The notes under the pieces were generated by a model. The model was given only the letters and a program-made list of their open reading frames with translations, was not told the DNA's origin and did not search any database. Position numbers and translations under genes: made by a program. 64,000 nt of DNA from Paraflavitalea sp. CAU 1676. GTDB taxonomy: Bacteria; Bacteroidota; Bacteroidia; Chitinophagales; Chitinophagaceae. Of the stretch, positions 1-64,000 are shown piece after piece. The stretch spans positions 1 through 64,000 of the forward strand of contig NZ_JARHUJ010000006.1 of assembly GCF_029223285.1 (NCBI RefSeq). Reading direction: 5' to 3'. Each line of letters begins with the position of its first letter. Within the stretch, counting starts at the first letter, position 1.

Positions 1-276
1 TGCTTTTTGAACGGAGTCTGCAACACGCAAAATGGAGATCGAATTATAGAAATATCCCTGAATAATATTCGCTTGAAAAAGGCTGCAGAAAAGCGGCTAA
101 AAACAAAGCGAGGCCTGCAAAAACGTAAACAACGTTGCTTCGATACAGAACCAGTGTTTGCCAACATCAAACACAACCACTACTTCAAGAGATTTATGCT
201 CAGAGGTATTGAAAAAGTATCGATAGAAACGGGCTTACTGGCCCTGGCACACAATCTCAGAAAGAAAGTAGCCTAA
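1..276 (+). CDS. IS1182-type transposase, C-terminal fragment (cut by window edge)
   Basis: The frame is open from the first base, so the gene starts outside the window; a TTG at 7 is not a credible start. The roughly 90 visible residues match the conserved tail of IS1182/IS4-like DDE transposases: a basic stretch, then RCFDTEPVFANIKHNHYFKRF and LRGIEKVSIETGLLALAHNLRK. In this family the tail carries the last acidic catalytic residue (the E of TEPVF) and a basic C-terminus. The enzyme would cut and rejoin the ends of its insertion sequence. The terminal inverted repeat could not be recognised in the following 200 bases, so the element boundary is unknown. Whether the upstream part is intact cannot be judged here. 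Confidence 0.8.
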   Translation, partial: CFLNGVCNTQNGDRIIEISLNNIRLKKAAEKRLKTKRGLQKRKQRCFDTEPVFANIKHNHYFKRFMLRGIEKVSIETGLLALAHNLRKKVA

Positions 277-400
277 AAAAGGCCAAAGGCCGAACACTCT
301 ACTCCCCACAAAGACTTGAGTTAGTGGTCACTCCACCTAAACTTCCGTCCCCCCCAAAGATCCCCACAGATAAACTCCACACAACGTCATAAAAGGAAAA

Positions 401-435
401 AGGGTGCCTCATAATTTTGAGACACCCTCTTTGTT
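401..435. terminator. Hairpin terminator between transposase and SDR gene
   Basis: The arms at 401-411 and 418-428 pair with a single mismatch around a 6-base loop. A-rich sequence lies before the hairpin and CTTTGTT after it, so it can end both the transposase transcript and the convergent SDR transcript. The arm core GGGTGTCTC recurs in the terminator at 42459. Confidence 0.6.
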
Positions 436-504
436 ATGAGCATATGTTTCGCGCATCTCTACAGGTGGATGCCTCCTTCATGCATGCGTCCCGGGAGGCC
501 ACCC

Positions 505-1257
505 CTATTGCGCCAGGTAGCCGCCATCCACATTGTAATATGATCCGGTCACAAAGGAAGCTTTATCAGAGGCCAGCCATAGCGCCAGTTCGGCTACTTC
601 TTCCGAAGCACCCAGTCTGCCCATGGGGTGCAGACTCACCAGCGCTTTCATCGCAGCGTCATTGAGGCTTTTAGTGAGCAGGGGCGTTACGATATAGCCC
701 GGCCCGATCGAATTGATGCGGATCTTTTTATCAGCATACTCCAATGCGGCAGCTTCTGTAAGGCCGATCACACCATGCTTGGCAGCCGCATACGCAGGCG
801 ATAAGCGTGTACCCACTTTACCAAGTATAGAGGCAACATTAACAATAGCGCCTCCACCCGAAGCCTGCATCGCCGGCAGCTGATAACGCATGCCGTAGAA
901 TACACCGGAAAGATTAATGCTTATCACCTTGTCCCACCCTTCTATAGGATACTCCCCCGTTACAGCCTGCGGACCGCCAATGCCGGCATTGTTAACGGCA
1001 AGATGCACGCCACCAAATTGCTTCACGGTTTGCTCTACCAGGGCCTTGCTGTCTTCGGGCTTCGACGTATCGGCCTTCACAAAAAAAGCCTCCCCTCCTT
1101 TGCCTTTGATATCCGACACGGTAGCATTGCCGCCTTTTTCGTCAATGTCCGATACCACGATCTTCGCGCCCTCTACCGCATACAGCAATGAAATAGCATG
1201 CCCAATACCCGATCCGGCGCCCGTTACGATCGCCACCTTCTTGTCTAACATTTTCAT
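505..1257 (-). CDS. SDR-family NAD(P)-dependent oxidoreductase
   Basis: A classical short-chain dehydrogenase of 250 residues, the usual family length. It should interconvert an alcohol and a ketone with a nicotinamide cofactor in the cytoplasm; the substrate is unknown. Visible motifs are TGAGSGIG (residues 12-19), NNAG (89-92) and the full tetrad N115, S143, Y156, K160. The acidic D37 at the end of the second strand (VVSDID) suggests NAD(H) rather than NADP(H). The start at 1257 gives MKMLDKK, where homology begins; a longer frame to 1443 runs into the upstream lipoprotein gene and reads as non-protein. ATG at 1251 is an alternative. The gene follows the lipoprotein gene by about 90 bases and may be co-transcribed with it. 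Confidence 0.88.
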   Translation of the reverse strand: MKMLDKKVAIVTGAGSGIGHAISLLYAVEGAKIVVSDIDEKGGNATVSDIKGKGGEAFFVKADTSKPEDSKALVEQTVKQFGGVHLAVNNAGIGGPQAVTGEYPIEGWDKVISINLSGVFYGMRYQLPAMQASGGGAIVNVASILGKVGTRLSPAYAAAKHGVIGLTEAAALEYADKKIRINSIGPGYIVTPLLTKSLNDAAMKALVSLHPMGRLGASEEVAELALWLASDKASFVTGSYYNVDGGYLAQ

Positions 1258-1346
1258 CTTATACTTTTTTAATGAGGTAATCGAATCAAGTGGGCAAAGG
1301 GGCGTAACTAACATGCACCCATCAAGTAAGGGCCGGCTGTACAGAT

Positions 1347-1943
1347 TTACTGGGCCAGGCCAATTTGTTTCATGAAAGCCTGGTTGTCCCAGAATAGGTA
1401 TTCTTCTACCATCTTGCCGTCTTTCCAATGGCCAATGGTGCACATACCCAACTTAAATTTCTTCCCGGTAGGCGGTATGAACTTACCACCGCCAACGGGC
1501 ATGGATTTCGAAAAGCTACCTTCCATTTCGCCGATCACCGCAGTCCAGTCGCCACTGCCAAACTTCACAGGATGCGTTTTGATCTTTGTATCTGGCGCAA
1601 ATACGAACATAGGCTTTAGCATATCGATATGCTGCGGAGAAAGGCCAACCGTTACCGAGCCGTCGGGATAGTATACTTTAATATCGTCAGCATGGCTGAT
1701 CGACAACTCGGGCCATTGCTGATTACTGTAGAAGACAAAGTCAAGCGAGTCGAATCGCCTCAACCGCATTTCAGTCATTTCCCGGTCTTCATTGGACATC
1801 TTCAACGCACTTTCCAGCGAGTCGATCTTTGCCTGAAGCTGCGCGGTATTTCCACCACCCGAACAGGCTGTAAAGAAAACAATGAAAAGACCCACCATGC
1901 AGTAAATGCAATATGGCATCGAAGCGAGTTGTAGCTTTTTCAT
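1347..1943 (-). CDS. Lipoprotein with SnoaL/NTF2-like fold (ester cyclase-like)
   Basis: This 198-residue protein starts with a signal peptide ending in a lipobox (FFTAC, Cys about residue 27), so it is probably exported and lipid-anchored. A short heptad-like stretch follows (AQLQAKIDSLESALKMSNED, residues 34-53). The rest resembles the SnoaL/ester cyclase group of NTF2-like proteins: a predicted cone-shaped domain ending in GHWKDGKMVEEYLFWDNQAF, the typical G+W..GKI.EE..FWD.. tail of that group. Such proteins bind small ligands or act as isomerases/cyclases; no catalytic residues can be assigned. A membrane-anchored version with a coiled-coil linker is less usual. Function unknown. Confidence 0.7.
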   Translation of the reverse strand: MKKLQLASMPYCIYCMVGLFIVFFTACSGGGNTAQLQAKIDSLESALKMSNEDREMTEMRLRRFDSLDFVFYSNQQWPELSISHADDIKVYYPDGSVTVGLSPQHIDMLKPMFVFAPDTKIKTHPVKFGSGDWTAVIGEMEGSFSKSMPVGGGKFIPPTGKKFKLGMCTIGHWKDGKMVEEYLFWDNQAFMKQIGLAQ

Positions 1944-2049
1944 GTTTTGCTGTTTTCTACAACCTATGCAATACTTTCGAAATACGGTTATCCTGTTTCA
2001 AACTCCAACCTGCTATTGGCCAGCCCACATGAACAATGTGTTGCTATGC

Positions 2050-2084
2050 CAATAAAAAAACCGTCCGGATGATCCGGACGGTTT
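2050..2084 (-). terminator. Terminator of the amidohydrolase gene
   Basis: Perfectly matching arms around CCGTCCGGAT / ATCCGGACGG lie just past the stop codon at 2108, followed on the minus strand by seven T residues. A standard intrinsic terminator. Confidence 0.8.
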
Positions 2085-2107
2085 GCTATAACACTCATGT
2101 GACCAAA

Positions 2108-3880
2108 CTAAGGTTGATACCCACCATAATATTTTACAGGGCTCCAGGCTGGTATCACCGGCAACGGCACAGGAGCCACAGGGCTGAGCACCTTGCTACC
2201 ATACACTACCTTGCCATCGACGATCGTGAGCAGTGCGTTGATCGATTTGATCTCCTCATCACTCACCGTGAAATAATCCTTATCGAGGATCACCAAGTCG
2301 GCGGAATATCCAGCTCGTATACGCCCCTTCCCTTTCTCCCTGATCAACTCATAGCCACCCGCAGTCAGCAACTTTAACGCTGTTTGCCGGTCGAGCGCAT
2401 TTTCGGCAGCCATCACTTGCGTGCCACCCACCGTTTTACCAGTCGTGATCCAATACAAAGCCACCCACGGGTTGTAACTCGCTACCCTTGTTCCATCAGT
2501 ACCAAGCCCCACAGGCAGTCCAAGCTCCAACATTCTCTTTACGGGAGGAGAGGCCAGTGCTGCCTTCTTACCATATCGATGAATGAAGCTCTCGCCCTGG
2601 TAAGCCATGCGGTGTTGTATCGCAATACCGCCACCCAGTGCCTTAATACGTAGCAGGTTGGCTTCACTGATCGTTTCGGCATGATCAAAGAACCATACCA
2701 GACCATTGAGTGGGGTTTCCTTATTAACCGTCTCGATGACATCGAGGTCGCGGGTTATGCTCTCATTGTAAGTAGCATGCAGCCTGAAAGGCCAGCGTTT
2801 TTGCACCAGCAGTTGGATCACCGACTTCAGATTAGCCTCCATGCCCGGAGGCAACTCCGGCCGCGGAAACAGGAAGTTCTCGAAGTCGGCCGCATCGGCT
2901 ACCAGGTTCTCGCCTCCACCCGTTACGTGGTAGTCTACATCATTGATGCCATTGTGGCCATGGTGATCGATCTCCACCATACCAGTCCACCGTTTGTAGT
3001 CATTCAACTCGGTTCCCTTCTTTTGCGCAAACAGAAAGTAAGGCAAACGCACGGTGATCTTGCCGAGCTTATTGAGCGAATCGGTGATCGCATAATCGTC
3101 GGGGAAATTCTGAAAGCCACCACCGGCATCCATCACCGCCGTAACACCAAACCTGTTCAACTCGGTCATGTACTGCAGCGTGGAGTTGATCTTCTCTTCG
3201 GTAGTCAACTCAGGTAGTTTTGCCAGCGTGGAATACAGGATAAATGCATTCGGCTCGGCCACCAGCAGACCGGTAGGGTTGCCCTCATTGTCTTTCTCGA
3301 TCAAACCACCAGCCGGGTTGGGCGTATCGCCATTGATGTTGAGCAGCTGCAAACCAGCCTTGTTTAACCAGGCCTTTCCGTATAAGTATAAAATGAAAGT
3401 GGGCACATCACCGGTTGCTGCATTGATCTCTGCCAGCGTAGGCAATCTCTTTTCAGCAAACTGGTATTCATTCCAACCACCTACCACACGCACCCACTGC
3501 CCGCTGGGAGTGCGCTGAGCCTGCTCCTTCAGCATCTCTAAAGCACGTTGCAGACTGGTTACGCCATCCCACCTCAACTCAGTATTATAAAAGCGGCCTC
3601 CGCGTATTACGTGCAGGTGACTATCGAAAAGGCCGGGAATAACGCGCCGGCCGCCGGCATCAATAATTTTTGTTTGTTTGGTTTTCAGTTTCAGCACCTG
3701 CTGGTTCGTACCAGTTTGCAGGATCTTACTGCCGGCAATAGCAACTGCCTCGGTCGTTACATTGCCATCACCCGTAGTAACCTTTGCGTTGGTGATGATC
3801 AAATCAGCTTTTGTTTGTGCCTGGCTGTCGGGTGCCCACAAGAGCACTACCAATGACAGCACTAAAGAAATCGTTCTCAT
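2108..3880 (-). CDS. Exported amidohydrolase (YtcJ/AepA-like, Amidohydro_3)
   Basis: A 590-residue metal-dependent hydrolase with an N-terminal signal peptide (ending near SQAQTKA, residues 19-25), so probably periplasmic. The family adopts a TIM barrel plus a small beta sandwich and hydrolyses C-N bonds in amides or ureas; named members include N-substituted formamide deformylase. Visible features are the metal-binding HxH in FDSHLHVIRGG, a later RLHATYNES histidine, the WFFDHAETIS histidine and the LGTDGTRV aspartate near the C-terminus. Length and motif order fit the family. Its substrate cannot be read from sequence. The gene follows the YcaC-like hydrolase by 53 bases, but a terminator sits between them, so it may have its own promoter or depend on read-through. 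Confidence 0.85.
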   Translation of the reverse strand: MRTISLVLSLVVLLWAPDSQAQTKADLIITNAKVTTGDGNVTTEAVAIAGSKILQTGTNQQVLKLKTKQTKIIDAGGRRVIPGLFDSHLHVIRGGRFYNTELRWDGVTSLQRALEMLKEQAQRTPSGQWVRVVGGWNEYQFAEKRLPTLAEINAATGDVPTFILYLYGKAWLNKAGLQLLNINGDTPNPAGGLIEKDNEGNPTGLLVAEPNAFILYSTLAKLPELTTEEKINSTLQYMTELNRFGVTAVMDAGGGFQNFPDDYAITDSLNKLGKITVRLPYFLFAQKKGTELNDYKRWTGMVEIDHHGHNGINDVDYHVTGGGENLVADAADFENFLFPRPELPPGMEANLKSVIQLLVQKRWPFRLHATYNESITRDLDVIETVNKETPLNGLVWFFDHAETISEANLLRIKALGGGIAIQHRMAYQGESFIHRYGKKAALASPPVKRMLELGLPVGLGTDGTRVASYNPWVALYWITTGKTVGGTQVMAAENALDRQTALKLLTAGGYELIREKGKGRIRAGYSADLVILDKDYFTVSDEEIKSINALLTIVDGKVVYGSKVLSPVAPVPLPVIPAWSPVKYYGGYQP

Positions 3881-3893
3881 CGTACAAAAATTA

Positions 3894-3914
3894 AGGGGCG
3901 GATGAACCGCCCCT
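3894..3914 (-). terminator. Terminator between YcaC-like gene and amidohydrolase
   Basis: The 8-bp arms AGGGGCGG and CCGCCCCT enclose a 5-base loop and are followed on the minus strand by TTAATTTTTG. It lies between the stop of the upstream gene and the ATG of the next one, only 13 bases from that ATG. Confidence 0.75.
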
Positions 3915-3933
3915 GTTTTACATCAACCAATTA

Positions 3934-4635
3934 TTAGTGTTTCAGCATTTCATGAGCGTATTGGATACCGATACCATAAGCGCCACCGTATTTCTTCACG
4001 AGGCTGGTAACGGCTGCGTATGTTTCACCTCTTGCCCAGTCGCGTTGCAGCTCGAGCAGGTACTGCATGGAAGTGATGGGTTTTACACCGGCCTGCACCA
4101 TGCGGCTTATCGCCATTTCATGAGCTTCAGTGCTTACGTCGCCACTGGCGTCTGTGATCACATATACATCGTATCCATCAGCTTTAGCAGACAAAGCGGG
4201 GCCTACGATACAAACGCTTGTCCACAGACCGGCTAATACGATCTTCTTTTTACCCTTGTCCACGATCGCTTTGTGCGCGTTCACATCTTCCCAGGAATTC
4301 ATCGTTGTTCTATCGATATAAGGGAACTTAGCGGCAGGATAGAATTCTGCAACCTCTGGGAATACAGGTCCGCTGAATGATTTCTCAGCAACGGTAGTAA
4401 CGACGGTAGGCACTTTAAAGATGCTGGAAGCGCCAGCTACGATGGCTGTATTGTTCCTTAATTGTTCGATAGCGATATTCTTAACGGCGAAACCCATCTG
4501 GCTTTCATGATCTATCAGTACCAGGGCGTGGTTGGTAGGGTTCAGTAATTCGGGAGAGGGCTTCTGGGCTTGTGCAGTAAATCCAAGAACTGCAAGAGAA
4601 AAAGAGGCTACTACGGATTTAATTAACGGTTTCAT
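3934..4635 (-). CDS. Exported isochorismatase-family hydrolase (YcaC-like)
   Basis: A 233-residue cysteine hydrolase. The core shows the family triad: Asp in ALVLIDHESQ (about residue 42), Lys in the KKKIVLAGLW segment and Cys in LWTSVCIVGPAL, followed by the YcaC-like signature GYDVYVITDASGDVS. The RTTMNSWED segment is also YcaC-like. Unlike most YcaC relatives, which are cytoplasmic, it begins with a clear signal peptide (MKPLIKSVVASFSLAVLGFT, cleavage after AQA), suggesting a periplasmic location. The chemistry is likely amide or related hydrolysis by the cysteine; the natural substrate of YcaC proteins is unknown. It is upstream of an exported amidohydrolase, hinting at a shared periplasmic task. 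Confidence 0.85.
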   Translation of the reverse strand: MKPLIKSVVASFSLAVLGFTAQAQKPSPELLNPTNHALVLIDHESQMGFAVKNIAIEQLRNNTAIVAGASSIFKVPTVVTTVAEKSFSGPVFPEVAEFYPAAKFPYIDRTTMNSWEDVNAHKAIVDKGKKKIVLAGLWTSVCIVGPALSAKADGYDVYVITDASGDVSTEAHEMAISRMVQAGVKPITSMQYLLELQRDWARGETYAAVTSLVKKYGGAYGIGIQYAHEMLKH

Positions 4636-4897
4636 AATTGTAACTTTTAAGTTTTGTTCGGTTTATGTTATGTTCGATTAATTTGATAACACAAAGCTAT
4701 TGCAGCGCGCTGCCGAAGGCAAGTGACAAATTGAGGATAGTGTTGTACATATCATCGAAGCATTGAAAAAGCACTTTAATCGTCACAATCACACTATATA
4801 ATATGCAGCGACCGATGCCCGCATCGCTTATCACATTCTTATTACCGTTAAAACACCTGCGCGGCAAACGCAAAGAAAATGTTAACTTGGAAGTACC

Positions 4898-6097
4898 ATG
4901 AGCAGGGATATACTATCAATCATCAAGCAGTTCAATGCCACGCGCGATCAGCAGGTACTACCCCGCAAATACGAAGCAATGGCAGAAGACCCCTTCCGTT
5001 TTTTCCGGGGCACCTGCCATCTCTTCTACTATGATCTGGCGCAGCAGTACCCATTCGATGCATCGCCCGCTTCGTGGATCTGTGGGGACCTGCACCTGGA
5101 GAATTTCGGCAGCTATAAAGGCAGTAACAAGTTGGTGTATTTCGACATGAATGATTTTGATGAAGGTATACTGGCTCCCTTATTATACGATCTCTCCCGC
5201 CTGCTTACATCGCTCAACATTGCGATCGCCGAAATTGGATATTCCCGGAAGGAAAAAAAGAAGCTCACGCAGCAATTGCTACAGCAATACCGCTTCGCAC
5301 TGGTGAAGAACAAAGCCTTTAACATTGAAAAGGAAACCTCGGCCGGTCTCATCAAAAAGCTCATCAATAAAGTCAGCGAACGCACACGCACTGACCTCCT
5401 CCGCGAGCGCACGAACAATAGATCATCCAACGCCAAACTGATTGTTGACGATAAGCTGATCAAAATATCCAAAGACGAAAGGAAGGCATTGGCAGCCTCC
5501 TTCGCCAAATGGTTCAATAAAGGGTTTCATGCAGGATTTAAAGTAGCAGATGCGGGTTTCAGGATTGCCGGCACCGGCAGCATCGGCGTAAAACGTTATG
5601 TATGCTTACTGGAGAATGAAGTGGATCCGCGGCAGAAGAGATTGATCGATGTTAAAATGGCGATGCCTTCCTCCATACCGCTGCCTTCGCATATTCAACA
5701 ACCCGGCTGGAAAAATGAAGCAGAGCGCATCATAGAGGTGCAGGAAATGATGCAGCATGTAACACCCGCATACCTGTCGACATTCAAGCACCACAATGAA
5801 TGGTATGTAGTGCGCGCCATACAACCCACCGCCGATAAGATCAGCCTGGATGATTCCTGGCACCAACCCAACCGGGTTACCCAATACCTGGCCGACCTGG
5901 CCATGCTCACTGCATCCACGCACCTGCGCAGCAGCGGGCGCCGCGGATCGGCCACTGCCGATGAACTAAAAGCATTTGCCGAGGCCACCGCCTGGGAAAA
6001 CCAACTCATCAAATGGGCAGATGACTATGCTCAACAGGTAGTAAAAGATCACGCACAATTTAAGAAGGCCTGGAAGGAAGGGTACTTTAGAAACTAA
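4898..6097 (+). CDS. DUF2252 family protein
   Basis: A 399-residue protein matching the DUF2252 family: early RDQQVLPRKYEAMAEDPFRF, the hallmark WICGDLHLENFGSY and VYFDMNDFDEG motifs, and near the C-terminus RVTQYLADLAMLTASTHLRS. The GDLHLENF...D.NDFDE pattern resembles the catalytic HxD...N and metal-binding D of kinase-like phosphotransferases, so an ATP-dependent phosphotransferase role is plausible but unproven. No signal peptide or membrane segment is seen, so it is likely cytoplasmic. It is a single-gene unit, divergent from the YcaC-like gene, with no functional partner beside it. Confidence 0.85.
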   Translation: MSRDILSIIKQFNATRDQQVLPRKYEAMAEDPFRFFRGTCHLFYYDLAQQYPFDASPASWICGDLHLENFGSYKGSNKLVYFDMNDFDEGILAPLLYDLSRLLTSLNIAIAEIGYSRKEKKKLTQQLLQQYRFALVKNKAFNIEKETSAGLIKKLINKVSERTRTDLLRERTNNRSSNAKLIVDDKLIKISKDERKALAASFAKWFNKGFHAGFKVADAGFRIAGTGSIGVKRYVCLLENEVDPRQKRLIDVKMAMPSSIPLPSHIQQPGWKNEAERIIEVQEMMQHVTPAYLSTFKHHNEWYVVRAIQPTADKISLDDSWHQPNRVTQYLADLAMLTASTHLRSSGRRGSATADELKAFAEATAWENQLIKWADDYAQQVVKDHAQFKKAWKEGYFRN

Positions 6098-6152
6098 CCC
6101 ATCGTCATTCACCTTCCTCTCCTCCAATTCCCACTCCACGTAAAATGAAAAA

Positions 6153-6175
6153 CCCCGGCTCAACGAACCGGGGCT
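6153..6175. terminator. Bidirectional terminator
   Basis: Arms CCCCGG and CCGGGG with an AACCC/GGGCTGTTT context sit between the convergent DUF2252 gene and the KKDGTPD-repeat gene. On the minus strand the arm is followed by TTTTTCATTTTA. Confidence 0.7.
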
Positions 6176-6213
6176 GTTTGGAATGAATGGGATGATAAAC
6201 TAAACCCTAACAA

Positions 6214-6693
6214 CTATTTTGTAGCCTTCTTCTTATTGGCTTTGTACCGCATATCGGGCGTACCGTCTTTCTTGGCAGGGCCTGAAGCGCTTGCCTGGTT
6301 TGCCTTGTAGCGCTTATCGGGCGTACCATCTTTTTTTACAGGGCCAGCGGGTGCTGTGGAAGCTGCCGGTTTACTGCCTGCCTGTGGGTTCGCAGAAGCC
6401 GAAGGCGTTGCAGAAGCGGTTGGCTTACTACCGGCAGCAGGCTTACTGGCCGATGCAGGTGTAGCGGCATGGTGGTTACGCTCTTTCTTTTTGTCGTGCT
6501 TAGCAGCTACGGCAGCACTGTCTGCCTTTAGCGTTTTGTCGGCTTTAAATGCTTTCTTCTCTTTCTTATGACCTGCCTTTGCTGCCGCCTGCGTTTTCGC
6601 AGGCTCCTGTACTTTTGTATCTGTGGCCGACTGAGCAAAGGTGGCAGCATTGATACCAATCAGAACGAGGGCTGCTAATAATACTCTTTTCAT
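6214..6693 (-). CDS. Secreted Ala/Lys/Pro-rich protein with two KKDGTPDxRYKAN repeats
   Basis: A 159-residue protein with a signal peptide (MKRVLLAALVLIGINAATFA-QS). The mature part is low-complexity, rich in Ala, Lys, Ser, Pro and Thr, with no obvious fold until the C-terminus, where a 21-residue unit appears twice: KKDGTPDKRYKAN and KKDGTPDMRYKAN, also visible as a 63-bp imperfect DNA repeat (6241-6282 and 6304-6345). Its ATG overlaps the stop of the upstream polysaccharide fusion gene by four bases (ATGA), so the two are translated together. A strongly basic exported protein next to a polymer synthase could bind an anionic or partly deacetylated polymer, but this is inference; no function is known to me. 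Confidence 0.75.
   Translation of the reverse strand: MKRVLLAALVLIGINAATFAQSATDTKVQEPAKTQAAAKAGHKKEKKAFKADKTLKADSAAVAAKHDKKKERNHHAATPASASKPAAGSKPTASATPSASANPQAGSKPAASTAPAGPVKKDGTPDKRYKANQASASGPAKKDGTPDMRYKANKKKATK
6241..6345 (-). repeat. Two 42-bp coding repeats, 63-bp period
   Basis: Imperfect direct repeats at 6241-6282 and 6304-6345 encode the KKDGTPDxRYKAN motif twice at the end of the small secreted protein. Confidence 0.8.
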
Positions 6694-9600
6694 GTGTTTT
6701 GATATTTGATTTTAACGAAACTTACATTACCGGTCCGCTTCAACACACCCCATCCCTGCCCTTCTCCTTTAACGGCTTTCCGAAGCGCTTTAAAAAGGAT
6801 CACATACATTAGCTGCCTGTACACCAATCGCTGTGGTATCAACCACACCAGCTTACCTGGCTTTTCTTTCTCGAATGCGAAAGCTACGATGCTCACCAGT
6901 ATATCCACTGCAAAAAATACGAGGTAGTATACCAGTATCTTATGCATACTCTCGGGGTCGTGCCTGTTCCAGATAAGGCTCAACACGAACATGACATCTG
7001 CTAACGGAGCCAATGCCGGTAATATTATTTGAAAGAGTAGAATATTCGGAAGCGATACCATACCGAGCGCCTTGTAACGCGGATTAAAACAGGCGTCCCG
7101 GTTCTTCCAAAAGCTTTGCATGATTCCGTAGGTCCAGCGAAAGCGCTGTTTCATGAATTGTTTCAGCGTCTCCGGCGCCTCCGTAACAGCAATCGCATCC
7201 GGACAATTGACAATCTGGTATCCATTGCGAAGAATACGAATGGTAAGATCGCAATCTTCCGCAAGTGTATCACTCGTAAAACCATCAGCCGCTTCAATCG
7301 CTGCTTTTCTGAATGCGCCAATGGCGCCCGGCACCACCGTGATCCCATTGACGAGGTCAAAAGCCCGACGATCAAAATTCTGTGCGGTAGTATATTCGAT
7401 ACTCTGCCAGCGGGTGAGCATATTGCGCTCATTACCCACTTTTACGTTCCCGGCAACAGCACCAACCATAGCAACATCGCTGCTATTTGTTGATGGCTCT
7501 GCGATAAACTTCGTCATCAACATCCTCACAGCATGCTGTTTCAGCTGTGTATCTGCATCTATACAAACCACAAAGTCATGCTGTGTATGCGCGATCCCAA
7601 AATTCAAAGCCGATGCTTTACCGCCATTGGGCTTAGTGAGTACTTTTACCCGGTCATCTCCGGCAAATGCAGCCTGCACACGCTGGTAGGTTGCATCTTT
7701 CGAACCATCATCTACAAAGATGATATCAAAGGCAGGATAGTCCTGTTGCAACAGGTTTTCGATTGTCTTCACCGCATTGATCTCCTCGTTGTAAGCCGGG
7801 ACTATAATACTTACCGCTGGCCATGCATCTGCAGGAATCAACGTAGCTGCCATACGTCGGCCAGCTATGATCTTTTGCATCAGGGCCATGATCGCCATAC
7901 TGCCAATACGGATAAAACCAAGCAGGATCGCTACCCAAAACGCCGCACTGAGAAATTGTCCCAGCCAGTAACCCACTGTTGCGATCCTGCCATTCCAGGC
8001 CACCAGGCTATTATTCACTGGCGGCATCACCTCATCTTTTGTTTTACCCAACAAACCCGAAATAGTAGTAAACCCAATACCCCGTTCCTTGAAATAATGA
8101 ATGATCCCTGGCAGGGCAGCCACAGTAGCCGCGCGGTTACCACCAGCGTCGTGCAGCAGAATGATGCCCTTTTCGGGATTCGCTTCATATTCCCTGATCG
8201 TCCTCGCATATATGCTGTCGGCGGTAACACCCTTCTCCCAGTCGTTGGGGTCGATGCTTTCTCCCACCGTATAATAGTTCTGTTGCTTGCTCAGGTTAAT
8301 GGGACGTAACTCTACATCGGTAGTAGGTTCAGAATCGGCATTGTAAGGCGCCCTGAAGAGGACCGTGGTATGCCCGGTGATCGATTCAATCAACAGGCGT
8401 GTAGCCTCCATTTCGGTAGCTGCCCTTTCGGGACTCACCATCGCTATATTGGGATGGGTGAAGGTGTGATTGCCGATCTCATGCCCTTCGCGATAGATCC
8501 TTTTCAACAAGGGCAGATTATTCTCCGCCTGCAAACCGATCACGAAAAACGCGGCTGGTACATTTTCCTTCTTAAGTATATCGAGCACCTGTGGCGTATA
8601 GGTAGGATCGGGTCCGTCGTCGAAAGTAAGCGCCACCTGTTTATGTACCACTCCATATTTCCGGATCACGTATTTGGTGGGCAACTGCACATATCGTTGT
8701 TCGCCGATAAGGCCTTCCGTACTGTCTACCATAATGTCGATCTTGCCGGGCTGGGGCGCCGTGATCACATTGAGCACTTCACCATCGCCGATGTAGTCGG
8801 GCCTTTCCACCGGCGTATTTACTGTCATCAGTTTGTTGTAATCGAAAGGATGTGCGGCAATTGCTTTATTGGTGAGGTTTCGGTTGTAAAAGGTCCAGAG
8901 GCGTTCATCTTCACTGCCCAATCTCCACAAGGCAGTGCCTGCTGTACCATACTCGTCTGCAAACCTTACCGTATTGAAATTAGAAGCTGCATCATTGAAA
9001 TACACGTCATGTCCCCTGCCATTGCCATCGGTATATTGGTAATGGTTATTGTAGGTATCGTTGTCAAAATCGATGTCGGCGTTGTACTGGCGGGCATTTG
9101 CCAGCGCCTGCTGGTAAGTTACTGTAGTAGCTTCCATATGGCCGGCCCAATCGTATCCATAGCCTGCAATGCAGAGGATCAGTTTGTCGGTAGGTATCTC
9201 TTTAGCAGTTTCATCCAGCACTTTCTCGATCCACTGCTGACTACTCACGCTGCCCGGTACACTTGAGGCAAAATGTTCGTCGTAGGCCATGAGGAACATA
9301 TAATCATTATACCGCTGCAACTCGCCTACATTAAAGTCCGCATCGTGGGGCATAATATCCTGCGTAACCAGGTAACCTTTGGGATGCAACTTATTGTACA
9401 GCTCCCGCTGAAAGGCAATGATAGGCTCATCCCCTTTTTCCCGAAACTCTTCAAAGTCAATATTAATACCTTGCAGTTGATATTGATCGAGGTACTTTAC
9501 GATATCATTGATAAGGCGTTCGCGCTTTAGCGGGTTGTGCAGGATGCGGTGTAACATGGCGCCATCGAAGCCGCCTTCTCCCAATTGCTCATTGGTATTG

Positions 9601-10112
9601 TTGATCAGGGGAACAATCTTCACCTGCTTTTGCTTCATGACCTGCAGGGCCTCCTGGTCTATTTCAACGCGCAGGGTATCGGTAGCCGGGTCGATAAAGA
9701 ACCATTCGGGCACCACCATGTTGAGCTTATCGATATGCTGTTGCAGGGAATAAAAAGACTGCGGATCCCAGTCCACATAAAAAGCAGCCCGCACCTGGTG
9801 ACTGGTAAGGTGCGGCGTATGATGCAGTAATTCGTTGTTCCTTTCCCGCGCCTGCAGGAAGGCTTCAAAGCCTTTGTATTTGCGGGCCTCCTGTTTGTTA
9901 AGGCCGGCCGGCGTAATCGGATGTGGCAGTTCATGTAAGGCATCTGTGCTGCTGGCCAGGGCCGGTAATCCCGGCTTCAGCGCTTTGTTGAGGGTGATGA
10001 TCACCACCGGCACCGTAAGTATCAGCAAAAAAAAGAGCGACCTGCCAGTCCACTGGAAGGTCCGCCACCGCCACTTTGAATCCGTCTGAAATATTTGATG
10101 TTGCGCGCCCAT
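6690..10112 (-). CDS. Trifunctional GH18 / polysaccharide deacetylase / GT2 synthase fusion
   Basis: An 1140-residue membrane protein with three enzyme modules. After an N-terminal membrane anchor (about 25-43) comes a GH18-type hydrolase domain (about 100-430) with GINIDFEEF (near 219, catalytic Glu present) and FLMAYDE. Next is a NodB-type deacetylase (about 490-700) with LTFDDGPDP, the metal-binding NHTFTHP, FRAPYN and LLHDAGG. A membrane span (about 725-760) leads to a GT2 synthase (about 765-1000) with VPAYNEE, DDGSKDAT, CIDADTQ (DxD), EDCDLT and QRFRW, as in chitin, hyaluronan and PgaC synthases, followed by several membrane spans. Predicted topology puts the GT2 in the cytoplasm and the other two outside. 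It likely makes, exports, deacetylates and trims a GlcNAc-type polymer. Downstream gene overlaps by 4 bases. Confidence 0.9.
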   Translation of the reverse strand: MGAQHQIFQTDSKWRWRTFQWTGRSLFFLLILTVPVVIITLNKALKPGLPALASSTDALHELPHPITPAGLNKQEARKYKGFEAFLQARERNNELLHHTPHLTSHQVRAAFYVDWDPQSFYSLQQHIDKLNMVVPEWFFIDPATDTLRVEIDQEALQVMKQKQVKIVPLINNTNEQLGEGGFDGAMLHRILHNPLKRERLINDIVKYLDQYQLQGINIDFEEFREKGDEPIIAFQRELYNKLHPKGYLVTQDIMPHDADFNVGELQRYNDYMFLMAYDEHFASSVPGSVSSQQWIEKVLDETAKEIPTDKLILCIAGYGYDWAGHMEATTVTYQQALANARQYNADIDFDNDTYNNHYQYTDGNGRGHDVYFNDAASNFNTVRFADEYGTAGTALWRLGSEDERLWTFYNRNLTNKAIAAHPFDYNKLMTVNTPVERPDYIGDGEVLNVITAPQPGKIDIMVDSTEGLIGEQRYVQLPTKYVIRKYGVVHKQVALTFDDGPDPTYTPQVLDILKKENVPAAFFVIGLQAENNLPLLKRIYREGHEIGNHTFTHPNIAMVSPERAATEMEATRLLIESITGHTTVLFRAPYNADSEPTTDVELRPINLSKQQNYYTVGESIDPNDWEKGVTADSIYARTIREYEANPEKGIILLHDAGGNRAATVAALPGIIHYFKERGIGFTTISGLLGKTKDEVMPPVNNSLVAWNGRIATVGYWLGQFLSAAFWVAILLGFIRIGSMAIMALMQKIIAGRRMAATLIPADAWPAVSIIVPAYNEEINAVKTIENLLQQDYPAFDIIFVDDGSKDATYQRVQAAFAGDDRVKVLTKPNGGKASALNFGIAHTQHDFVVCIDADTQLKQHAVRMLMTKFIAEPSTNSSDVAMVGAVAGNVKVGNERNMLTRWQSIEYTTAQNFDRRAFDLVNGITVVPGAIGAFRKAAIEAADGFTSDTLAEDCDLTIRILRNGYQIVNCPDAIAVTEAPETLKQFMKQRFRWTYGIMQSFWKNRDACFNPRYKALGMVSLPNILLFQIILPALAPLADVMFVLSLIWNRHDPESMHKILVYYLVFFAVDILVSIVAFAFEKEKPGKLVWLIPQRLVYRQLMYVILFKALRKAVKGEGQGWGVLKRTGNVSFVKIKYQNT

Positions 10113-10283
10113 AGTTGTTAAGTTTGGTATCCCGTTTATTCCGGTACCAAAGCTATTTTACACTATGGGCCTGCCCAACGGGCAATCGGCGGGCAGGCAA
10201 AAACGGTCGTCGGATACCCAGGCATCCAGGCATCTATCCCAGGCCATACCTCCTTCGGTCCCCGCAACCAGGCACTCAGCATC

Positions 10284-11072
10284 TTACTCATTTACCATCC
10301 CACCCGTAATGTTGGCAAAGGTGCCCGAGGTAACACCTGCCTTATCGGAGGCCATAAAGGCCGCCATATACCCCACCTGCGCCAGCGTTGGATGTTTTCC
10401 TCCTACGAGGTTCCTGTGCACAAACTTCCACTCCTTCATGCGCTGCTCCACCACGGGCGACACCTCAAAAGTTTTGTCGATACTCTCCTGCGACTCCGGA
10501 GAGCCCGAAGAATGAAGGTATACAGTGCGAACGCCGTGCTCGCCCAGCTCGGCCGCTAGCGTTTTGGACAATGCTTCAATGGCAGCCCAGGCGGGCCCAA
10601 AACCTGTTGTATAGGGAATGGGAATATGGCTGGGGATGGCGGTGATCATCATGATCACCCCGGCCCGCTGCTTTACCATGTATTTCGAAGCAGCATTGGC
10701 AGTATGGAATTGTGATTGCGTGTAATGCGTGATCGGCAAAGTGAAATCTTCCCAGCTGATCTCGGACAAGGCCGCGCCCTGTTTGCCACCCGTTATATTG
10801 GTGGCACAAAACGATATGTCCACCCGTCCTGCTTTATCCACTACCCCATTTACAAATGCCTCTACCGAAGTTTTGTCGAGCACATCTACGATGCCGGTTT
10901 CAGCACGGCCACCTTCCGCAATGATGGCGTCTGCCACCTTCCGGGTGCGGGTATCTGACTGCGCACCCAGGTACACCGTTGCTCCTTCCCGGGCAAATGC
11001 ATGGGCTATCGTGCGGCCAATAGAACCGGCTCCATATACAATGGCGATCTTGTTCTCCAATAGTTTCTCCAT
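10284..11072 (-). CDS. Atypical SDR-family protein lacking the catalytic tetrad
   Basis: This 262-residue protein has the overall SDR layout, but its key residues differ. The nucleotide-binding loop is YGAGSIG (13-19), one residue shorter than TGxxxGIG. The NNAG motif is replaced by FCATN (88-92). Aligned on the following AAIEALSKTLAAEL helix, the catalytic Tyr and Lys positions hold F158 and W162, and the Ser position falls at A145. It may still bind a cofactor but should not be a classical dehydrogenase; a distinct SDR subgroup with this pattern exists, so it is probably not a decayed gene. It is a single-gene unit. Function unknown. Confidence 0.82.
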   Translation of the reverse strand: MEKLLENKIAIVYGAGSIGRTIAHAFAREGATVYLGAQSDTRTRKVADAIIAEGGRAETGIVDVLDKTSVEAFVNGVVDKAGRVDISFCATNITGGKQGAALSEISWEDFTLPITHYTQSQFHTANAASKYMVKQRAGVIMMITAIPSHIPIPYTTGFGPAWAAIEALSKTLAAELGEHGVRTVYLHSSGSPESQESIDKTFEVSPVVEQRMKEWKFVHRNLVGGKHPTLAQVGYMAAFMASDKAGVTSGTFANITGGMVNE

Positions 11073-11174
11073 AATAGTGTCCGCGGCAATTGACCGCAGA
11101 CACTAAAAGTAAAACTTACCATTGGGTCGTTGAGGGGGTGTATACGACAAAGAGCGGGGTGCATCCTGCCACTT

Positions 11175-13559
11175 TCAGTTACTTACCCGGTTCTCTTCCT
11201 CTGTTGTCCGGGATTGCCGGCTGCGTGGTTTCGCCTTTCCAAAACTATAACCTACTGACAACACTACCCGTTGCGCATACCCCCGGTGCGACAACCTGTT
11301 ATTGATGATATTTTCTTCCCGGAACTGAAGCCGCGTTATATAGGTATTGAACACATCATAAAAATTCAGCTTTGTATTGAGCGTACTCTTTGCCCATGTT
11401 TTTTGCAACCCAACGTCGATGCCGCCGATGGGCTTGAAAATATAGAGACTATTGCCGCTTCTCGATCTATGCCGCCAGGATACATCAGCAGTTATCCCCG
11501 CAGGCAGCGAAAACACCTGGCTGCCGCTTAATGAATAATCAGTGACGGGGATAGCGTAGGTCTTACCGAAATAAGGCATCTGCTCCTTGTGATAATACAC
11601 GCCACCATTCTGCACTATGCGCCACCATTTGGTGAGCGCAATGGCATAACTTAATTCTACACTGGCGAAATCGTGATAAGGCAAATTAGTACCGAGGTAC
11701 AGCAGGTCATTCGTTACCGGGTCGTATTCGGGATAACGCGTTAACCGGTCTTTTTCCCTGCCGGCATTAAGAGCTACCTGGAAATCCTTGTACGAATAAG
11801 TTAATGAAATGACGCTCGTGACAGATGGCAGCAGGTAAGGATTGCCTACCCAATAGTTGAGCGGACTAAAATAAAACCGGAATGGATTTAATTGATCGAA
11901 CGTGGGCCGCGTCATGCGGCGCGTAAATGACAATCCGATCACTTCATGGGCCCTGAGCGTATAGGAGAAATTAACACCTGGCAGCCAGGTAATATAATTC
12001 CTGGTCCTCACCTCCTGTAATGTAACCGCATCGGCGCGCGTATAGGTATGCTCTGCCCGCAAACTCAATTTAATACTGAATCGCTTGACCTTTCTGCTAT
12101 ACCCGAAGTAACCCGCGCTGATGTATTCATTGTACAGGAAACGGTTGGTACGGCCGGCATCGGGCACAAACTTTTTTTCTGTATTGAGGGTATCATACCG
12201 CAGGTCGTTATTGGTGGTGATATAAGCGAACCTTCCCCCCATTTCAAGGGAGCCATTGGGGATGGATCTTGTATAATCAACCTGCGCCGACCTTAAGGTA
12301 ATATCGTTTTTCAACGTCGTTTTCCAATAACTCATTAATACGTCCTGCAGACTGTTACGATTCTGAATATCTTCTTCCTGCCGGTTACGGATCTTGCCAA
12401 AACTGCCAAACACATTGAGCGTATGCTTTCCCCAAGAGCCATCATAGCTCAGGTTTATCACCTGGTTCTTTTGGGTTTGATTGGCCAGCGATCTGCTGAC
12501 TGTAGCATCCAGTAACTGAGTGCGGGTAGCATCGGAGAAATGGAGGGAGTTCAAACTAAGCCTTTCGCGGTTGGCCTGCCAGGATTTATAGGTTAACCCA
12601 AAAGTCTGGTTTTTCTTGAATTGATAGTCGACCGAGCCCTGCAGGTTGAGATTGTTTTGCGCCGTTTTGTTGTTGGTGAGCGTTGCCATATACCGCGTGT
12701 TGGCCAGGTGCTGCAAAGCCTGGTAGGTATAAGGATCGTTCCCTACCATATAGCCTGCCCGCAAGCCATAAGTAAACTTATTGGCGCCAAGGTTAACCTG
12801 AAAACTATTGTCAGCATAGGGATATTTGCTTTGACGCAAGGAAGAGGTCACCGATCCTTTCCATCCCTGCCCTTGTTTGCGCAGCCTGATGTCGATGATC
12901 GCTTTGTATTGCGCGTCGTAACGCGCCGAAGGATTGGCGATCAGCTCCACCGATTCCACCTGGTCGGGCGTTAATCCATTGAGGTAGGCCACCTGTTCTT
13001 CGGCACTCATGGCAGTTGGCTTGCCATCCACAAAAATGACCGGCACATTTCTGCCCTGCATCAACAGCGAGCCATCGGCATTGACCGCAAGGCCCGGCGC
13101 CTTGGCCAGTATGTCCAGCACATTGGCCGATGCCCTGAAGAAAGTGTTGCCCGCCACCTGTAGGATCGTTTTATCGTCCCGCACCTGGATACCCCGCCTT
13201 TCTCCGCTCACCACAACGGCCTCTAAAGCCTGATCGTCGCGCAACAGTGTCAGGTAGCCAAGTGGCAAAGTGGTGGCCTGCGCTTCCACCCGCAAGGGCC
13301 GTTGATGGGCCCTGTAGCTGAGGGCAGTAATCTTCAACACATAATTACCGGGATTAATATCCGGCAGCTCAAACCGGCCTGCCGAATCTGCCTGAATACC
13401 GCGCACAGTTACGGAATCGGGCAATTTCTGTAATGAAAGACTCGCATAAGGAATGGCCGAACGATGGGCACTGTCAATTACCCGCCCCGTAATACGCACC
13501 TGAGCCTGTACATAAACACCTGAAAAGGGAACGAAGCACAAGAAGATAAATCGCATCAT
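11175..13559 (-). CDS. Outer membrane beta-barrel protein, TonB-dependent receptor-like
   Basis: A 794-residue outer membrane protein. It has a signal peptide (about 1-19, ending VYVQAQ), a carboxypeptidase-regulatory-like domain (about 22-105, VRITGRVIDSAHRSAIPYAS...), a plug-like domain (about 125-225) with ANVLDILAKAPGLAV, VPVIFVDGKP and VESVELIANPSARYDA, then a long beta-barrel ending in GYSFGKAKPR. This layout matches the 'outer membrane protein beta-barrel family' of Bacteroidota, which resembles TonB receptors but has no clear TonB box. No SusD partner lies next to it, so a glycan-uptake role is not indicated. The ligand is unknown. Confidence 0.85.
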   Translation of the reverse strand: MMRFIFLCFVPFSGVYVQAQVRITGRVIDSAHRSAIPYASLSLQKLPDSVTVRGIQADSAGRFELPDINPGNYVLKITALSYRAHQRPLRVEAQATTLPLGYLTLLRDDQALEAVVVSGERRGIQVRDDKTILQVAGNTFFRASANVLDILAKAPGLAVNADGSLLMQGRNVPVIFVDGKPTAMSAEEQVAYLNGLTPDQVESVELIANPSARYDAQYKAIIDIRLRKQGQGWKGSVTSSLRQSKYPYADNSFQVNLGANKFTYGLRAGYMVGNDPYTYQALQHLANTRYMATLTNNKTAQNNLNLQGSVDYQFKKNQTFGLTYKSWQANRERLSLNSLHFSDATRTQLLDATVSRSLANQTQKNQVINLSYDGSWGKHTLNVFGSFGKIRNRQEEDIQNRNSLQDVLMSYWKTTLKNDITLRSAQVDYTRSIPNGSLEMGGRFAYITTNNDLRYDTLNTEKKFVPDAGRTNRFLYNEYISAGYFGYSRKVKRFSIKLSLRAEHTYTRADAVTLQEVRTRNYITWLPGVNFSYTLRAHEVIGLSFTRRMTRPTFDQLNPFRFYFSPLNYWVGNPYLLPSVTSVISLTYSYKDFQVALNAGREKDRLTRYPEYDPVTNDLLYLGTNLPYHDFASVELSYAIALTKWWRIVQNGGVYYHKEQMPYFGKTYAIPVTDYSLSGSQVFSLPAGITADVSWRHRSRSGNSLYIFKPIGGIDVGLQKTWAKSTLNTKLNFYDVFNTYITRLQFREENIINNRLSHRGYAQRVVLSVGYSFGKAKPRSRQSRTTEEENRVSN

Positions 13560-13713
13560 AAGCTACATTTATGGCGCCCCTTGGGGGCAGGTCCTAAATG
13601 TAACAGCGGAAGCAGGCAGGCAAGGTCCGGTACTATTAATCCGGAGGTACGGAATTATAAAACCGTACCGGTATTGCCGAAACCGAACACCCAACTTATT
13701 GTTATTTAAACCA

Positions 13714-14802
13714 CTATATAGTATCGGCTTTTGTAAGACCTTCCTTGTACAAAGCGGGGGTAGTATCCATGATCTTCCGGAAAGCGGCGTAGAAAGTCGA
13801 CTTTGAATTGAAGCCCACCTCGTATCCGATGGCTTCGAGCGAGTAGGGATGGTTTGATGCGATCATAGCGCAAGCCTTGTTTACACGGTAGCCGTTGATG
13901 TAGGCTGTAAAATTCTTACCAAGATTATCATTTAAGACCTGCGATAATTGATGGGGCGTTACCTGCACGGCTTTCGCCAATCCGGCAAGACTCAATGCCG
14001 GATCTTTGTAGATCTCCTGCTGCTGCATCACTTGCTCCAGCCTGCCCAGTAACCCCGCAGCCGCGTCATCATCTACTTTTTTATTCGCATACTTAACAGG
14101 GGTCGCCTGCTCAGTCTTTCGTTGCTGGCTGCTCCTCAGGGCCAGCACAATAATGATCCCGTACAAAAAGAAGGTGAACAGCACCGAACTGCTGAAGTAT
14201 AAACTGCATTGGCGGGGCATGACCATTGCGAGCGCAAAGGTGGAAAAGATCACCAGGTTGGCGATCATGATCGTCAACATCCATTTTTCGGGAGTCAGCA
14301 ACCGCATACCAGCAACAGTTTTACGGCTGAACAACCTGGCGAGCAACGGCCCGGCCGCGATCACGGCAGCGATGACATACAAGACCCAAATGACGTAAAT
14401 GCCCTTTATAATATACCGGTTCCATAGATCCGGGTAGATAGCGTAAGGACAGAACAGAGCACCGACCACGATGAGGCCCAATAAAAACCCGATCTGCCAT
14501 TTCCAGGGCCGCGGCACATCGCTCATATTGCGCACCGTCGATCGTACATAGAAATACAGAAAGGGCCCTATCAGTAAGCAGGCCGACAAACCGATCTGAA
14601 GGTATACTTTAGGAATAGTGGGATTGAAAGTTACCAACACCGACTTGCCCACCCGTATGCTCAATGCCAGCAGCAGGGCTCCCAGAAAAGTATTCGAAAC
14701 AGTCTTTACCCGGGCAAAGAGCAACAGCCATAAGCCGAGTATAAGACCATTGAAAGCCCCAAGGCTCCCCAGGAAGAACATGATAAATTTGCTATCGATC
14801 AT
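13714..14802 (-). CDS. AraC-family regulator with membrane-embedded N-terminal half
   Basis: A 362-residue protein. Residues about 8-225 form seven hydrophobic segments (for example FFLGSLGAFNGLILGLWLLL and KWMLTIMIANLVIFSTFALA). After a charged linker (QQRKTEQATPVKYANKKVDD) comes an AraC double helix-turn-helix (about 255-355): LAGLAKAVQVTPHQLSQVLND and IGYEVGFNSKSTFYAAFRK. It is therefore a membrane-bound transcription regulator, a type common in Bacteroidota, presumably sensing a signal in the membrane. It faces away from the next AraC gene across a 265-bp shared promoter region, but whether it controls that or the barrel gene is not evident. Confidence 0.88.
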   Translation of the reverse strand: MIDSKFIMFFLGSLGAFNGLILGLWLLLFARVKTVSNTFLGALLLALSIRVGKSVLVTFNPTIPKVYLQIGLSACLLIGPFLYFYVRSTVRNMSDVPRPWKWQIGFLLGLIVVGALFCPYAIYPDLWNRYIIKGIYVIWVLYVIAAVIAAGPLLARLFSRKTVAGMRLLTPEKWMLTIMIANLVIFSTFALAMVMPRQCSLYFSSSVLFTFFLYGIIIVLALRSSQQRKTEQATPVKYANKKVDDDAAAGLLGRLEQVMQQQEIYKDPALSLAGLAKAVQVTPHQLSQVLNDNLGKNFTAYINGYRVNKACAMIASNHPYSLEAIGYEVGFNSKSTFYAAFRKIMDTTPALYKEGLTKADTI

Positions 14803-15067
14803 AATGACGGCTCCGGTTTACATTTCCCCCAGGCAATATACTGCCTTTTCGGGGAGGCATCTGTGATACCTTCTAAAGGTACTGATTTAGCCTATTTCCC
14901 AAATGCTACCGGTCATACAGACGGCCTCCCCCCAAACCCACCGCCGAGCTATGGGGTAACGCATGGTTTGTTCCGATTTGTACAATCCGGGCAACCTATT
15001 CCGGTCTAAATTTGTTGAGTTAAGTAATCCAGGTGGGTAAACCTGTTTTTGTATCTTTAACACAATC

Positions 15068-15883
15068 ATGATGTACCGGGAATATAAGCCAGGACCTCGT
15101 TTAAAAGAATATGTCAAATGTTATTACATCTACGAGTCGAACTCGGAGACAACGTTTGAGGATACCGTATTTCCCAGCGGAAATATGGAGATCATCTTTA
15201 ATCTGGGTTCTGGTCAATGGCAAACCGCTCCCAATGAAACCTTTCTCGCCAATCCCGCTATTGAATTATGGGGACAGATCGTTAAGCCCTTACCAGTAAG
15301 ATCGATCGGTCAAAACACCATGCTGGGCGTGAGACTCTATCCACAGGCAGCAGCCTTCTTTCTGAAGGAAAAAGTGGACCTGTTCAATAACCAGGTAGCC
15401 GACTTCAGTGAAGTGGTCGATAAAGCGGTGCAATCCCTGCACAGCCAGTTAATGGACACGGGCTCCTGGAGCAAACGCATTGAATTGTTGGATAACTACC
15501 TGTTTGGATTACTGAATGATGCCGGCAGGCGTTTGCAAAAGATAGCAGTGGTCAATGATGTGATGCAGGAAATGAAGCAACATGATTTCTTCGACAATAT
15601 TGAAAATGTAGCGGCCCGCTATGGTATCACTTCCCGTTACCTGCAAAAGTTGTTCGTGCAGTACACCGGCCTCACGCCCAAGTTGTACAGCAAGATCCAT
15701 CGTTTTCAAAACAGCCTTCGTCTTGTTAGTCAGAAAGAGAGTTCACTTACATCCATAGCATACGACTGCGGCTATTTCGATCAGTCGCATTTCATCCGCG
15801 AATTCAAATCATTTACAGGATACACACCCTCCGGCTATTCCATCGAAAGTTCTCCGGTAACCCTGGCACTGGCCAGCAATTAA
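15068..15883 (+). CDS. AraC-family transcriptional regulator (DUF6597-type sensor)
   Basis: A 271-residue soluble regulator. The N-terminal part (1-160) starts MMYREYKPGPRLKEYVKCYY and contains DTVFPSGNMEIIFNLG, typical of the DUF6597 domain placed before AraC helix-turn-helix domains. The C-terminal part (about 165-265) has the two helix-turn-helix units, with DNIENVAARYGITSRYLQKLF and IAYDCGYFDQSHFIREFKSFTGYTPSGY. A TATCTTTA element at 15053-15060 resembles the -7 promoter box. Its targets and ligand are unknown. Confidence 0.88.
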   Translation: MMYREYKPGPRLKEYVKCYYIYESNSETTFEDTVFPSGNMEIIFNLGSGQWQTAPNETFLANPAIELWGQIVKPLPVRSIGQNTMLGVRLYPQAAAFFLKEKVDLFNNQVADFSEVVDKAVQSLHSQLMDTGSWSKRIELLDNYLFGLLNDAGRRLQKIAVVNDVMQEMKQHDFFDNIENVAARYGITSRYLQKLFVQYTGLTPKLYSKIHRFQNSLRLVSQKESSLTSIAYDCGYFDQSHFIREFKSFTGYTPSGYSIESSPVTLALASN

Positions 15884-16096
15884 AAGATAACCTGACCAGC
15901 GCAGGTACTGGCTGCAATTTGCTGCTGCCGTCTTAATTACCATTTTGCAAAACGTATTTTTCCGAACCCTCTCTATTCCATTATCTGGAAAATATCCCAA
16001 TATGGCTAACCCGCCGGAATACCTGCCGGCGGAGGTCATGATTCCTGTTTTAGGAACAATATAACCGAGCCGGAATCCGTTACCCATTACAATACC

Positions 16097-16117
16097 CCCG
16101 GCAACCCTGTTGCCGGG
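16097..16117 (+). promoter_or_regulatory. Hairpin just upstream of the T9SS cargo gene
   Basis: Perfect 8-bp arms CCCGGCAA / TTGCCGGG with a 5-base loop. There is no T-run after it, so it is more likely part of the mRNA leader than a terminator. A second inverted repeat (CCGCCGG / CCGGCGG) lies at 16011-16032. Confidence 0.4.
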
Positions 16118-16135
16118 ACCATAATCCTCTTTCCC

Positions 16136-19100
16136 ATGATAAAAACTGTACCCCCGTTCTTTTTATCGTCCATTTCCGGCATGAAGGTGAGGTCATTGGT
16201 AACAGCAGCCTCTTTGTTGGCAGTCTGCTCCGCCAATGCATTCCATGGCCCTACTGCTGGCAATAAGATTTCGGTAACCTCCAAAGCAAGATCGGCCTGG
16301 CACAAGTCGTTCGTCAAGCGGTCGGGCCCTGCAGCCAACGACCTCGAGATTGCAGAGGTAGCGCCCGAATACAAAACCCTGAGCAGGCTTTGGACCGATC
16401 AGAACCCGATCAAGGTAACGATCAAAAACAATGGTACCAGCGATCAGGCAAACGTTGTAGTAGATCTGAACGTTGTCGGCGCCAATGCCGAGGCCCTGTC
16501 GCAGATCGTTCCGTTCATTGCTGCGGGGAGCAGTGAAACGATCACCTTTACCGGTTCCATAGCATCCACCGGTACCCAGGTGATAGAGGCCAAAGTGCCC
16601 GACGATGATGACAATACCAACAACACAAAGACCGCTTCGCAGAATATCAGCTGTAACAGGTATGGCTATACCGGTTCTGAGCCCATCTATGATGGTTTTG
16701 GTTTCGGATCGGGCACCGGTATCGTGAGTGCACGTTATCAGGCACCCGGTATTCCTGTTTATATAAAAGGCGTCACCGTCCATATTTCGAACGATCCTTC
16801 CAACGTGGGTAAATCCATAACCGGTGTACTGCTCGACGAACTTGGCAATATCATTGCCGACTCCGAGCCTTACTTTGCTACCGCGGGAGATCTCAATACC
16901 AGCGTACAGATCGCCTTCTACTCACCTGTACAGTTTAGCGGCACGGAGGTATTCTTTGCCGGCATCAGGCAGGATGAAGGCGGACAAGCTCCTGTAGGGG
17001 TGGCGTTACCAGCCACCACACCGGCCAACCGTTACTTCACCTTTGCAGCCGATGGCGGCGCTGCTACTCACTACACTACGTTGGGCAGTCTCAAGATCGG
17101 CATCATGGCCGATGTAGCTGCCGACCTTACCAGTTCGCTCACCGGCCAGATCATGGCAGGCAAACCGGTTACTTTTACCGCCACTTCCGGCTTCCCCGAT
17201 TATACCTTCAAGGTGAACGGCGTTGCCGTACAGTCTTCGTTCAATAATGAATACACCTACTACCCCAATAATAATGATAACGTCTATGTAGAGATCAGCA
17301 GTAACGGCTGTACCTCCGATCCCATCGGCAATTTTGTAGTCGATGTGCAGGGCATCAACCCCAACGGAGGTGTTGTTTATGTAAATAAGAATAACCCTAC
17401 ACCGGGCGACGGCAGCAGCTGGTCGAACGCAGTAACCGAACTGGCCGATGTACTTCGCTGGGCCAAGGCCAAAGAGGCCGACTGGACTGGCGGCAGTCCA
17501 TTGCAGGTTTGGGTAGCAGGAGGAACCTATAAACCTTTGTACAGTGCAGCTGACGACAACTTTGGTAATGAGGACGGCATGAACAACTCTTTCCTGCTCG
17601 TGAAGAACCTGAAATTATACGGCGGCTTTGCAGGCACAGAAACAGACCTCTCCGAAAGAGACCTTTCCATTGCCAGCAATAAAAGTATTTTGAGCGGCGA
17701 CTTTAACGGCGACGATCTTGTAATTGGAACCGCAGTAGACCTCGTCATCGAAAATACTATTGAGAACGCCAACCACGTCGTGATATCTTCTGGTGAAGTA
17801 GGAGAAGCTTCGCTCGACGGCTTTACCGTATCCGGTGGTGGTGGTGATATGGAAGCACTGAACGACATCCAGGTAAATAGCAACTGGCTTACCAGGCTCG
17901 GTGGCGGTGGCGTACACAACTACCTTTCCGCTCCGTCAATCACGAATGTAGTTATACGAGGCAACAAGTCCTTCTTCCATGGAGGTGGTATCTACAATGA
18001 TCAGTCGAGCCCCGTTTTGACGAACGTGCTGATCGTCGACAACGTATCTGAATTTCAGGGAGGTGGTATGGTCAATGCCAACATGTCGGCACCGGTACTC
18101 ACCAACGTTACCATCAGCAACAACAATGCCCTGGTAGAAGGAGGTGGTTATATCAACATTTCCTCCAACCCTACTATCCGCAATACCATTGTCTCGGGCA
18201 ATAGCTCACCGGTGGTAGATGACAACAGTACACCAACGATCACTTACAGCCTGATCGAAGGAGTGCCGGAAGATGTAGACAATGGCAACCTGAATGGCAG
18301 CCTGGACCCTACCTTCAACAATCCTGCAGCAGGCAACTATACCCTGAAACAAGGTAGCCCGGCCATCAACAACGGCAGCTACCTGTACTATATGGTGGGC
18401 CAAATGCCCGATCTTTCCAACATCGGCAAAGACCTGGGAGGCAGGCCCCGCATCAGCGGCAGTGTGCCCGATCTAGGTGCTTATGAATCGAGCAGCAATG
18501 ACCAGATCATCACGGCAGAAGATATCAACCGCACTTACGGCGATGGAGATATCGAGCTCACTGCATTCGCCAGTTCTGGGCTTCCTGTAAGTTATGCCCT
18601 CGCCGATAATATCGTGGGCGATCTGTACCAGGATCCGCTCGACAACACGAAATGGAAGATCAAGATCAAAAAAGCCGGCGTAGTTGTTGTAACCGTAAGC
18701 CAGGGTGGTGATGCCACCTACGATCCCGCACAAAGCGTAGAGGTATTGCTGGTGGTAAACCGCAAGGAACTTACTGTAACGGCCGATAACAAAACAATCG
18801 CCTACGGCGAAAACATTCCTTCACTTTCCATCAGTTATGATGGCTTCATCGGTAGTGAAACGGTAGCAGCCATAACACAACCTGCTATTTCAACAACCGC
18901 CACCAAACTCAGCACGCCAGGCGAATACCCCATCATACTGGTGGGCGGAGAAGCTGTCAACTATGATCTTAAGCTCGTGCATGGCACCCTCACCATTGAA
19001 GGGGCCGCTATCAACATCACGAAGCAACCAGGCAGTCAGTCGGTCTGTGCCGGCTCTGTCGCCATCTTCGATGCAAAAGCCACTACCAGTATCTCAGTAG

Positions 19101-19771
19101 CCGTGTTGTATCAGTGGCAGCAAAGTACCGACAACAAATTCTGGAGCAATGTAGCCGGCGCTACCGATACAGCCCTGAAGGTAACGGCCGCCGACGAAAT
19201 GTTCTACCGCTGCGTGCTCACCGCACCGGGTCGCGTAGTACGCACAGATATCGTTAAGCTCTCTGTGAAGCCGGTAGAAAAACCCGTGATCAACATGCCT
19301 AATATTATCTGTTTGTCGGAAGCCCGCTACCCGTTGAGCGCGTCCTTGCCGGGTGGTGTGTTCACCGGACCTGGTGTTAGTGGCTCTACCTGGTATATTG
19401 ATTCGCTCAAGCCAGGACTGCAAACTGTACAATACGCTTACACCAATACTAACGGCTGTGTAGCTAAAGTGAGCAAAACGGCCAGTCTCTCCCTGTGCGG
19501 CGACAAATCGATAGTAACAGTTACCAAAGCCAATCCGAACCCCACGACAGGATATGTAATCGTGAAAGTGCTGATGACAGAGACCCTGAAGCAAACAGTA
19601 GTGGTTTCAAACAGCTACGGCCAGGTGGTCTTCAGTAAAGAGGCGCAGTTCAGAAAGGGATGGAACCAAATGCCGATCGATCTCAGCAAAGAAAGCGCCG
19701 GCATCTATTTCATCACGGTGAATGGCTATGGTAAATCGCCATCCTCGGTGATCAGGGTTATGAAAGAGTAA
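16136..19771 (+). CDS. Large secreted protein with beta-helix, MBG domains and T9SS sorting domain
   Basis: A 1211-residue exported protein. The likely true start is the internal ATG at 16181, which gives a standard signal peptide (MKVRSLVTAASLLAVCSANA); the upstream ATG at 16136 adds 15 residues. Domains in order are a CARDB-like domain (about 75-170), a long beta-rich region, a right-handed beta-helix region with repeated GGGI/GGGM turns (about 415-780, 'choice-of-anchor Q' type), two MBG-like domains (ITAEDINRTYGDGDIELTAFAS; LTVTADNKTIAYGENIPSLS), an Ig-like segment with QWQQSTD, and a type A C-terminal sorting domain (NPNPTTGYVIVKV...SAGIYFITV). The last should send it through the type IX secretion system to the cell surface or medium. 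Possibly an adhesin or glycan-binding protein. Confidence 0.88.
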   Translation: MIKTVPPFFLSSISGMKVRSLVTAASLLAVCSANAFHGPTAGNKISVTSKARSAWHKSFVKRSGPAANDLEIAEVAPEYKTLSRLWTDQNPIKVTIKNNGTSDQANVVVDLNVVGANAEALSQIVPFIAAGSSETITFTGSIASTGTQVIEAKVPDDDDNTNNTKTASQNISCNRYGYTGSEPIYDGFGFGSGTGIVSARYQAPGIPVYIKGVTVHISNDPSNVGKSITGVLLDELGNIIADSEPYFATAGDLNTSVQIAFYSPVQFSGTEVFFAGIRQDEGGQAPVGVALPATTPANRYFTFAADGGAATHYTTLGSLKIGIMADVAADLTSSLTGQIMAGKPVTFTATSGFPDYTFKVNGVAVQSSFNNEYTYYPNNNDNVYVEISSNGCTSDPIGNFVVDVQGINPNGGVVYVNKNNPTPGDGSSWSNAVTELADVLRWAKAKEADWTGGSPLQVWVAGGTYKPLYSAADDNFGNEDGMNNSFLLVKNLKLYGGFAGTETDLSERDLSIASNKSILSGDFNGDDLVIGTAVDLVIENTIENANHVVISSGEVGEASLDGFTVSGGGGDMEALNDIQVNSNWLTRLGGGGVHNYLSAPSITNVVIRGNKSFFHGGGIYNDQSSPVLTNVLIVDNVSEFQGGGMVNANMSAPVLTNVTISNNNALVEGGGYINISSNPTIRNTIVSGNSSPVVDDNSTPTITYSLIEGVPEDVDNGNLNGSLDPTFNNPAAGNYTLKQGSPAINNGSYLYYMVGQMPDLSNIGKDLGGRPRISGSVPDLGAYESSSNDQIITAEDINRTYGDGDIELTAFASSGLPVSYALADNIVGDLYQDPLDNTKWKIKIKKAGVVVVTVSQGGDATYDPAQSVEVLLVVNRKELTVTADNKTIAYGENIPSLSISYDGFIGSETVAAITQPAISTTATKLSTPGEYPIILVGGEAVNYDLKLVHGTLTIEGAAINITKQPGSQSVCAGSVAIFDAKATTSISVAVLYQWQQSTDNKFWSNVAGATDTALKVTAADEMFYRCVLTAPGRVVRTDIVKLSVKPVEKPVINMPNIICLSEARYPLSASLPGGVFTGPGVSGSTWYIDSLKPGLQTVQYAYTNTNGCVAKVSKTASLSLCGDKSIVTVTKANPNPTTGYVIVKVLMTETLKQTVVVSNSYGQVVFSKEAQFRKGWNQMPIDLSKESAGIYFITVNGYGKSPSSVIRVMKE

Positions 19772-19834
19772 CAGGTAACAGTTGAAGATACTTTGCAACT
19801 CAACTTCTCCTAAAATATATTCGCCCCCTCCCCT

Positions 19835-19866
19835 ACAGCCACCCCCAAAAAGGGTGGCTGTTTTTA
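19835..19866 (+). terminator. Strong terminator of the T9SS cargo gene
   Basis: Arms ACAGCCACCC / GGGTGGCTGT around a 7-base loop, followed by TTTTTAT. Confidence 0.85.
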
Positions 19867-19941
19867 TAGGAGGCAATTTCTTCGTAGTGGGTTACTTTTC
19901 GGCGGTTTCCGGTATCAAACAATACCACCAACCTAGGCAGT

Positions 19942-20616
19942 TTGAAAAAAATTCTCAAATACGTGGGTTACACATTGCTTACTTTCATCGGCCTGATACT
20001 CTTTTATCTGTTGTGCGCCTGGGGGCTTTCCCGTATTCCGGTATCCGGAGAGGTGGCCGCCGCTCCTGAAATCGAAATCTTTCTTAAGACCAATGGCGTT
20101 CATACCGACGTGGTTATGCCTGTAAGAACTGCTCAAAAGGACTGGAGCCTCTCTTTCCCCTTTCAAAATACCCGCCGTGCCGACACCAGCTACCGGTATA
20201 TTGCCATCGGTTGGGGCGACAAGGGCTTCTATCTTGAAACACCCACCTGGGCCGATCTGAAACCCAGCACCGCATTCAACGCTGCCTTCGGATTGGGCAG
20301 CGCCGCTATCCATGCCACCTATTACCACCAACTGATAGAAAATAACCAATGCGTGAAGCTTAGCATTGGCAGGGATCAATACGAACAACTCATCCAATAC
20401 ATCGACAAGTCTTTGCAGAAAGACGATAGCGGCAGCCTGATGACCATCGGCGCCAATGCCCGCTATGGTGATCATGATGCCTTTTATGAAGCCAATGGAC
20501 GATACAGCCTTTTTCACACCTGCAATACCTGGACAAACAATGCACTGAAAGCATCCCGGCAAACAGCCTGTTGGTGGACTCCGTTCGATAAAGGGATATT
20601 TTACCACTATCGATAG
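19942..20616 (+). CDS. DUF2459 / TIGR02117 family protein
   Basis: A 224-residue protein with an N-terminal membrane anchor (about 7-28) and the conserved TIGR02117 body: LKTNGVHTDVVMPV, IAIGWGDKGFYLETPTW, and a C-terminal FHTCNTWTNNALK. The conserved His near the start (GVHTD) and the Cys in HTCNTW are reminiscent of cysteine-hydrolase folds such as NlpC-type peptidases, but the activity is not known. The coding frame begins with TTG at 19942 (followed by AAAAAAATTCTC); no in-frame ATG gives the whole anchor. Family members occur near urease genes in other bacteria; no such genes are here. Confidence 0.82.
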   Translation: MKKILKYVGYTLLTFIGLILFYLLCAWGLSRIPVSGEVAAAPEIEIFLKTNGVHTDVVMPVRTAQKDWSLSFPFQNTRRADTSYRYIAIGWGDKGFYLETPTWADLKPSTAFNAAFGLGSAAIHATYYHQLIENNQCVKLSIGRDQYEQLIQYIDKSLQKDDSGSLMTIGANARYGDHDAFYEANGRYSLFHTCNTWTNNALKASRQTACWWTPFDKGIFYHYR

Positions 20617-20706
20617 CGCCATTAACCACCCATTAACCATCGTTTAACGATTAGATAAATATTCTTCACTGGTATAAAAGAAGAAAAGTTCTCATTTTTG
20701 CCAGCC

Positions 20707-20740
20707 GGTAGTTGACGCTTTAGTCAGCGTTTCAACTACC
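20707..20740 (+). promoter_or_regulatory. Long hairpin before the small acidic protein gene
   Basis: GGTAGTTG and CAACTACC pair, and inside them ACGCT and AGCGT pair around a 6-base loop, with a 2-base bulge: 13 paired bases in all. It lies 17 bases before the ATG at 20757 and has no T-run, so it may be an operator or mRNA leader structure. Confidence 0.45.
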
Positions 20741-20756
20741 CTCATATTATCAACTA

Positions 20757-21161
20757 ATGAGATCAGTGATATTCTTGATATGCCTTTGTGCTCTTTTACT
20801 GAAGGGGTACGATTTTGTGCGTACAGGCATTCACCACTACTCGGTTGGTTACTTTGCCACTCAACATGCCGACAAGCGGCAACACATCCGTCAATCGTGC
20901 GCCCACCACGATAATCCGCTGTTCATAGATGCAGCAGCGAACTATGAAGAAGACGATCTCTTCTGCGAAGACCTGGAAGAGGAAGACGAAGACAGCGATC
21001 ACGCTCTCTGGGGCAGAAAAGCCTGGTGGAGAACAAGAGGCAACTCACCTCCCGACGAGAGTGCCGGCTTACATTATCTCAACAAATACTCCCGGGACCT
21101 GCTTCCCTTTTGCAGCCATCTCGCCCATATCTACATTACCCAACGGGCATTAAGGATCTGA
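20757..21161 (+). CDS. Small acidic hypothetical protein
   Basis: A 134-residue protein not recognised. It starts with a hydrophobic segment (MRSVIFLICLCALLLKGYDF) that can serve as a signal peptide or anchor. The middle is strongly acidic (EEDDLFCEDLEEEDEDSD, about 64-81), followed by a Trp-rich basic patch (GRKAWWRTRG) and a C-terminal LHYLNKYSRDLLPFCSH. His residues are frequent (HH, QHADKRQH, CAHH) and four Cys follow the leader, so metal binding is possible. It precedes the RND operon by 160 bases in the same direction. Coding is supported by an intact frame, start context and protein-like composition, but no homology was recalled. Confidence 0.55.
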   Translation: MRSVIFLICLCALLLKGYDFVRTGIHHYSVGYFATQHADKRQHIRQSCAHHDNPLFIDAAANYEEDDLFCEDLEEEDEDSDHALWGRKAWWRTRGNSPPDESAGLHYLNKYSRDLLPFCSHLAHIYITQRALRI

Positions 21162-21324
21162 TCATGCCTGTTACGTCATTACCCTGGTTGGTAATGGCAG
21201 GATGGTCTTATTATTTCAATTCCTTCCAAACAAAATCCAGGCTTTAACAAGCACTGACCCCATTTTATCTGCGGCGGAGTGGCAATACTCCTCCGGTATT
21301 TTATCGTTCAATTTCAATACAGTC

Positions 21325-22410
21325 ATGAAAAGAATTGTAGTATTTGCAAGCCTGCTTGCATTGTTGTATCAAACAAGCTGCACCACCCGGGCAGCTGAAA
21401 AAAAGGAAGAAGCCGAAAAATTCTCTGTAACCAGTCCTGTACAGGTTGACACCTCTTTTACCAAGGATTACGTATCCCAGATACGATCCGTAAAGAACAT
21501 CGAGATACGCGCGCAGGAAAAAGGCTTCCTTGAAAACATTTATGTGGATGAAGGCCAGACCGTAAAAGCAGGCCAACTTCTGTTCAAGATCATGCCCAAG
21601 CTCTATGAAGCCGAATTACTGAAAGCGGAGGCGGAAACAAGGGCGGCAGACATTGAACTGCAGAACACCCGGGCCCTGGTAGAAAAGAACATCGTTTCTA
21701 AAAATGAACAGGCGGTTGCCCAGGCAAAGCTCGACCAGGCAAAAGCAGCCACATCGCTGGCGAAACTTCACCTTTCGTTTACAGAGATAAGGGCGCCTTT
21801 CGATGGCATCATCGACCGCATCCCTAAACGTCTGGGCAGCCTCATCGATGAAGGCGAACTGCTCACCAGCTTGTCCGACAACAGCCAGATGTTTGCTTAC
21901 TTCAACGTGTCGGAACCCGAATACCTCGATTACCAGACCAGTAAGAAAAGCCAGGCCAACACCAAAGTGAATCTATTGCTGGCCAATAATACGGTGCTCC
22001 CTTACGAAGGGAAAGTAGAGCTCATCGAAGGCGAGTTTGACAATGAAACAGGCAATATCGCCTTCAGGGCCAAATTCCCCAATCCCGATCGTCTCTTAAA
22101 ACATGGTGAAACGGGCAAGGTGCTGATGACAATGCCCATCAAAAATGCATTGGTCATTCCGCAAAAAGCCACTTATGAGATACAGGATAAGATCTATGTA
22201 TTTGTCGTCGACAAAGACAGTAAGGTAAAGTCGAAGATGATCACCATACTTGGCGATATGCCCGACCTCTATGTAGTAGGCAGCGGCCTCGCAGCAACCG
22301 ACAAGATCCTCCTCGAGGGTGTTCAGAAAGTAAAAGACAATGACCGGATCAACTTTGAATTTCAGGACCCGCATGAAGTGATAGCCCACCTGAAATTGAA
22401 AGCAGAATAA
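21325..22410 (+). CDS. RND efflux periplasmic adaptor (membrane fusion protein)
   Basis: The adaptor of a tripartite efflux pump, 361 residues from the ATG at 21325. The longer frame from 21202 only adds untranslated leader. The N-terminus is a lipoprotein-like signal (LLALLYQTSC, Cys about 18). The body shows the HlyD/AcrA order: barrel-sandwich half IEIRAQEKGFLENIYVDEGQTVKAGQLLFKI, a coiled-coil hairpin (ELLKAEAETRAADIELQNTR...), second sandwich half FTEIRAPFDGIIDRI and beta-barrel GETGKVLMTM. It links the inner membrane pump to the outer membrane channel. First gene of the three-gene operon; the next starts 25 bases later. Confidence 0.92.
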   Translation: MKRIVVFASLLALLYQTSCTTRAAEKKEEAEKFSVTSPVQVDTSFTKDYVSQIRSVKNIEIRAQEKGFLENIYVDEGQTVKAGQLLFKIMPKLYEAELLKAEAETRAADIELQNTRALVEKNIVSKNEQAVAQAKLDQAKAATSLAKLHLSFTEIRAPFDGIIDRIPKRLGSLIDEGELLTSLSDNSQMFAYFNVSEPEYLDYQTSKKSQANTKVNLLLANNTVLPYEGKVELIEGEFDNETGNIAFRAKFPNPDRLLKHGETGKVLMTMPIKNALVIPQKATYEIQDKIYVFVVDKDSKVKSKMITILGDMPDLYVVGSGLAATDKILLEGVQKVKDNDRINFEFQDPHEVIAHLKLKAE

Positions 22411-22435
22411 TAGTTCATATTAATAGCGTACCTAA

Positions 22436-25400
22436 ATGTTTAATAAGTTTATACAGCGACCGGTTCTGTCTATTGTCATATCGCTTATCATCGTATTCCT
22501 GGGCATACTGGCCATATTCCAGTTGCCCGTAACTCAATTCCCTTCCATATCGCCGCCCAAGGTGAATGTAGTGGCCGAGTACCCCGGAGCGAACGGCGAA
22601 TTAATGATCAAATCGGTAATTATTCCCCTGGAAAGAGCCATCAACGGCGTTCCCGGGATGAAATACATGGCATCGGATGCAGGTAACGATGGAGAAGCTA
22701 CCATTCAGGTGGTATTCAATCTCGGTACCGACCCCAACGTCGCCTCTTTGAATGTGCAGAACAGGGTGGCATCGGTAGTCAACAAACTGCCACCACTCGT
22801 AGTACGTGAAGGTGTAAAGATCACCCGCGAGGAATCGAACATGCTCATGTACATCAACCTGTACAGCGATGATCCCAATACCGACCAGAAGTTCCTCTTC
22901 AACTTTGCCGACATCAACGTACTGTCGGAACTGAAGCGGGTAGATGGTGTAGGATATGCAGACATCCTCGGTAACCGGGAATACGCCATGCGTATCTGGC
23001 TCAAACCCGATCGCATGCTCGCCTACAAGATATCCGCCGAAGAAGTGATGAAGTCCCTGAGCGATCAGAGCCTGGAAGCTTCTCCCGGCAAAACAGGGGA
23101 GAGCTCAGGTAAACGCTCGCAGTCGTTTGAATACGTACTGAAGTATACGGGAAGGTTTACCACTAAAGAACAATATGAGAACGTGGTGTTACGCTCCAGT
23201 TCGAACGGAGAACTGTTGCGTTTGAAAGATGTGGCAGAGGTAGAGTTTGGCAGTTCGATGTACGATATCTATTCCAACCTCAACGGCAAACCTTCGGCGG
23301 CCATCGTACTGAAGCAATCGTATGGCAGTAACGCCAGCCAGGTGATCAAGAACGTGAAGGCCAAGATGAAAGAGATCCAGGCCAACTCATTCCCCAAAGG
23401 CATGGAGTATGAGATCAGTTACGACGTATCGAAATTCCTGGATGCCTCTATGGAGAAGGTGATACACACCCTGATAGAGGCCTTCATACTGGTGGGTATC
23501 GTGGTGTTCATCTTCCTGGGTGACTGGCGTTCTACACTGATCCCGGCGATGGCCGTACCGGTTTCACTGGTGGGCACCTTCATGTTCATGCAGTTCTTCG
23601 GTATTACCCTGAACCTCATTACCCTGTTTGCACTGGTACTGGCGATCGGAGTGGTGGTGGATGATGCCATTGTGGTGATCGAGGCGGTGCACGCCAAGAT
23701 GGAAGAGGAGGGCCTGTCAGTATTGAAAGCGACCAAGAAAGCCATGCATGAGATTGCGGGGGCCATCGTTGCCATCACCTTTATCATGGCCGCGGTGTTC
23801 ATACCGGTGGCGTTCATGTCGGGCCCGGTCGGTATCTTCTACCGGCAATTCTCCATCACCATGGCAACGGCGATCATCTTGTCGGGTGTGGTGGCCCTTA
23901 CGCTAACACCGGCCCTTTGCGCCATGATCCTGAAGAATCACCATGGCAAGCCGAAAAAGAAAACACCGGTCGATAAGTTCATCGATGGCTTCAACAAGCT
24001 GTTCAACCGCGCCTCTGGCCGATACGAAAAGATACTGCGGGTATTGGTAAACCGCAGGGCTGTTACCTTCCTGATGTTGGGAGCATTCTGTGCAGGCATT
24101 TATTTCCTGAACGGCAAAGTACCTTCCGGCTTCATCCCCAATGAAGACCAGGGCATGTTCTATGCCATCATCCAAACGCCGCCCGGTTCATCGCTCGAAA
24201 GAACGAATGAAATATCGGAAAGGTTACAGAAGATCTGTGAAGAGGTAGATGGGGTGCAATCCGTTTCTTCCCTGGCTGGTTATGAGATCCTCACAGAAGG
24301 AACGGGCGCCAACTCAGGCACCTGTTTGATCAACCTGAAACCCTGGGAAGAAAGAAAACATTCGGTGACGGAGATCATCGAGGAGCTGGAAGAAAAGTCG
24401 AAAGACATCGCTGGTGCGAATATCGAGTTCTTCCAGCCGCCAGCCGTACCAGGCTATGGCGCCGCGGGCGGTTTCGAATTACGCCTGCTCGATAAAGCAG
24501 GAACAGGCGACTATAAGAAGATGGAGCAGGTAAGCAATGATTTTGTGAAAGAGCTTACCAAACGCAAAGAGCTCTCCTCGGTATTCAGTTTCTACAGCGC
24601 CAGCTTTCCCCAGTACATGCTTAAGGTTGACAATGATATCGCACAGCAAAAAGGGGTGAGTATCGAGAATGCGATGAATACCCTATCTACCTTACTCGGC
24701 AGTAACTATGAGATCAGTTTCATCAAATTTGGCCGGCAATATAAGGTGATCGTTCAGGCGGCACCCCAATACCGTGCCCTGCCCGATGATATCCTGAAGC
24801 TTTACGTGAAGAACGATAAGGATGAGATGGTACCATTCTCTGCTTTCATGAAAATGGACAAAGTATATGGCTTATCGGAGATCACCCGCCACAATATGTA
24901 CACCGCCTCGGAGATCAGCGGAGCTGCGGCGCCGGGATACAGTAGTGGTACTGCCATCAAGGTGATCAATGAGGTAGCTCAAAAAACGTTACCGCGTGGT
25001 TTTGGAATTGACTGGGCAGGCATCTCGAAAGATGAAGTGGCGCAGGGCAACCAGGCGGTATATATATTCCTGATCTGTCTTGGATTTGTGTACCTGATTC
25101 TGGCGGCACAATACGAAAGCTTTATCCTGCCCTTATCGGTGATCCTTTCATTACCGGCTGGTATATTCGGTGCCTTCCTGCTATTACAGTTGACCGGACT
25201 GGAAAATAACATCTATGCGCAGGTGGCGATGGTGATGCTGATCGGGTTGTTGGGTAAGAATGCAGTGCTGATCGTCGAGTTTGCCGTGCAGAAACACCGC
25301 TCAGGCTCTACGGTATTGCAGGCGGCACTGGAAGGTGCCAAGGTGCGTTTCCGCCCGATCCTGATGACATCCTTTGCCTTCATTGCCGGTTTGATACCAT

Positions 25401-25603
25401 TGGTATTTGCCTCCGGCCCAGGTAAGATCGGTAATCGCACGATCGGTACCGCTGCCTTTGGTGGTATGTTGTTCGGTACCATATTCGGGGTGTTGATCAT
25501 TCCCGGACTGTATTACATATTCGGCAAGATCGCGGAAAGGCGTATGCTCCACAAGGAAGAGGAAGAGAATCCATTAACAGAAGAAATTGATCACCATGTT
25601 TAA
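22436..25603 (+). CDS. RND multidrug efflux pump, HAE1 family (AcrB-like)
   Basis: A 1055-residue inner membrane proton antiporter, the standard length for HAE1 pumps. It starts MFNKFIQRPVLSIVISLIIV (first membrane span) with the typical LPVTQFPSISPPKVNVVAEYPGA. Two halves, each a porter domain plus membrane spans, are visible. The proton-relay aspartates lie in VVVDDAIVVIEAV (about residue 410), and the second-half span has LGKNAVLIVEFA with a conserved Lys. It should export hydrophobic or amphiphilic compounds using the proton gradient. No local regulator is adjacent, so specificity cannot be inferred. It overlaps the channel gene by eight bases. Confidence 0.95.
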   Translation: MFNKFIQRPVLSIVISLIIVFLGILAIFQLPVTQFPSISPPKVNVVAEYPGANGELMIKSVIIPLERAINGVPGMKYMASDAGNDGEATIQVVFNLGTDPNVASLNVQNRVASVVNKLPPLVVREGVKITREESNMLMYINLYSDDPNTDQKFLFNFADINVLSELKRVDGVGYADILGNREYAMRIWLKPDRMLAYKISAEEVMKSLSDQSLEASPGKTGESSGKRSQSFEYVLKYTGRFTTKEQYENVVLRSSSNGELLRLKDVAEVEFGSSMYDIYSNLNGKPSAAIVLKQSYGSNASQVIKNVKAKMKEIQANSFPKGMEYEISYDVSKFLDASMEKVIHTLIEAFILVGIVVFIFLGDWRSTLIPAMAVPVSLVGTFMFMQFFGITLNLITLFALVLAIGVVVDDAIVVIEAVHAKMEEEGLSVLKATKKAMHEIAGAIVAITFIMAAVFIPVAFMSGPVGIFYRQFSITMATAIILSGVVALTLTPALCAMILKNHHGKPKKKTPVDKFIDGFNKLFNRASGRYEKILRVLVNRRAVTFLMLGAFCAGIYFLNGKVPSGFIPNEDQGMFYAIIQTPPGSSLERTNEISERLQKICEEVDGVQSVSSLAGYEILTEGTGANSGTCLINLKPWEERKHSVTEIIEELEEKSKDIAGANIEFFQPPAVPGYGAAGGFELRLLDKAGTGDYKKMEQVSNDFVKELTKRKELSSVFSFYSASFPQYMLKVDNDIAQQKGVSIENAMNTLSTLLGSNYEISFIKFGRQYKVIVQAAPQYRALPDDILKLYVKNDKDEMVPFSAFMKMDKVYGLSEITRHNMYTASEISGAAAPGYSSGTAIKVINEVAQKTLPRGFGIDWAGISKDEVAQGNQAVYIFLICLGFVYLILAAQYESFILPLSVILSLPAGIFGAFLLLQLTGLENNIYAQVAMVMLIGLLGKNAVLIVEFAVQKHRSGSTVLQAALEGAKVRFRPILMTSFAFIAGLIPLVFASGPGKIGNRTIGTAAFGGMLFGTIFGVLIIPGLYYIFGKIAERRMLHKEEEENPLTEEIDHHV

Positions 25604-27029
25604 AATCAGCATACATCACTGCCTGGGCGCATTGGGCATTTGCCTGGCCATTGCCAGTTGCAAGGCTCCAGCGGTTTCCGTGCGTGAAGAGAACAAAACG
25701 GTACCCGCCAACTTTGGCAGCGGCGGGGATACAAACACCCTTGCGGCGCTGCCCTGGAAGCAATATTTCACCGATAAGCACCTCATCAACCTGATCGATA
25801 CAGCACTGAAGAATAATCAGGAGCTGATGATCACTTTACAGGAGGTAGAGATTGCGCGTAACGAGATCAGAATGAAACAAGCGCCATTGCTACCAACTGT
25901 GGGCGCGAGGGCTGGTATCGGCGTTGAAAAAGTAGGCAGGTATACCAGCCAGGGTGCAGGTGATGCCACTACCGAAATAAAGCCCGGCAAAGAAACCCCC
26001 GATCCATTGGGAGATTTTACGGGTGCGATCTACGCCAATTGGGAAGTGGATATCTGGAAGAAGTTGCGCAACTCCAAGAAAGCAGCCGTAACAAGATACC
26101 TGGCTACCCAGGAAGGTAAAAACTTCGTGCTTACCAACCTGATCGCGGAAGTGGCCAACTCCTATTACGAACTGTTGGCGCTCGATAATCAGTTGGCAAT
26201 CGTAAAACAAAACATCGATTTGCAAAAGAGTGCGTTGGAAGTAGTTAAGATTCAGAAAGAAGCGGCCAGGGCTACTGAACTGGCTGTGCAGAAATTTGAG
26301 GCCGAGGTATTGAAGACCCAAAGCCTCGAATTCCAGATCCTGCAACAGATCAGGGAAACCGAAAACAGGATCAACCTCTTGCTGGGCCGTTATCCCCAAA
26401 CGATAGACCGGGATAACAGCAATATCCTCGAGCTGCAGCCTGCTGTGGTAACTGCCGGCATCCCCTCTCAGTTACTGGCGAATCGTCCGGACATCAGGCA
26501 GGCCGAACTGGATCTTGCTGCTGCAAAACTGGATGTGAAAGTGGCAAGGGCCGAGTTCTATCCATCGTTTGGCATATCGGCGGCTGTTGGGTTGCAGGCT
26601 TTCAACCCAGCCTACCTGTTCAGATTGCCTGAGTCTATATTGTATAACCTGGCTGGCGATCTCGTTGGTCCGTTGGTGAATAAGAATGCGATCAAGGCAG
26701 AATTCTACAATGCCAATGCGCGGCAGGTGCAGGCGATGTATAACTACGAACGCAGTATCCTGACCGCCTACCTGGAAGTAGCGACACAGTTGTCGAACAT
26801 CAGCAACCTCGAAAAGAACTATGACCTGAAGTCGAAGCAGGTAAATGCGCTCACGAGATCGATCGATATCTCGAACGATCTTTTCAAGAATGCGCGGGCC
26901 GACTATCTTGAAGTGTTACTGACGCAGCGCGATGCACTGGAAGCAAAGCTTGAGCTTATTGAAACAAAAAAACAACAGCTCAATGCGGTAGTGAATGTGT
27001 ATCGTGATCTTGGCGGCGGCTGGAAGTAG
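25596..27029 (+). CDS. Outer membrane efflux channel, TolC/OprM-like lipoprotein
   Basis: The third component of the pump, 477 residues from the ATG at 25596, which overlaps the end of the pump gene (a TTG at 25587 is also in frame). A lipoprotein signal ends in AIASC (Cys about 22). The two homologous outer membrane efflux repeats are seen: NLIDTALKNNQELMITLQEVE...YANWEVDIWKKLR with YYELLALDNQLAIVKQNI, and LLANRPDIRQAELDLAAAKLDVKVARAEFYPS followed by YLEVLLTQRDALEAKLELIE. These match the NodT/OprM subgroup. It forms the trimeric tunnel across periplasm and outer membrane. Confidence 0.93.
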   Translation: MFKISIHHCLGALGICLAIASCKAPAVSVREENKTVPANFGSGGDTNTLAALPWKQYFTDKHLINLIDTALKNNQELMITLQEVEIARNEIRMKQAPLLPTVGARAGIGVEKVGRYTSQGAGDATTEIKPGKETPDPLGDFTGAIYANWEVDIWKKLRNSKKAAVTRYLATQEGKNFVLTNLIAEVANSYYELLALDNQLAIVKQNIDLQKSALEVVKIQKEAARATELAVQKFEAEVLKTQSLEFQILQQIRETENRINLLLGRYPQTIDRDNSNILELQPAVVTAGIPSQLLANRPDIRQAELDLAAAKLDVKVARAEFYPSFGISAAVGLQAFNPAYLFRLPESILYNLAGDLVGPLVNKNAIKAEFYNANARQVQAMYNYERSILTAYLEVATQLSNISNLEKNYDLKSKQVNALTRSIDISNDLFKNARADYLEVLLTQRDALEAKLELIETKKQQLNAVVNVYRDLGGGWK

Positions 27030-27060
27030 TTAGCTGGCAAACATTATTGGTCTGTCAATG

Positions 27061-27098
27061 AAAAAGGCCCGGGAGTTATTCACTTCCCGGGCCTTTTT
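27061..27098. terminator. Bidirectional terminator after the efflux operon
   Basis: AAAAAGGCCCGGGA pairs with TCCCGGGCCTTTTT across a 10-base loop, so it can stop both the efflux operon and the convergent P1 peptidase gene. Confidence 0.9.
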
Positions 27099-27136
27099 AC
27101 TGACCGTTGAGGCAGGTTTGTATTGCGTTCCCTTGT

Positions 27137-28306
27137 TTATTGAACCAATCGATTGTATTTCTTCAGTATCTCTTTTACCTGGTCGTGTGGAATACCATAT
27201 AAAGTATTTCCACCCTTTCCTTTCATCGTCTCGGCGGCGATCAGGGCATTGATCACCGCTTCTTCTGTTGCCTCCACAGTGGCTTTATAAACCCTATCCA
27301 TCGCTTCTTTTGTGAGTACATTCCATTTTTCTGCCGTGCCTTTTTCATTGCGTGCCGGCGCCTGCGTGCTAAAAGCAAGGAATATATCGCCTGAGGAATT
27401 GTGGGCAAAGCTGCCTGTACGGGCAATGCCCATAGCTGCACGCTTAGCCACCTGCTTCAGTTGAGATGGCAACAAGGGGGCATCGGTAGCGATCATAATG
27501 ATGACCGACCCATCTTTCCTTTTGGGAGCACCCAATTCGGCCTGACTACCTTTGATCTCTCTTCCCACAGGAATGCCAGCAATCAGCAGGTCATTACGCC
27601 CACCAAAATTTGCCTGCATAAATACGCCCACTGTATAATTTGCCGTATCAATCTTGATCACCCTTGAAGCAGTACCATTACCTCCTTTAAAACCATAAAG
27701 GCCCATACCGGTACCGCCGCCAATATTGCCCTCGGCCACTGCACCAGATCGTGCATTGTCGAGCGCTTCAAACACATCTTCCTTCTTAACATGCAATCCC
27801 TGGATATCGTTTAACAAACCATCCCATGTTTCTGCCACGACGGGCAGGCCGAATGAGAAGTCGATGAGTTCTCCGGTACCGAAATGCTTGATATTCCATT
27901 CACCGATTGCATCCCGTACAACGCCAACGCTATTGGTATTGGTAATACCGATAGGTCCGAAGTTAAAGCCATAGTCCTCGATAGAAGCAAGGCCTGTCAT
28001 TTCGCCATCACCATTCAGGCTGAACCAGGCGGCAGGCACAGGATCATTTGATTTACCGTTGGGGAAAATGACAGTAACACCAGTGCGGACTGGTCCGCTC
28101 CCGGTAGCCGTTTTTGCAGAGTCCTTGATAATTGTTTTATAACCAACCAGCACACCCTTAACATCTGTAATGGCGTTGTTGGCACCAGGCTTTCCATCGA
28201 AGGGGATGCCCAGATCCCTGGCTCTTGGTTTGGCCGAAGTTGATTTCTGCGCGAAGGAGCAAGTTGCGACGACCAGCGAGGCAAAAAGGATGATCGATCT
28301 TTTCAT
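27137..28306 (-). CDS. P1 family peptidase (DmpA/BapA-like aminopeptidase)
   Basis: A 389-residue exported hydrolase from the ATG at 28306; a longer frame from 28324 adds only MPNSKV. A signal peptide (MKRSIILFASLVVATCSFAQ) precedes RARDLGIPFDGKPGANNAITDVKGV, the typical DmpA start. GNIGGGTGMGLYGFKGGNGTASR and the self-cleavage region FAHNSSGDIFLAFST (about 310-325) are visible; in this family an N-terminal nucleophile Ser is freed by autocleavage, here probably between the two Ser of NSSGD, where relatives have Gly-Ser or Asn-Ser. It should release N-terminal residues, including D- or beta-amino acids, in the periplasm. Single-gene unit. Confidence 0.9.
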   Translation of the reverse strand: MKRSIILFASLVVATCSFAQKSTSAKPRARDLGIPFDGKPGANNAITDVKGVLVGYKTIIKDSAKTATGSGPVRTGVTVIFPNGKSNDPVPAAWFSLNGDGEMTGLASIEDYGFNFGPIGITNTNSVGVVRDAIGEWNIKHFGTGELIDFSFGLPVVAETWDGLLNDIQGLHVKKEDVFEALDNARSGAVAEGNIGGGTGMGLYGFKGGNGTASRVIKIDTANYTVGVFMQANFGGRNDLLIAGIPVGREIKGSQAELGAPKRKDGSVIIMIATDAPLLPSQLKQVAKRAAMGIARTGSFAHNSSGDIFLAFSTQAPARNEKGTAEKWNVLTKEAMDRVYKATVEATEEAVINALIAAETMKGKGGNTLYGIPHDQVKEILKKYNRLVQ

Positions 28307-29146
28307 AACCTTAGAATTTGGCAATAGGTGATTATTAAGATAAAGCTATGAAGCAAGAGTCAATGCACCAATGAGCGTGGTTTTATATTGCATGAACTGG
28401 TGGATTTAAAAGATAAGTTGAGGGCTGAAGCTGAATAGGGTCCTGCATTACAGCCGTCGCATTTTTACATCCGCACCGCTGCTGGATAAGGAAGCAGGTG
28501 TTACACCATGTGCCCTCAAAAAGTCCGCTGCACGATCTCCCCGTATCAACAGGTCGTTGCGCTACCCCTTCATGTTACAAGAACCAGCTTTATCAATCCC
28601 GCAGATCTTCTTCGATTTATTGGCCATTTTTTAGCGCATTAGAAACGTGTCAAGCAGGGGCTGAACAGCCATCAAACGCGCCATGTTTTCGGGCTTGCCC
28701 GGGCTTGGTCCGGGTTTGGTCCGCGTTTGGTCGGGCTTTGGTCCCTGTCTTTTACGCCATGTTTCCCTAGAAAAGAAGATTTTTGCCCATTTTTCGGGAG
28801 ATTGGACGACAAGAAAATATTTTGCCTATATTTAGAAACGTAGGGATCAATTTGGTATCAGACCCTATAGAGAAGAATTTCTCAGTGATTGCTTACTACA
28901 CAACCTTGCAGGTTGATGCTTAAAACGGCCAGACTCTCCATCTGACAATAAGGTAGTTTTTGATCCCCTGGCCTGCATTGGATCATCTTTTCCGCAAAAA
29001 GAGCGGAAACAAATCGCCATCAGTTATATTACCAGATATGCTATCCGTTTCGGTAATAGCTTCATCGATGCTATTTGAATTTTAAACAGCGGGGCATCGT
29101 CAGGTATTCCTGAAAAGCGATTGTAAAGTCACTAACCTTCCAACAT
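28307..29146. other. 840-bp non-coding stretch before the GH9 gene
   Basis: No convincing gene lies here. It holds an 11-bp tandem repeat (28690-28743) flanked by two copies of CGCCATGTTT (28679, 28755), then several perfect short hairpins: GAGAA/TTCTC near 28870, CAACC/GGTTG at 28901-28915, and TTTCCGC/GCGGAAA at 28989-29009. A TATATTTA at 28827-28834 resembles the -7 box, which would give GH9 a leader of about 300 bases. Confidence 0.6.
28690..28743. repeat. 11-bp tandem repeat, about five copies
   Basis: Imperfect units of CGGGCTTGGTC type occur at 28690, 28700, 28711, 28722 and 28733. Units 2 to 5 are exactly 11 bases; the first is 10. The last three read CGGGTTTGGTC, CGCGTTTGGTC and GGGCTTTGGTC. 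Confidence 0.8.
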
Positions 29147-31606
29147 ATGAATCTAACAGGATCCATTAAAATGCTCGTGCTGGCTCTTTTGATTGTTAGC
29201 CCGGGTTTTCTGCTTGCGCAAATTGATGAGCAATTAAAACGGGACATCATCAATACCGGCTATGTGCATAGCCCCTTGCCAATGGATTACAGTAAGTCGT
29301 TTGAAACCTTTGGGTTGACCAAGAAAGTATTGACCTCCGACATGTTGTGCGATATGGAAACGCTGGATAAGTGGTCGCACAAAGGATTTGGCGGCATGCA
29401 GCTCACCAATGAAAGAAGCAAGTCCGGCAAAAACAGTTTGCGGCTTGTGGGTCAAACCACCAATCCGACCTTTCTGGACTGGGGTATCGGCCTTGGAACG
29501 TCGATGGCCAGCTACAACGCAGGCGGCGCCAATTGGGAAAAATACAACCGCATTCATTTCTACATTTACCCGAATTGCGAAGGCGCGCGCAGTATATACC
29601 TGAATCTCTATATTGAAAATGACGGAAAGATCAAGGTCCCGGACAAATATGAACGGGAAGGCATTCATGAGATCAACCTGATCAACGGTCAGTGGAATGA
29701 ATGTTTTGTGGAGATGCCCGAGTTACCACGCGATAAAGTAAGCAAATTGTCTTTTGCCATTGAGATCTTCGGGAAAGAACGTACGATGGGCGATTCTCTA
29801 AAATTCGACATCGATGCAGTATCCTTGCAAACCATCGAAAACCCTGAAATAGCCAGCGGATGGATGCCAGCGCCCAACCGTATCGTACACTCCACCTCGG
29901 GATATGGGGTAGAAAGCGAAAAGACCGCCATTGTGCACGTAAAGAATAACAACGGAAAATTTCAACTGATAGATAATGCCAGCAAGAAGGTTGCGTATGA
30001 GGGAAAGATCATATCGCAGAAAACGGCGATCGGCAATTTTGAATCCATTGATTTCAGCGATTTCAAAAAAGAAGGACAATATTCTATCCACGTTGGCGAT
30101 GTTGTAACCAATCCCTTTTACATCAACAAAGATATCTGGAGCAACTCTGCCTGGCGAATGTTGAATTTTATTTTCTGTGAGCGTTGCGGCTACCCGATAC
30201 CCGGTAAACATGGAGCTTGCCATGGAGACCTGAACGCCACCTTTGAAGGGAAGCTGTTTACTTTTAACGGTGGTTGGCACGATGCTGCAGATATGTCGCA
30301 GCAGGTGCTTCAATCGGGTGAAATTATCTTTGGTTTGCTGGAGATGGCGAACCGGGCTAAGCAAAAGGGAAATAGTCAGCTCACGATAAGGCTACAGGAA
30401 GAAGCGGAATGGGGTATTGACTGCATATTGAAAGCGCGGCTGGGTAATGGTTACCGCGCGCAAACCTGGGGCACCAACCTATGGACAGATGGTTTTATTG
30501 GCACCAAGGATGATTCTTCCAGACGCAGGCAGGTCCGTATACACAACCGGGCTTTTGAAAACTTCCTGTTTGCCGGCATAGAGGCCTTTGCCTCGATGAA
30601 CCTCGACAACGACCCGATGCTGAAAGAATTCCTGCGCAAGGTGGCCATAGAAGATTATGCTTTTGCCAGGAAACGCTTCGACAGCCTTGGCTTTAATGAT
30701 CTCAGTAGCATCGGCGGTGGCGGAGACCACGCGGCCATGGCTTCCAATAGCCAGTATTCGGCGAATATCTCTTTTACCGCAAGCCTGCTCTATAAATTAA
30801 CCGGCGATAAATTCTATGCAGCCGAAGCGGCAAAAGCCATTCAATATACCCTGCAATGCCAGCGCGTTGAACCGCTGAATGACAAGCACAAAATACATGG
30901 CTTCTTTTATCGCGACCTGAGTAAGAAATCCATTGTGCACTACACCCATCAATCGCGCGACCAGGCTTATATGCAGGCATTAACTGCACTTTGCGAAACA
31001 CAACCGGATAATCCTGATTATAAAAGATGGGAGAGCGCTGTCAGGATGTATGGCGACTATCTGAAGACCATCATGCAATATGTGCAGCCATATGGTCTGG
31101 TACCCAGCGGTGTTTATCATGTGGATGAAGTAAAAGACTCGGTGAATTTTTATAAAGTGCAGGTAGGCATTTATAGAGGCGCTGCCGATGATTACAAAGA
31201 ACAGTTGAAGAATGGCTTCAAGTTGGATGATGAACATTATTTGCGCGTCTTTCCGGTATGGTTCTCGTTTAAGGGAAATGCGGCCGTGCAGCTTTCCACG
31301 GGCAAGGCTGCAGCGCTTGCGGGCAGGCTTTTGCGCGATAAAAAACTGATGGATATTGCGGAGCAGCAATTGTTCTGGATCGTTGGGAAGAATCCGTTTG
31401 GCCAGTCGATCATCTGGGGAGAAGGAAGCAATTACCCCCAATTGTACACTGCATTACCTGGTGAAACGGTGGGAGGCATTCCTGTTGGGATGCAATCACG
31501 ATTCAATGAGGACACTCCCTACTGGCCTCAGTTCAATACGGCTACCTACAAGGAATTGTGGATCGGGCCCGCTGCCAGGTGGTTTTCGCTGATTGCCGAG
31601 TTTTGA
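29147..31606 (+). CDS. Glycoside hydrolase family 9 protein with Ig-like domain
   Basis: An 819-residue exported glycosidase. A signal peptide (about 1-25, cleavage after LLAQ) is followed by a carbohydrate-binding-like beta domain (about 55-235: CDMETLDKWSHKGFGGMQLTNE...), an Ig-like CelD_N domain (about 245-325) and the alpha/alpha-barrel GH9 catalytic domain (about 335-819). GGWHDAADMSQQ holds the paired Asp normally DAGD; VGKNPFGQSIIWGEG and the C-terminal YKELWIGPAARW replace the usual ...NEV...WNA ending, with the Glu in the proton-donor position retained. GH9 enzymes act on beta-1,4-glucans or related polymers such as chito-oligosaccharides; the exact substrate is uncertain because of the altered ending. 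Confidence 0.87.
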   Translation: MNLTGSIKMLVLALLIVSPGFLLAQIDEQLKRDIINTGYVHSPLPMDYSKSFETFGLTKKVLTSDMLCDMETLDKWSHKGFGGMQLTNERSKSGKNSLRLVGQTTNPTFLDWGIGLGTSMASYNAGGANWEKYNRIHFYIYPNCEGARSIYLNLYIENDGKIKVPDKYEREGIHEINLINGQWNECFVEMPELPRDKVSKLSFAIEIFGKERTMGDSLKFDIDAVSLQTIENPEIASGWMPAPNRIVHSTSGYGVESEKTAIVHVKNNNGKFQLIDNASKKVAYEGKIISQKTAIGNFESIDFSDFKKEGQYSIHVGDVVTNPFYINKDIWSNSAWRMLNFIFCERCGYPIPGKHGACHGDLNATFEGKLFTFNGGWHDAADMSQQVLQSGEIIFGLLEMANRAKQKGNSQLTIRLQEEAEWGIDCILKARLGNGYRAQTWGTNLWTDGFIGTKDDSSRRRQVRIHNRAFENFLFAGIEAFASMNLDNDPMLKEFLRKVAIEDYAFARKRFDSLGFNDLSSIGGGGDHAAMASNSQYSANISFTASLLYKLTGDKFYAAEAAKAIQYTLQCQRVEPLNDKHKIHGFFYRDLSKKSIVHYTHQSRDQAYMQALTALCETQPDNPDYKRWESAVRMYGDYLKTIMQYVQPYGLVPSGVYHVDEVKDSVNFYKVQVGIYRGAADDYKEQLKNGFKLDDEHYLRVFPVWFSFKGNAAVQLSTGKAAALAGRLLRDKKLMDIAEQQLFWIVGKNPFGQSIIWGEGSNYPQLYTALPGETVGGIPVGMQSRFNEDTPYWPQFNTATYKELWIGPAARWFSLIAEF

Positions 31607-31779
31607 CAAGTGATGACGCGAGGAGGCTGTTTCCGACAACCTGCCCGCATACGGAATTTATCATGACCATTACATTTCCTTGAGAATTAATGGTATAAGA
31701 TAGCATCGTTAGCCACCCATAAACGCAGCAGCGGGCAAACAGGAGTTTTGTCTACCTTGCTGTACTAAACGATAGTGAT

Positions 31780-32076
31780 ATGGACTTCCAACTCGTAACC
31801 GGCGGTCCCGATACAGCGGACCATTTGGTGTTCACCACCACGTTCACCCACAACAACATTTTTTACAAGGCAGCACTTGCAGAAACCATTTCGTGGGAAG
31901 GATTGCGAACCGGCACGTACGACGTGCTGCTTCAGTCGGCCAGGGGCACACAACGCCTGACTTTAATTAAAGACAAGGACCACTGGAGAACCGGGGGAGA
32001 AGTAGAACAGATTGGCGTGATTGAGCAGGCGGTAGCAGATGTGCTTGGCGCGGCGATCAGTGAGGTTCGCAGGTAA
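31780..32076 (+). CDS. Small hypothetical protein
   Basis: A 98-residue protein not recognised. It has no signal peptide or membrane segment. The sequence alternates beta-like stretches (FQLVTGGPDTADHLVFTTTF, YDVLLQSARGTQRLTLI) with a C-terminal helix (EVEQIGVIEQAVADVLGAAI), suggesting a compact alpha/beta cytoplasmic protein. It lies between GH9 and the RibD-like gene in the same direction. The clean frame and normal codon use support real coding. Confidence 0.6.
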   Translation: MDFQLVTGGPDTADHLVFTTTFTHNNIFYKAALAETISWEGLRTGTYDVLLQSARGTQRLTLIKDKDHWRTGGEVEQIGVIEQAVADVLGAAISEVRR

Positions 32077-32155
32077 TTGCCTTTTCTTTTTGGCGATATT
32101 AGTAAATTCATTTTTCAAAATAAATCCCACTGTATTACAGCGGGTCTGATTTCTC

Positions 32156-32719
32156 ATGAGAAAATTAATTGCCTCTCTTAACGTGACGCTTGATGGATTT
32201 TGCGATCACACCGCCGGGATTGCAGATGCAGAACTCCATCAACATTTTGATGAACTGATGATCAGTGCAGACACGCTATTATATGGCAGAGTTACTTATC
32301 AAATGATGGAAAGTTATTGGCCATCGGTGGTAAGTAAGCCAACTGGTGTCAAAGAAACAGATGAATTTGCTGTACTGATAGACAATATTCCGAAGATCGT
32401 TTATTCCCGCACGCTGAAAAATGTTAGTTGGAACAATTCAACATTGAAATCGGAGGTGGTTAAAGAAGAAGTGTCGGCGCTTAAGCTACAAGCGGGTAAA
32501 AACATTGTAGCGGGCAGCCCCAGTTTAATTATGGCCTTATTACAGCTGGACCTGATCGATGAATATCAGTTACTCGTTCATCCCGTAATACTGGGAAGCG
32601 GATTGCGATTATTCAATAACCTCCACGAGAGGATCCCCCTGAAACTCCTAAAAATAAAAACCTTTGGTTCTGGTGTAGTGGTATATTATTATGAACCGGT
32701 AAGAAATGTCAGCGTCTGA
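32156..32719 (+). CDS. Dihydrofolate reductase-family protein (RibD C-terminal-like)
   Basis: A 187-residue protein of the RibD C-terminal / DHFR-like superfamily. The start MRKLIASLNVTLDGF, the TLLYGRVTYQMMESYWP motif and VAGSPSLIMALLQLDLIDEYQLLVHPVILGSG are standard for these NADPH-binding reductases. Stand-alone members such as YyaP/YwjB are of unknown substrate. No riboflavin gene is adjacent, so a role in riboflavin synthesis is not indicated. Single-gene unit converging with the alpha/beta hydrolase. Confidence 0.88.
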   Translation: MRKLIASLNVTLDGFCDHTAGIADAELHQHFDELMISADTLLYGRVTYQMMESYWPSVVSKPTGVKETDEFAVLIDNIPKIVYSRTLKNVSWNNSTLKSEVVKEEVSALKLQAGKNIVAGSPSLIMALLQLDLIDEYQLLVHPVILGSGLRLFNNLHERIPLKLLKIKTFGSGVVVYYYEPVRNVSV

Positions 32720-32769
32720 TCAACTGGCTGAGATGCGCGACCCGAAACTAAGCTGGTTGTTGTATCTTC

Positions 32770-34281
32770 CTAATACCCAATAATTCCAGGATCCGTCGAT
32801 ATGATCTTCTTCATCGGGTCATTTAGAAAGACGCGGTATATTTCCATCATCTTGCTATTAAAAACGCCATGCCCCTTATTGATAAGCAGGAACCGTTGAC
32901 TGTTCGGCATGTAGTGGTTGATCCGGTCTATATACAGGGGCCGGCAGGCAGGATCCATTTCTCCATCCGCCAATAGCGCTGGCTTGAGGGAGTAAAATCC
33001 CTGACGGGTTTCCTGGCGAATAGGAGGCGACTTCCAGCAATCGCACATGGCACGGTAAACATCATTGATGCGGTACCCTGGCAAATAAGGGTACAAGTTG
33101 CCAATCTCCTGAATTACTTTCTCACTATGGTAAGCCGTCTGATCGGCGCAGTACACCGAGATACGCATACCATCCGGGGCGCCATAGCTTCGGAATAAAC
33201 CATTGAATTTTTCTGTCATGTAGGTTTCATGCCTGCCGGCGATGATCTGTGTGATCAGGTACGGCAGGTGGCTACGCTGCCTGTCATCGTAAAGCTGGTT
33301 GATGATAATATCCAACAATTCATTCTTTGTGTAAGCGATAGAAAGGCTGTCTTTAGTTCCGGGCTCCAGGTAACGCAGGTAGAAGGTGCTGTCTTTGATA
33401 GACGTAAAATAGCGGTCAAATCGCTCTTCCAGGTGATCATATCGTTGCGCCGCAGACGAATCTTGCTGCACGTGCCGGAATAATACCCCTAATGCTTCCC
33501 GGAAATTCACCGGTTCGTCTTCATCGATGGGAACGAAGGTGGGCAGGGGTGAATCCAGTGCGAGCGACCGGATGCGGGTAGGATCTTTTTGTAATACGGC
33601 CAGCATCAGCCCACCACTGTACGAGCTACCAAATAGATTTACTGAATCTATGTGCAACAAAGAAAGCAAGTCGTGAATATCCGAAACTGTAGCATCGGTA
33701 TTATATCCTGCCAAATCGATCCCGCGCTGCTGAAGCGATCCTTTAACAGCTTTTACTCCCGATAGCACTGCGCTATCAATATTCCCGTTACGTCGGTAAG
33801 CCCCTTTGATCGCGTCATCCAGTTCGAACGAACGTAGATAGGGCAGCGCATACCTGGTGCCACGTTGCTCCAGCGCGATACAATCCCGATCTTCGATCAA
33901 TACAGAACGCGTACTATTAACAACCCATCCAAGCGACGAACCACCGGGTCCACCAGCGGTATACAGAACCGGGTCTTTATGTTTAGCCGGGTTCTTGCTT
34001 CTTACGATGACGTAAGGCAGCTTTATCATGCGCGAATGCTTTTTCTCCCTGTTTTCAGGAACGATGAGGTATCCACATTCCGTTTTAAAGGAACTATCGA
34101 TCTTATCCAATGGCCGAAATCGGCTGCGGTAGGCAGGAGGGGCCAATTTTATTACTTCAGGATCTGTTGTAAAATTACAGCTACAGGGTTCAATGGTTGC
34201 CTTGGCGCTAGTTTGAGCGAAAGACAAAGCGGCGGCAGCTAAAAATACTACCAACAAAATTGTTTTGAGTAAGCTCATCAT
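32770..34281 (-). CDS. Exported alpha/beta hydrolase, TAP/prolyl aminopeptidase-like
   Basis: From the ATG at 34281 this is a 503-residue exported hydrolase (a longer frame from 34401 is leader). After the signal peptide (about 1-24, LSFAQ) come the oxyanion region YTAGGPGGSSLGW, the nucleophile elbow LFGSSYSGGLM, the acid in LADGEMDPACRP and the histidine in INKGHGVFNS. This is the order found in tricorn-interacting and secreted mycelial peptidases (S33 family with a TAP C-terminal domain). It may remove N-terminal residues from peptides or act as an esterase in the periplasm. Confidence 0.88.
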   Translation of the reverse strand: MMSLLKTILLVVFLAAAALSFAQTSAKATIEPCSCNFTTDPEVIKLAPPAYRSRFRPLDKIDSSFKTECGYLIVPENREKKHSRMIKLPYVIVRSKNPAKHKDPVLYTAGGPGGSSLGWVVNSTRSVLIEDRDCIALEQRGTRYALPYLRSFELDDAIKGAYRRNGNIDSAVLSGVKAVKGSLQQRGIDLAGYNTDATVSDIHDLLSLLHIDSVNLFGSSYSGGLMLAVLQKDPTRIRSLALDSPLPTFVPIDEDEPVNFREALGVLFRHVQQDSSAAQRYDHLEERFDRYFTSIKDSTFYLRYLEPGTKDSLSIAYTKNELLDIIINQLYDDRQRSHLPYLITQIIAGRHETYMTEKFNGLFRSYGAPDGMRISVYCADQTAYHSEKVIQEIGNLYPYLPGYRINDVYRAMCDCWKSPPIRQETRQGFYSLKPALLADGEMDPACRPLYIDRINHYMPNSQRFLLINKGHGVFNSKMMEIYRVFLNDPMKKIISTDPGIIGY

Positions 34282-34504
34282 ACTCGTAAAGTTAAGCGCG
34301 TATGCCCCTGTGGGAATGGTAAAAAACGGACATTTTACTGTCTTCGACCATAACCTCACCTGCGGGCAAATTTGGAAACCAAACGGAGTCATGAACGACA
34401 ATATTTAAAAAAGCTTCAAGCCCAATGAATTGACTCGTCAAGGCTAAGTCAGGACGATTGTACGTTTATTATCATTTGTCATCGTCCGCGCTTGTCGCAG
34501 CTGG

Positions 34505-34512
34505 TAGCTTTG
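34505..34512 (+). promoter_or_regulatory. -7 promoter element of the NmrA-like gene
   Basis: TAGCTTTG fits the Bacteroidota TAnnTTTG box, 23 bases before the ATG at 34536. A -33 box at ideal spacing is not seen. Confidence 0.5.
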
Positions 34513-34535
34513 CAACTTAAACAAACATTTGAGGT

Positions 34536-35444
34536 ATGAAATCCGACAATAGAAAAGTGATAGCCGTAGTTGGCGCTACGGGCCAGCAAGGTGGTGCTGT
34601 TGTACGTGCCCTGCAAGCCAGTGGCGAATTTAAAGTGCGCGCTTTAACGCGCAACCCAAACAAACACAGTGGTATTAGCCACGAAGTCGTGGAAGCAGAT
34701 CTGAACAGGCCCGATACACTCAAGGCTGCCTTTCAGGGAGCGTATGGTGTTTTCCTGGTCACCAATTTTTGGGAAAAAGGAACCGACGAAGTTAAGCAGG
34801 CAACAGCAGCTGTACGTGCAGCCCGGGAAGCCGGTGTTAAGCACTTTATCTGGTCAACGCTGCCAGATGTAGAATTCATCAGCAAGGGCAAATTCTATGT
34901 TCCCCATTATACGGGTAAGGCGAAAGTCGATCAGATCATTAAGGAGGCCGGATTTGAGTATCACACCTTCGTTATAGCTCCTTTTTTCTACCAGAACTTT
35001 ATGGGTCCGCTTGCACCCCAAAAACAGGAAAACGGAAGAGTTGGCTGGGCACTTCCTATGGACCCAACCATACGTGGCATTCACTTGGGTGACATTACAG
35101 AGCTTGGCAAAATCGTGGCTGGTGCGTTTGCAAAACCAACTGAAGCCGGCAATGGTGCCTACCTTCCCCTGGTCGGTGACCTGATGAGCTTTAATGAAAT
35201 CGTGGATACACTTAATCAACAGGGGCATGAATTTTCATTCACGCAGGTGCCGACAGGCATTTTTGTTACTCTCTTTGAAGGGGCCGGCGAGATAGCCGCT
35301 ACATTCAGTTATTTCGAGGCATACACTTATTTAGGCTCCGATGCATCCAAAGAGATCGCACTGGCAAACAGGATAGCTGGTTCACCGATGACCCGTTTTG
35401 CAGATTGGGCCCGGGTGAATTTACCGGCAGAAAGAAAACAATAA
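34536..35444 (+). CDS. NmrA-family NAD(P)-binding protein
   Basis: A 302-residue protein of the NmrA/HSCARG group. It has the Rossmann loop VVGATGQQGGAVVRAL (about residues 10-25), ALTRNPNKH following the second strand with an Arg typical of NADP binding, VFLVTNFWEKG, and HFIWSTLPDVEFISKGKFYVPHYTGKAKVDQII, where family members carry a K in place of the usual YxxxK site. Such proteins are often redox sensors or weak reductases. It precedes a Crp/Fnr-type regulator gene by 121 bases in the same direction; a terminator was not seen between them. Confidence 0.88.
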   Translation: MKSDNRKVIAVVGATGQQGGAVVRALQASGEFKVRALTRNPNKHSGISHEVVEADLNRPDTLKAAFQGAYGVFLVTNFWEKGTDEVKQATAAVRAAREAGVKHFIWSTLPDVEFISKGKFYVPHYTGKAKVDQIIKEAGFEYHTFVIAPFFYQNFMGPLAPQKQENGRVGWALPMDPTIRGIHLGDITELGKIVAGAFAKPTEAGNGAYLPLVGDLMSFNEIVDTLNQQGHEFSFTQVPTGIFVTLFEGAGEIAATFSYFEAYTYLGSDASKEIALANRIAGSPMTRFADWARVNLPAERKQ

Positions 35445-35520
35445 GTCGATAGCACATTCAAATCAACACCGGTTAGGACGATCAGTTCCTGACCGGTTTG
35501 CCATCCATATGACCAATCAA

Positions 35521-35557
35521 CTGATTAAATTATATATTTGAAGTATAATTTAATCAG
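35521..35557. promoter_or_regulatory. Perfect 14-bp inverted repeat over the Crp-type gene's promoter
   Basis: CTGATTAAATTATA (35521-35534) and its exact reverse complement (35544-35557) flank a 9-base spacer. The -7-like box TATATTTG (35533-35540) overlaps the left arm and the spacer. The ATG of the regulator gene is 8 bases beyond. It is a likely operator. Confidence 0.7.
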
Positions 35558-35565
35558 CTGAATAA

Positions 35566-36150
35566 ATGTACGAAGCGCTTATAAACTACATAAACAGCTA
35601 CAGTACAACCCAACTAAGTGAACCCGATATAGCAGCCATTAAAGACACCTTCAAACCAGGGAAAATAAAGAAAAAGGAGTTCCTGCTAAAAGAAGGACAA
35701 GTCTGTAACCTTACTGCCTTTGTTATCAATGGGGCGCTGCGACAATACTCGGTTGATGAAAAAGGGTCAGAACATATTGTTGGTCTGTATATTGAAAATT
35801 GGTGGGCGAGTGACCGTGAAAGCTGGACAACGCTTACACCCTCCCTTTATAATATTGATGCCTGGGAGAATACAGACGTTTTGCTACTCACCAGAGACGC
35901 CTACTATGAAAGGATAAAACCTATACCTGCCTTTATCGAGATGAATTCAAAGTTACAGGAGAACAATGCATTCTCCGTACAGAAGAGACTCCATGCACTG
36001 ATCAGTTTGCCGGCCGAAAAGCGCTATATCGATCTTATCAATGCCTATCCACAGTTTTTGCAGCGCTTTCCGCAACACATCATTGCTTCCTATCTCGGCA
36101 TTACTAAAGAAACACTTAGCCGGGTACGGCGTCAGTTAAGTAATAAATAA
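35566..36150 (+). CDS. Crp/Fnr-family transcriptional regulator
   Basis: A 194-residue protein. The N-terminal cyclic-nucleotide-binding-type domain (about 20-115) shows FLLKEGQVCNLTAFVINGALRQY and GLYIENWWASDRESW, a variant common in Bacteroidota that does not retain the classical cAMP-binding pocket. The C-terminal helix-turn-helix (about 160-190) reads FPQHIIASYLGITKETLSRVRRQL. It probably senses an unknown signal and controls its own gene through the palindrome in its promoter. Confidence 0.88.
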   Translation: MYEALINYINSYSTTQLSEPDIAAIKDTFKPGKIKKKEFLLKEGQVCNLTAFVINGALRQYSVDEKGSEHIVGLYIENWWASDRESWTTLTPSLYNIDAWENTDVLLLTRDAYYERIKPIPAFIEMNSKLQENNAFSVQKRLHALISLPAEKRYIDLINAYPQFLQRFPQHIIASYLGITKETLSRVRRQLSNK

Positions 36151-36216
36151 CAAAGGTTTCATACTTTGAAAAATTCTATGCCCGTAACTTCAAATAGGCC
36201 ATAGCAGGGTCAACAC

Positions 36217-37107
36217 CTACCACTTCAACATAACGTCAGCCATTGAGGCATGCACCTTTGTACCCAGCTCATTTGCCAATTGCTGATCGTCCTTGTTGGT
36301 TTTGTCTTGAAGTACCGTCCATAGATTCGGTAGAACAAGCTTTCCGCCGGCATCATATATCGTTGCGGCTGCCACATGCAAACGACACTGGTACCAGCCA
36401 TAATTCTTAGGCTGTTTAGTGGCAATCTCGGTATAATTGCTTTCAAACTGATCGAGGGTGATGAAGTTGTAGCCCTTACTACCGCCTGCAACAACCATGT
36501 TGGGAAATACAGTTAATGCTGATAATAGTTGGGGTTGACGTTCGGCAATATAGGTGTGCAGGAAAATATTGCAGAACAATTCCCCCATCCATTTTCTTTG
36601 CATATACAACGATGCCTGCCGATGGTATGCATGCCCAAGCTCATGCACTGCCAATAGATCGAAAAATGGTTGCATAGATAGCTGTCCGTCTTTCTCACTG
36701 TATGCCTTCTTAACCTTTGCCACCAGCTCTGTGGGCAGTTCTGTTAATGGCGGAATGAAACTTTTCCAAAAGGCGTTATTTTCTGCTGCAACAACCAGTG
36801 TATTGTCATTGGAATAATGTGGCATACCGTATACCGGAAAATTTGTAAAACGAGGCCAGTCGGCCGGCGATAGAATGAGTAGCGAAACTGCAGGTCTATA
36901 CTGTAAAAGTGAATCAGCAAATTGTATACATTCCTGCATACGGGACGACATTTCGGTGGCTCGCGTTTTGTGGCCTTTGCTGTAGTAGACCTTTAAGGAT
37001 CGGGTATCCAGGGAATCGAGGTCCTGGAATTGAGATCTGCCCACGAAGGAAGAGCCCATTATTAGAAGCAAAATGACTAATGAACTAATGTTGGTGAGGG
37101 AATTCAT
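36217..37107 (-). CDS. Exported putative metallopeptidase-like protein (HExxH)
   Basis: A 296-residue protein with a signal peptide (MNSLTNISSLVILLLIMGSS, cleavage near FVGRSQ). The middle has VHELGHAYHRQ, an HExxH zinc motif (about residue 155), followed by a Trp-rich region (YMQRKWMGELFCNIFLHTYIAE) with a Glu that could be the third ligand. This is the pattern of gluzincin-type peptidases. The rest is not recognised. It may be a periplasmic or surface protease, but the activity is unproven. Single-gene unit between convergent and codirectional regulators. Confidence 0.7.
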   Translation of the reverse strand: MNSLTNISSLVILLLIMGSSFVGRSQFQDLDSLDTRSLKVYYSKGHKTRATEMSSRMQECIQFADSLLQYRPAVSLLILSPADWPRFTNFPVYGMPHYSNDNTLVVAAENNAFWKSFIPPLTELPTELVAKVKKAYSEKDGQLSMQPFFDLLAVHELGHAYHRQASLYMQRKWMGELFCNIFLHTYIAERQPQLLSALTVFPNMVVAGGSKGYNFITLDQFESNYTEIATKQPKNYGWYQCRLHVAAATIYDAGGKLVLPNLWTVLQDKTNKDDQQLANELGTKVHASMADVMLKW

Positions 37108-37169
37108 GTTTCTTTTTACTCAAAATTATCTGAGGTGTACCATGGTAAATAGTACAGAAACGACATCTT

Positions 37170-37997
37170 TCAGATCTTGACATTTGCCTGCAGCCGAATG
37201 GAATGAAAAGCCATCTCCCGGTCTAACCCTGTTGGTGTGATGCCTGCAAACTGCTTGAAGTCACGTATGAAATGCATCTGATCATAATAACCTGATTCAT
37301 GGGCGATGGAAGTCCAACTCCAGGATGGTTGCTGCTCGCGCAGGCGATAGGCGTTGGAAAAGCGTGCCAGCCGGGCCATGAACTTTGGCGAATAACCAAG
37401 CCGCTCCTTGCATTTTCGTTCAAACTGGCGCATGCTTAAGCAGGATAAAGCGGCAACATCGTCGATGGCCAACATGCCGTTTACATCTATCAATTGTTGA
37501 AGGGCTGCATCTAATGGAAGCAATGGTTTTATGGACGCCTGTTTTTTAAGGAGGAACGCTTCGGCAATTTGCGTCATGTTGAAAAATGTATCTGCTTCCA
37601 GGATTTGATTGGTAAGGCTTTCAATTTCCGGTCCCATCAATTCCCTGCCTTCAAAGCCATCATCGTATAATTCATACAGGGGGATGCCTAATAGACGGTA
37701 AAGTCCGCCGGGCCGAAACGTAATCACAAAGGCTTTATGGCTACGACGTACCAGCAGGTTCATCCTGGTTGCCTGCGGTCCAACCACTATACATCGCCCC
37801 CTGGTTTTAGATTCACCGTCGCCATGTTTTTTAGTTGTCACCAGATCATCCAGATAAAAGACCAGGAACTGCAATGGCGTGGGGGGAAAAGGACAAAGAA
37901 TCGGGTTCTGACCCTCAGGCAGCTGAAGATGCTGGAGGAACATGTCAACCACTAACGATTGCAAGGCCGGGTGAAGGTTATGGTGCAGCAAAAGCAA
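37170..37997 (-). CDS. AraC-family transcriptional regulator
   Basis: A 275-residue regulator. The N-terminal half (1-150) contains ILCPFPPTPLQFLVFYL and FVITFRPGGLYRLLGIPLYELYDDGFEGRELMG, a sensor type seen in many Bacteroidota AraC proteins. The C-terminal half (about 165-265) is the helix-turn-helix pair, with IDDVAALSCLSMRQFERKCKERLGYSPKFMARLARF and GYYDQMHFIRDFKQFAGITPTG. The start is uncertain: the frame is open upstream to 38025 but contains no ATG or GTG, so TTG at 37997 or an unusual codon must be used. Confidence 0.85.
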   Translation of the reverse strand: MLLLHHNLHPALQSLVVDMFLQHLQLPEGQNPILCPFPPTPLQFLVFYLDDLVTTKKHGDGESKTRGRCIVVGPQATRMNLLVRRSHKAFVITFRPGGLYRLLGIPLYELYDDGFEGRELMGPEIESLTNQILEADTFFNMTQIAEAFLLKKQASIKPLLPLDAALQQLIDVNGMLAIDDVAALSCLSMRQFERKCKERLGYSPKFMARLARFSNAYRLREQQPSWSWTSIAHESGYYDQMHFIRDFKQFAGITPTGLDREMAFHSIRLQANVKI

Positions 37998-38196
37998 GAA
38001 CGAAGGCTTTATGGAAAGATAGGTAATCTAAAAGAAACCGGATGCGGGCTATATCCACCAATAACAAAAAACCCGCATAAATTCAATAAAAACAATAAAT
38101 TGTAAAAATTACACAAACGCCTTAAGGCATGCAAACGTTAGCATTGAACAGTTTTCAGACCCGAAGATTTTTAGAATTTTAGGAATAACGAGTGAA

Positions 38197-38655
38197 ATGG
38201 AAAGCATCAAGTTTACTGAAAAAAAGGAAATCAAATGCAGTCCTGAGTATGTGTTTGATTATACGCAAGATTATAAACAAAGACTCACCTGGGACACTTT
38301 TTTAAAAAAGGCCGACCTAATTGAAGGGGCTACAACCGCAGGCAAAGGAGTCAAGGCGTATTGCGTTGCCAAAAATGGCCTTGGAATGGTGACAGAATAC
38401 GTTTCATTTAATAGGCCAAAAGCAACTGCAATCAGAATGACAAAAGGTCCTTTTATGTTTAAATCATTTTTAGGTTCCTGGACTTTTAAGGAAATACAAA
38501 CTGATTTGACAGAAGTAATATTTTTATATTCATTTCAACTTAGATTTCCGTTTAACTTAGCGACAGGACTAATAAGGAAGAATTTGCAAGGCAACGTAAG
38601 GCAAAGGCTTGAAGACCTTAAAAAAACTCTGGAAGCAAGAAGCACGACTTGCTAA
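38197..38655 (+). CDS. SRPBCC-family protein
   Basis: A 152-residue START/Bet v1-fold protein: FTEKKEIKCSPEYVFDYTQDYKQRLTWDTFLKKADLIEG at the start, central beta strands and a long C-terminal helix (ATGLIRKNLQGNVRQRLEDLKKTLE). These proteins have a deep hydrophobic cavity for lipids or other hydrophobic ligands. The ligand is unknown. The gene is visibly AT-richer than the genes before it, and the surrounding region is too, hinting at a different origin. Confidence 0.8.
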   Translation: MESIKFTEKKEIKCSPEYVFDYTQDYKQRLTWDTFLKKADLIEGATTAGKGVKAYCVAKNGLGMVTEYVSFNRPKATAIRMTKGPFMFKSFLGSWTFKEIQTDLTEVIFLYSFQLRFPFNLATGLIRKNLQGNVRQRLEDLKKTLEARSTTC

Positions 38656-38795
38656 CAGCGCATTTGTTATGGTGAACGACGATTTGTGCATGAATTAATT
38701 GCATTTACCTACGCTAATGCTGGTCTCCCCGATCATTTCGAAAAGTTTACGGGGCAATTACTGTGTTACACCGAATTTATTTCGATGTCAAAGAG

Positions 38796-38822
38796 AAAAA
38801 GGTCAGCATTACTGACCTTTTC
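38796..38822. terminator. Bidirectional terminator
   Basis: AAAAAGGTCAG pairs with CTGACCTTTT around a 5-base loop, ending the convergent SRPBCC and outer membrane protein genes. Confidence 0.85.
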
Positions 38823-38867
38823 TACTTGATATCCTACAAGGATAATCTTTTATATGATTCTGTACGC

Positions 38868-39473
38868 CTATCGTTTTCCACCACCTATGCAAAACCCAAG
38901 CTTGATACCCAAATAGCCGTTTTTAGTTGTATACGTGGATTTACCTTCTGACGTGGGGTCAATAGTTTCAAGTTTCGTAGACGGAACAATATTATACTCC
39001 AAACCGATCCGGAAGTGGCTAAGCTCAACGCCTACTCTGACCATTTCGCCAAATTTAGACCCGGCGCCGCCAGCGGCAGTAGTCCCGTTTGTATTAGCAG
39101 AGGCGGCCGCCAGCGAATAAATACCCAGGCCAAGACCTGCAAACGGGCGAACCGTGTTTTGTGTGAAATAATAATCACCGGTAAGCAAATAAGATCCTGC
39201 AGCTTTTACGTCGACATCTGCCGCGTTTCCATCTGCGTCTACGGTTCCACGGGCCATAACTGCCCCTTCCATACGAAGCCCAACTGAAAGATTGGGAATT
39301 ACTTCGTACTTAGGTTCAAGCGCAAATAAAACGCCTCCTTTAGCGCCCGTTCCGCCAGGAATCGCATAACCCAAACTAAGGTCTACTTTAAAGGGCTTAA
39401 ATGGGGATTGCAGTTGGGCATTACCAATAGCAACAATTGCCAATAACAAGAGACTGAGTGCAAACTTTTTCAT
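38868..39473 (-). CDS. Small outer membrane beta-barrel protein
   Basis: A 201-residue protein with a signal peptide (MKKFALSLLLLAIVAIGNA-Q) and alternating amphipathic strands: FKVDLSLGYAIPGG, LFALEPKYEV, LSVGLRMEGAVM, VRPFAGLGLGIY, FGEMVRVGVELSHFRIGLEYNI and the C-terminal YLGIKLGFCIGGGK. It fits an eight-stranded OmpA/OmpW-like barrel. A Gly/Ala-rich segment (about 125-140) should be an extracellular loop. Function unknown; single-gene unit. Confidence 0.75.
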   Translation of the reverse strand: MKKFALSLLLLAIVAIGNAQLQSPFKPFKVDLSLGYAIPGGTGAKGGVLFALEPKYEVIPNLSVGLRMEGAVMARGTVDADGNAADVDVKAAGSYLLTGDYYFTQNTVRPFAGLGLGIYSLAAASANTNGTTAAGGAGSKFGEMVRVGVELSHFRIGLEYNIVPSTKLETIDPTSEGKSTYTTKNGYLGIKLGFCIGGGKR

Positions 39474-39701
39474 TTAATATTGGTTTAGGGTGGCTATCAA
39501 AATAGGCAGGATTTTCCCCGAATGCAACTCAGACTGACACTTATCGAAAGATTCGAGGGAGATTACAAGTAAACGCTCGTGCTTTTACGTCGTATTTTTT
39601 CTTTTTGGGGTCTGGGAGACACTCGTGGCGGCTGAGCATACAGGTGATCATTAGCCACATGATTCCTATTAATTGGGAATAACAGAAGCCGTTTCATAGA
39701 G

Positions 39702-41189
39702 CTACTGTTCCAAAATCTGCTTCACATATGTTACCCATTTAAAGCCTGGGATTTCATTGCTTATGAAATAATCCGGCTGCAAACCGCGATCATCTACAAC
39801 ATATTGCGGGATTCGCTTGCTGCGAGAAAGACAATACCCTAACTCATATTCGTTGCAGGGGTCTTTTACAGCGTACATATTTGAAATATCAACTGCCCCA
39901 AAAGTAGGAGTTCCAAAAAATTTTACTTTTTTGCTTTGCCTGGCCGCCAGCACAAATTGTTCGGCTGTGCTGCCTACATTGCCATCTATTATAATACCCA
40001 CTTGTTTGGGGTATGCTTTTTTTGTGGCAGCATCCTCCGCTTCTTTTTCTTTCATAGGCTCGTTCAAATAGACAAATTCTCCCAAATGCTTCTGTAAGGT
40101 ATCGTATGATTTCTTTATCCATTCCTTTTGTTCATTAGAAAAAAAAGTTTGGTATTCCGGTTTATTAATAAGGTCCAACATCCTTTTATTATTCATTGAA
40201 GTACTCAGGTATTCAACGCCAACAGTTGATATTGGATTGGTTTTTACATAGGGGATGATATTGCTGAAGCTAAAATCGCTACCGCCTCCATTACCTCGAA
40301 TATCGATAATAAGGTTTGGCATTTTTGACAGCATTTCATCGTTCGCGTCCAGCACGCTGTCAATTGCCTTTTTCTGGCCCGGATCAAATGAAGGGATTCT
40401 GAAATACAGTGTATTTTTGTCCAACTGCTTTATATATGGATTTTTGGTATTCTGTGATGTTAAATAGTCCTGGACTTCCGTTTCCGTAGTCAGCACCGGC
40501 GCCAGCCGCTTCAACCAAAGGCCGGCAACTTGTAAATAATTTTGTCCGGTACATTCTATATGGTCGCTTTTAGCTTTGGAATGATCGCACATGTAACCTA
40601 TCCCCTTTAACTCATTACCCTCTTTTATTATTTCCAGTTTTACCTGTCCTGATTCCCAATAAGGAGAAACATTATTTATTAGGATACCCTTATATCCATT
40701 TTCTGTTTTTTTAATGGCAATTTTATAAGGTGGGGAATCCCAAATGCCCTCAAAGTCCTGCGTTTTCTTATTGCTCAGGTATTTTTCAAATTCAGTCAGC
40801 GTTATTTGTAATCGTGGCCAATCTTTAAATTGATTTTTAATGGAAAGCGTATCTAAATGTTTGGCAAGAGCCGGGCTTTCGTTTCCCTTTTTTCTTTCAA
40901 GCGCTTTGATGTAAATATGCCCTTTTCTAAAAAAATGCAACCATTCCTGCAGTACAGGCAGGCATTCTTCCCTGGTTTTTGCCACATTGATTTTTTCCTG
41001 GATTCTCTGCGTATGATAATCGTAGGTAGCCTGTCCTTTAATTGAAAGTATGTAGCTAAATCCCGCATCATTCTCCTCAAAAGTCTTTTTCAACCATTGG
41101 AAGGCTGTGCTACAGTTGCAGTCCTGGCCATAGGTAAACCCTGTTCCGATAAATAGAAGGCAGAAGGTTAATAAGCGTTTGGTAAACAT
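39702..41189 (-). CDS. Exported S41-family peptidase (tail-specific protease-like)
   Basis: A 495-residue protein from the ATG at 41189 (an earlier ATG at 41219 adds ten residues before the signal peptide MFTKRLLTFCLLFIG). It has an N-terminal accessory domain with Cys-rich QDCNCS, a central beta domain and a C-terminal S41 peptidase core (about 295-480): LIIDIRGNGGGSDFSFSNI, IIIDGNVGSTAEQFVLAARQ with the nucleophile Ser, then KVKFFGTPTFGAVD. The Lys expected in the S41 dyad is not obvious in the GxPTFG loop, so activity may be altered. No PDZ domain is apparent. It is AT-rich compared with its neighbours. Confidence 0.83.
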   Translation of the reverse strand: MFTKRLLTFCLLFIGTGFTYGQDCNCSTAFQWLKKTFEENDAGFSYILSIKGQATYDYHTQRIQEKINVAKTREECLPVLQEWLHFFRKGHIYIKALERKKGNESPALAKHLDTLSIKNQFKDWPRLQITLTEFEKYLSNKKTQDFEGIWDSPPYKIAIKKTENGYKGILINNVSPYWESGQVKLEIIKEGNELKGIGYMCDHSKAKSDHIECTGQNYLQVAGLWLKRLAPVLTTETEVQDYLTSQNTKNPYIKQLDKNTLYFRIPSFDPGQKKAIDSVLDANDEMLSKMPNLIIDIRGNGGGSDFSFSNIIPYVKTNPISTVGVEYLSTSMNNKRMLDLINKPEYQTFFSNEQKEWIKKSYDTLQKHLGEFVYLNEPMKEKEAEDAATKKAYPKQVGIIIDGNVGSTAEQFVLAARQSKKVKFFGTPTFGAVDISNMYAVKDPCNEYELGYCLSRSKRIPQYVVDDRGLQPDYFISNEIPGFKWVTYVKQILEQ

Positions 41190-41450
41190 ATCCGATTTTC
41201 TATGTAAAAAAATTATCAATCATTATATCACAACTCAAAATGGTCATGTGCGCTCATTATCTATACGCAGAGGTTTAATAAATGTTACACGACTTAGTAG
41301 ATTGCAACATCTATTTATCTATCCAGTGCTGAGTGTAACATGTCAGTACAGCTGAATAGCGCATTAATAAAGATGTAAATGCTCAAAATGTGAGAAAAGA
41401 AAAATGGAAGTGAATGCCTAACTAACTGGGATAAGTTTGGCAAAACAAAA

Positions 41451-41469
41451 CCCGCTGAGTTACAGCGGG
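41451..41469 (-). terminator. Terminator of tRNA-Arg
   Basis: Arms CCCGCTG / CAGCGGG around a 5-base loop, followed on the minus strand by TTTTGTTTTGCC, just beyond the tRNA 3' end. Confidence 0.8.
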
Positions 41470-41482
41470 CTTGTCATGCTTG

Positions 41483-41554
41483 TAGTCCCGACAGGAATCG
41501 AACCTGTATCAAAAGTTTAGGAAACTTCTATTCTATCCATTGAACTACGGGACC
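41483..41554 (-). tRNA. tRNA-Arg (anticodon CCT)
   Basis: The minus strand folds into a full cloverleaf: acceptor GGTCCCG pairs with CGGGACT, D stem GTTC/GAAT, anticodon stem GAAGT/ACTTT around the loop TTCCTAA giving anticodon CCT (codon AGG), and T arm ACAGG-TTCGATT-CCTGT. The 3' CCA is not encoded. It reads AGG arginine codons. Confidence 0.95.
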
Positions 41555-41752
41555 GGGAATGGAAACTATGCCTTTAAAGACTTGTTTTTGAATTCCGGGC
41601 GCCAAAAATAAGAAAACAAAGCATTGCATTTGCAGTAAAGCTGAAAAAAGGGCAAAATGCTCAGAAACAACCGCTAAATAGGTACTTAGGGCCGTACACA
41701 CCTTCCCTTTTGCATCCTTTACAAATTTGCTGGGCTGCTCCTGAATTCCACC

Positions 41753-41760
41753 TATCTTTG
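41753..41760 (+). promoter_or_regulatory. -7 promoter element of the TPR protein gene
   Basis: TATCTTTG matches TAnnTTTG, 24 bases before the ATG at 41785. A TTTG at 41726-41729 is a possible -33 box, although the 23-base spacing is longer than ideal. Confidence 0.5.
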
Positions 41761-41784
41761 CTACCCCTAAAAAATGTACGATTT

Positions 41785-42435
41785 ATGAAGTTTTATACCT
41801 GGCTTATCCGTTACCGCCTGTTTCTCGGCATCGCCTTGGTGGTATTGGGTATCGTGGCGAATATTTACAGCAGCTTCTGGCCTGCCTTCCCGCTTTATTT
41901 CATAGGCGCCATCCTCATTTTTGGCCACTTTTTCATCGGCCCGCTCCGCCTTATCCAGGAACATATGGAAGCCGGCGACCTCGAAGGTGCTGAAAGAGTG
42001 CTCAATAGTGTTAAATTCCCCAACCTGCTCTATAAACCCATCCGTTCTGCCTACTATACTTTTAAGGGACAGTTGGCAATGATGAAGCAAGACTTCGACG
42101 GCGCAGAGGCCAATATGAAGAAAGGTCTTTCACTGGGCACCCCCATGAAAGAAGTAAAAGGCGCCAACCTGCTGCAAATGGGTATGATATCCCTTCAAAA
42201 AGGCGACCTGAAGCAAGGAGAGCAATACATCCGTCAGGCTATCCGCGAAGGTTTGCCCGATAAGGAGAACGAAGCCGCTGCCTACCTGCAGATGTGTAAT
42301 ATCATGATGAACAAAAGAGAGTTCCGGGCTGCCAAAGAGTTCTTCCGCAAATCCAAGGCCCTGAAACCTACGACCCCCGAAATCGCCAAACAGATCAAAG
42401 AGATCGAAAAATACATTTCCAGGATCCCCGGTTAA
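41785..42435 (+). CDS. Membrane protein with tetratricopeptide repeats
   Basis: A 216-residue protein from the ATG at 41785 (a longer frame from 41710 covers the promoter). Two membrane spans at the N-terminus (about 8-28 and 32-50: LFLGIALVVLGIVANIY, AFPLYFIGAILIFGHFF) are followed by three or more TPR-like helical repeats: AGDLEGAERVLNSVKFPNLL, QDFDGAEANMKKGLSLG, KGDLKQGEQYIRQAIREGL and KREFRAAKEFFRKSKALKP. TPR domains bind other proteins, so this may be a membrane-bound scaffold. Its partner is unknown. Confidence 0.8.
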   Translation: MKFYTWLIRYRLFLGIALVVLGIVANIYSSFWPAFPLYFIGAILIFGHFFIGPLRLIQEHMEAGDLEGAERVLNSVKFPNLLYKPIRSAYYTFKGQLAMMKQDFDGAEANMKKGLSLGTPMKEVKGANLLQMGMISLQKGDLKQGEQYIRQAIREGLPDKENEAAAYLQMCNIMMNKREFRAAKEFFRKSKALKPTTPEIAKQIKEIEKYISRIPG

Positions 42436-42458
42436 CACACCGGTTTCCTTCCAAAAAA

Positions 42459-42490
42459 GGGTGTCTCTTACAGTAGAGACACCCTTTTTT
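42459..42490 (+). terminator. Strong terminator between TPR and SRPBCC genes
   Basis: GGGTGTCTCT pairs perfectly with AGAGACACCC around a 6-base loop, followed by TTTTTT; A-runs before it make it usable on both strands. Confidence 0.9.
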
Positions 42491-42965
42491 ATTGGTGCTG
42501 CTCCCATTTACCAAACAGCTCTTCGATCTTCTTATAGCGGAAATCAAATATCTGCCGCAGCTTTTTCTTCACAAGCCAGCCAACAAGCATATCGCCCATC
42601 CAGCCACCCCGCACTTTGTAATGAACGATATCCGTCATCTCCAATCCGCCTGGCACGTCGCGGAAATGATGCTGGTGATGCCACAGGCTGTAAGGCCCGT
42701 AACGCTGCTCATCGGCAAAGTATTTGCCTTCTTCTACATGAGTTATCTCTGTCATCCAATACCACTCGATGCCCCAAAAGGGTTTTATCCGGTATTCGAT
42801 GATCTGTCCGGGGTATATCCTGTTGCCATGTAGTGTAGAAATGATCCTGAAGTGTACATCGCCCGGGGTAATGGCTTGCAGATTATGGGGCGAAGAGAAG
42901 AACTCCCAGGCGGTTGCGGGAGAGATGGGTATCAGTTGAACCGATCGTATCGTGTGAACGCTCAT
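42489..42965 (-). CDS. SRPBCC-family ligand-binding protein
   Basis: A 158-residue Bet v1-like protein. It begins VHTIRSVQLIPISPATAWEFFSSPHNLQAITPG, the standard opening of this family, then YRIKPFWGIEWYWMTEITHVEEG and DIVHYKVRGGWMGDMLVGWLVKKKLRQIFDFRYKKIEELF. The form matches the group sometimes called cell division inhibitor-like, which is often fused to or near SulA/YfcH-type proteins; none is adjacent. It starts 39 bases downstream of the REC-HPt gene, so co-transcription is possible. The ligand is unknown. Confidence 0.8.
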   Translation of the reverse strand: MSVHTIRSVQLIPISPATAWEFFSSPHNLQAITPGDVHFRIISTLHGNRIYPGQIIEYRIKPFWGIEWYWMTEITHVEEGKYFADEQRYGPYSLWHHQHHFRDVPGGLEMTDIVHYKVRGGWMGDMLVGWLVKKKLRQIFDFRYKKIEELFGKWEQHQ

Positions 42966-43004
42966 ATAGGTCTATCCTAAACAGCTCTCCAGCCTCATTG
43001 TTTT

Positions 43005-43823
43005 TTACAGGTTGTAATCTTTTTTTACCTGGGCCGCTGTGGCCAGCATTACTTCTGTTACCCGATTTACCATTATCGGTAACTGATCGATGTTTTCAGC
43101 CTTCTTGCCCTGTTGTTCTATTTGCCTGATCACCTCTTTAAGTTGTACAATGTTCATTGAGTCGACCGTCGACTTTAGTTTGTGTGCCAGCTTACCAACC
43201 TGCTGCCAGTTCTGCTGGCCGGTTTCCTTTTCCAGGTCCTGCAAGGTCAACGGCATGGTGTCCAGGAATAACTGTAGCATCCGTCTTACAAACGACTCGT
43301 CGCCACCAGCAATGTCTTGTATCATTTTAAGGTTGTACAGCTTGTCCTGCTCAAGGACATTGTTCACGGTGGCGTGCCCGTTTACCAGGAGGTCCGTTTG
43401 CATGGCGGTCTCGGTGGTCGTCATGTTTGTCAGGTTTTTCGATATGATACGGAATAGATCTGCTTCGTTGAAGGGTTTGGAGAGGTAGTCGTTCATGCCA
43501 GCCTCCAGGTATCGCTCGCGGTCGCCTTTCAGCGCGTTGGCTGTAAGGGCTACGATGGGCACTGTTGCCCTGGAAGGGTCGCTCAACAGGCGGATATGCC
43601 TGGTAGCTTCCATGCCATCCATTTCGGGCATATGTATATCCATCAAAACAAGATCGTACCCGTTTTGCTCCACCAATCCCAACGCAACTTTGCCATTGGC
43701 GGCGATATCGACCTCAATTCCCCAGCTCTGCATCATATGTCGCGCCAGTTGCTGATTCATCTCTACGTCTTCTGCTAACAGTATGCGGCGTTTTGCGAGG
43801 CTTTGATAATTGGGTGATGTCAT
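43005..43823 (-). CDS. Response regulator fused to a histidine phosphotransfer (HPt) domain
   Basis: A 272-residue protein with a receiver domain (about 10-130) showing LLAEDVEMNQQLARHMM and the phospho-accepting Asp in LVLMDIHMPEMDGMEATRHIR, LTANAL and LSKPFN. It is linked (about 135-165) to an HPt domain (about 170-270) with the phospho-accepting His in LAHKLKSTVDSMN. There is no kinase domain, so it should take a phosphate from a separate kinase and pass it on. The gene begins 8 bases after the sigma54 regulator, which suggests one operon and one phosphorelay. No kinase gene is in the neighbourhood. Confidence 0.92.
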   Translation of the reverse strand: MTSPNYQSLAKRRILLAEDVEMNQQLARHMMQSWGIEVDIAANGKVALGLVEQNGYDLVLMDIHMPEMDGMEATRHIRLLSDPSRATVPIVALTANALKGDRERYLEAGMNDYLSKPFNEADLFRIISKNLTNMTTTETAMQTDLLVNGHATVNNVLEQDKLYNLKMIQDIAGGDESFVRRMLQLFLDTMPLTLQDLEKETGQQNWQQVGKLAHKLKSTVDSMNIVQLKEVIRQIEQQGKKAENIDQLPIMVNRVTEVMLATAAQVKKDYNL

Positions 43824-43831
43824 GTTACCGG

Positions 43832-45193
43832 TTATTTGGTGGTCAGTTCACCTGCCTGTATCATGCGGTAAATGGTCGACTTGCCAATGTCGAGCTTCTT
43901 AGCTACCAGCAACACATCCTTATCGTATTTGTCCAGGTAATGTTGAATGATATGAATTTCGAAGTCTTTTAAGGTCCGTTCTTTACTCAGCAGGTCATTC
44001 ACCGTTGCGACCGTGTTGATCGTAATATGCTCGGGCAGTACGGCATCGCCATCGGCCATCACGGCAGATAGCTCCATGACTGATTTCAACTCACGTACAT
44101 TCCCCGGAAATGTATACTGTAATAGTTTTTGCTGGGCTTCCTGCGATAGCGTTTTCTTTCCAATGCCATTGTCTTTGCAAAAAAGATCCATGAAATGCCT
44201 GGCCAGTACAATGATATCGTTGCCTCGTTCACGAAGAGCCGGTAATCCGATCGGTAAACCGATCAGACGGTAGTACAGATCCTCCCGAAAGGTTTTCTTT
44301 TGAACCTCTTCCAGTAATATACGGTGAGTAGCAACGATGATCCGTGCATTGAGCGGTACTACTTCATTGCCGCCAATCCGCGTGAGTTCTCTTTCCTGCA
44401 AAACCCTCAGCAGTTTTGCCTGCAGACTGATATCCATTTCCCCGATCTCGTCGAGAAAAAGTGTTCCTCCATTCGCTTCTTCGAACTTACCGATGCGCCG
44501 GGTAAGGGCTCCGGTAAATGCACCTTTTTCATGCCCAAACAATTCACTTTCGATAAGGTCTTTAGGGATCGCAGCCACGTTCACAGCCACAAAAGGCTTC
44601 TTCTGTCTCTCGGAATTATAGTGAATGGCTTTGGCTACCATTTCTTTACCGGAACCTGTTTCTCCGTTGATGGATACCGTGATATTGGTCTTTCCAGCCT
44701 TTTCGATCAGGCCATATACCTTCTCCATTACCTCGCTTTTGCCGATGAGGAATTTGGAGTAATCGTATTTACGGGCTACCTGCTCCTTTAATTGCTCCAC
44801 TTCCTGCCGCAGCCCAACGATCTCCCGGACGTGCAATAATGAATTCCAGAGCCTGTCCTTTACGTCGTCGTCTTTTACAATGTAATCGAAGGCTCCATTT
44901 TTCAGCAGGTTGATCGCTGTACCTACATCCTCCTGTCCTGAAATAATGATGACCTGGATCTCGGGATTGATCTCTCTGATCTTTTTCAACACGGCGCTAC
45001 CATCCATATCGGGCATGGAATAGTCAAGGGTAACGACATCGGGGCGCTCGTGGAGTTGATTAAAAAAGGCTGTTGAACTATCGAAGCGTTTTACTTCGTA
45101 GTCTGGATTGAGAGACAGATAATGTTCGAGCATGGAACCATACCAAACATCATCTTCCAGGACGAAAATCCTGAGGGCATGCTGATTTTTCAT
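43832..45193 (-). CDS. Sigma54-dependent response regulator (NtrC family)
   Basis: A 453-residue protein with three domains. The receiver (about 8-125) has FVLEDDV and VVTLDYSMPDMDG. The AAA+ domain (about 145-375) has Walker A GETGSGKE, ESELFGHEKGAFTGAL with the intact sigma54-contacting GAFTGA loop, and Walker B GGTLFLDEIGEM. The C-terminal Fis-type helix-turn-helix (about 405-450) reads DVLLVAKKLDIGKSTIYRMIQAG. It activates transcription by RNA polymerase with sigma54 after phosphorylation. It leads the operon with the REC-HPt gene. Target genes cannot be determined here. Confidence 0.95.
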   Translation of the reverse strand: MKNQHALRIFVLEDDVWYGSMLEHYLSLNPDYEVKRFDSSTAFFNQLHERPDVVTLDYSMPDMDGSAVLKKIREINPEIQVIIISGQEDVGTAINLLKNGAFDYIVKDDDVKDRLWNSLLHVREIVGLRQEVEQLKEQVARKYDYSKFLIGKSEVMEKVYGLIEKAGKTNITVSINGETGSGKEMVAKAIHYNSERQKKPFVAVNVAAIPKDLIESELFGHEKGAFTGALTRRIGKFEEANGGTLFLDEIGEMDISLQAKLLRVLQERELTRIGGNEVVPLNARIIVATHRILLEEVQKKTFREDLYYRLIGLPIGLPALRERGNDIIVLARHFMDLFCKDNGIGKKTLSQEAQQKLLQYTFPGNVRELKSVMELSAVMADGDAVLPEHITINTVATVNDLLSKERTLKDFEIHIIQHYLDKYDKDVLLVAKKLDIGKSTIYRMIQAGELTTK

Positions 45194-45423
45194 TGTAAAG
45201 GACTAAATAGTACATATATAAACGTATGAATGCCAAAAAAGTATTCCCAATTTGAATATTTTTTCCGCGAATGAGAATAAACAGCCAAAGCGGGAATCCA
45301 TAACTTACCTGATAATCAATAGTTAATGACCTATAACCATATTTTAATGTGTTTCTAATTTCTTCTCCTTTAATACGTCCAATTAATGAAGCCAGGAGCC
45401 AAATTCCCGGGTATCGCTGGCAA

Positions 45424-45457
45424 TTTGTCACTTTTCATATGCTGCTGTTTAACTTTG
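45424..45457 (+). promoter_or_regulatory. Promoter of the UvrD-shell nuclease gene
   Basis: TTTG (45424-45427) and TAACTTTG (45450-45457) fit the Bacteroidota promoter with a 22-base spacer. The G of the -7 box is just 3 bases before the ATG at 45461, so the mRNA could be leaderless. Confidence 0.5.
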
Positions 45458-45460
45458 GAT

Positions 45461-47413
45461 ATGCATCATCCGCTTTTGCCTGTATCCGACCTGGAAAGGA
45501 TCGGCCTATTTGTCCATTTAATCGACCGGTTTCCCGTTGGGCATCCCCTCAAGCGATTCCGGGGTGATGTCTATTTCGAGATCGTCAATTTTCATCAGCT
45601 CTTCAAGGTTATGATGCAGGAAGGCTGGCAAACGGAAATCCTGCAGGAAGAGATTGAAGCGTACCTGGCCGGATTGGATACAACGGCCCTTCCGGCAGCT
45701 ATCGGATGGACGGAAAAGCTTACAGCAGCTCTGCACGAATTTGATAACTACCGCCTGCTGCTCGTGGACACGAACCGGTATGAACCGGTCAGGCGGGAAC
45801 CTGTTCTCAAAATTGCCGGGTCTTTCACACAGCAACCAACCCACATAGTGAGCCAGCAGTCGCCGGGCATACAGTCACTCCCTCCGACAGCGTCCATGCC
45901 CCTGGCTGTCCTGGAGGATCCATTTATTCAACAGGTGATCGTACTGCTTAACTACATCGTGGCAGAGCAGGAAATACCTTCCAGCGGCGAGGCTATGCTC
46001 TTTGAATTGTTGCATGGTCCCTGGTTCCAGATCGCGCCCAACGACATACTGGACCTTACACTGGACGTGGCCGACAGGCAATACACCGAGCACATTACCA
46101 CACTACGGCGGTTATTGTATGAAAAGGTGCATTCACCCGCCAAAAACCTTTTTGCGCCCGGTGCCCCTGCCGGAATGAAAAAGGCGTCTGATGCTATTGA
46201 AAAACTAATTCCTCTCGTTGGGCAGTTACCAGTGCCCGACGTGGTTTCACTGCTGCTGGAGGAAACCGGCATTACCGAACATATCGACCAGCATGCAGAC
46301 AATGCGACGCTCGCTCCCCGCCTAAACGCATTCCACAACTGGATTACCGAAGAATCCCTCCGGCACGCACCTAACAACCTGGGCAGATTGTTGAAGCTGA
46401 TCGCCCTCGCCCCTTATTTAAGCTGGGCCGATTCGCTGCCTGTTCCCACAGATCCGGATGGTCGGATTGTGGCATTGGGGCGTCTCTATAAAACTGCTGA
46501 CGACACAGACACCAAACCAGCCGATGAAAGCGCTGCCCCCATTTATCCCCTTCCCCATCCCCGGGGCCCTGTGCTCAGTTCTCCGTATAGAGCCATTGAG
46601 AACAAGTTGGTACAGCGATTTGCGATGCATGCTACTGCACTTAACAGTTACCTGCGCTGCCCGCTGGAGTTCTATTACAATATCCTGGTGCGGACACCTT
46701 TCCCCAGAAATGAAGCCACCGAGTTTGGATCGGCCGTGCATTTTGCCCTGGAAATGTTATTTAAGAAGATGCAATCGAACCAGGAGGCATTTCCCGCCAA
46801 ACAGGCCTTTATACTGGATTTTGAAAGTTATATGCACCGGCGCAGAGCGAGTTTCACGCAGGAGCAATTCGACCGGCGCCTTGGCTATGGCAGAGAGGTA
46901 CTCGAGAACTATTACGAGCAGTATGCACATCGCTGGAATACCATTGTGACCGTGGAAAGGAATTTCCGGAATGTGGTGGTGAGGGGCGTTCCAATAAAAG
47001 GAAAGATCGACAAGCTGGAGTTTGATGGCCGTTCTGTAAACCTCGTGGACTATAAGACCGGCGACCCGGACAAGGCCGATTACCGGTTATCGCCACCCCG
47101 TGCCGCGAGCCCCCTTGGTGGTGACTATTGGCGGCAGGCTGTTTTTTATAAAATCCTCGTGGATAATTACCAGCAAAAAGAATGGAAGGTGACGAGCGCG
47201 GAATTCGATTTTATTGAACCCGACAGGCTGGGTGTTTATCACAAGGAAAAGTTATTTATCGGGCCTGAAGATGTTGAGACCGTAACACAGCAATTCACCG
47301 TTGCGTGGGAGCGCATACGCGACAGGGATTTTTATACCGGCTGCGGCAAACCGGGATGCCACTGGTGCCGTTTTGTTAAATCATATGGGCTCGATACAAG
47401 CTCTCATCCATAA
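45461..47413 (+). CDS. UvrD-like protein without helicase motifs, with intact PD-(D/E)XK Fe-S nuclease
   Basis: A 650-residue protein from the ATG at 45461 (an earlier ATG at 45386 translates promoter DNA). The end is a RecB/AddB-type nuclease: TALNSYLRCPLEFYY, GSAVHFALE, GKIDKLEF, VDYKTGDPDKA and YWRQAVFYKILVD, plus three C-terminal Cys in GCGKPGCHWC that with the LRCP Cys should bind a 4Fe-4S cluster. The first 400 residues resemble accessory domains of Bacteroidota UvrD/Rep helicase-nucleases of roughly 1050-1100 residues: HPLKRFRGDVYFEIVNFHQLF (domain 1B-like) and VIVLLNYIVAEQEIPSSGEAMLFELLH (2B-like). But no Walker A, no DExx box, no SAKGLE-type motif and no YVAMTRA-type motif is present. 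The frame is intact, so it is probably a RecC/AddB-like non-motor nuclease partner rather than a pseudogene. Confidence 0.75.
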   Translation: MHHPLLPVSDLERIGLFVHLIDRFPVGHPLKRFRGDVYFEIVNFHQLFKVMMQEGWQTEILQEEIEAYLAGLDTTALPAAIGWTEKLTAALHEFDNYRLLLVDTNRYEPVRREPVLKIAGSFTQQPTHIVSQQSPGIQSLPPTASMPLAVLEDPFIQQVIVLLNYIVAEQEIPSSGEAMLFELLHGPWFQIAPNDILDLTLDVADRQYTEHITTLRRLLYEKVHSPAKNLFAPGAPAGMKKASDAIEKLIPLVGQLPVPDVVSLLLEETGITEHIDQHADNATLAPRLNAFHNWITEESLRHAPNNLGRLLKLIALAPYLSWADSLPVPTDPDGRIVALGRLYKTADDTDTKPADESAAPIYPLPHPRGPVLSSPYRAIENKLVQRFAMHATALNSYLRCPLEFYYNILVRTPFPRNEATEFGSAVHFALEMLFKKMQSNQEAFPAKQAFILDFESYMHRRRASFTQEQFDRRLGYGREVLENYYEQYAHRWNTIVTVERNFRNVVVRGVPIKGKIDKLEFDGRSVNLVDYKTGDPDKADYRLSPPRAASPLGGDYWRQAVFYKILVDNYQQKEWKVTSAEFDFIEPDRLGVYHKEKLFIGPEDVETVTQQFTVAWERIRDRDFYTGCGKPGCHWCRFVKSYGLDTSSHP

Positions 47414-47428
47414 TCCGTGCAAACGAGC

Positions 47429-47436
47429 TATGTTTG
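47429..47436 (+). promoter_or_regulatory. -7 promoter element of the Ig-like lipoprotein gene
   Basis: TATGTTTG fits TAnnTTTG, 25 bases before the ATG at 47462. No clear -33 box. Confidence 0.4.
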
Positions 47437-47461
47437 CAGCTTATTGAAGTTGTAACAATTC

Positions 47462-48898
47462 ATGAAGCAGGTATTATCCATTCTTTTCATCCTTGTAGTG
47501 ATCGCTCAATTTCAGGTTATTACGGTTGGCTGTGCAAATATCATTGCCCCCATGGGTGGCCCGAAGGATTCTTTGCCCCCGCAGCTGATGGAAGTACGCC
47601 CTGCCGACTCTACCCGGCATTTTACCGGCAAGCGTATCGTATTTGAATTTGATGAGTTTATTGCTGCGCCGGATAATATCCAGGAGAACCTGTTGATTTC
47701 GCCCTTACCTAAACTCAATCCGGTGGTGACCAGTAAACTGAAAACACTTACTGTTGTCATAAAGGATACCCTTGAGGATAATACCACGTACTCGATTAAC
47801 TTTGGCAGTGCTATCAAGGACATCAATGAAGGGAATATACTGAAAGATTTCACGTACATTTTTACGACGGGGTCTACGGTCGACTCCCTGACCGTTTCGG
47901 GCAAGGTGATCGTAGCAGAGACCGGCAAACCCGACTCTACACTGATTGCAGCGCTTCATAAGAAAACAGACGATTCGGCTGTAGTAAAGGAGCGTCCACG
48001 TTATATTACCAAGCTTGATAAGGAAGGCCAGTTCACTTTCCACAACCTGCCTCCCGGCACTTTTGCTTTGTACGTTTTCAAGGACGAAGGTGGCCAGCGG
48101 AAGTTCATGAACCGCGGGCAGTTGTTTGCTTTTGCCGATTCACTCGTCAACACCACCGAAAAAAAATCATTTACCCTGTACGCTTACCCACAGCAGGAAA
48201 AAGAAGAAAAGAAAAAAGATACGGCAAAACCCAAAGCTCCGGTTGTTAAGCCGGCCACTAATAAAGGCGCTGGTGTGGGTCAGGATAAGCGATTGCGGCT
48301 TGAAACCAACCTGGCCAACCAGGAGCTGGATATCCTTGGTCAACTGGAGATCAGCTTCAAGGCTGCCCCCTTGAAATCATTCGATTCGACCAAAGTGCAG
48401 TTTGTCAGTGAAAAGTTTGAGCCCCTTTCCGGTTATCGATATATTACCGATAGCAGCAACAAGAAAATTACCTTACAGTACGCCTGGGTCCCGAATACGG
48501 CCTATAACCTCATCGTAGACAAAGATTTTGCGGAAGATTCACTGGGTCATAAACTGACAAGAACAGATACGCTCCAGTTCCGCACTAAAAAAGAGGCTGA
48601 CTATGGGCTGGTTCGTTTGCGTTTCCCGAACCTCGATCTTTCCAAGAATCCTGTATTACAGTTTGTGCAAGGCGATCAGGTCAAGTTTAGTCACCCCTTT
48701 ACCAATAATACCTTTAACGCAAAGCTCTTCATACCCGGCGAATATGACCTGAGGATCTTATTCGACACCAACAAAAATGGCATTTGGGATCCCGGCGATT
48801 TCTTTGGTAAGCACCTTCAACCAGAAAGGGTAATGCCCATTTCGCGCAAGCTGACCATTAAAGCCAACTGGGACAACGAAATTGACATTACCCTTTAG
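47462..48898 (+). CDS. Ig-like domain (Big_5) lipoprotein
   Basis: A 478-residue probable lipoprotein: the signal segment ends in ITVGC (Cys about residue 24) and is followed by ANIIAPMGGPKDSLPPQL, the typical start of this conserved Bacteroidota family. The Big_5 Ig-like domain (about 33-140) reads PADSTRHFTGKRIVFEFDEFI and TYSINFGSAIKDINEGN. A carboxypeptidase-regulatory-like segment (about 150-215) and a Lys-rich linker (KEEKKKDTAKPK) follow, then two more beta domains, the last with LRILFDTNKNGIWDPGDFFGK. It is likely a structural protein on the inner face of the outer membrane or the cell surface. Often found in single copy as a housekeeping gene; role unknown. Confidence 0.82.
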   Translation: MKQVLSILFILVVIAQFQVITVGCANIIAPMGGPKDSLPPQLMEVRPADSTRHFTGKRIVFEFDEFIAAPDNIQENLLISPLPKLNPVVTSKLKTLTVVIKDTLEDNTTYSINFGSAIKDINEGNILKDFTYIFTTGSTVDSLTVSGKVIVAETGKPDSTLIAALHKKTDDSAVVKERPRYITKLDKEGQFTFHNLPPGTFALYVFKDEGGQRKFMNRGQLFAFADSLVNTTEKKSFTLYAYPQQEKEEKKKDTAKPKAPVVKPATNKGAGVGQDKRLRLETNLANQELDILGQLEISFKAAPLKSFDSTKVQFVSEKFEPLSGYRYITDSSNKKITLQYAWVPNTAYNLIVDKDFAEDSLGHKLTRTDTLQFRTKKEADYGLVRLRFPNLDLSKNPVLQFVQGDQVKFSHPFTNNTFNAKLFIPGEYDLRILFDTNKNGIWDPGDFFGKHLQPERVMPISRKLTIKANWDNEIDITL

Positions 48899-48912
48899 GA
48901 AATCGTCATTAC

Positions 48913-50163
48913 TTATTTTTTGAACCGGTACCCCACTCTACAAGTGTAGGTGTACGGTTTAATCGATAATCCATTAAAACGTTCGAACCCTCCGGCAAGA
49001 TTTGCTGTAGCACACACTTCAAACCTGTTTGCGATAATGCCGCCAACACGACCTGTCACAGATACCCATGATTTCTCAAGGTCGAAGTAGTTGTCCAGCT
49101 CTGCTTTCTTGTCGTAGTTAACCCATGTTCTAACTAACTTGTTCTCCGGATAGGAGGAAATGTTATAATCAATGCCTGCTCCCAGATAAACTTTCCACGT
49201 AGGTTTTCTCAGCAGGTTGTAAAGCAACGACAAGGAAGGTGTGATGTTATTTTGCTTCAATGTGTAGGTAGAATTGGCTCCACTTGGCAGGTAATCGGAA
49301 ACAAAGCCTTTACCTTCATAACTTAAAGAACTATAGAACAACTCAACCCGGATAATGAGATCCTGGAGATTTCTTGAAGAGGCAATATCCATACCCAGTC
49401 CACCCGTAAACCCCACTTTGCTTTTGTAATCGAGGCGACTGGCTTCATTGGGTCCACTAACTTTCAGGTTTGAGAAGGTGGGGCCTGCTGCAACAAAGAA
49501 ATTAATTGGTGCTGATTTCTTTTTCTCGACCTTCTGATCGTTGATCAAAGCAACGATCCTCAACAGGTCGCGTTCCTGATAATTAGCCCGTAAAAGGTAA
49601 CTATTAAGTTTTTTCTCTTCTTTGTGGCCGATCGAAAAACGCTGCAGTTGATTGCGGAAAGTTCTTTTGTATTGCAAACTCGCGCTTACATTGTCGTATG
49701 ACACTCTATAGGTCAACTCCTCATACGTACCTTGCTTGTCTTTCGTGTAATAGTGGGGCTTTTCATCTACCAGCTGGTAAAGTTCTACCACGGGTCCTTT
49801 CATGAGGATCCTCAGGAATACGGTATCTATTGCTGTCGTATCGTTTTTTCCATCCATGACTTCCTGAAGTGTCACCGGTGCCATATCTTTCTTCACCACT
49901 GCACGCTCAAAGGAGTCTTTTCCGATAATCAGGAAAGAGGTTAGGTCTGCAACAGTATATTGACGTACCTGACCTGCTTCTCCGTCTTTAAAATTGATCT
50001 TACGGGGGTTTTGGCGCCATTCGCGGTAATCGACCTGGCCTTCTTGCTGTGTTCCGTTGAGGAAGGTGATGGATGCAGGGAGATAATTGGTTTGGCTCAG
50101 GGTAGTTAGGGTATTCATCAACAGTAAAACAACTGTGCACAATAACACATTAAGTGTTCTCAT
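48913..50163 (-). CDS. Outer membrane beta-barrel protein
   Basis: A 416-residue protein with a signal peptide (MRTLNVLLCTVVLLLMNTLT, cleavage after LSQ). The first half (about 30-200) is a periplasmic-type beta domain (PASITFLNGTQQEGQVDYREW... DLTSFLIIGKDSFERAVV) of a kind common in Bacteroidota. The second half (about 215-416) is a barrel: FFVAAGPTFSNLKVSG, GFTGGLGMDIAS, LIIRVELFYSSLSYEG, WKVYLGAGIDYNIS and ending TYTCRVGYRFKK. Function unknown. It converges with the Ig-like lipoprotein gene, only 14 bases apart. Confidence 0.78.
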   Translation of the reverse strand: MRTLNVLLCTVVLLLMNTLTTLSQTNYLPASITFLNGTQQEGQVDYREWRQNPRKINFKDGEAGQVRQYTVADLTSFLIIGKDSFERAVVKKDMAPVTLQEVMDGKNDTTAIDTVFLRILMKGPVVELYQLVDEKPHYYTKDKQGTYEELTYRVSYDNVSASLQYKRTFRNQLQRFSIGHKEEKKLNSYLLRANYQERDLLRIVALINDQKVEKKKSAPINFFVAAGPTFSNLKVSGPNEASRLDYKSKVGFTGGLGMDIASSRNLQDLIIRVELFYSSLSYEGKGFVSDYLPSGANSTYTLKQNNITPSLSLLYNLLRKPTWKVYLGAGIDYNISSYPENKLVRTWVNYDKKAELDNYFDLEKSWVSVTGRVGGIIANRFEVCATANLAGGFERFNGLSIKPYTYTCRVGYRFKK

Positions 50164-50382
50164 ATGTATCTTTTTGGTTTAGGGTGAGCAAAATTGGTCT
50201 AAAAACGATTACAAACAAACGAAAATTGCAAAACAGATCAGATCTGGGTAAAGGATGGCAGCGGAAATGCAGGCGGGGCGTGCATCTCTTGTGAACGCCC
50301 ACCGTATACAGAGGGCTTTTTGCCGAATCCAGACGGCGAATATTGCCTTCATTCCCCGCTATGGGGCCAACCGCGAAACGCG

Positions 50383-50390
50383 TATCTTTG
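50383..50390 (+). promoter_or_regulatory. -7 promoter element touching the recR start
   Basis: TATCTTTG is a full match to TAnnTTTG and ends only 4 bases before the recR ATG at 50395, implying a leaderless mRNA if it is used. Confidence 0.45.
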
Positions 50391-50394
50391 TGTT

Positions 50395-51015
50395 ATGCAA
50401 TTTTCATCTGCGTTACTGGAAAATGCCGTCAATGAATTTGCCAAACTACCGGGCATTGGCAAAAAGACAGCTTTGAGGCTGGTGCTCCATATATTGAAGC
50501 AGGAACCGGAAAAAGTAGAACTTTTTGGGGAAGCCATTACCAAAATGCGCCGGGAGATCAAGTTCTGCCAGCGGTGCTATAATGTGGCCGATGCCGACAT
50601 TTGTTCCATTTGCTCCAACTCCCTGCGCCGGCAGGAACTGGTATGCGTGGTGGAAAACCTGCGTGATGTGATCGCTATCGAGGGAACGCAGCAATTCAGC
50701 GGCACTTACCATATCCTCGGCGGTATCATCTCCCCGCTCGACGGCGTTGGCCCCGACCAACTGCATATTGAAGCCCTCATTCAACGGGTGCAGAAGGAAA
50801 AAATAGAAGAGATCATTTTCGCCCTGAACCCTAATATCCAGGGAGATACGACGATCTATTATATTCAGAAAAAACTACAATCGTATCCTGTCAAGGTAAC
50901 CACCATTGCCCGGGGCATCGCTTTTGGCGGCGAGCTCGAATACGCCGATGAAATGACACTTGCCCGTTCAATCACCAACCGTTTGCCAGTAGAGAGTTAC
51001 GTATCGAACCGGTAA
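50395..51015 (+). CDS. recR: Recombination mediator protein RecR
   Basis: A 206-residue RecR from the ATG at 50395 (the frame upstream to 50320 is leader). Helix-hairpin-helix LPGIGKKTALRLVLHIL (about 18-34), the zinc finger CQRCYNVADADICSIC (about 58-73) and the Toprim domain with VVENLRDVIAIEG and the acidic residues GGIISPLDGVGPDQL are all present, followed by the C-terminal Walker B-like motif. With RecO and RecF it loads RecA at gaps in single-stranded DNA. Single-gene unit upstream of the metH promoter. Confidence 0.97.
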   Translation: MQFSSALLENAVNEFAKLPGIGKKTALRLVLHILKQEPEKVELFGEAITKMRREIKFCQRCYNVADADICSICSNSLRRQELVCVVENLRDVIAIEGTQQFSGTYHILGGIISPLDGVGPDQLHIEALIQRVQKEKIEEIIFALNPNIQGDTTIYYIQKKLQSYPVKVTTIARGIAFGGELEYADEMTLARSITNRLPVESYVSNR

Positions 51016-51036
51016 GGCCCTCAGGTTCAGCCTCGT

Positions 51037-51067
51037 TTTGCCATTAATAGAACTTACCGTAACTTTG
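51037..51067 (+). promoter_or_regulatory. Consensus Bacteroidota promoter upstream of metH
   Basis: TTTG (51037-51040), 19 bases, then TAACTTTG (51060-51067). This is an exact match to the TTTG-N19-TAnnTTTG consensus. It predicts a transcript start near 51073, giving a leader of about 240 bases before the ATG at 51311. Confidence 0.75.
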
Positions 51068-51072
51068 CGGCC

Positions 51073-51310
51073 TGATCGCAGGCGGATTTGTTTATTGTTC
51101 GGCCTGTAGCCCACAGGGGCAGCTTTCCAATAACGGAAAGTTCTTCACAACAGAACTAATAAACGCCAGGAAAACCTTCACACCATTTTCCCAACGTTTA
51201 TGATGTTCTGAACTACGAACAGTAATCACCCACTGCCTGTTAATCTTATGCATCACCCGTTTTGTCATTGGCGGCTTCGCTGCCGACGACGGAGCAATAA
51301 ACATTAGCAT
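51073..51310 (+). promoter_or_regulatory. Candidate structured mRNA leader of the metH operon
   Basis: Several perfect hairpins stand in a row: CCTGT/ACAGG (51103-51117), CTTTCC/GGAAAG (51123-51140), AGTTCT/AGAACT (51139-51157, sharing two bases with the previous one, so the two compete at that edge) and GGCGGC/GCTGCC (51271-51285, one G-U pair) 25 bases before the ATG. No B12 box or known SAM riboswitch core was recognised. Confidence 0.4.
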
Positions 51311-52321
51311 ATGGACATCAGGAAACAATTAGAGAAGCGGATCTTGATCATCGATGGGGCCATGGGCACCATGATACAACGTTATAAGCTGGAGGAAGCC
51401 GATTACCGGGGTGAGCGTTTTAAGGACTGGCACCTGGATGTTAAAGGCAACAACGATCTCCTTTGTCTTACCCAACCTCATATTATTGAAGAGATACATA
51501 GTCAGTACCTTGAAGCAGGCGCCGACATTATCGAGACCAATACATTCTCCAGCACCACCATCGCGATGGCGGATTATGAAATGCAATCGCTGGCGTATGA
51601 ACTAAATGTGGCGGCTGCAAAATGCGGACGCCGGGCAGCAGACAAATACACGGCACAGGACCCTTCCAAACCACGCTACGTGGCTGGCGCTATCGGTCCG
51701 TTGAACAAGACGCTCAGCCTTTCGCCCGACGTGAACAACCCCGGTTTCCGGGCGCTCACTTTCGATGAGGCCATGACGGCCTATTATGAGCAGGTGAGCG
51801 GGCTCGTTGACGGTGGTGTAGACATTATCCTTATCGAAACCATCTTCGACACCCTGAACGCCAAGGCTGCCATTTATGCTACCAAGAAATACTTCCAGGA
51901 TACCAAAAAGCCAGAGCTGCCGATCATGATCAGCGGTACCATTACCGATGCGTCGGGCCGTACGCTGAGCGGGCAGACGCTGGAGGCATTTTATACCAGT
52001 GTAGCCCATGCCAAGCCTTTGAGCATTGGCCTCAATTGTGCATTGGGTGCTGCAGAAATGAGACCCCATATTGAAGAGCTGAGCCAGATAGCGGCTTGCT
52101 TTACATCGGCCTATCCGAACGCCGGCCTGCCCAATGCCATGGGTGAGTACGATGAACTGCCCGAGCAAACTGCCCACTTCATTGAAGAATGGGCTGAGCA
52201 GGGTTTCGTGAATATCGTGGGGGGCTGTTGTGGAACAACGCCAGATCATATCAGGCACATCGCTGATCATGTAAAGAAGATCACTCCAAGGCCTTTGCCG
52301 GTATTGGAGGAAGCCCTTTAA
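51311..52321 (+). CDS. metH: Methionine synthase, homocysteine-binding subunit (split MetH, N-terminal part)
   Basis: A 336-residue protein equal to the first domain of cobalamin-dependent methionine synthase. It begins [25 protein letters not shown] and carries the zinc/homocysteine site: Cys in [10 protein letters not shown] (about 240) and the Cys pair in [12 protein letters not shown] (about 305-306). It binds and activates homocysteine for methylation. The cobalamin, folate and reactivation domains are encoded by the next gene, 80 bases downstream, so both must act together. This split is common in Bacteroidota. It has a strong promoter and a long leader. Confidence 0.95.
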
Positions 52322-52401
52322 ACGAAAGGGCCCCTGCCGCAATGCAGCCATCATGCTTTGAACAACTTAACTCGTAAGAGTTCCTACAGGAAATAATCAG
52401 T

Positions 52402-55092
52402 ATGTCTGAACAAGTAGTTATCAAGCCTTACTTACGGCTCTCAGGTCTGGAGCCGTTGATCGTTCGCCCGGAAACGAATTTCGTGAATGTGGGAGAGCGG
52501 ACGAATGTTACCGGTTCCAAGAAGTTTGCCCGTCTCATCCGGGAAAACAAATACGAGGAAGCGCTGAGTGTAGCCCGCCAACAGGTAGAGAGCGGAGCCC
52601 AGGTGCTTGACGTGAACATGGACGACGCCCTCCTGGATGGCGTTAAAGCCATGACCACATTCCTAAACCTGTTGCAGAGCGAGCCCGATATCGCCAAGAT
52701 CCCCATCATGATCGATAGCTCGAAGTTTGAGATCATAGAAGCGGGCCTGAAGTGCGTGCAGGGTAAGTGTATCGTTAACTCTATTTCCATGAAGGAGGGC
52801 GTTGACAAATTCATCCGTGAAGCCCAGATCTGTAAACTGTTCGGTGCGGCTGTCGTAGTGATGGCGTTTGATGAACAGGGGCAGGCTGATACTTTCCAGC
52901 GCAGGGTAGATATTTGTACCAAGGCGTATCAGATCCTCACGGAAGAAGTAGGCATTCCGCCACAAGACATCATTTTCGACCCGAATATCTTCGCCGTAGC
53001 GACAGGTATCGAGGAACACAATAATTACGCAATCGATTTTATCGAGGCTACCCGCGTCATCAAACAAAGAATGCCGCTGGCAAAGATCAGTGGCGGTGTG
53101 AGTAATATCTCGTTCTCGTTCCGTGGTAATGACCATGTGCGGGAGGCGATGCACAGCGTATTCCTGTATTATGCCATTAAAGCTGGTATGGATATGGGTA
53201 TCGTGAATGCCGGACAACTCGTGATCTATGATGAAATTGAGCCACAGCTGCGCGAACTCTGCGAAGATGTTATTCTTAACCGTCGTGCAGACTCAACCGA
53301 CCGATTGATCAGCTTTGCCGAAACCGTGAAGGCAAAGGGTAAAATTGAAGTGAAAGACGAGGCCTGGCGCAACGGTACCGTACAGGAACGATTGACGCAT
53401 GCTTTGGTAAACGGTATTACCGATTATATTGAACTGGATACCGAAGAAGCCCGCCAACAATATGCACGCCCCCTCGAAGTGATCGAAGGACCGCTGATGG
53501 ATGGTATGAACGTGGTGGGCGACCTGTTTGGCAGCGGTAAGATGTTCCTGCCACAGGTAGTTAAGAGTGCCCGTGTGATGAAGAAAAGTGTGGCCGTCCT
53601 GACCCCATTCATTGAAGAAGAAAAGAAGAAGAATCCCGCCGCTCAGTCAGGCGGTGCAGCCCGCATTCTGCTGGCTACCGTCAAGGGCGACGTTCATGAT
53701 ATTGGTAAAAACATTGTAGGCGTGGTATTGGGCTGTAATGGCTATGATATCATCGACCTGGGCGTAATGGTGCCAGCGGATAAGATCCTGGAAACGGCCC
53801 AAAGAGAGCGGGCGGATATTATTGGACTGAGTGGCCTGATCACGCCTTCACTCGACGAGATGGTGCATGTGGCCAAAGAGATGAAGCGCCGCAATATGAA
53901 ACAGCCGCTACTGATCGGTGGCGCTACCACTTCCAGGATGCACACGGCGGTGAAGATCGCGCCGGAGTATGATCTGGGCGTGGTGCACGTGCTGGATGCT
54001 TCGAGGAGTGTTACGGTAGCAGGTTCGCTGTTGAGCAATGAGCAGAAACCCGAATTCTTAACCAAGATCAGGGATGAGTATAAAAAGCTGAAAGAGGATT
54101 TTGGCAATAAGAAATCTGCCAAGCAATACCTGACTTTTGCCGACGCGCAAAAGAATAAAGTAAAGATCGACTGGGATGGATTTACTCCTGTGAAACCGAC
54201 CTTTACCGGCACTAAGATATTCGACAACTACGATCTTAGAGAGATTGCACAATACATCGATTGGGGTCCGTTCTTCATTGCCTGGGAGCTGCATGGCAAA
54301 TTCCCGGCCATCCTGAAGGATGAAAAGGTAGGCAAAGAGGCAACGAGGTTGTATGAGGATGCCAAAGTGCTGCTGAAACAGATCATTGATGAGAAATGGT
54401 TGAATGCGCGGGGTGTTATCGGCTTCTGGCCAGCAGAGGCAGTAGCAGCCGATACTGTTGAAGTGTTCAGCGACAAGGGTAAGTTCCAGCTGGACTTCCT
54501 GCGGCAGCAGGTGAAGAAAGCGGCCAACCAGCCGAATATCAGTCTGGCCGACTTCATCAAACCCTCTAATGGTTCTACTACTCCATCAGACTTTATCGGT
54601 GCTTTTACAGTAACCATGCAGGGCATTGAACCCCATGTAGAGCGTTTCGCTAAAAACATGGATGATTACAACAAGATCACACTGCAGGTATTAGCCGACA
54701 GGCTGGTGGAAGCTTTTGCCGAACTGTTGCATGAACGTGTTCGTAAAGAGTTCTGGGGCTATGCCAGTAACGAGCAGTTCTCCAATGAGGAGTTGATCAG
54801 CGAATCGTATTCCGGTATTCGACCTGCTCCCGGTTATCCCGCCTGTCCAGACCATACAGAAAAGTACAAACTGTTTGAAATGCTGGGCGGCAAGGAAGCT
54901 ACTGGTATCACGCTTACGGAGTCGCTGGCGATGTACCCTGCTTCTTCGGTGAGCGGATGGTATTTTGCCCATCCTGACAGTAAGTATTTCGGTATTGGTA
55001 AAATTGAAAAAGATCAGTTTGAAGATTACGCCAGGCGTAAAGGCATGCCGCTCGACGAAGCTGAGCGGTGGCTGCGCCCTGTACTGGAGTAA
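52402..55092 (+). CDS. metH: Methionine synthase, folate/cobalamin/reactivation subunit (split MetH, C-terminal part)
   Basis: An 896-residue protein with the three remaining MetH domains in order. The pterin-binding TIM barrel (about 15-300) has [16 protein letters not shown] and [11 protein letters not shown]. The cobalamin module (about 330-570) has the four-helix cap and [21 protein letters not shown] with the DxHxxG histidine that binds cobalt, then [10 protein letters not shown] and [12 protein letters not shown]. The reactivation domain (about 600-896) has [12 protein letters not shown] and binds S-adenosylmethionine. It transfers a methyl group from methyltetrahydrofolate through cobalamin to homocysteine held by the upstream subunit. 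Likely one operon with that gene. Confidence 0.96.
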
Positions 55093-55112
55093 GACTACGT
55101 TGTTTAATACAA

Positions 55113-55142
55113 AACAGCCGGGCCCATCAGGTCCGGCTGTTT
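55113..55142. terminator. Bidirectional terminator after metH
   Basis: AACAGCCGG pairs with CCGGCTGTT around an 11-base loop, with flanking A and T runs for both strands. Confidence 0.85.
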
Positions 55143-55161
55143 GCTTATAGGACGTATTTGT

Positions 55162-55650
55162 TTATTGACGAGCTCTTTTATTGTCCATCCAGGTCTGGAC
55201 CTCTTTTGCGTTTTTGAGTCCACTGATCAGCAGGGTTATTGCCACTATCTTCAGAATGATCCCTTTCACGATACTTTCAGGTTCCAACACCGCTGAGAGC
55301 ACTAACAAGCTGCCGTATATGATCAGTCCGGTGAGGATGGCGTAATAGGGCCTTTTCTTTGTCCACAAACCAAGGCCCACGAACAATGCCGCAAAGAATA
55401 CATAGATGCCTACCGTGATCCACATTTCCAATTCGGGCAGATCGGTAACAGTGGCAATCGCGATCAACTGAAATGCGCCGATGAGCAATAAAATGTTGCG
55501 GGCTTTCTTGACGGGTTTATCGTACCCTTCCATTGAATCATCATACACATCATCGAGCAGATTTTCCTGTTGTGGCGCTGCTTCCGCTGCCTGGCCGATC
55601 TGTTGACCGGCAGTGGCTGGTTGGTTGGGTTGTTGGGTGTTTTGCTCCAT
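55162..55650 (-). CDS. Hypothetical four-span membrane protein
   Basis: A 162-residue protein. A Gln/Pro/Ala-rich cytoplasmic N-terminus (TQQPNQPATAGQQIGQAAEA) and an acidic stretch (DDVYDDSMEGYD) precede four hydrophobic segments: ILLLIGAFQLIAIATV, MWITVGIYVFFAALFVGLGLW, YYAILTGLIIYGSLLVLSAVL and IILKIVAITLLISGLKNA. This resembles a group of Bacteroidota inner membrane proteins with no assigned function. Single-gene unit converging with metH. Confidence 0.65.
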   Translation of the reverse strand: MEQNTQQPNQPATAGQQIGQAAEAAPQQENLLDDVYDDSMEGYDKPVKKARNILLLIGAFQLIAIATVTDLPELEMWITVGIYVFFAALFVGLGLWTKKRPYYAILTGLIIYGSLLVLSAVLEPESIVKGIILKIVAITLLISGLKNAKEVQTWMDNKRARQ

Positions 55651-55718
55651 GTTAGCTGTTTATGCGCTCCAATATAGGGTGTTTTGCGGGGCTAACATAG
55701 AGTAATAGATGTAATTTT

Positions 55719-56621
55719 CTATTTTATCTTACCAGCAGTCTGCATTTTCAATGTCAAATCTTTGAGTTCTACGACCTCAAATTCGGGTGATGCTTCGAAG
55801 CAATGCCTCAATATAGGCATATGTCCGTTGCCGAATATCACTACTATACGGTCGGTGGGGCCGGGGTTTGTTTTCAGGATATTGTTGAAGATGCGCAGGT
55901 TTCTGCTGTACCACCACATGGCCAATCCATCGGGACCACTGTTGTTCTTTGTATTAAACCCCGATGCCAGGTAATGGCCATGCATCCTGCGGAGTGTAGC
56001 AGGTTCAGCCATCAACAAAAAGCTCTCGAGCATAGTGTTTTGCAGTTCGATCGAATCACTGGCATCATACATCAGCTTATACCTTTTATCCATCAGTCCG
56101 TCCCGTTCAGCATTGACCGGCTCGGCGCTTTTACGCATGCTGTCTATAAAGGCGTACTTATTGTAATTCTCACTGATGAAATTCGAGGCATCGACAGTAT
56201 ATACTTTGGTATGGCCGAGTTCTTTGGCCAGTCGGAAACCCAGCTGATCTATCTCATTGCGACGCAGTTTGTGTTCGCCGCGCAGGTAAGCATTGTACAG
56301 GGAATCAATGTACCGCGGGCTAAGGGATTCAATGTAGATGCGCGTGGGCTTGAAAGAGGCGATCACATCGGCCAGCTGCCGGATCTCGCGTTGCCTTTGC
56401 GGCGAAAGCACATCCATCATTTTTGACGAATCGGTTTTATGTCCGTCAAGGTTTGGGTAGGCAAAGTGAAAAGATCCGAGCAGCAGCGCCTGGGTAGGTG
56501 GATTGGTGGGATCGAGGAGGATCTTATCGGGCTGTAGTTGCCGGAGCTTTTTCCAATTAACGGGTTGACCGAAGGCTACCCCGGCCATCAAGAACGTAAA
56601 AAGGGTTGAGAATATCTTCAT
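55719..56621 (-). CDS. Exported DUF5694 family protein
   Basis: A 300-residue exported protein with a signal peptide (MKIFSTLFTFLMAGVAFG-Q). It has the DUF5694 pattern: QALLLGSFHFAYPNLDGHK, DVLSPQRQREIRQLADVIASFKPTRIYIE, RRNEIDQLGFRLAKELGHTKVYTVD and the C-terminal RIVVIFGNGHMPILRH. The GSFHF and FGNGH histidines and the conserved Glu in the middle resemble the TraB/GumN-type fold, which includes putative metal-dependent peptidases, but the activity is unproven. It is divergent from the LytS-type kinase gene. Confidence 0.8.
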   Translation of the reverse strand: MKIFSTLFTFLMAGVAFGQPVNWKKLRQLQPDKILLDPTNPPTQALLLGSFHFAYPNLDGHKTDSSKMMDVLSPQRQREIRQLADVIASFKPTRIYIESLSPRYIDSLYNAYLRGEHKLRRNEIDQLGFRLAKELGHTKVYTVDASNFISENYNKYAFIDSMRKSAEPVNAERDGLMDKRYKLMYDASDSIELQNTMLESFLLMAEPATLRRMHGHYLASGFNTKNNSGPDGLAMWWYSRNLRIFNNILKTNPGPTDRIVVIFGNGHMPILRHCFEASPEFEVVELKDLTLKMQTAGKIK

Positions 56622-56694
56622 AGCTAATAATTTTCAACAAAGGAATGGAGGATCGGGCAGGGCCTTTGATCCGATCTGCTAACCGGCAGGTTCT

Positions 56695-56757
56695 GTCTGC
56701 CATTGCTGGTTTGCAGCGATTTGAGGGTTGGCAGACAAATTGAGGGGATTGGCAGAC
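56695..56757 (+). promoter_or_regulatory. Repeated TTGGCAGAC sites before the LytS/LytTR operon
   Basis: TTGGCAGAC occurs at 56728-56736 and 56749-56757, exactly 21 bases apart, inside a longer direct repeat TTGAGGG..TTGGCAGAC. An inverted copy (GTCTGCCATTG) lies at 56695-56705. The spacing fits the paired 9-bp sites bound by LytTR regulators. Confidence 0.55.
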
Positions 56758-57843
56758 TATCTCTTAATAGAACCTGCCGGGTGCTGGATATTAGCAGCTG
56801 CTTATTTAGTTTTGGTTATGCGTAAACATCTTCTGAGAATTGCCCTCTTTTATACGCTGTTTGAGTTGCTGCGACAGGTGGGTGAAAGTGTTGCCCTTTG
56901 GGTGAGGGGGAAATTCCCGTTTGTCTGGGTACATAACGTAGGTGACCGGATCATGGCTATCGGGGGCTTTTTCATCTTCCTGTTATATCCCCTCACGGCT
57001 TTTGCCATTTTTGAGACCTGTTTCCGTCAGCGCAAACGACTGGCATTGACCTATTGGGCGGGTTGTATTTTGGTGATCATCTCTATCAGGTACCTGGTAG
57101 AACAAGTATTTTACCTGGCTGTTTGGGACTTTACCAACTACTCGCGGGGCGTTTCGCTATTGTACTACTTCCTCGATAATATCTATTATGCTGTTCTGTA
57201 TTCATCTTTCGGCATTATCTATTTTTTCATCCACAATGAACGGGAGCTCAAACTAAACCAGGCTAAGCTCATGCTGGCAAATAAGCAAACCGAGCTTTCC
57301 TTTTTGCGGTCGCAGGTCAACCCACATTTCCTATTCAATAGCCTCAACAATATTTACTCGCTGGTCTATCATAAGAATGATCAGTCGCTGTCGGCCATCG
57401 CGAAGCTATCGGACCTGCTCCGGTACATGTTGTATGATGCGAATGAGCAAGTGCCCCTCGAAAAGGAGCTGGAGTATATTGACAAGTACATTGATTTGCA
57501 GCAAATGCGGTTTGACCAGCCTGTGCAGGTTGGGATGGCTGTTAGCGGGCGCCCGGAAAAAGCCCGTGTACCCCCACTCCTGCTGATACCTTTTGTAGAA
57601 AATGCTTTTAAACATGGTGATCTGCGACATGGGATTGGCATACAGGTTAAAACCTATGCCGATGAACAGGTTGTCCGGTTTGGTGTTGTCAATGCCATTG
57701 GCCATCACCAAAAGGATGCGGGTGGCGGCATTGGACTGGAAAATGTAAGACGAAGGCTTGATTTGTTGTTTCCCGGTAAACACCGGCTGGAAATAAAGCA
57801 GACTACCGATATATTTGAGGTTGAACTGGAGATCAACAAATGA
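56728..57843 (+). CDS. LytS-type sensor histidine kinase
   Basis: A membrane kinase of up to 371 residues. Several membrane spans (about 17-165) are followed by the His_kinase/HATPase pair: phospho-accepting His in FLRSQVNPHFLFNSLNNIY (about 198), ATP-binding N box LIPFVENAFKHGD and G box GGGIGLENVRRRLDLLFPG. It senses a signal in the membrane and phosphorylates the LytTR regulator whose ATG overlaps its stop by four bases. The start is uncertain: the longest frame uses TTG at 56728, which lies within the repeated TTGGCAGAC site; TTG at 56740 or 56749, or ATG at 56818 (which shortens the first span), are alternatives. Confidence 0.9.
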   Translation: MADKLRGLADYLLIEPAGCWILAAAYLVLVMRKHLLRIALFYTLFELLRQVGESVALWVRGKFPFVWVHNVGDRIMAIGGFFIFLLYPLTAFAIFETCFRQRKRLALTYWAGCILVIISIRYLVEQVFYLAVWDFTNYSRGVSLLYYFLDNIYYAVLYSSFGIIYFFIHNERELKLNQAKLMLANKQTELSFLRSQVNPHFLFNSLNNIYSLVYHKNDQSLSAIAKLSDLLRYMLYDANEQVPLEKELEYIDKYIDLQQMRFDQPVQVGMAVSGRPEKARVPPLLLIPFVENAFKHGDLRHGIGIQVKTYADEQVVRFGVVNAIGHHQKDAGGGIGLENVRRRLDLLFPGKHRLEIKQTTDIFEVELEINK

Positions 57844-58574
57844 CTACCGGAAAAACAATAGCATGTGTAGTGGTCGATGATGAGCCTTTGGCGCTAAAGC
57901 TCATAGCAGACTATGTGCAAAAGACCCCGTTCCTGCAGTTGCGGGAGCAAACGGGCAGTCCTATGCGGGCCATCGAGTTGGTGCAGCAGGGAGAAGCGGA
58001 ACTGTTGTTTCTTGATATTCAAATGCCCGAACTTACCGGATTGCAGTTAATGAAGATCGTGGGGCATAAATGTAAAGTGATCATCACTACAGCCTATACC
58101 GACTATGCCATGGATGGATATGAATTTGATGTGGTGGATTACCTGCTGAAGCCAATAACATTCGATCGATTTCTCGTAGCCGCTCATAAGGTAAGGGAAA
58201 GAATGCTTAACGAACCGGTAGCCCCGCTTCAGGAGGCCACGCCTTCGCCGGCCCCTTCCTCTCCCGGCTATATTTTTGTAAAAACTGAGTATAAGATCCA
58301 GAAAATAGACCTTACCAGCATACTCTACCTCGAAGGATTACGGGATTATGTGGCCTTCTACACCCAGAGCGGTAAGGTACTCACGCTGCAAAGCTTGCGT
58401 AGCTTCCAGGACCAGTTGCCCGAACTTCAATTTATGCGGGTGCACAAATCGTATCTCATAGCACTCGATAAGATCGAGTTCATTGAACGCAACCGGATCA
58501 TCATTGCCGGCAATTATATTCCCATTGGCGAAACTTACCAGGATGCTTTTCTCCAAAGGTTGAATATCCGTTGA
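57840..58574 (+). CDS. LytTR-family response regulator
   Basis: A 244-residue DNA-binding regulator. The receiver domain (about 8-125) contains VVVDDEPLALKLI, the phospho-accepting Asp in LLFLDIQMPELTG and the Lys in DYLLKPITFDRF. After a Pro-rich linker (EATPSPAPSSPG) comes the LytTR domain (about 145-243) with IFVKTEYKIQKIDLTSILYLEGLRDYVAFYT, MRVHKSYLIALDKIEFIERNRI and IPIGETYQDAF. LytTR proteins bind pairs of 9-bp direct repeats, and such a pair lies in front of the operon. It overlaps the kinase gene by ATGA, so both are made together. Confidence 0.95.
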   Translation: MTTGKTIACVVVDDEPLALKLIADYVQKTPFLQLREQTGSPMRAIELVQQGEAELLFLDIQMPELTGLQLMKIVGHKCKVIITTAYTDYAMDGYEFDVVDYLLKPITFDRFLVAAHKVRERMLNEPVAPLQEATPSPAPSSPGYIFVKTEYKIQKIDLTSILYLEGLRDYVAFYTQSGKVLTLQSLRSFQDQLPELQFMRVHKSYLIALDKIEFIERNRIIIAGNYIPIGETYQDAFLQRLNIR

Positions 58575-58661
58575 GTGCAACTGCGACCAATGGGTGTTTA
58601 GGAGGCTCTTCGGCTTACAGCTATCAGCTGCCGGTTAAGCCAGCTCCCCCAGTACGCGTCT

Positions 58662-59411
58662 TTATTTCTTCTCCAATAACCACCAGCGGCGTTTACCGTT
58701 TCTGATCTTGTAATTCTTTTGAATATAAGTTTGAATGTGGTGCATGGCCTCATCGACACTATCAGTGAGCAGCACGAGGTTGAGGTCTTCCCGGGCTATG
58801 GTGCCCTGTGTGGCCATGTATTCAAGATAATCCCACAGTTCGGCATGGTATTCCTTTCCAAACAGCACAATGGGGAACTGGGTGATGGTCTTTGTTTGTA
58901 CCAGGGTCAGGGTCTCAAAGAATTCATCGAGTGTGCCGAAGCCGCCTGGCATAATGATGAATGCATAAGAATACTTTACCAGGATAACCTTGCGTACGAA
59001 AAAGTATTCGAAGGTGATCGATTTGTGCAGGAAGGGATTGGCATTTTGTTCGAAAGGGAGGCGGATGTTGCAGCCGACAGAATTACCGCCTGTTTCAAAA
59101 GCGCCTCTGTTGGCTGCTTCCATGATGCCGGGGCCTCCCCCGGTCATGGTGGTAAAGCCCGTTGCGGCGATCCTTTGCCCAAATTCCCTTGCTTTTTCAT
59201 AATAGATATGGTCTTCTTTGAACCTTGCCGAGCCAAAAACGGTTATACAAGGCCCCAGGAAATGGAGGTTGCGGAACCCCTTGATGAACTGGGTAAAGAC
59301 TTTCCACGCAAAGGTCAATTCATAGGTACGTGGCTTCGGTCCGTCCAGGTACACATGTTCTTTGGGTGGGATGATAGGCTTAATGCCGGTTTTTGCTGAT
59401 GATGCTTCCAT
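58662..59411 (-). CDS. LOG-family protein (TIGR00730, lysine decarboxylase-like fold)
   Basis: A 249-residue Rossmann-fold protein. GPCITVFGSARF, GFTTMTGGGPGIMEAANRGAF and the signature MPGGFGTLDEFFETLTLVQT (PGGxGTxxE) place it in the LOG family. Members split the N-glycosidic bond of nucleoside 5'-monophosphates, releasing a base such as a cytokinin or, in other cases, pyrimidine/purine bases. Its substrate here is unknown. A TACTTTTG box on the minus strand at 59435-59442 is a candidate promoter; the gene is divergent from exonuclease III. Confidence 0.9.
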   Translation of the reverse strand: MEASSAKTGIKPIIPPKEHVYLDGPKPRTYELTFAWKVFTQFIKGFRNLHFLGPCITVFGSARFKEDHIYYEKAREFGQRIAATGFTTMTGGGPGIMEAANRGAFETGGNSVGCNIRLPFEQNANPFLHKSITFEYFFVRKVILVKYSYAFIIMPGGFGTLDEFFETLTLVQTKTITQFPIVLFGKEYHAELWDYLEYMATQGTIAREDLNLVLLTDSVDEAMHHIQTYIQKNYKIRNGKRRWWLLEKK

Positions 59412-59434
59412 ATCAATACTGTAAATTGCTCTCT

Positions 59435-59442
59435 CAAAAGTA
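59435..59442 (-). promoter_or_regulatory. -7 promoter element of the LOG-family gene
   Basis: TACTTTTG on the minus strand fits TAnnTTTG, 23 bases before the ATG at 59411. No ideal -33 box is seen. Confidence 0.45.
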
Positions 59443-59455
59443 AAAATAAATACCC

Positions 59456-60220
59456 ATGCGTATCGTCAGCTATAATGTAAATGGCATCCGCGCGGCCATG
59501 AACAAGGGACTTATCGACTGGTTAAAAACGAATCCTGCTGATATCATTTGCCTCCAGGAGACCAAAGCGCACAAGGATAATGTTGATCACAGACAATTCA
59601 CCGACCTGAAGTACTACGACTACTGGTTCAGCGCCCAGAAGAAGGGATACAGCGGTGTAGCTGTTTTTACCAAGATCAAACCCGACAACGTGGTGTATGG
59701 AACGGGTCACCAGGTGAGTGATGACGAAGGACGTGTGATACAGCTTGATTTTGGTGACCTGCGCCTGATCAATGCTTATTTCCCTTCCGGCACCAGCGGC
59801 GATGAGCGGCAGACCTATAAATACCAATGGCTGGATGAATTCTATCAATATGTGCATGAGCTGCGCGCGAAGATCCCCCAGTTGATCCTGTGCGGAGATT
59901 ATAATATTGCGCATAAAGAGATCGATATCCATGACCCGAAAGGCAACAAGAACTCCTCAGGATTTTTACCCGATGAGCGGGCCTGGATGGATAAGTTTCT
60001 CGGCAGTGGCTGGATCGATACTTTCCGCGAGTTGCATCCGGAGCCGCACCGCTATAGCTGGTGGAGCCAGCGTTTTCCATCGGTAAGAGCACAGAACAAA
60101 GGATGGCGCATCGACTATATCAATGCTACGGAACCCTTGCGCAAACGGGTGAAGGCATCTGACATTTATCCCGATGTTAAACACAGCGATCATTGCCCTG
60201 TGTACCTGGAATTAAAATAA
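59456..60220 (+). CDS. xth: Exodeoxyribonuclease III
   Basis: A 254-residue AP endonuclease/exonuclease. The motifs in order are RIVSYNVNGIRAA (Asn), IICLQETKA (metal-binding Glu), LILCGDYNIAHKEIDIHDPKGN (catalytic Asp/Asn) and, at the end, GWRIDYINATEPL and KHSDHCPVYLEL (Asp-His). All catalytic residues are intact and the length is standard. It cuts the DNA backbone at abasic sites and removes 3' blocking groups during base-excision repair. A DUF4286 gene begins 4 bases after its stop, so the two may be co-transcribed. Confidence 0.95.
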   Translation: MRIVSYNVNGIRAAMNKGLIDWLKTNPADIICLQETKAHKDNVDHRQFTDLKYYDYWFSAQKKGYSGVAVFTKIKPDNVVYGTGHQVSDDEGRVIQLDFGDLRLINAYFPSGTSGDERQTYKYQWLDEFYQYVHELRAKIPQLILCGDYNIAHKEIDIHDPKGNKNSSGFLPDERAWMDKFLGSGWIDTFRELHPEPHRYSWWSQRFPSVRAQNKGWRIDYINATEPLRKRVKASDIYPDVKHSDHCPVYLELK

Positions 60221-60224
60221 TTTA

Positions 60225-60536
60225 ATGCCCATGTATATATACAACATCACTTCTTTCGTTCATTGGAGCATCCATGAATCGTGGTTACAATGGATGAAGG
60301 AAAAACGAATGCCGGCTTTTGTAGCGACTGGATGTTTCAATAGTTATCAGCTGGTAAAAGTGCTGGGTACGGACGAAACCGAAGGGCTTACTTATGCGGC
60401 GCAGTATTTTTGCGGTAGCAAAGACGACTATTTACGATTCACTGAAAACCATGAACCTTCTTTTCAACAGGAGGCACGAAACAAGTGGGGTGATTATTGT
60501 ATGTCATTCAACACGTTGATGGAGGCTGTGAAATGA
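60225..60536 (+). CDS. DUF4286 family protein
   Basis: A 103-residue cytoplasmic protein: MYIYNITSFVHWSIHESWLQWMKEKRMPAF and the closing FTENHEPSFQQEARNKWGDYCMSF... pattern match DUF4286, a small conserved Bacteroidota family. It has the look of a ferredoxin-like (ACP/NIPSNAP-like) fold. The function is unknown. The ATG at 60225 is used here; a second ATG at 60231 gives MYIYN and is equally possible. It sits 4 bases after exonuclease III. Confidence 0.82.
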   Translation: MPMYIYNITSFVHWSIHESWLQWMKEKRMPAFVATGCFNSYQLVKVLGTDETEGLTYAAQYFCGSKDDYLRFTENHEPSFQQEARNKWGDYCMSFNTLMEAVK

Positions 60537-60765
60537 GTGTGGAAAAAAAATTTAACAGTTCTCCAATGGAAAAAGTAGTCCATTCGGCCGAAACCCTTTG
60601 CTGTACAGCATTTCAGGTCAAGCGGCGTGAAACATAGGCTGACACTGCGTTTCAGCGAATGACATTGCAAAAAGAAGTTTGTCCGAATGTACTGAGATGC
60701 CGTAAAATCCTTGCCCCAAGCGGATTATAGCTATTTGGCAATTGTTAATTTTAAGGGATAATAAT

Positions 60766-60795
60766 TTTGTTTCATTGAAAAAGCGACTAAATTTG
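60766..60795 (+). promoter_or_regulatory. Promoter of the HU gene
   Basis: TTTG (60766-60769), 18 bases, TAAATTTG (60788-60795): a near-perfect Bacteroidota promoter. The transcript should start near 60801, with a leader of about 23 bases. The 230 bases before it (60537-60765) hold no gene; only a short palindrome GCTGTACAGC is visible. Confidence 0.7.
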
Positions 60796-60823
60796 TCGTG
60801 CTTAAATTTTAAAACATTACACT

Positions 60824-61093
60824 ATGAACAAAGCTGAATTAATCGCAAAGATTGCAGACGACGCTGGTATCACCAAGACCCAAGCTAATGCTACTTTGGA
60901 TTCTTTTGTTGAAGCTGTTACCAAGACACTGAAAGGTGGTGGTAAAGTAACTTTAGTTGGTTTCGGTACTTTCTCTGTATCTAAGAGAGCTGCCCGTAAT
61001 GGTCGTAATCCTCAAACTGGTGCGGTTATCAAGATCAAGGCTAAGAAAGTTGCCCGCTTTAAGGCTGGTAAAGAGCTGCAAGCTAAATTATAA
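60824..61093 (+). CDS. HU-family DNA-binding protein
   Basis: An 89-residue HU/IHF-type protein: MNKAELIAKIADDAGITKTQANATLDSFVEAVTKTL, GGGKVTLVGFGTFSVSKRAARNGRNPQTGAVIKIKAKKV and the C-terminal ARFKAGKELQAKL. The DNA-intercalating arm with NPQTG is complete. It binds and bends DNA as a dimer and helps compact the chromosome. It has a strong promoter and a strong terminator, as expected for an abundant protein. Confidence 0.96.
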   Translation: MNKAELIAKIADDAGITKTQANATLDSFVEAVTKTLKGGGKVTLVGFGTFSVSKRAARNGRNPQTGAVIKIKAKKVARFKAGKELQAKL

Positions 61094-61115
61094 TTGCTGC
61101 ACCCAACGCATTAAA

Positions 61116-61168
61116 GGCTCCGATACAACGCTCACCGTGGTGAGCCAGCCGTACCGGAGCTTTTTTTT
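61116..61168 (+). terminator. Terminator of the HU gene
   Basis: A two-part stem: outer GGCTCCG-ATAC / GTAC-CGGAGC and inner GCTCACC / GGTGAGC, then eight T residues. Confidence 0.9.
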
Positions 61169-61225
61169 ACGCCATAGTTTCCCGGATGGGGCCGGGCGGC
61201 CGGCAGGCTACAATAAATAAAGCGT

Positions 61226-61256
61226 TTTGTTTGACCTGACCGAAGCCTTATTTTTG
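61226..61256 (+). promoter_or_regulatory. Promoter of the THX gene
   Basis: TTTG (61226-61229), 19 bases, TATTTTTG (61249-61256). An exact consensus match, predicting a start near 61262 and a leader of about 26 bases. Confidence 0.75.
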
Positions 61257-61287
61257 CACTTTATTTTACTTATTAAAAGCTAATAAC

Positions 61288-61401
61288 ATGGGCAGAGGTG
61301 ATAAAAAAACCAAGAAGGGAAAGACTTTCAAAGGTTCTTATGGCAAAAGCAGGCCTGCAAGAACAAAGAAAGCTGCAGCTCCCAAGAAAGAAGGTAAATA
61401 G
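61288..61401 (+). CDS. 30S ribosomal protein THX
   Basis: A 37-residue, strongly basic protein, MGRGDKKTKKGKTFKGSYGK followed by SRPARTKKAAAPKKEGK. The G(R/K)GDKKT(K/R)(K/R)GK....GSYGK(S/R)RP pattern is that of bacterial THX, a small 30S subunit protein that in Thermus sits at the top of the 30S head. It is well supported by a consensus promoter 32 bases upstream and by its place next to HU, in a gap where longer genes are absent. Confidence 0.9.
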   Translation: MGRGDKKTKKGKTFKGSYGKSRPARTKKAAAPKKEGK

Positions 61402-61490
61402 TTGATCCGTTGATTGGTTAATAAGTTAGGGCGGTTCCCGTTTTGGCTTATCAACCTTTCAACCCCTCAACTCTCCTCCCTGTTACGACA

Positions 61491-61526
61491 TGGCGCAACC
61501 CTCCCCTGCGCCATTAATTATTTTTA
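61491..61526 (+). terminator. Probable terminator downstream of THX
   Basis: TGGCGCA pairs with TGCGCCA around a 9-base loop, followed by ATTAATTATTTTT. Confidence 0.6.
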
Positions 61527-61646
61527 GCCCGATCGTTACGTAACAGACCCGGTTAAAGCCAGGCAGGCTACCCGGCGTTCCCGGCTCGCCTTATCGTCTC
61601 CTATTTCTTTATTCTATTCTTATTATTTGTAGAGTGGTCCCCCCTA

Positions 61647-62288
61647 TTATGGTGCCAGTCTCTCCATGATCCAGGTTCCCTGGCCATCTTTCGTGTAGGA
61701 TAATCTATCGTGTAAGCGACTGGGACGCCCCTGCCAGAACTCTATATGGGTGGGCTTTATGCGATATCCACCCCAGTGGGCAGGGCGCAGGATTGGCTTT
61801 GAACGGAACACTTCGCGGTATTTAAGGTCTTCCGCATCGAGCCATTCGCGGCTTTCTATGACCTGGCTTTGGGGGGAGGCCCAGGCGCCGATGCGGCTTC
61901 CCTCGGGGCGACTATTGTAATATTCATCGCTTTCCGCATCGCTTACCCGCTCTACGATGCCGCCGATGCGCACCTGCCGCTCGAGCTCTTTCCAGAAGAA
62001 TACGAGGGAGGCGTGGGGGTTTTCTTCGAGTTGATGCCCTTTTGCGCTGGTATAGTTGGTAAAGAACACAAATCCATTTACATCATATTCTTTCAGCAGC
62101 ACTATCCGTGCATCGGGGATGCCATTGGCTGTGGCGGTAGCGAGGGTCATGGCATTTACCTCGTCTATTTCGGCAGCGATTGCTTCCTGCCACCATTGGC
62201 CGAACTGTTCGATGGGGTCTTTATTAGCTTCCTTTTCGGTGAAAGCTTTCAGTTTATAGTCTTTACGGATATCTGCAATGGATGACAT
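61647..62288 (-). CDS. pdxH: Pyridoxamine 5'-phosphate oxidase
   Basis: A 213-residue FMN enzyme that oxidises pyridoxine or pyridoxamine 5'-phosphate to pyridoxal 5'-phosphate, the last step of vitamin B6 synthesis and salvage. The FMN-binding and substrate motifs are present: MTLATATANGIPDARIVLLKEYD, FVFFTNYTSAKGHQLEENPHASLVFFW, EYYNSRPEGSRIGAWASPQSQVI and the C-terminal PTHIEFWQGRPSRLHDRLSY. The length is that of the family. A TAATTTTG -7 box on the minus strand (62311-62318) lies 23 bases before the ATG. Confidence 0.96.
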   Translation of the reverse strand: MSSIADIRKDYKLKAFTEKEANKDPIEQFGQWWQEAIAAEIDEVNAMTLATATANGIPDARIVLLKEYDVNGFVFFTNYTSAKGHQLEENPHASLVFFWKELERQVRIGGIVERVSDAESDEYYNSRPEGSRIGAWASPQSQVIESREWLDAEDLKYREVFRSKPILRPAHWGGYRIKPTHIEFWQGRPSRLHDRLSYTKDGQGTWIMERLAP

Positions 62289-62310
62289 GGCTATTGTATA
62301 GATTAGGCTA

Positions 62311-62318
62311 CAAAATTA
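62311..62318 (-). promoter_or_regulatory. -7 promoter element of pdxH
   Basis: TAATTTTG on the minus strand matches TAnnTTTG. Confidence 0.45.
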
Positions 62319-62394
62319 GTCGTTCGGAGGGAATGTGCAGTAGTTGGCCTGATCAGGTGGGGGTATGAGTTTGGTCAGGCGAGTGGTGAAATGA

Positions 62395-63426
62395 TCAACC
62401 CTTCTTACGGTCTTCGTCTTTGTCGTTCGACAGCTTTGAGAGGAGCGTTTCGATCTCGCTGATGCGTTTAAGCTGGATATCGAGCTTTTTGTTGTGCTCG
62501 GCTACCTGCTGCAGGTCGGTATTGAGCTCTTCGAGGTAGTTGACCTTCTTCAACAATTGCTGGCGCTGAAAGTTCGATTCGCGGAGTTTATCTTCCGTAT
62601 CGGCGAGCAGCCTGGCGAGGCGCTGGTGCTCTTCGAGCATGTTTACCTGTTTCATTTTGAGCTCGTCGAACTCGCGGGTAATCTTGAAATAGGCTTGTTG
62701 CAGCTCTTCGTATTCATAACCCTTGTGCTGCGGGGCGGTAGAGGATTCTATCTTATGCAGGCGATCCTGGAGCACGCTGAACTCTTCGTAGGCTTTTTCG
62801 AGGCGGCCTTTCACTTCGTTGCTCAGAATCAGCTGCTGACGCACCTGCTTCAATTCGGCCTCTCTGTCCATGAGCGCCCTGCGTGCATCGCGTAATTGGG
62901 TGCCGAGTTGATCATTGAGCTGCTGTACTTCCGCATGGCGTTGCTCCGACTCCTTCAGCATTTCGACCTGGCGCAGGAGGCGACCTATATCCTGGTTGTG
63001 CGCGAACAGGTTGTCCTGCGCATTTTTCAGCTGCGACATCAGGGTGCCGGTGGGAGAATTATCGGCTGGCTTTTCCTGCTTTTCGGCTTCGTCGGGTTGT
63101 GACGCTTCCAGGCGGGCGACTTCGGATTTTAGGTCTTCTATCTCCAGTTCGAGCAATTCACCGCTTTCTTTCGTGTCTCTGAGTTCGCGGGTAAGTTGTT
63201 CGCGCAGGTCAACTTCTTCGTAATATTTAAGGCGCCATTCATCAAGGCCACCAATGGGCTCATCGGCGAGCACAGGTCGTTCGATGGTTGCGGAGGGCAA
63301 TATTTTTTTCTGGATGAGGTAGAAGTGAATGGCAAATCCGAGGATCAATGACACCAACATAAATACAATCATCTCAGTGAGACTGATGGAGTATTTAGCA
63401 GCCAGTAAAATGTTTAATAGGGTCAT
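62395..63426 (-). CDS. Membrane-anchored coiled-coil protein
   Basis: A 343-residue protein. One membrane span near the N-terminus (MIVFMLVSLILGFAIHFYLI, about 19-38) is followed by long coiled coils (about 65-125 and 150-335), with heptads such as EVDLREQLTRELRDTKESGE, LEIEDLKSEVARLEASQPDE and EFDELKMKQVNMLEEHQRLA. No enzymatic domain is visible. The single span plus cytoplasmic coils suggests a structural or scaffolding role at the membrane. It resembles conserved hypothetical proteins of Chitinophagaceae. Single-gene unit between pyrH and pdxH. Confidence 0.7.
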   Translation of the reverse strand: MTLLNILLAAKYSISLTEMIVFMLVSLILGFAIHFYLIQKKILPSATIERPVLADEPIGGLDEWRLKYYEEVDLREQLTRELRDTKESGELLELEIEDLKSEVARLEASQPDEAEKQEKPADNSPTGTLMSQLKNAQDNLFAHNQDIGRLLRQVEMLKESEQRHAEVQQLNDQLGTQLRDARRALMDREAELKQVRQQLILSNEVKGRLEKAYEEFSVLQDRLHKIESSTAPQHKGYEYEELQQAYFKITREFDELKMKQVNMLEEHQRLARLLADTEDKLRESNFQRQQLLKKVNYLEELNTDLQQVAEHNKKLDIQLKRISEIETLLSKLSNDKDEDRKKG

Positions 63427-63608
63427 AGCAGTCGGAAATGTTTCCTTTACTCACAGGTTCTTACGGGATACCACATCTTTCAAGGGACTTGAACGGGAGG
63501 AAAGCATTGAAAAGACGCCGGGGTCAGGGCATAATTTCCCCGTTAAAGTAGTACGATCGCGTCAGATATACAAGCCTGCTGGCTTGATTAATTTTGCAAG
63601 GCTGGTTA

Positions 63609-64000
63609 TCAGGATTTTACCAGTGTTCCCACCTTGTCTCCGCACACCACTTTGCGCAGGTTGCCGGCGGTATTCATGTCAAATACGATGATGGGCAGGT
63701 TGTTTTCCATGCAAAGGGTGAATGCCGTCATGTCCATTACCCGGAGGTTTTGGGAGATACATTCCTGGAAGGTAATGGTCTCGTACTTTTTGGCATTGGG
63801 ATCCTTTTCGGGGTCGGCAGTATAGATACCGTCTACCCGGGTGCCTTTCAGGATCACATCAGCTTCTATTTCGATGGCCCTGAGTGAGCCGGCTGTATCG
63901 GTAGTAAAGTAAGGATTGCCGGTACCAGCACCGAAGATCACTACACGGCCTTTTTCCACGTGGCGGATAGCGCGGCGGCGGATATAAGGTTCGGCGATCT
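63609..64000 (-). CDS. pyrH: UMP kinase, C-terminal part (cut by window edge)
   Basis: The frame runs off the window end, so only the last 130 residues are seen: [20 protein letters not shown], the substrate/ATP region, [30 protein letters not shown] and the closing [22 protein letters not shown]. These are hallmarks of bacterial UMP kinase, which phosphorylates UMP to UDP with ATP; it belongs to the amino-acid kinase fold and forms hexamers. The internal GTG that starts an apparent shorter frame at 63959 is not the real start, because conserved sequence ([17 protein letters not shown]) continues upstream. Confidence 0.95.

Follow-up and report, generated by a model that had tools for sequence, protein, structure and literature searches.

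A helicase-nuclease gene without its motor domains in Paraflavitalea, with related forms in genomes carrying RecBCD or AddAB

We analyzed a 64,000-nucleotide stretch of the genome of Paraflavitalea sp. CAU 1676 (contig NZ_JARHUJ010000006.1, positions 1 to 64,000; hereafter the window). The gene at 45461..47413 on the plus strand, 650 codons plus stop, encodes a helicase-nuclease that lacks both RecA-like motor domains and keeps the 1B and 2B subdomains and an intact set of nuclease residues. Its full-length orthologue in other Chitinophagaceae is, judged from the sequence, a UvrD/PcrA-type helicase of about 1050 residues with a C-terminal Fe-S-type nuclease, in line with the roughly 1050-1100 residues that the original prediction had given for such proteins in Bacteroidota. 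Our preferred explanation, to which we assign a probability of roughly 0.6, is that the motor became redundant in a lineage bearing RecBCD and was deleted in frame, leaving a motor-free nuclease that uses 1B/2B as a platform.

Domain content of the window protein

The frame contains no internal stop codon, as the original prediction had read it, and its 650-residue product matched the Pfam family PDDEXK_1 (PF12705) at 74.5 bits, against a cut-off of 22, over residues 391-638; a second PDDEXK-like family gave one sub-threshold Pfam match. The nuclease region (46601..47410, plus strand), delimited from Pfam and the alignment, holds H427, D517, D530, K532, and Q559, which are invariant in 51/51 aligned sequences, as are Cys400, Cys628, Cys633, and Cys636. 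One cysteine precedes the nuclease core and three follow it, which is the sequence pattern of Fe-S nucleases of the AddB/Cas4 type. Based on the profile score and the H, D, DxK, and Q residues, we classify the protein as a PD-(D/E)XK nuclease of the PF12705 class. Matches to the NCBIfam models for Cas4, AddB, and AddA were weak and far below their cut-offs (22.4 bits against 65 for the Cas4 model TIGR00372), no UvrD family matched in Pfam at E<=1, and a phmmer search of PDB sequences returned nothing at E<=1. The original prediction had described an intact nuclease with four cysteines and no helicase motif, which Pfam, the alignment, and the invariant residues bear out; in the nuclease motif strings that it quoted, positions other than the invariant residues vary.

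The missing parts were mapped on an E-INS-i alignment with a full-length orthologue of 1045 aa (L119) as reference. The window protein lacks reference residues 2-114 (Q motif, Walker A, and Ia), residues 187-206 within 1B, residues 242 to about 435 (motifs II, III, and IV, comprising the rest of 1A and the first half of 2A), and residues 623 to about 751 (motifs V and VI), with short linker pieces between in the 242-435 gap and short pieces between in the last. It retains 102 of the 123 residues of 1B, all of 2B (172/172) and of the nuclease (261/261), 20/229 of 1A, and 58/196 of 2A, and most of the retained 1A and 2A positions are taken to be linker residues aligned there. These domain limits were set by us on the alignment; slightly different borders in a second count gave 108/128 for 1B, 172/172 for 2B, 261/261 for the nuclease, 14/224 for 1A, and 56/196 for 2A. 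The breakpoints fall near the 1A/1B and 2A/2B borders. The original prediction had proposed a UvrD shell with its motor excised in several places, to be checked by alignment with full-length Chitinophagaceae helicases. That alignment found the 1B/2B similarity and the missing RecA-like domains, so the shell and the excision stand, but the "several places" resolve into a loss that coincides with both RecA-like domains.

Along the gene, the 1B remnant (45464..45784, plus strand, residues 2-108), helical in the model and fused to the start codon after the loss of 1A, is followed by linker 1 (45785..45898, plus strand, residues 109-146), which marks the second deletion and has pLDDT under 50 at residues 111-146 and little constraint. 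The complete 2B domain, defined by alignment and model (45899..46429, plus strand, residues 147-323), is followed by linker 2 (46430..46600, plus strand, residues 324-380), where the third deletion removed motifs V-VI; this linker includes a short helix aligned to the motif VI region and lacking the motif VI arginine. An AlphaFold2 model of this short form (pLDDT 78.4, pTM 0.76, low confidence in both linkers) showed, ahead of residue 380, no strand longer than two residues, whereas in the model of a full-length orthologue (pLDDT 79.1, pTM 0.51) the strands that two RecA-like domains should have are present. The full-length protein also exceeded the Pfam cut-offs for UvrD-helicase, UvrD_C, and PDDEXK_1, and its best match in PDB was PcrA (1pjr). 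Alignment, Pfam, and model thus agree that Walker A and motifs Ia-VI of UvrD/PcrA SF1A helicases are absent from the window protein, in which 1B and 2B subdomains of this type are recognizable.

Foldseek searches with the short model gave eight matches at E<=0.001, among them AdnA, AddA/AddB, and RecB, the best being AdnA (7sjr_A, E 8.2e-06); these matches have an rmsd of 18-35 and TM-scores of 0.19-0.29 by query length, and give no rigid superposition. The alignment to PcrA/UvrD spanned about 170 columns (rmsd 4.4, E 0.11-0.13), which is weak alone. AdnA/AdnB, AddAB, and RecB, which belong to bacterial end-resection machines, have the domain order 1B-2B-nuclease, as does the window protein, which differs from them in lacking ATPase domains and in having no partner gene seen beside it. 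Cas4 and solo-Cas4, Exo5, and MGME1, likewise motor-free PD-(D/E)XK nucleases of the RecB/Cas4 kind, were weak structural matches (E 0.0085 or worse); they are small single-domain proteins, whereas in the window protein the nuclease is preceded by about 320 residues that form a helical 1B-2B module. UvrD-Cas4 fusion proteins of pfam12705 are reported from defence-associated and non-conserved contexts (PMC5704561, Hudaiberdiev et al. 2017). These fusions join a UvrD-like SF1 helicase and a Cas4-like nuclease in a single chain, the architecture from which the window protein descends; it differs from them in having neither RecA-like domain and in lying at a syntenic locus beside a lipoprotein-like gene. 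Among the open-access papers that our literature searches listed, none described a motor excision of this kind.

The locus and its conservation

The nuclease-containing gene was matched in 83 of the 99 relatives searched. All five Paraflavitalea genomes examined carry open frames of 607-679 aa with the same blocks missing; the four proteins other than that of the window share 53-59% identity with it, are open, and have invariant nuclease residues. Frames seen in other genera were 1022-1158 aa long, except for two cut by contig ends (G037, G047), one split frame (G018), and the g60 pair described below. The split frame of G018 (L156:4850-8029) is a full-length gene divided by one in-frame stop into frames of 391 and 668 codons, and this genome had no RecC or AddB matches. 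A scan of named genomes kept 80 of 220 relatives, of which one was short (P. pollutisoli), one ran off its contig, and 78 measured 1044-1105 aa. With strict regular expressions, 59 of these 78 frames matched at all four motor motifs; scored by alignment position, Walker A and motifs II, V, and VI all retain their key residues in 100/100 full-length proteins (a set that includes that of the RecC-positive G010). Within the genus, G002 (L034, G002:C149) additionally encodes a distant helicase-nuclease in a 1041-aa frame with 24% nuclease identity, and other PDDEXK_1 proteins are found at G000:C12:786349-786762 (L042) and G001:C15:1930099-1930773 (L160), in frames of 341 and 682 aa.

Downstream of the window gene lies a lipoprotein-like gene (CANIIAPMGGPKDS...; 47462..48898, plus strand). 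The same neighbour follows the gene in 68 of the 74 named loci whose sequence extends far enough, and in 5/5 Paraflavitalea genomes, and because it is common to the window and full-length loci, we regard these as the same locus. Read by eye, the neighbours of the window gene are a response regulator and this lipoprotein-like gene, and neither a helicase gene nor an AddA or RecB partner gene was seen beside it. A TAnnTTTG element (TAACTTTG; 45450..45457, plus strand), which we take to be the Bacteroidota -7-like promoter motif, ends 3 nt before the ATG. By eye, it stands 3-4 nt before the ATG in 5/5 Paraflavitalea genomes; it occurs within 60 nt before the start in 22 of 76 full-length orthologues, in several of them at 4-5 nt. 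Since the element is shared with full-length starts, the deletion seems to have joined the old predicted promoter and start to 1B. Elsewhere in the window, methionine synthase is encoded, according to the translations, by two adjacent genes at 51311-52321 (homocysteine-binding, 336 aa) and 52402-55092 (the 896-aa remainder), and a 1140-aa frame at 6690-10112 on the minus strand combines, by eye, chitinase-like, polysaccharide deacetylase, and membrane glycosyltransferase parts in one chain.

Mean identity within Paraflavitalea was 0.74 in the nuclease, 0.59 in 1B, and 0.48 in 2B; pairs of full-length proteins at matched nuclease identity (n=3066, mean 0.74) averaged 0.70 in 1B and 0.65 in 2B. 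Selection among orthologues, an estimate that the original prediction had suggested, gave a pN/pS of 0.22 in the nuclease, 0.38 in 1B, 0.48 in 2B, and 0.88 and 0.71 in the linkers, and the true values should be lower because synonymous sites are saturated. The nuclease thus looks as constrained as in full-length proteins, and 1B and 2B look relaxed but not free. The presence of the motor-less form in 5/5 Paraflavitalea genomes, together with the strong nuclease constraint, indicates that this form is no artefact and no recent pseudogene, in agreement with the ancient origin originally predicted. That the motor is hidden by a frameshift, an assembly gap, or a sequencing artefact is practically negligible as an explanation: in-frame stops or frameshifts do occur in relatives (G018, G243, G172), but the same blocks are missing in all five genomes, including the single-contig G003, and the ATG with its conserved upstream element stands directly before 1B.

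Resection systems and the recurrence of motor loss

The genome carrying the window has a recB-recC-recD cluster, each gene over its NCBIfam cut-off. By eye, its RecB contains the nuclease residues, which rules out a dead RecB nuclease served in trans. UvrD profiles matched six of its proteins: a PcrA/UvrD-like protein, RecB, RecD, and three others read by eye. A search of this genome with the window protein returned only the protein itself at E<=0.001, and no full-length paralogue. Outside the genus, the closest relatives of its RecC are those of genus g7 (G010 60%, G369 and G393 59%, G219 56%) and G227 (57%), and other RecC matches of length share 37-50%; the high identity to g7 and G227 suggests that the RecBCD cluster may have moved between genera.

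RecBCD and AddAB have been described as complementary in their distribution (PMC1193525). In our 99-genome census, RecC was present in 9 genomes and AddB-like proteins in 15, all 15 of which match one another; G076 was rejected as an AddB carrier, as its 946-aa match resembles no AddB. Among the 24 genomes with RecC or AddB, the helicase-nuclease gene was of motor length in 1 (G010), motor-less in 7, and missing in 16, the last including G075 and G097, whose weak matches were taken as AddB. Of the other 75 genomes, 73 had a motor-length gene (two of these cut by contig ends, and G018 split by its in-frame stop), and the 2 without one are incomplete (G052, G073). Motor motifs were read in part of this census, and the rest was judged by frame length.

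Among 394 genomes of the family, 335 matched the nuclease and 46 matched RecC. Two weak RecC matches in this set (G220, G284), like that of G069 in the 99-genome set (about 17-21 bits), were not counted, and three counted matches are fragments (G178, G228, G331). The gene was matched in 17 of 44 RecC-positive genomes versus 318 of 350 RecC-negative ones (Fisher p 1.6e-14); this census covers RecC, and both censuses ignore shared ancestry. The 318 include weak matches in G124 and G252 (961-aa frames, E 6e-4 to 9e-4), G383, and G406, which are probably AddB cross-hits. Frames were seen for the best-scoring matches and for 35 genomes, a coverage at which a motor-less form in a RecC-negative genome could be missed. 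Short frames in RecC-negative genomes were rejected as motor-less candidates where they run off a contig end (G233, G353, G367, G155, G165, G314, G242, G119, G037, G047), are split with motor motifs present (G172, G243), are cut by a contig end with the nuclease split (G138), or lie near a contig end and hold a TAG (G402); reduced or split frames left unread are those of G120, G197, G283, G336, G293, G325, G125, G253, G247, G248, G220, and G431.

The 17 RecC-positive genomes with a match comprise the five Paraflavitalea, four with deleted motors, two with damaged motors, five with intact motors, and one (G291) whose match is a different helicase-nuclease (26% identity). The deleted forms in other genera are frames of 658 aa in G214, 602 in G268, 460 in G111, and 403 in G154. 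Of the damaged ones, which are full length and keep Walker A, G227 has DD for DE in motif II with III and V changed, and G235 has motifs II, III, and V destroyed. All motor motifs are present in G010, G369, G393, G425, and G331, the last with a contig-end fragment as its RecC match. In another family, G083 has a motor-less form of 522 aa together with AddAB, and G063, which makes up the g60 pair with it, has a form of the same type over two contig ends, also with AddAB. Every motor-less or damaged form read keeps the nuclease residues and four cysteines (G063 by eye).

The extent of the deletions varied among these forms. In Paraflavitalea, 1B and the whole of 2B remain; G214 lacks 1A and 1B, has 159 of 196 positions of 2A with motifs V and VI destroyed, and keeps all of 2B; and G268 retains roughly half of 2A and almost the entire 2B. 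Of the 172 positions of 2B, 121 are kept in G111, 104 in G154, and 96 in G083, and 1B is absent or nearly so in all motor-deleted forms outside Paraflavitalea. RecC-negative congeners with intact motors were found for G227 (G019, G157), G235 (G376, G399), and G214 (G264). G235 shares an identity of 0.25 with its congeners in 1A and 0.47-0.49 in the nuclease, compared with 0.70 and 0.55 between the congeners themselves. Genus g131, to which G214 belongs (with G264, G307, G413, G141, G339, and G391), retains a full-length gene in RecC-negative members (G264 read; G307 and G413 by frame length), and its RecC-positive members are G214 and three species without a gene match, one of which (G391) is only 88% complete. 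The lipoprotein-like neighbour is present downstream in G214, G111, and G227 and was not found in G268, G154, G235, and G083, so that orthology of the latter is judged from sequence.

Both phylogenetic trees were of a quick kind. In the first, Paraflavitalea (support 100) and G083/G063 (100) form separate clades with full-length proteins between them, with a long-branch warning near G063/G083. In a nuclease tree of all forms, motor deletion amounts to six parsimony changes, of which only two are forced by well-supported branches; G227 lies inside a clade with intact motors (98), G268 groups with G235 (84), and G111 and G154 are on long branches. A separate origin of each motor loss is therefore not proven by the trees, and the motor-less forms outside Paraflavitalea and g60 are each represented by one genome. 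The five RecC-positive genomes with intact motors and the 27 of 44 without any gene match indicate that neither motor loss nor nuclease retention is obligatory.

Explanations for a motor-free nuclease

Our best reading is that where end resection is carried out by RecBCD or AddAB, the motor is free to decay while the nuclease can persist without it. In a RecBCD-bearing ancestor of Paraflavitalea, the ATP motor of the single-chain helicase-nuclease found in most Chitinophagaceae would have become redundant, and both RecA-like domains would have been deleted in frame, leaving 1B, 2B, and a presumably Fe-S-containing nuclease. We infer the order, RecBCD first and motor loss second, from the intact-motor RecC-positive genomes and the graded series of forms. 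ATP hydrolysis by SF1 helicases needs Walker A and motif II, and the remnant should neither hydrolyze ATP nor translocate because its nucleotide-binding residues are absent. Its most likely role, with an activity and polarity presumed by analogy with the domains of Cas4, the AddB nuclease, and Exo5, would be to trim single-stranded DNA ends or flaps, and 2B, with 1B, may provide a platform for binding DNA or a partner.

An alternative that we consider unlikely is that the 1B/2B shell docks onto a separate motor in trans (RecBCD, PcrA, or some other SF1 helicase) and brings the nuclease to it, forming a split helicase-nuclease. The genome does encode PcrA-like and RecBCD proteins, 1B and 2B are still constrained in Paraflavitalea, and 2B is complete or almost complete in Paraflavitalea, G214, and G268 and partial in G111, G154, and G083. 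However, 1B and 2B have diverged faster than they have in full-length proteins, 1B has all but disappeared from the motor-deleted forms of other genera, RecB holds its own nuclease residues, and no helicase gene was seen by eye beside the window gene.

We regard as slightly less probable still that the motor-less forms are relics in slow decay toward complete loss, with the nuclease lingering. The graded series from damaged motor to deletion to absence, the high proportion of RecC-positive genomes without the gene, and the faster evolution of 1B/2B, with 1B and part of 2B missing outside the genus, would all fit such decay, and the partial loss of 2B in three forms was weighed slightly against the preferred explanation. 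Single-genome forms outside Paraflavitalea and g60 could indeed be a passing stage. Decay is less likely in Paraflavitalea, with its five genomes, than in these single cases: the four other proteins remain open at 53-59% identity with invariant nuclease residues, and nuclease identity is as high as in full-length pairs of the matched range.

The original prediction had favored a non-motor partner of an active paralogue, similar to RecC or AddB, and this now appears very improbable. RecC and AddB keep folded 1A/2A helicase domains without catalytic motifs, and this fold is absent from the window protein in both model and alignment. The best structural matches (AdnA, AddA, AddB, and RecB) would suit such a partner, although at an rmsd of 18-35 and low TM-scores; the genome has no paralogue, it has a genuine RecC of its own, and no helicase gene was seen next to the window gene. 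The likeness to RecC is that one half of a helicase-nuclease has lost its catalytic function: RecC is described as keeping an inactivated nuclease-like domain (PMC1185551), whereas the window protein has lost the motor folds and keeps the nuclease residues.

Returning to motor redundancy, a wider version of it is tentative and in our view falls somewhat short of even odds: in the presence of RecBCD or AddAB, Chitinophagales would repeatedly turn a helicase-nuclease into a nuclease without a motor, and this nuclease, together with some or all of 2B, would have a separate selectable function, for example the trimming of single-stranded DNA ends or nuclease action in trans to a foreign motor. In Paraflavitalea, the excision would then have removed the two RecA-like domains and hardly anything more.

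The usual view of a helicase-nuclease is that of a coupled machine whose motor feeds its nuclease. The retention of a nuclease after the loss of its motor, in genomes with a second resection machine, suggests an independent task for the nuclease arm, and if this is true, that function was hidden inside the ancestral helicase-nuclease. In Paraflavitalea, 1B and 2B are still constrained although the RecA-like core that housed them as insertions is gone, and the motor-less forms offer natural separation-of-function mutants. The graded series of intact motor, damaged motor, deleted motor, and no gene may represent the non-orthologous replacement of a DNA-break resection system in these bacteria.
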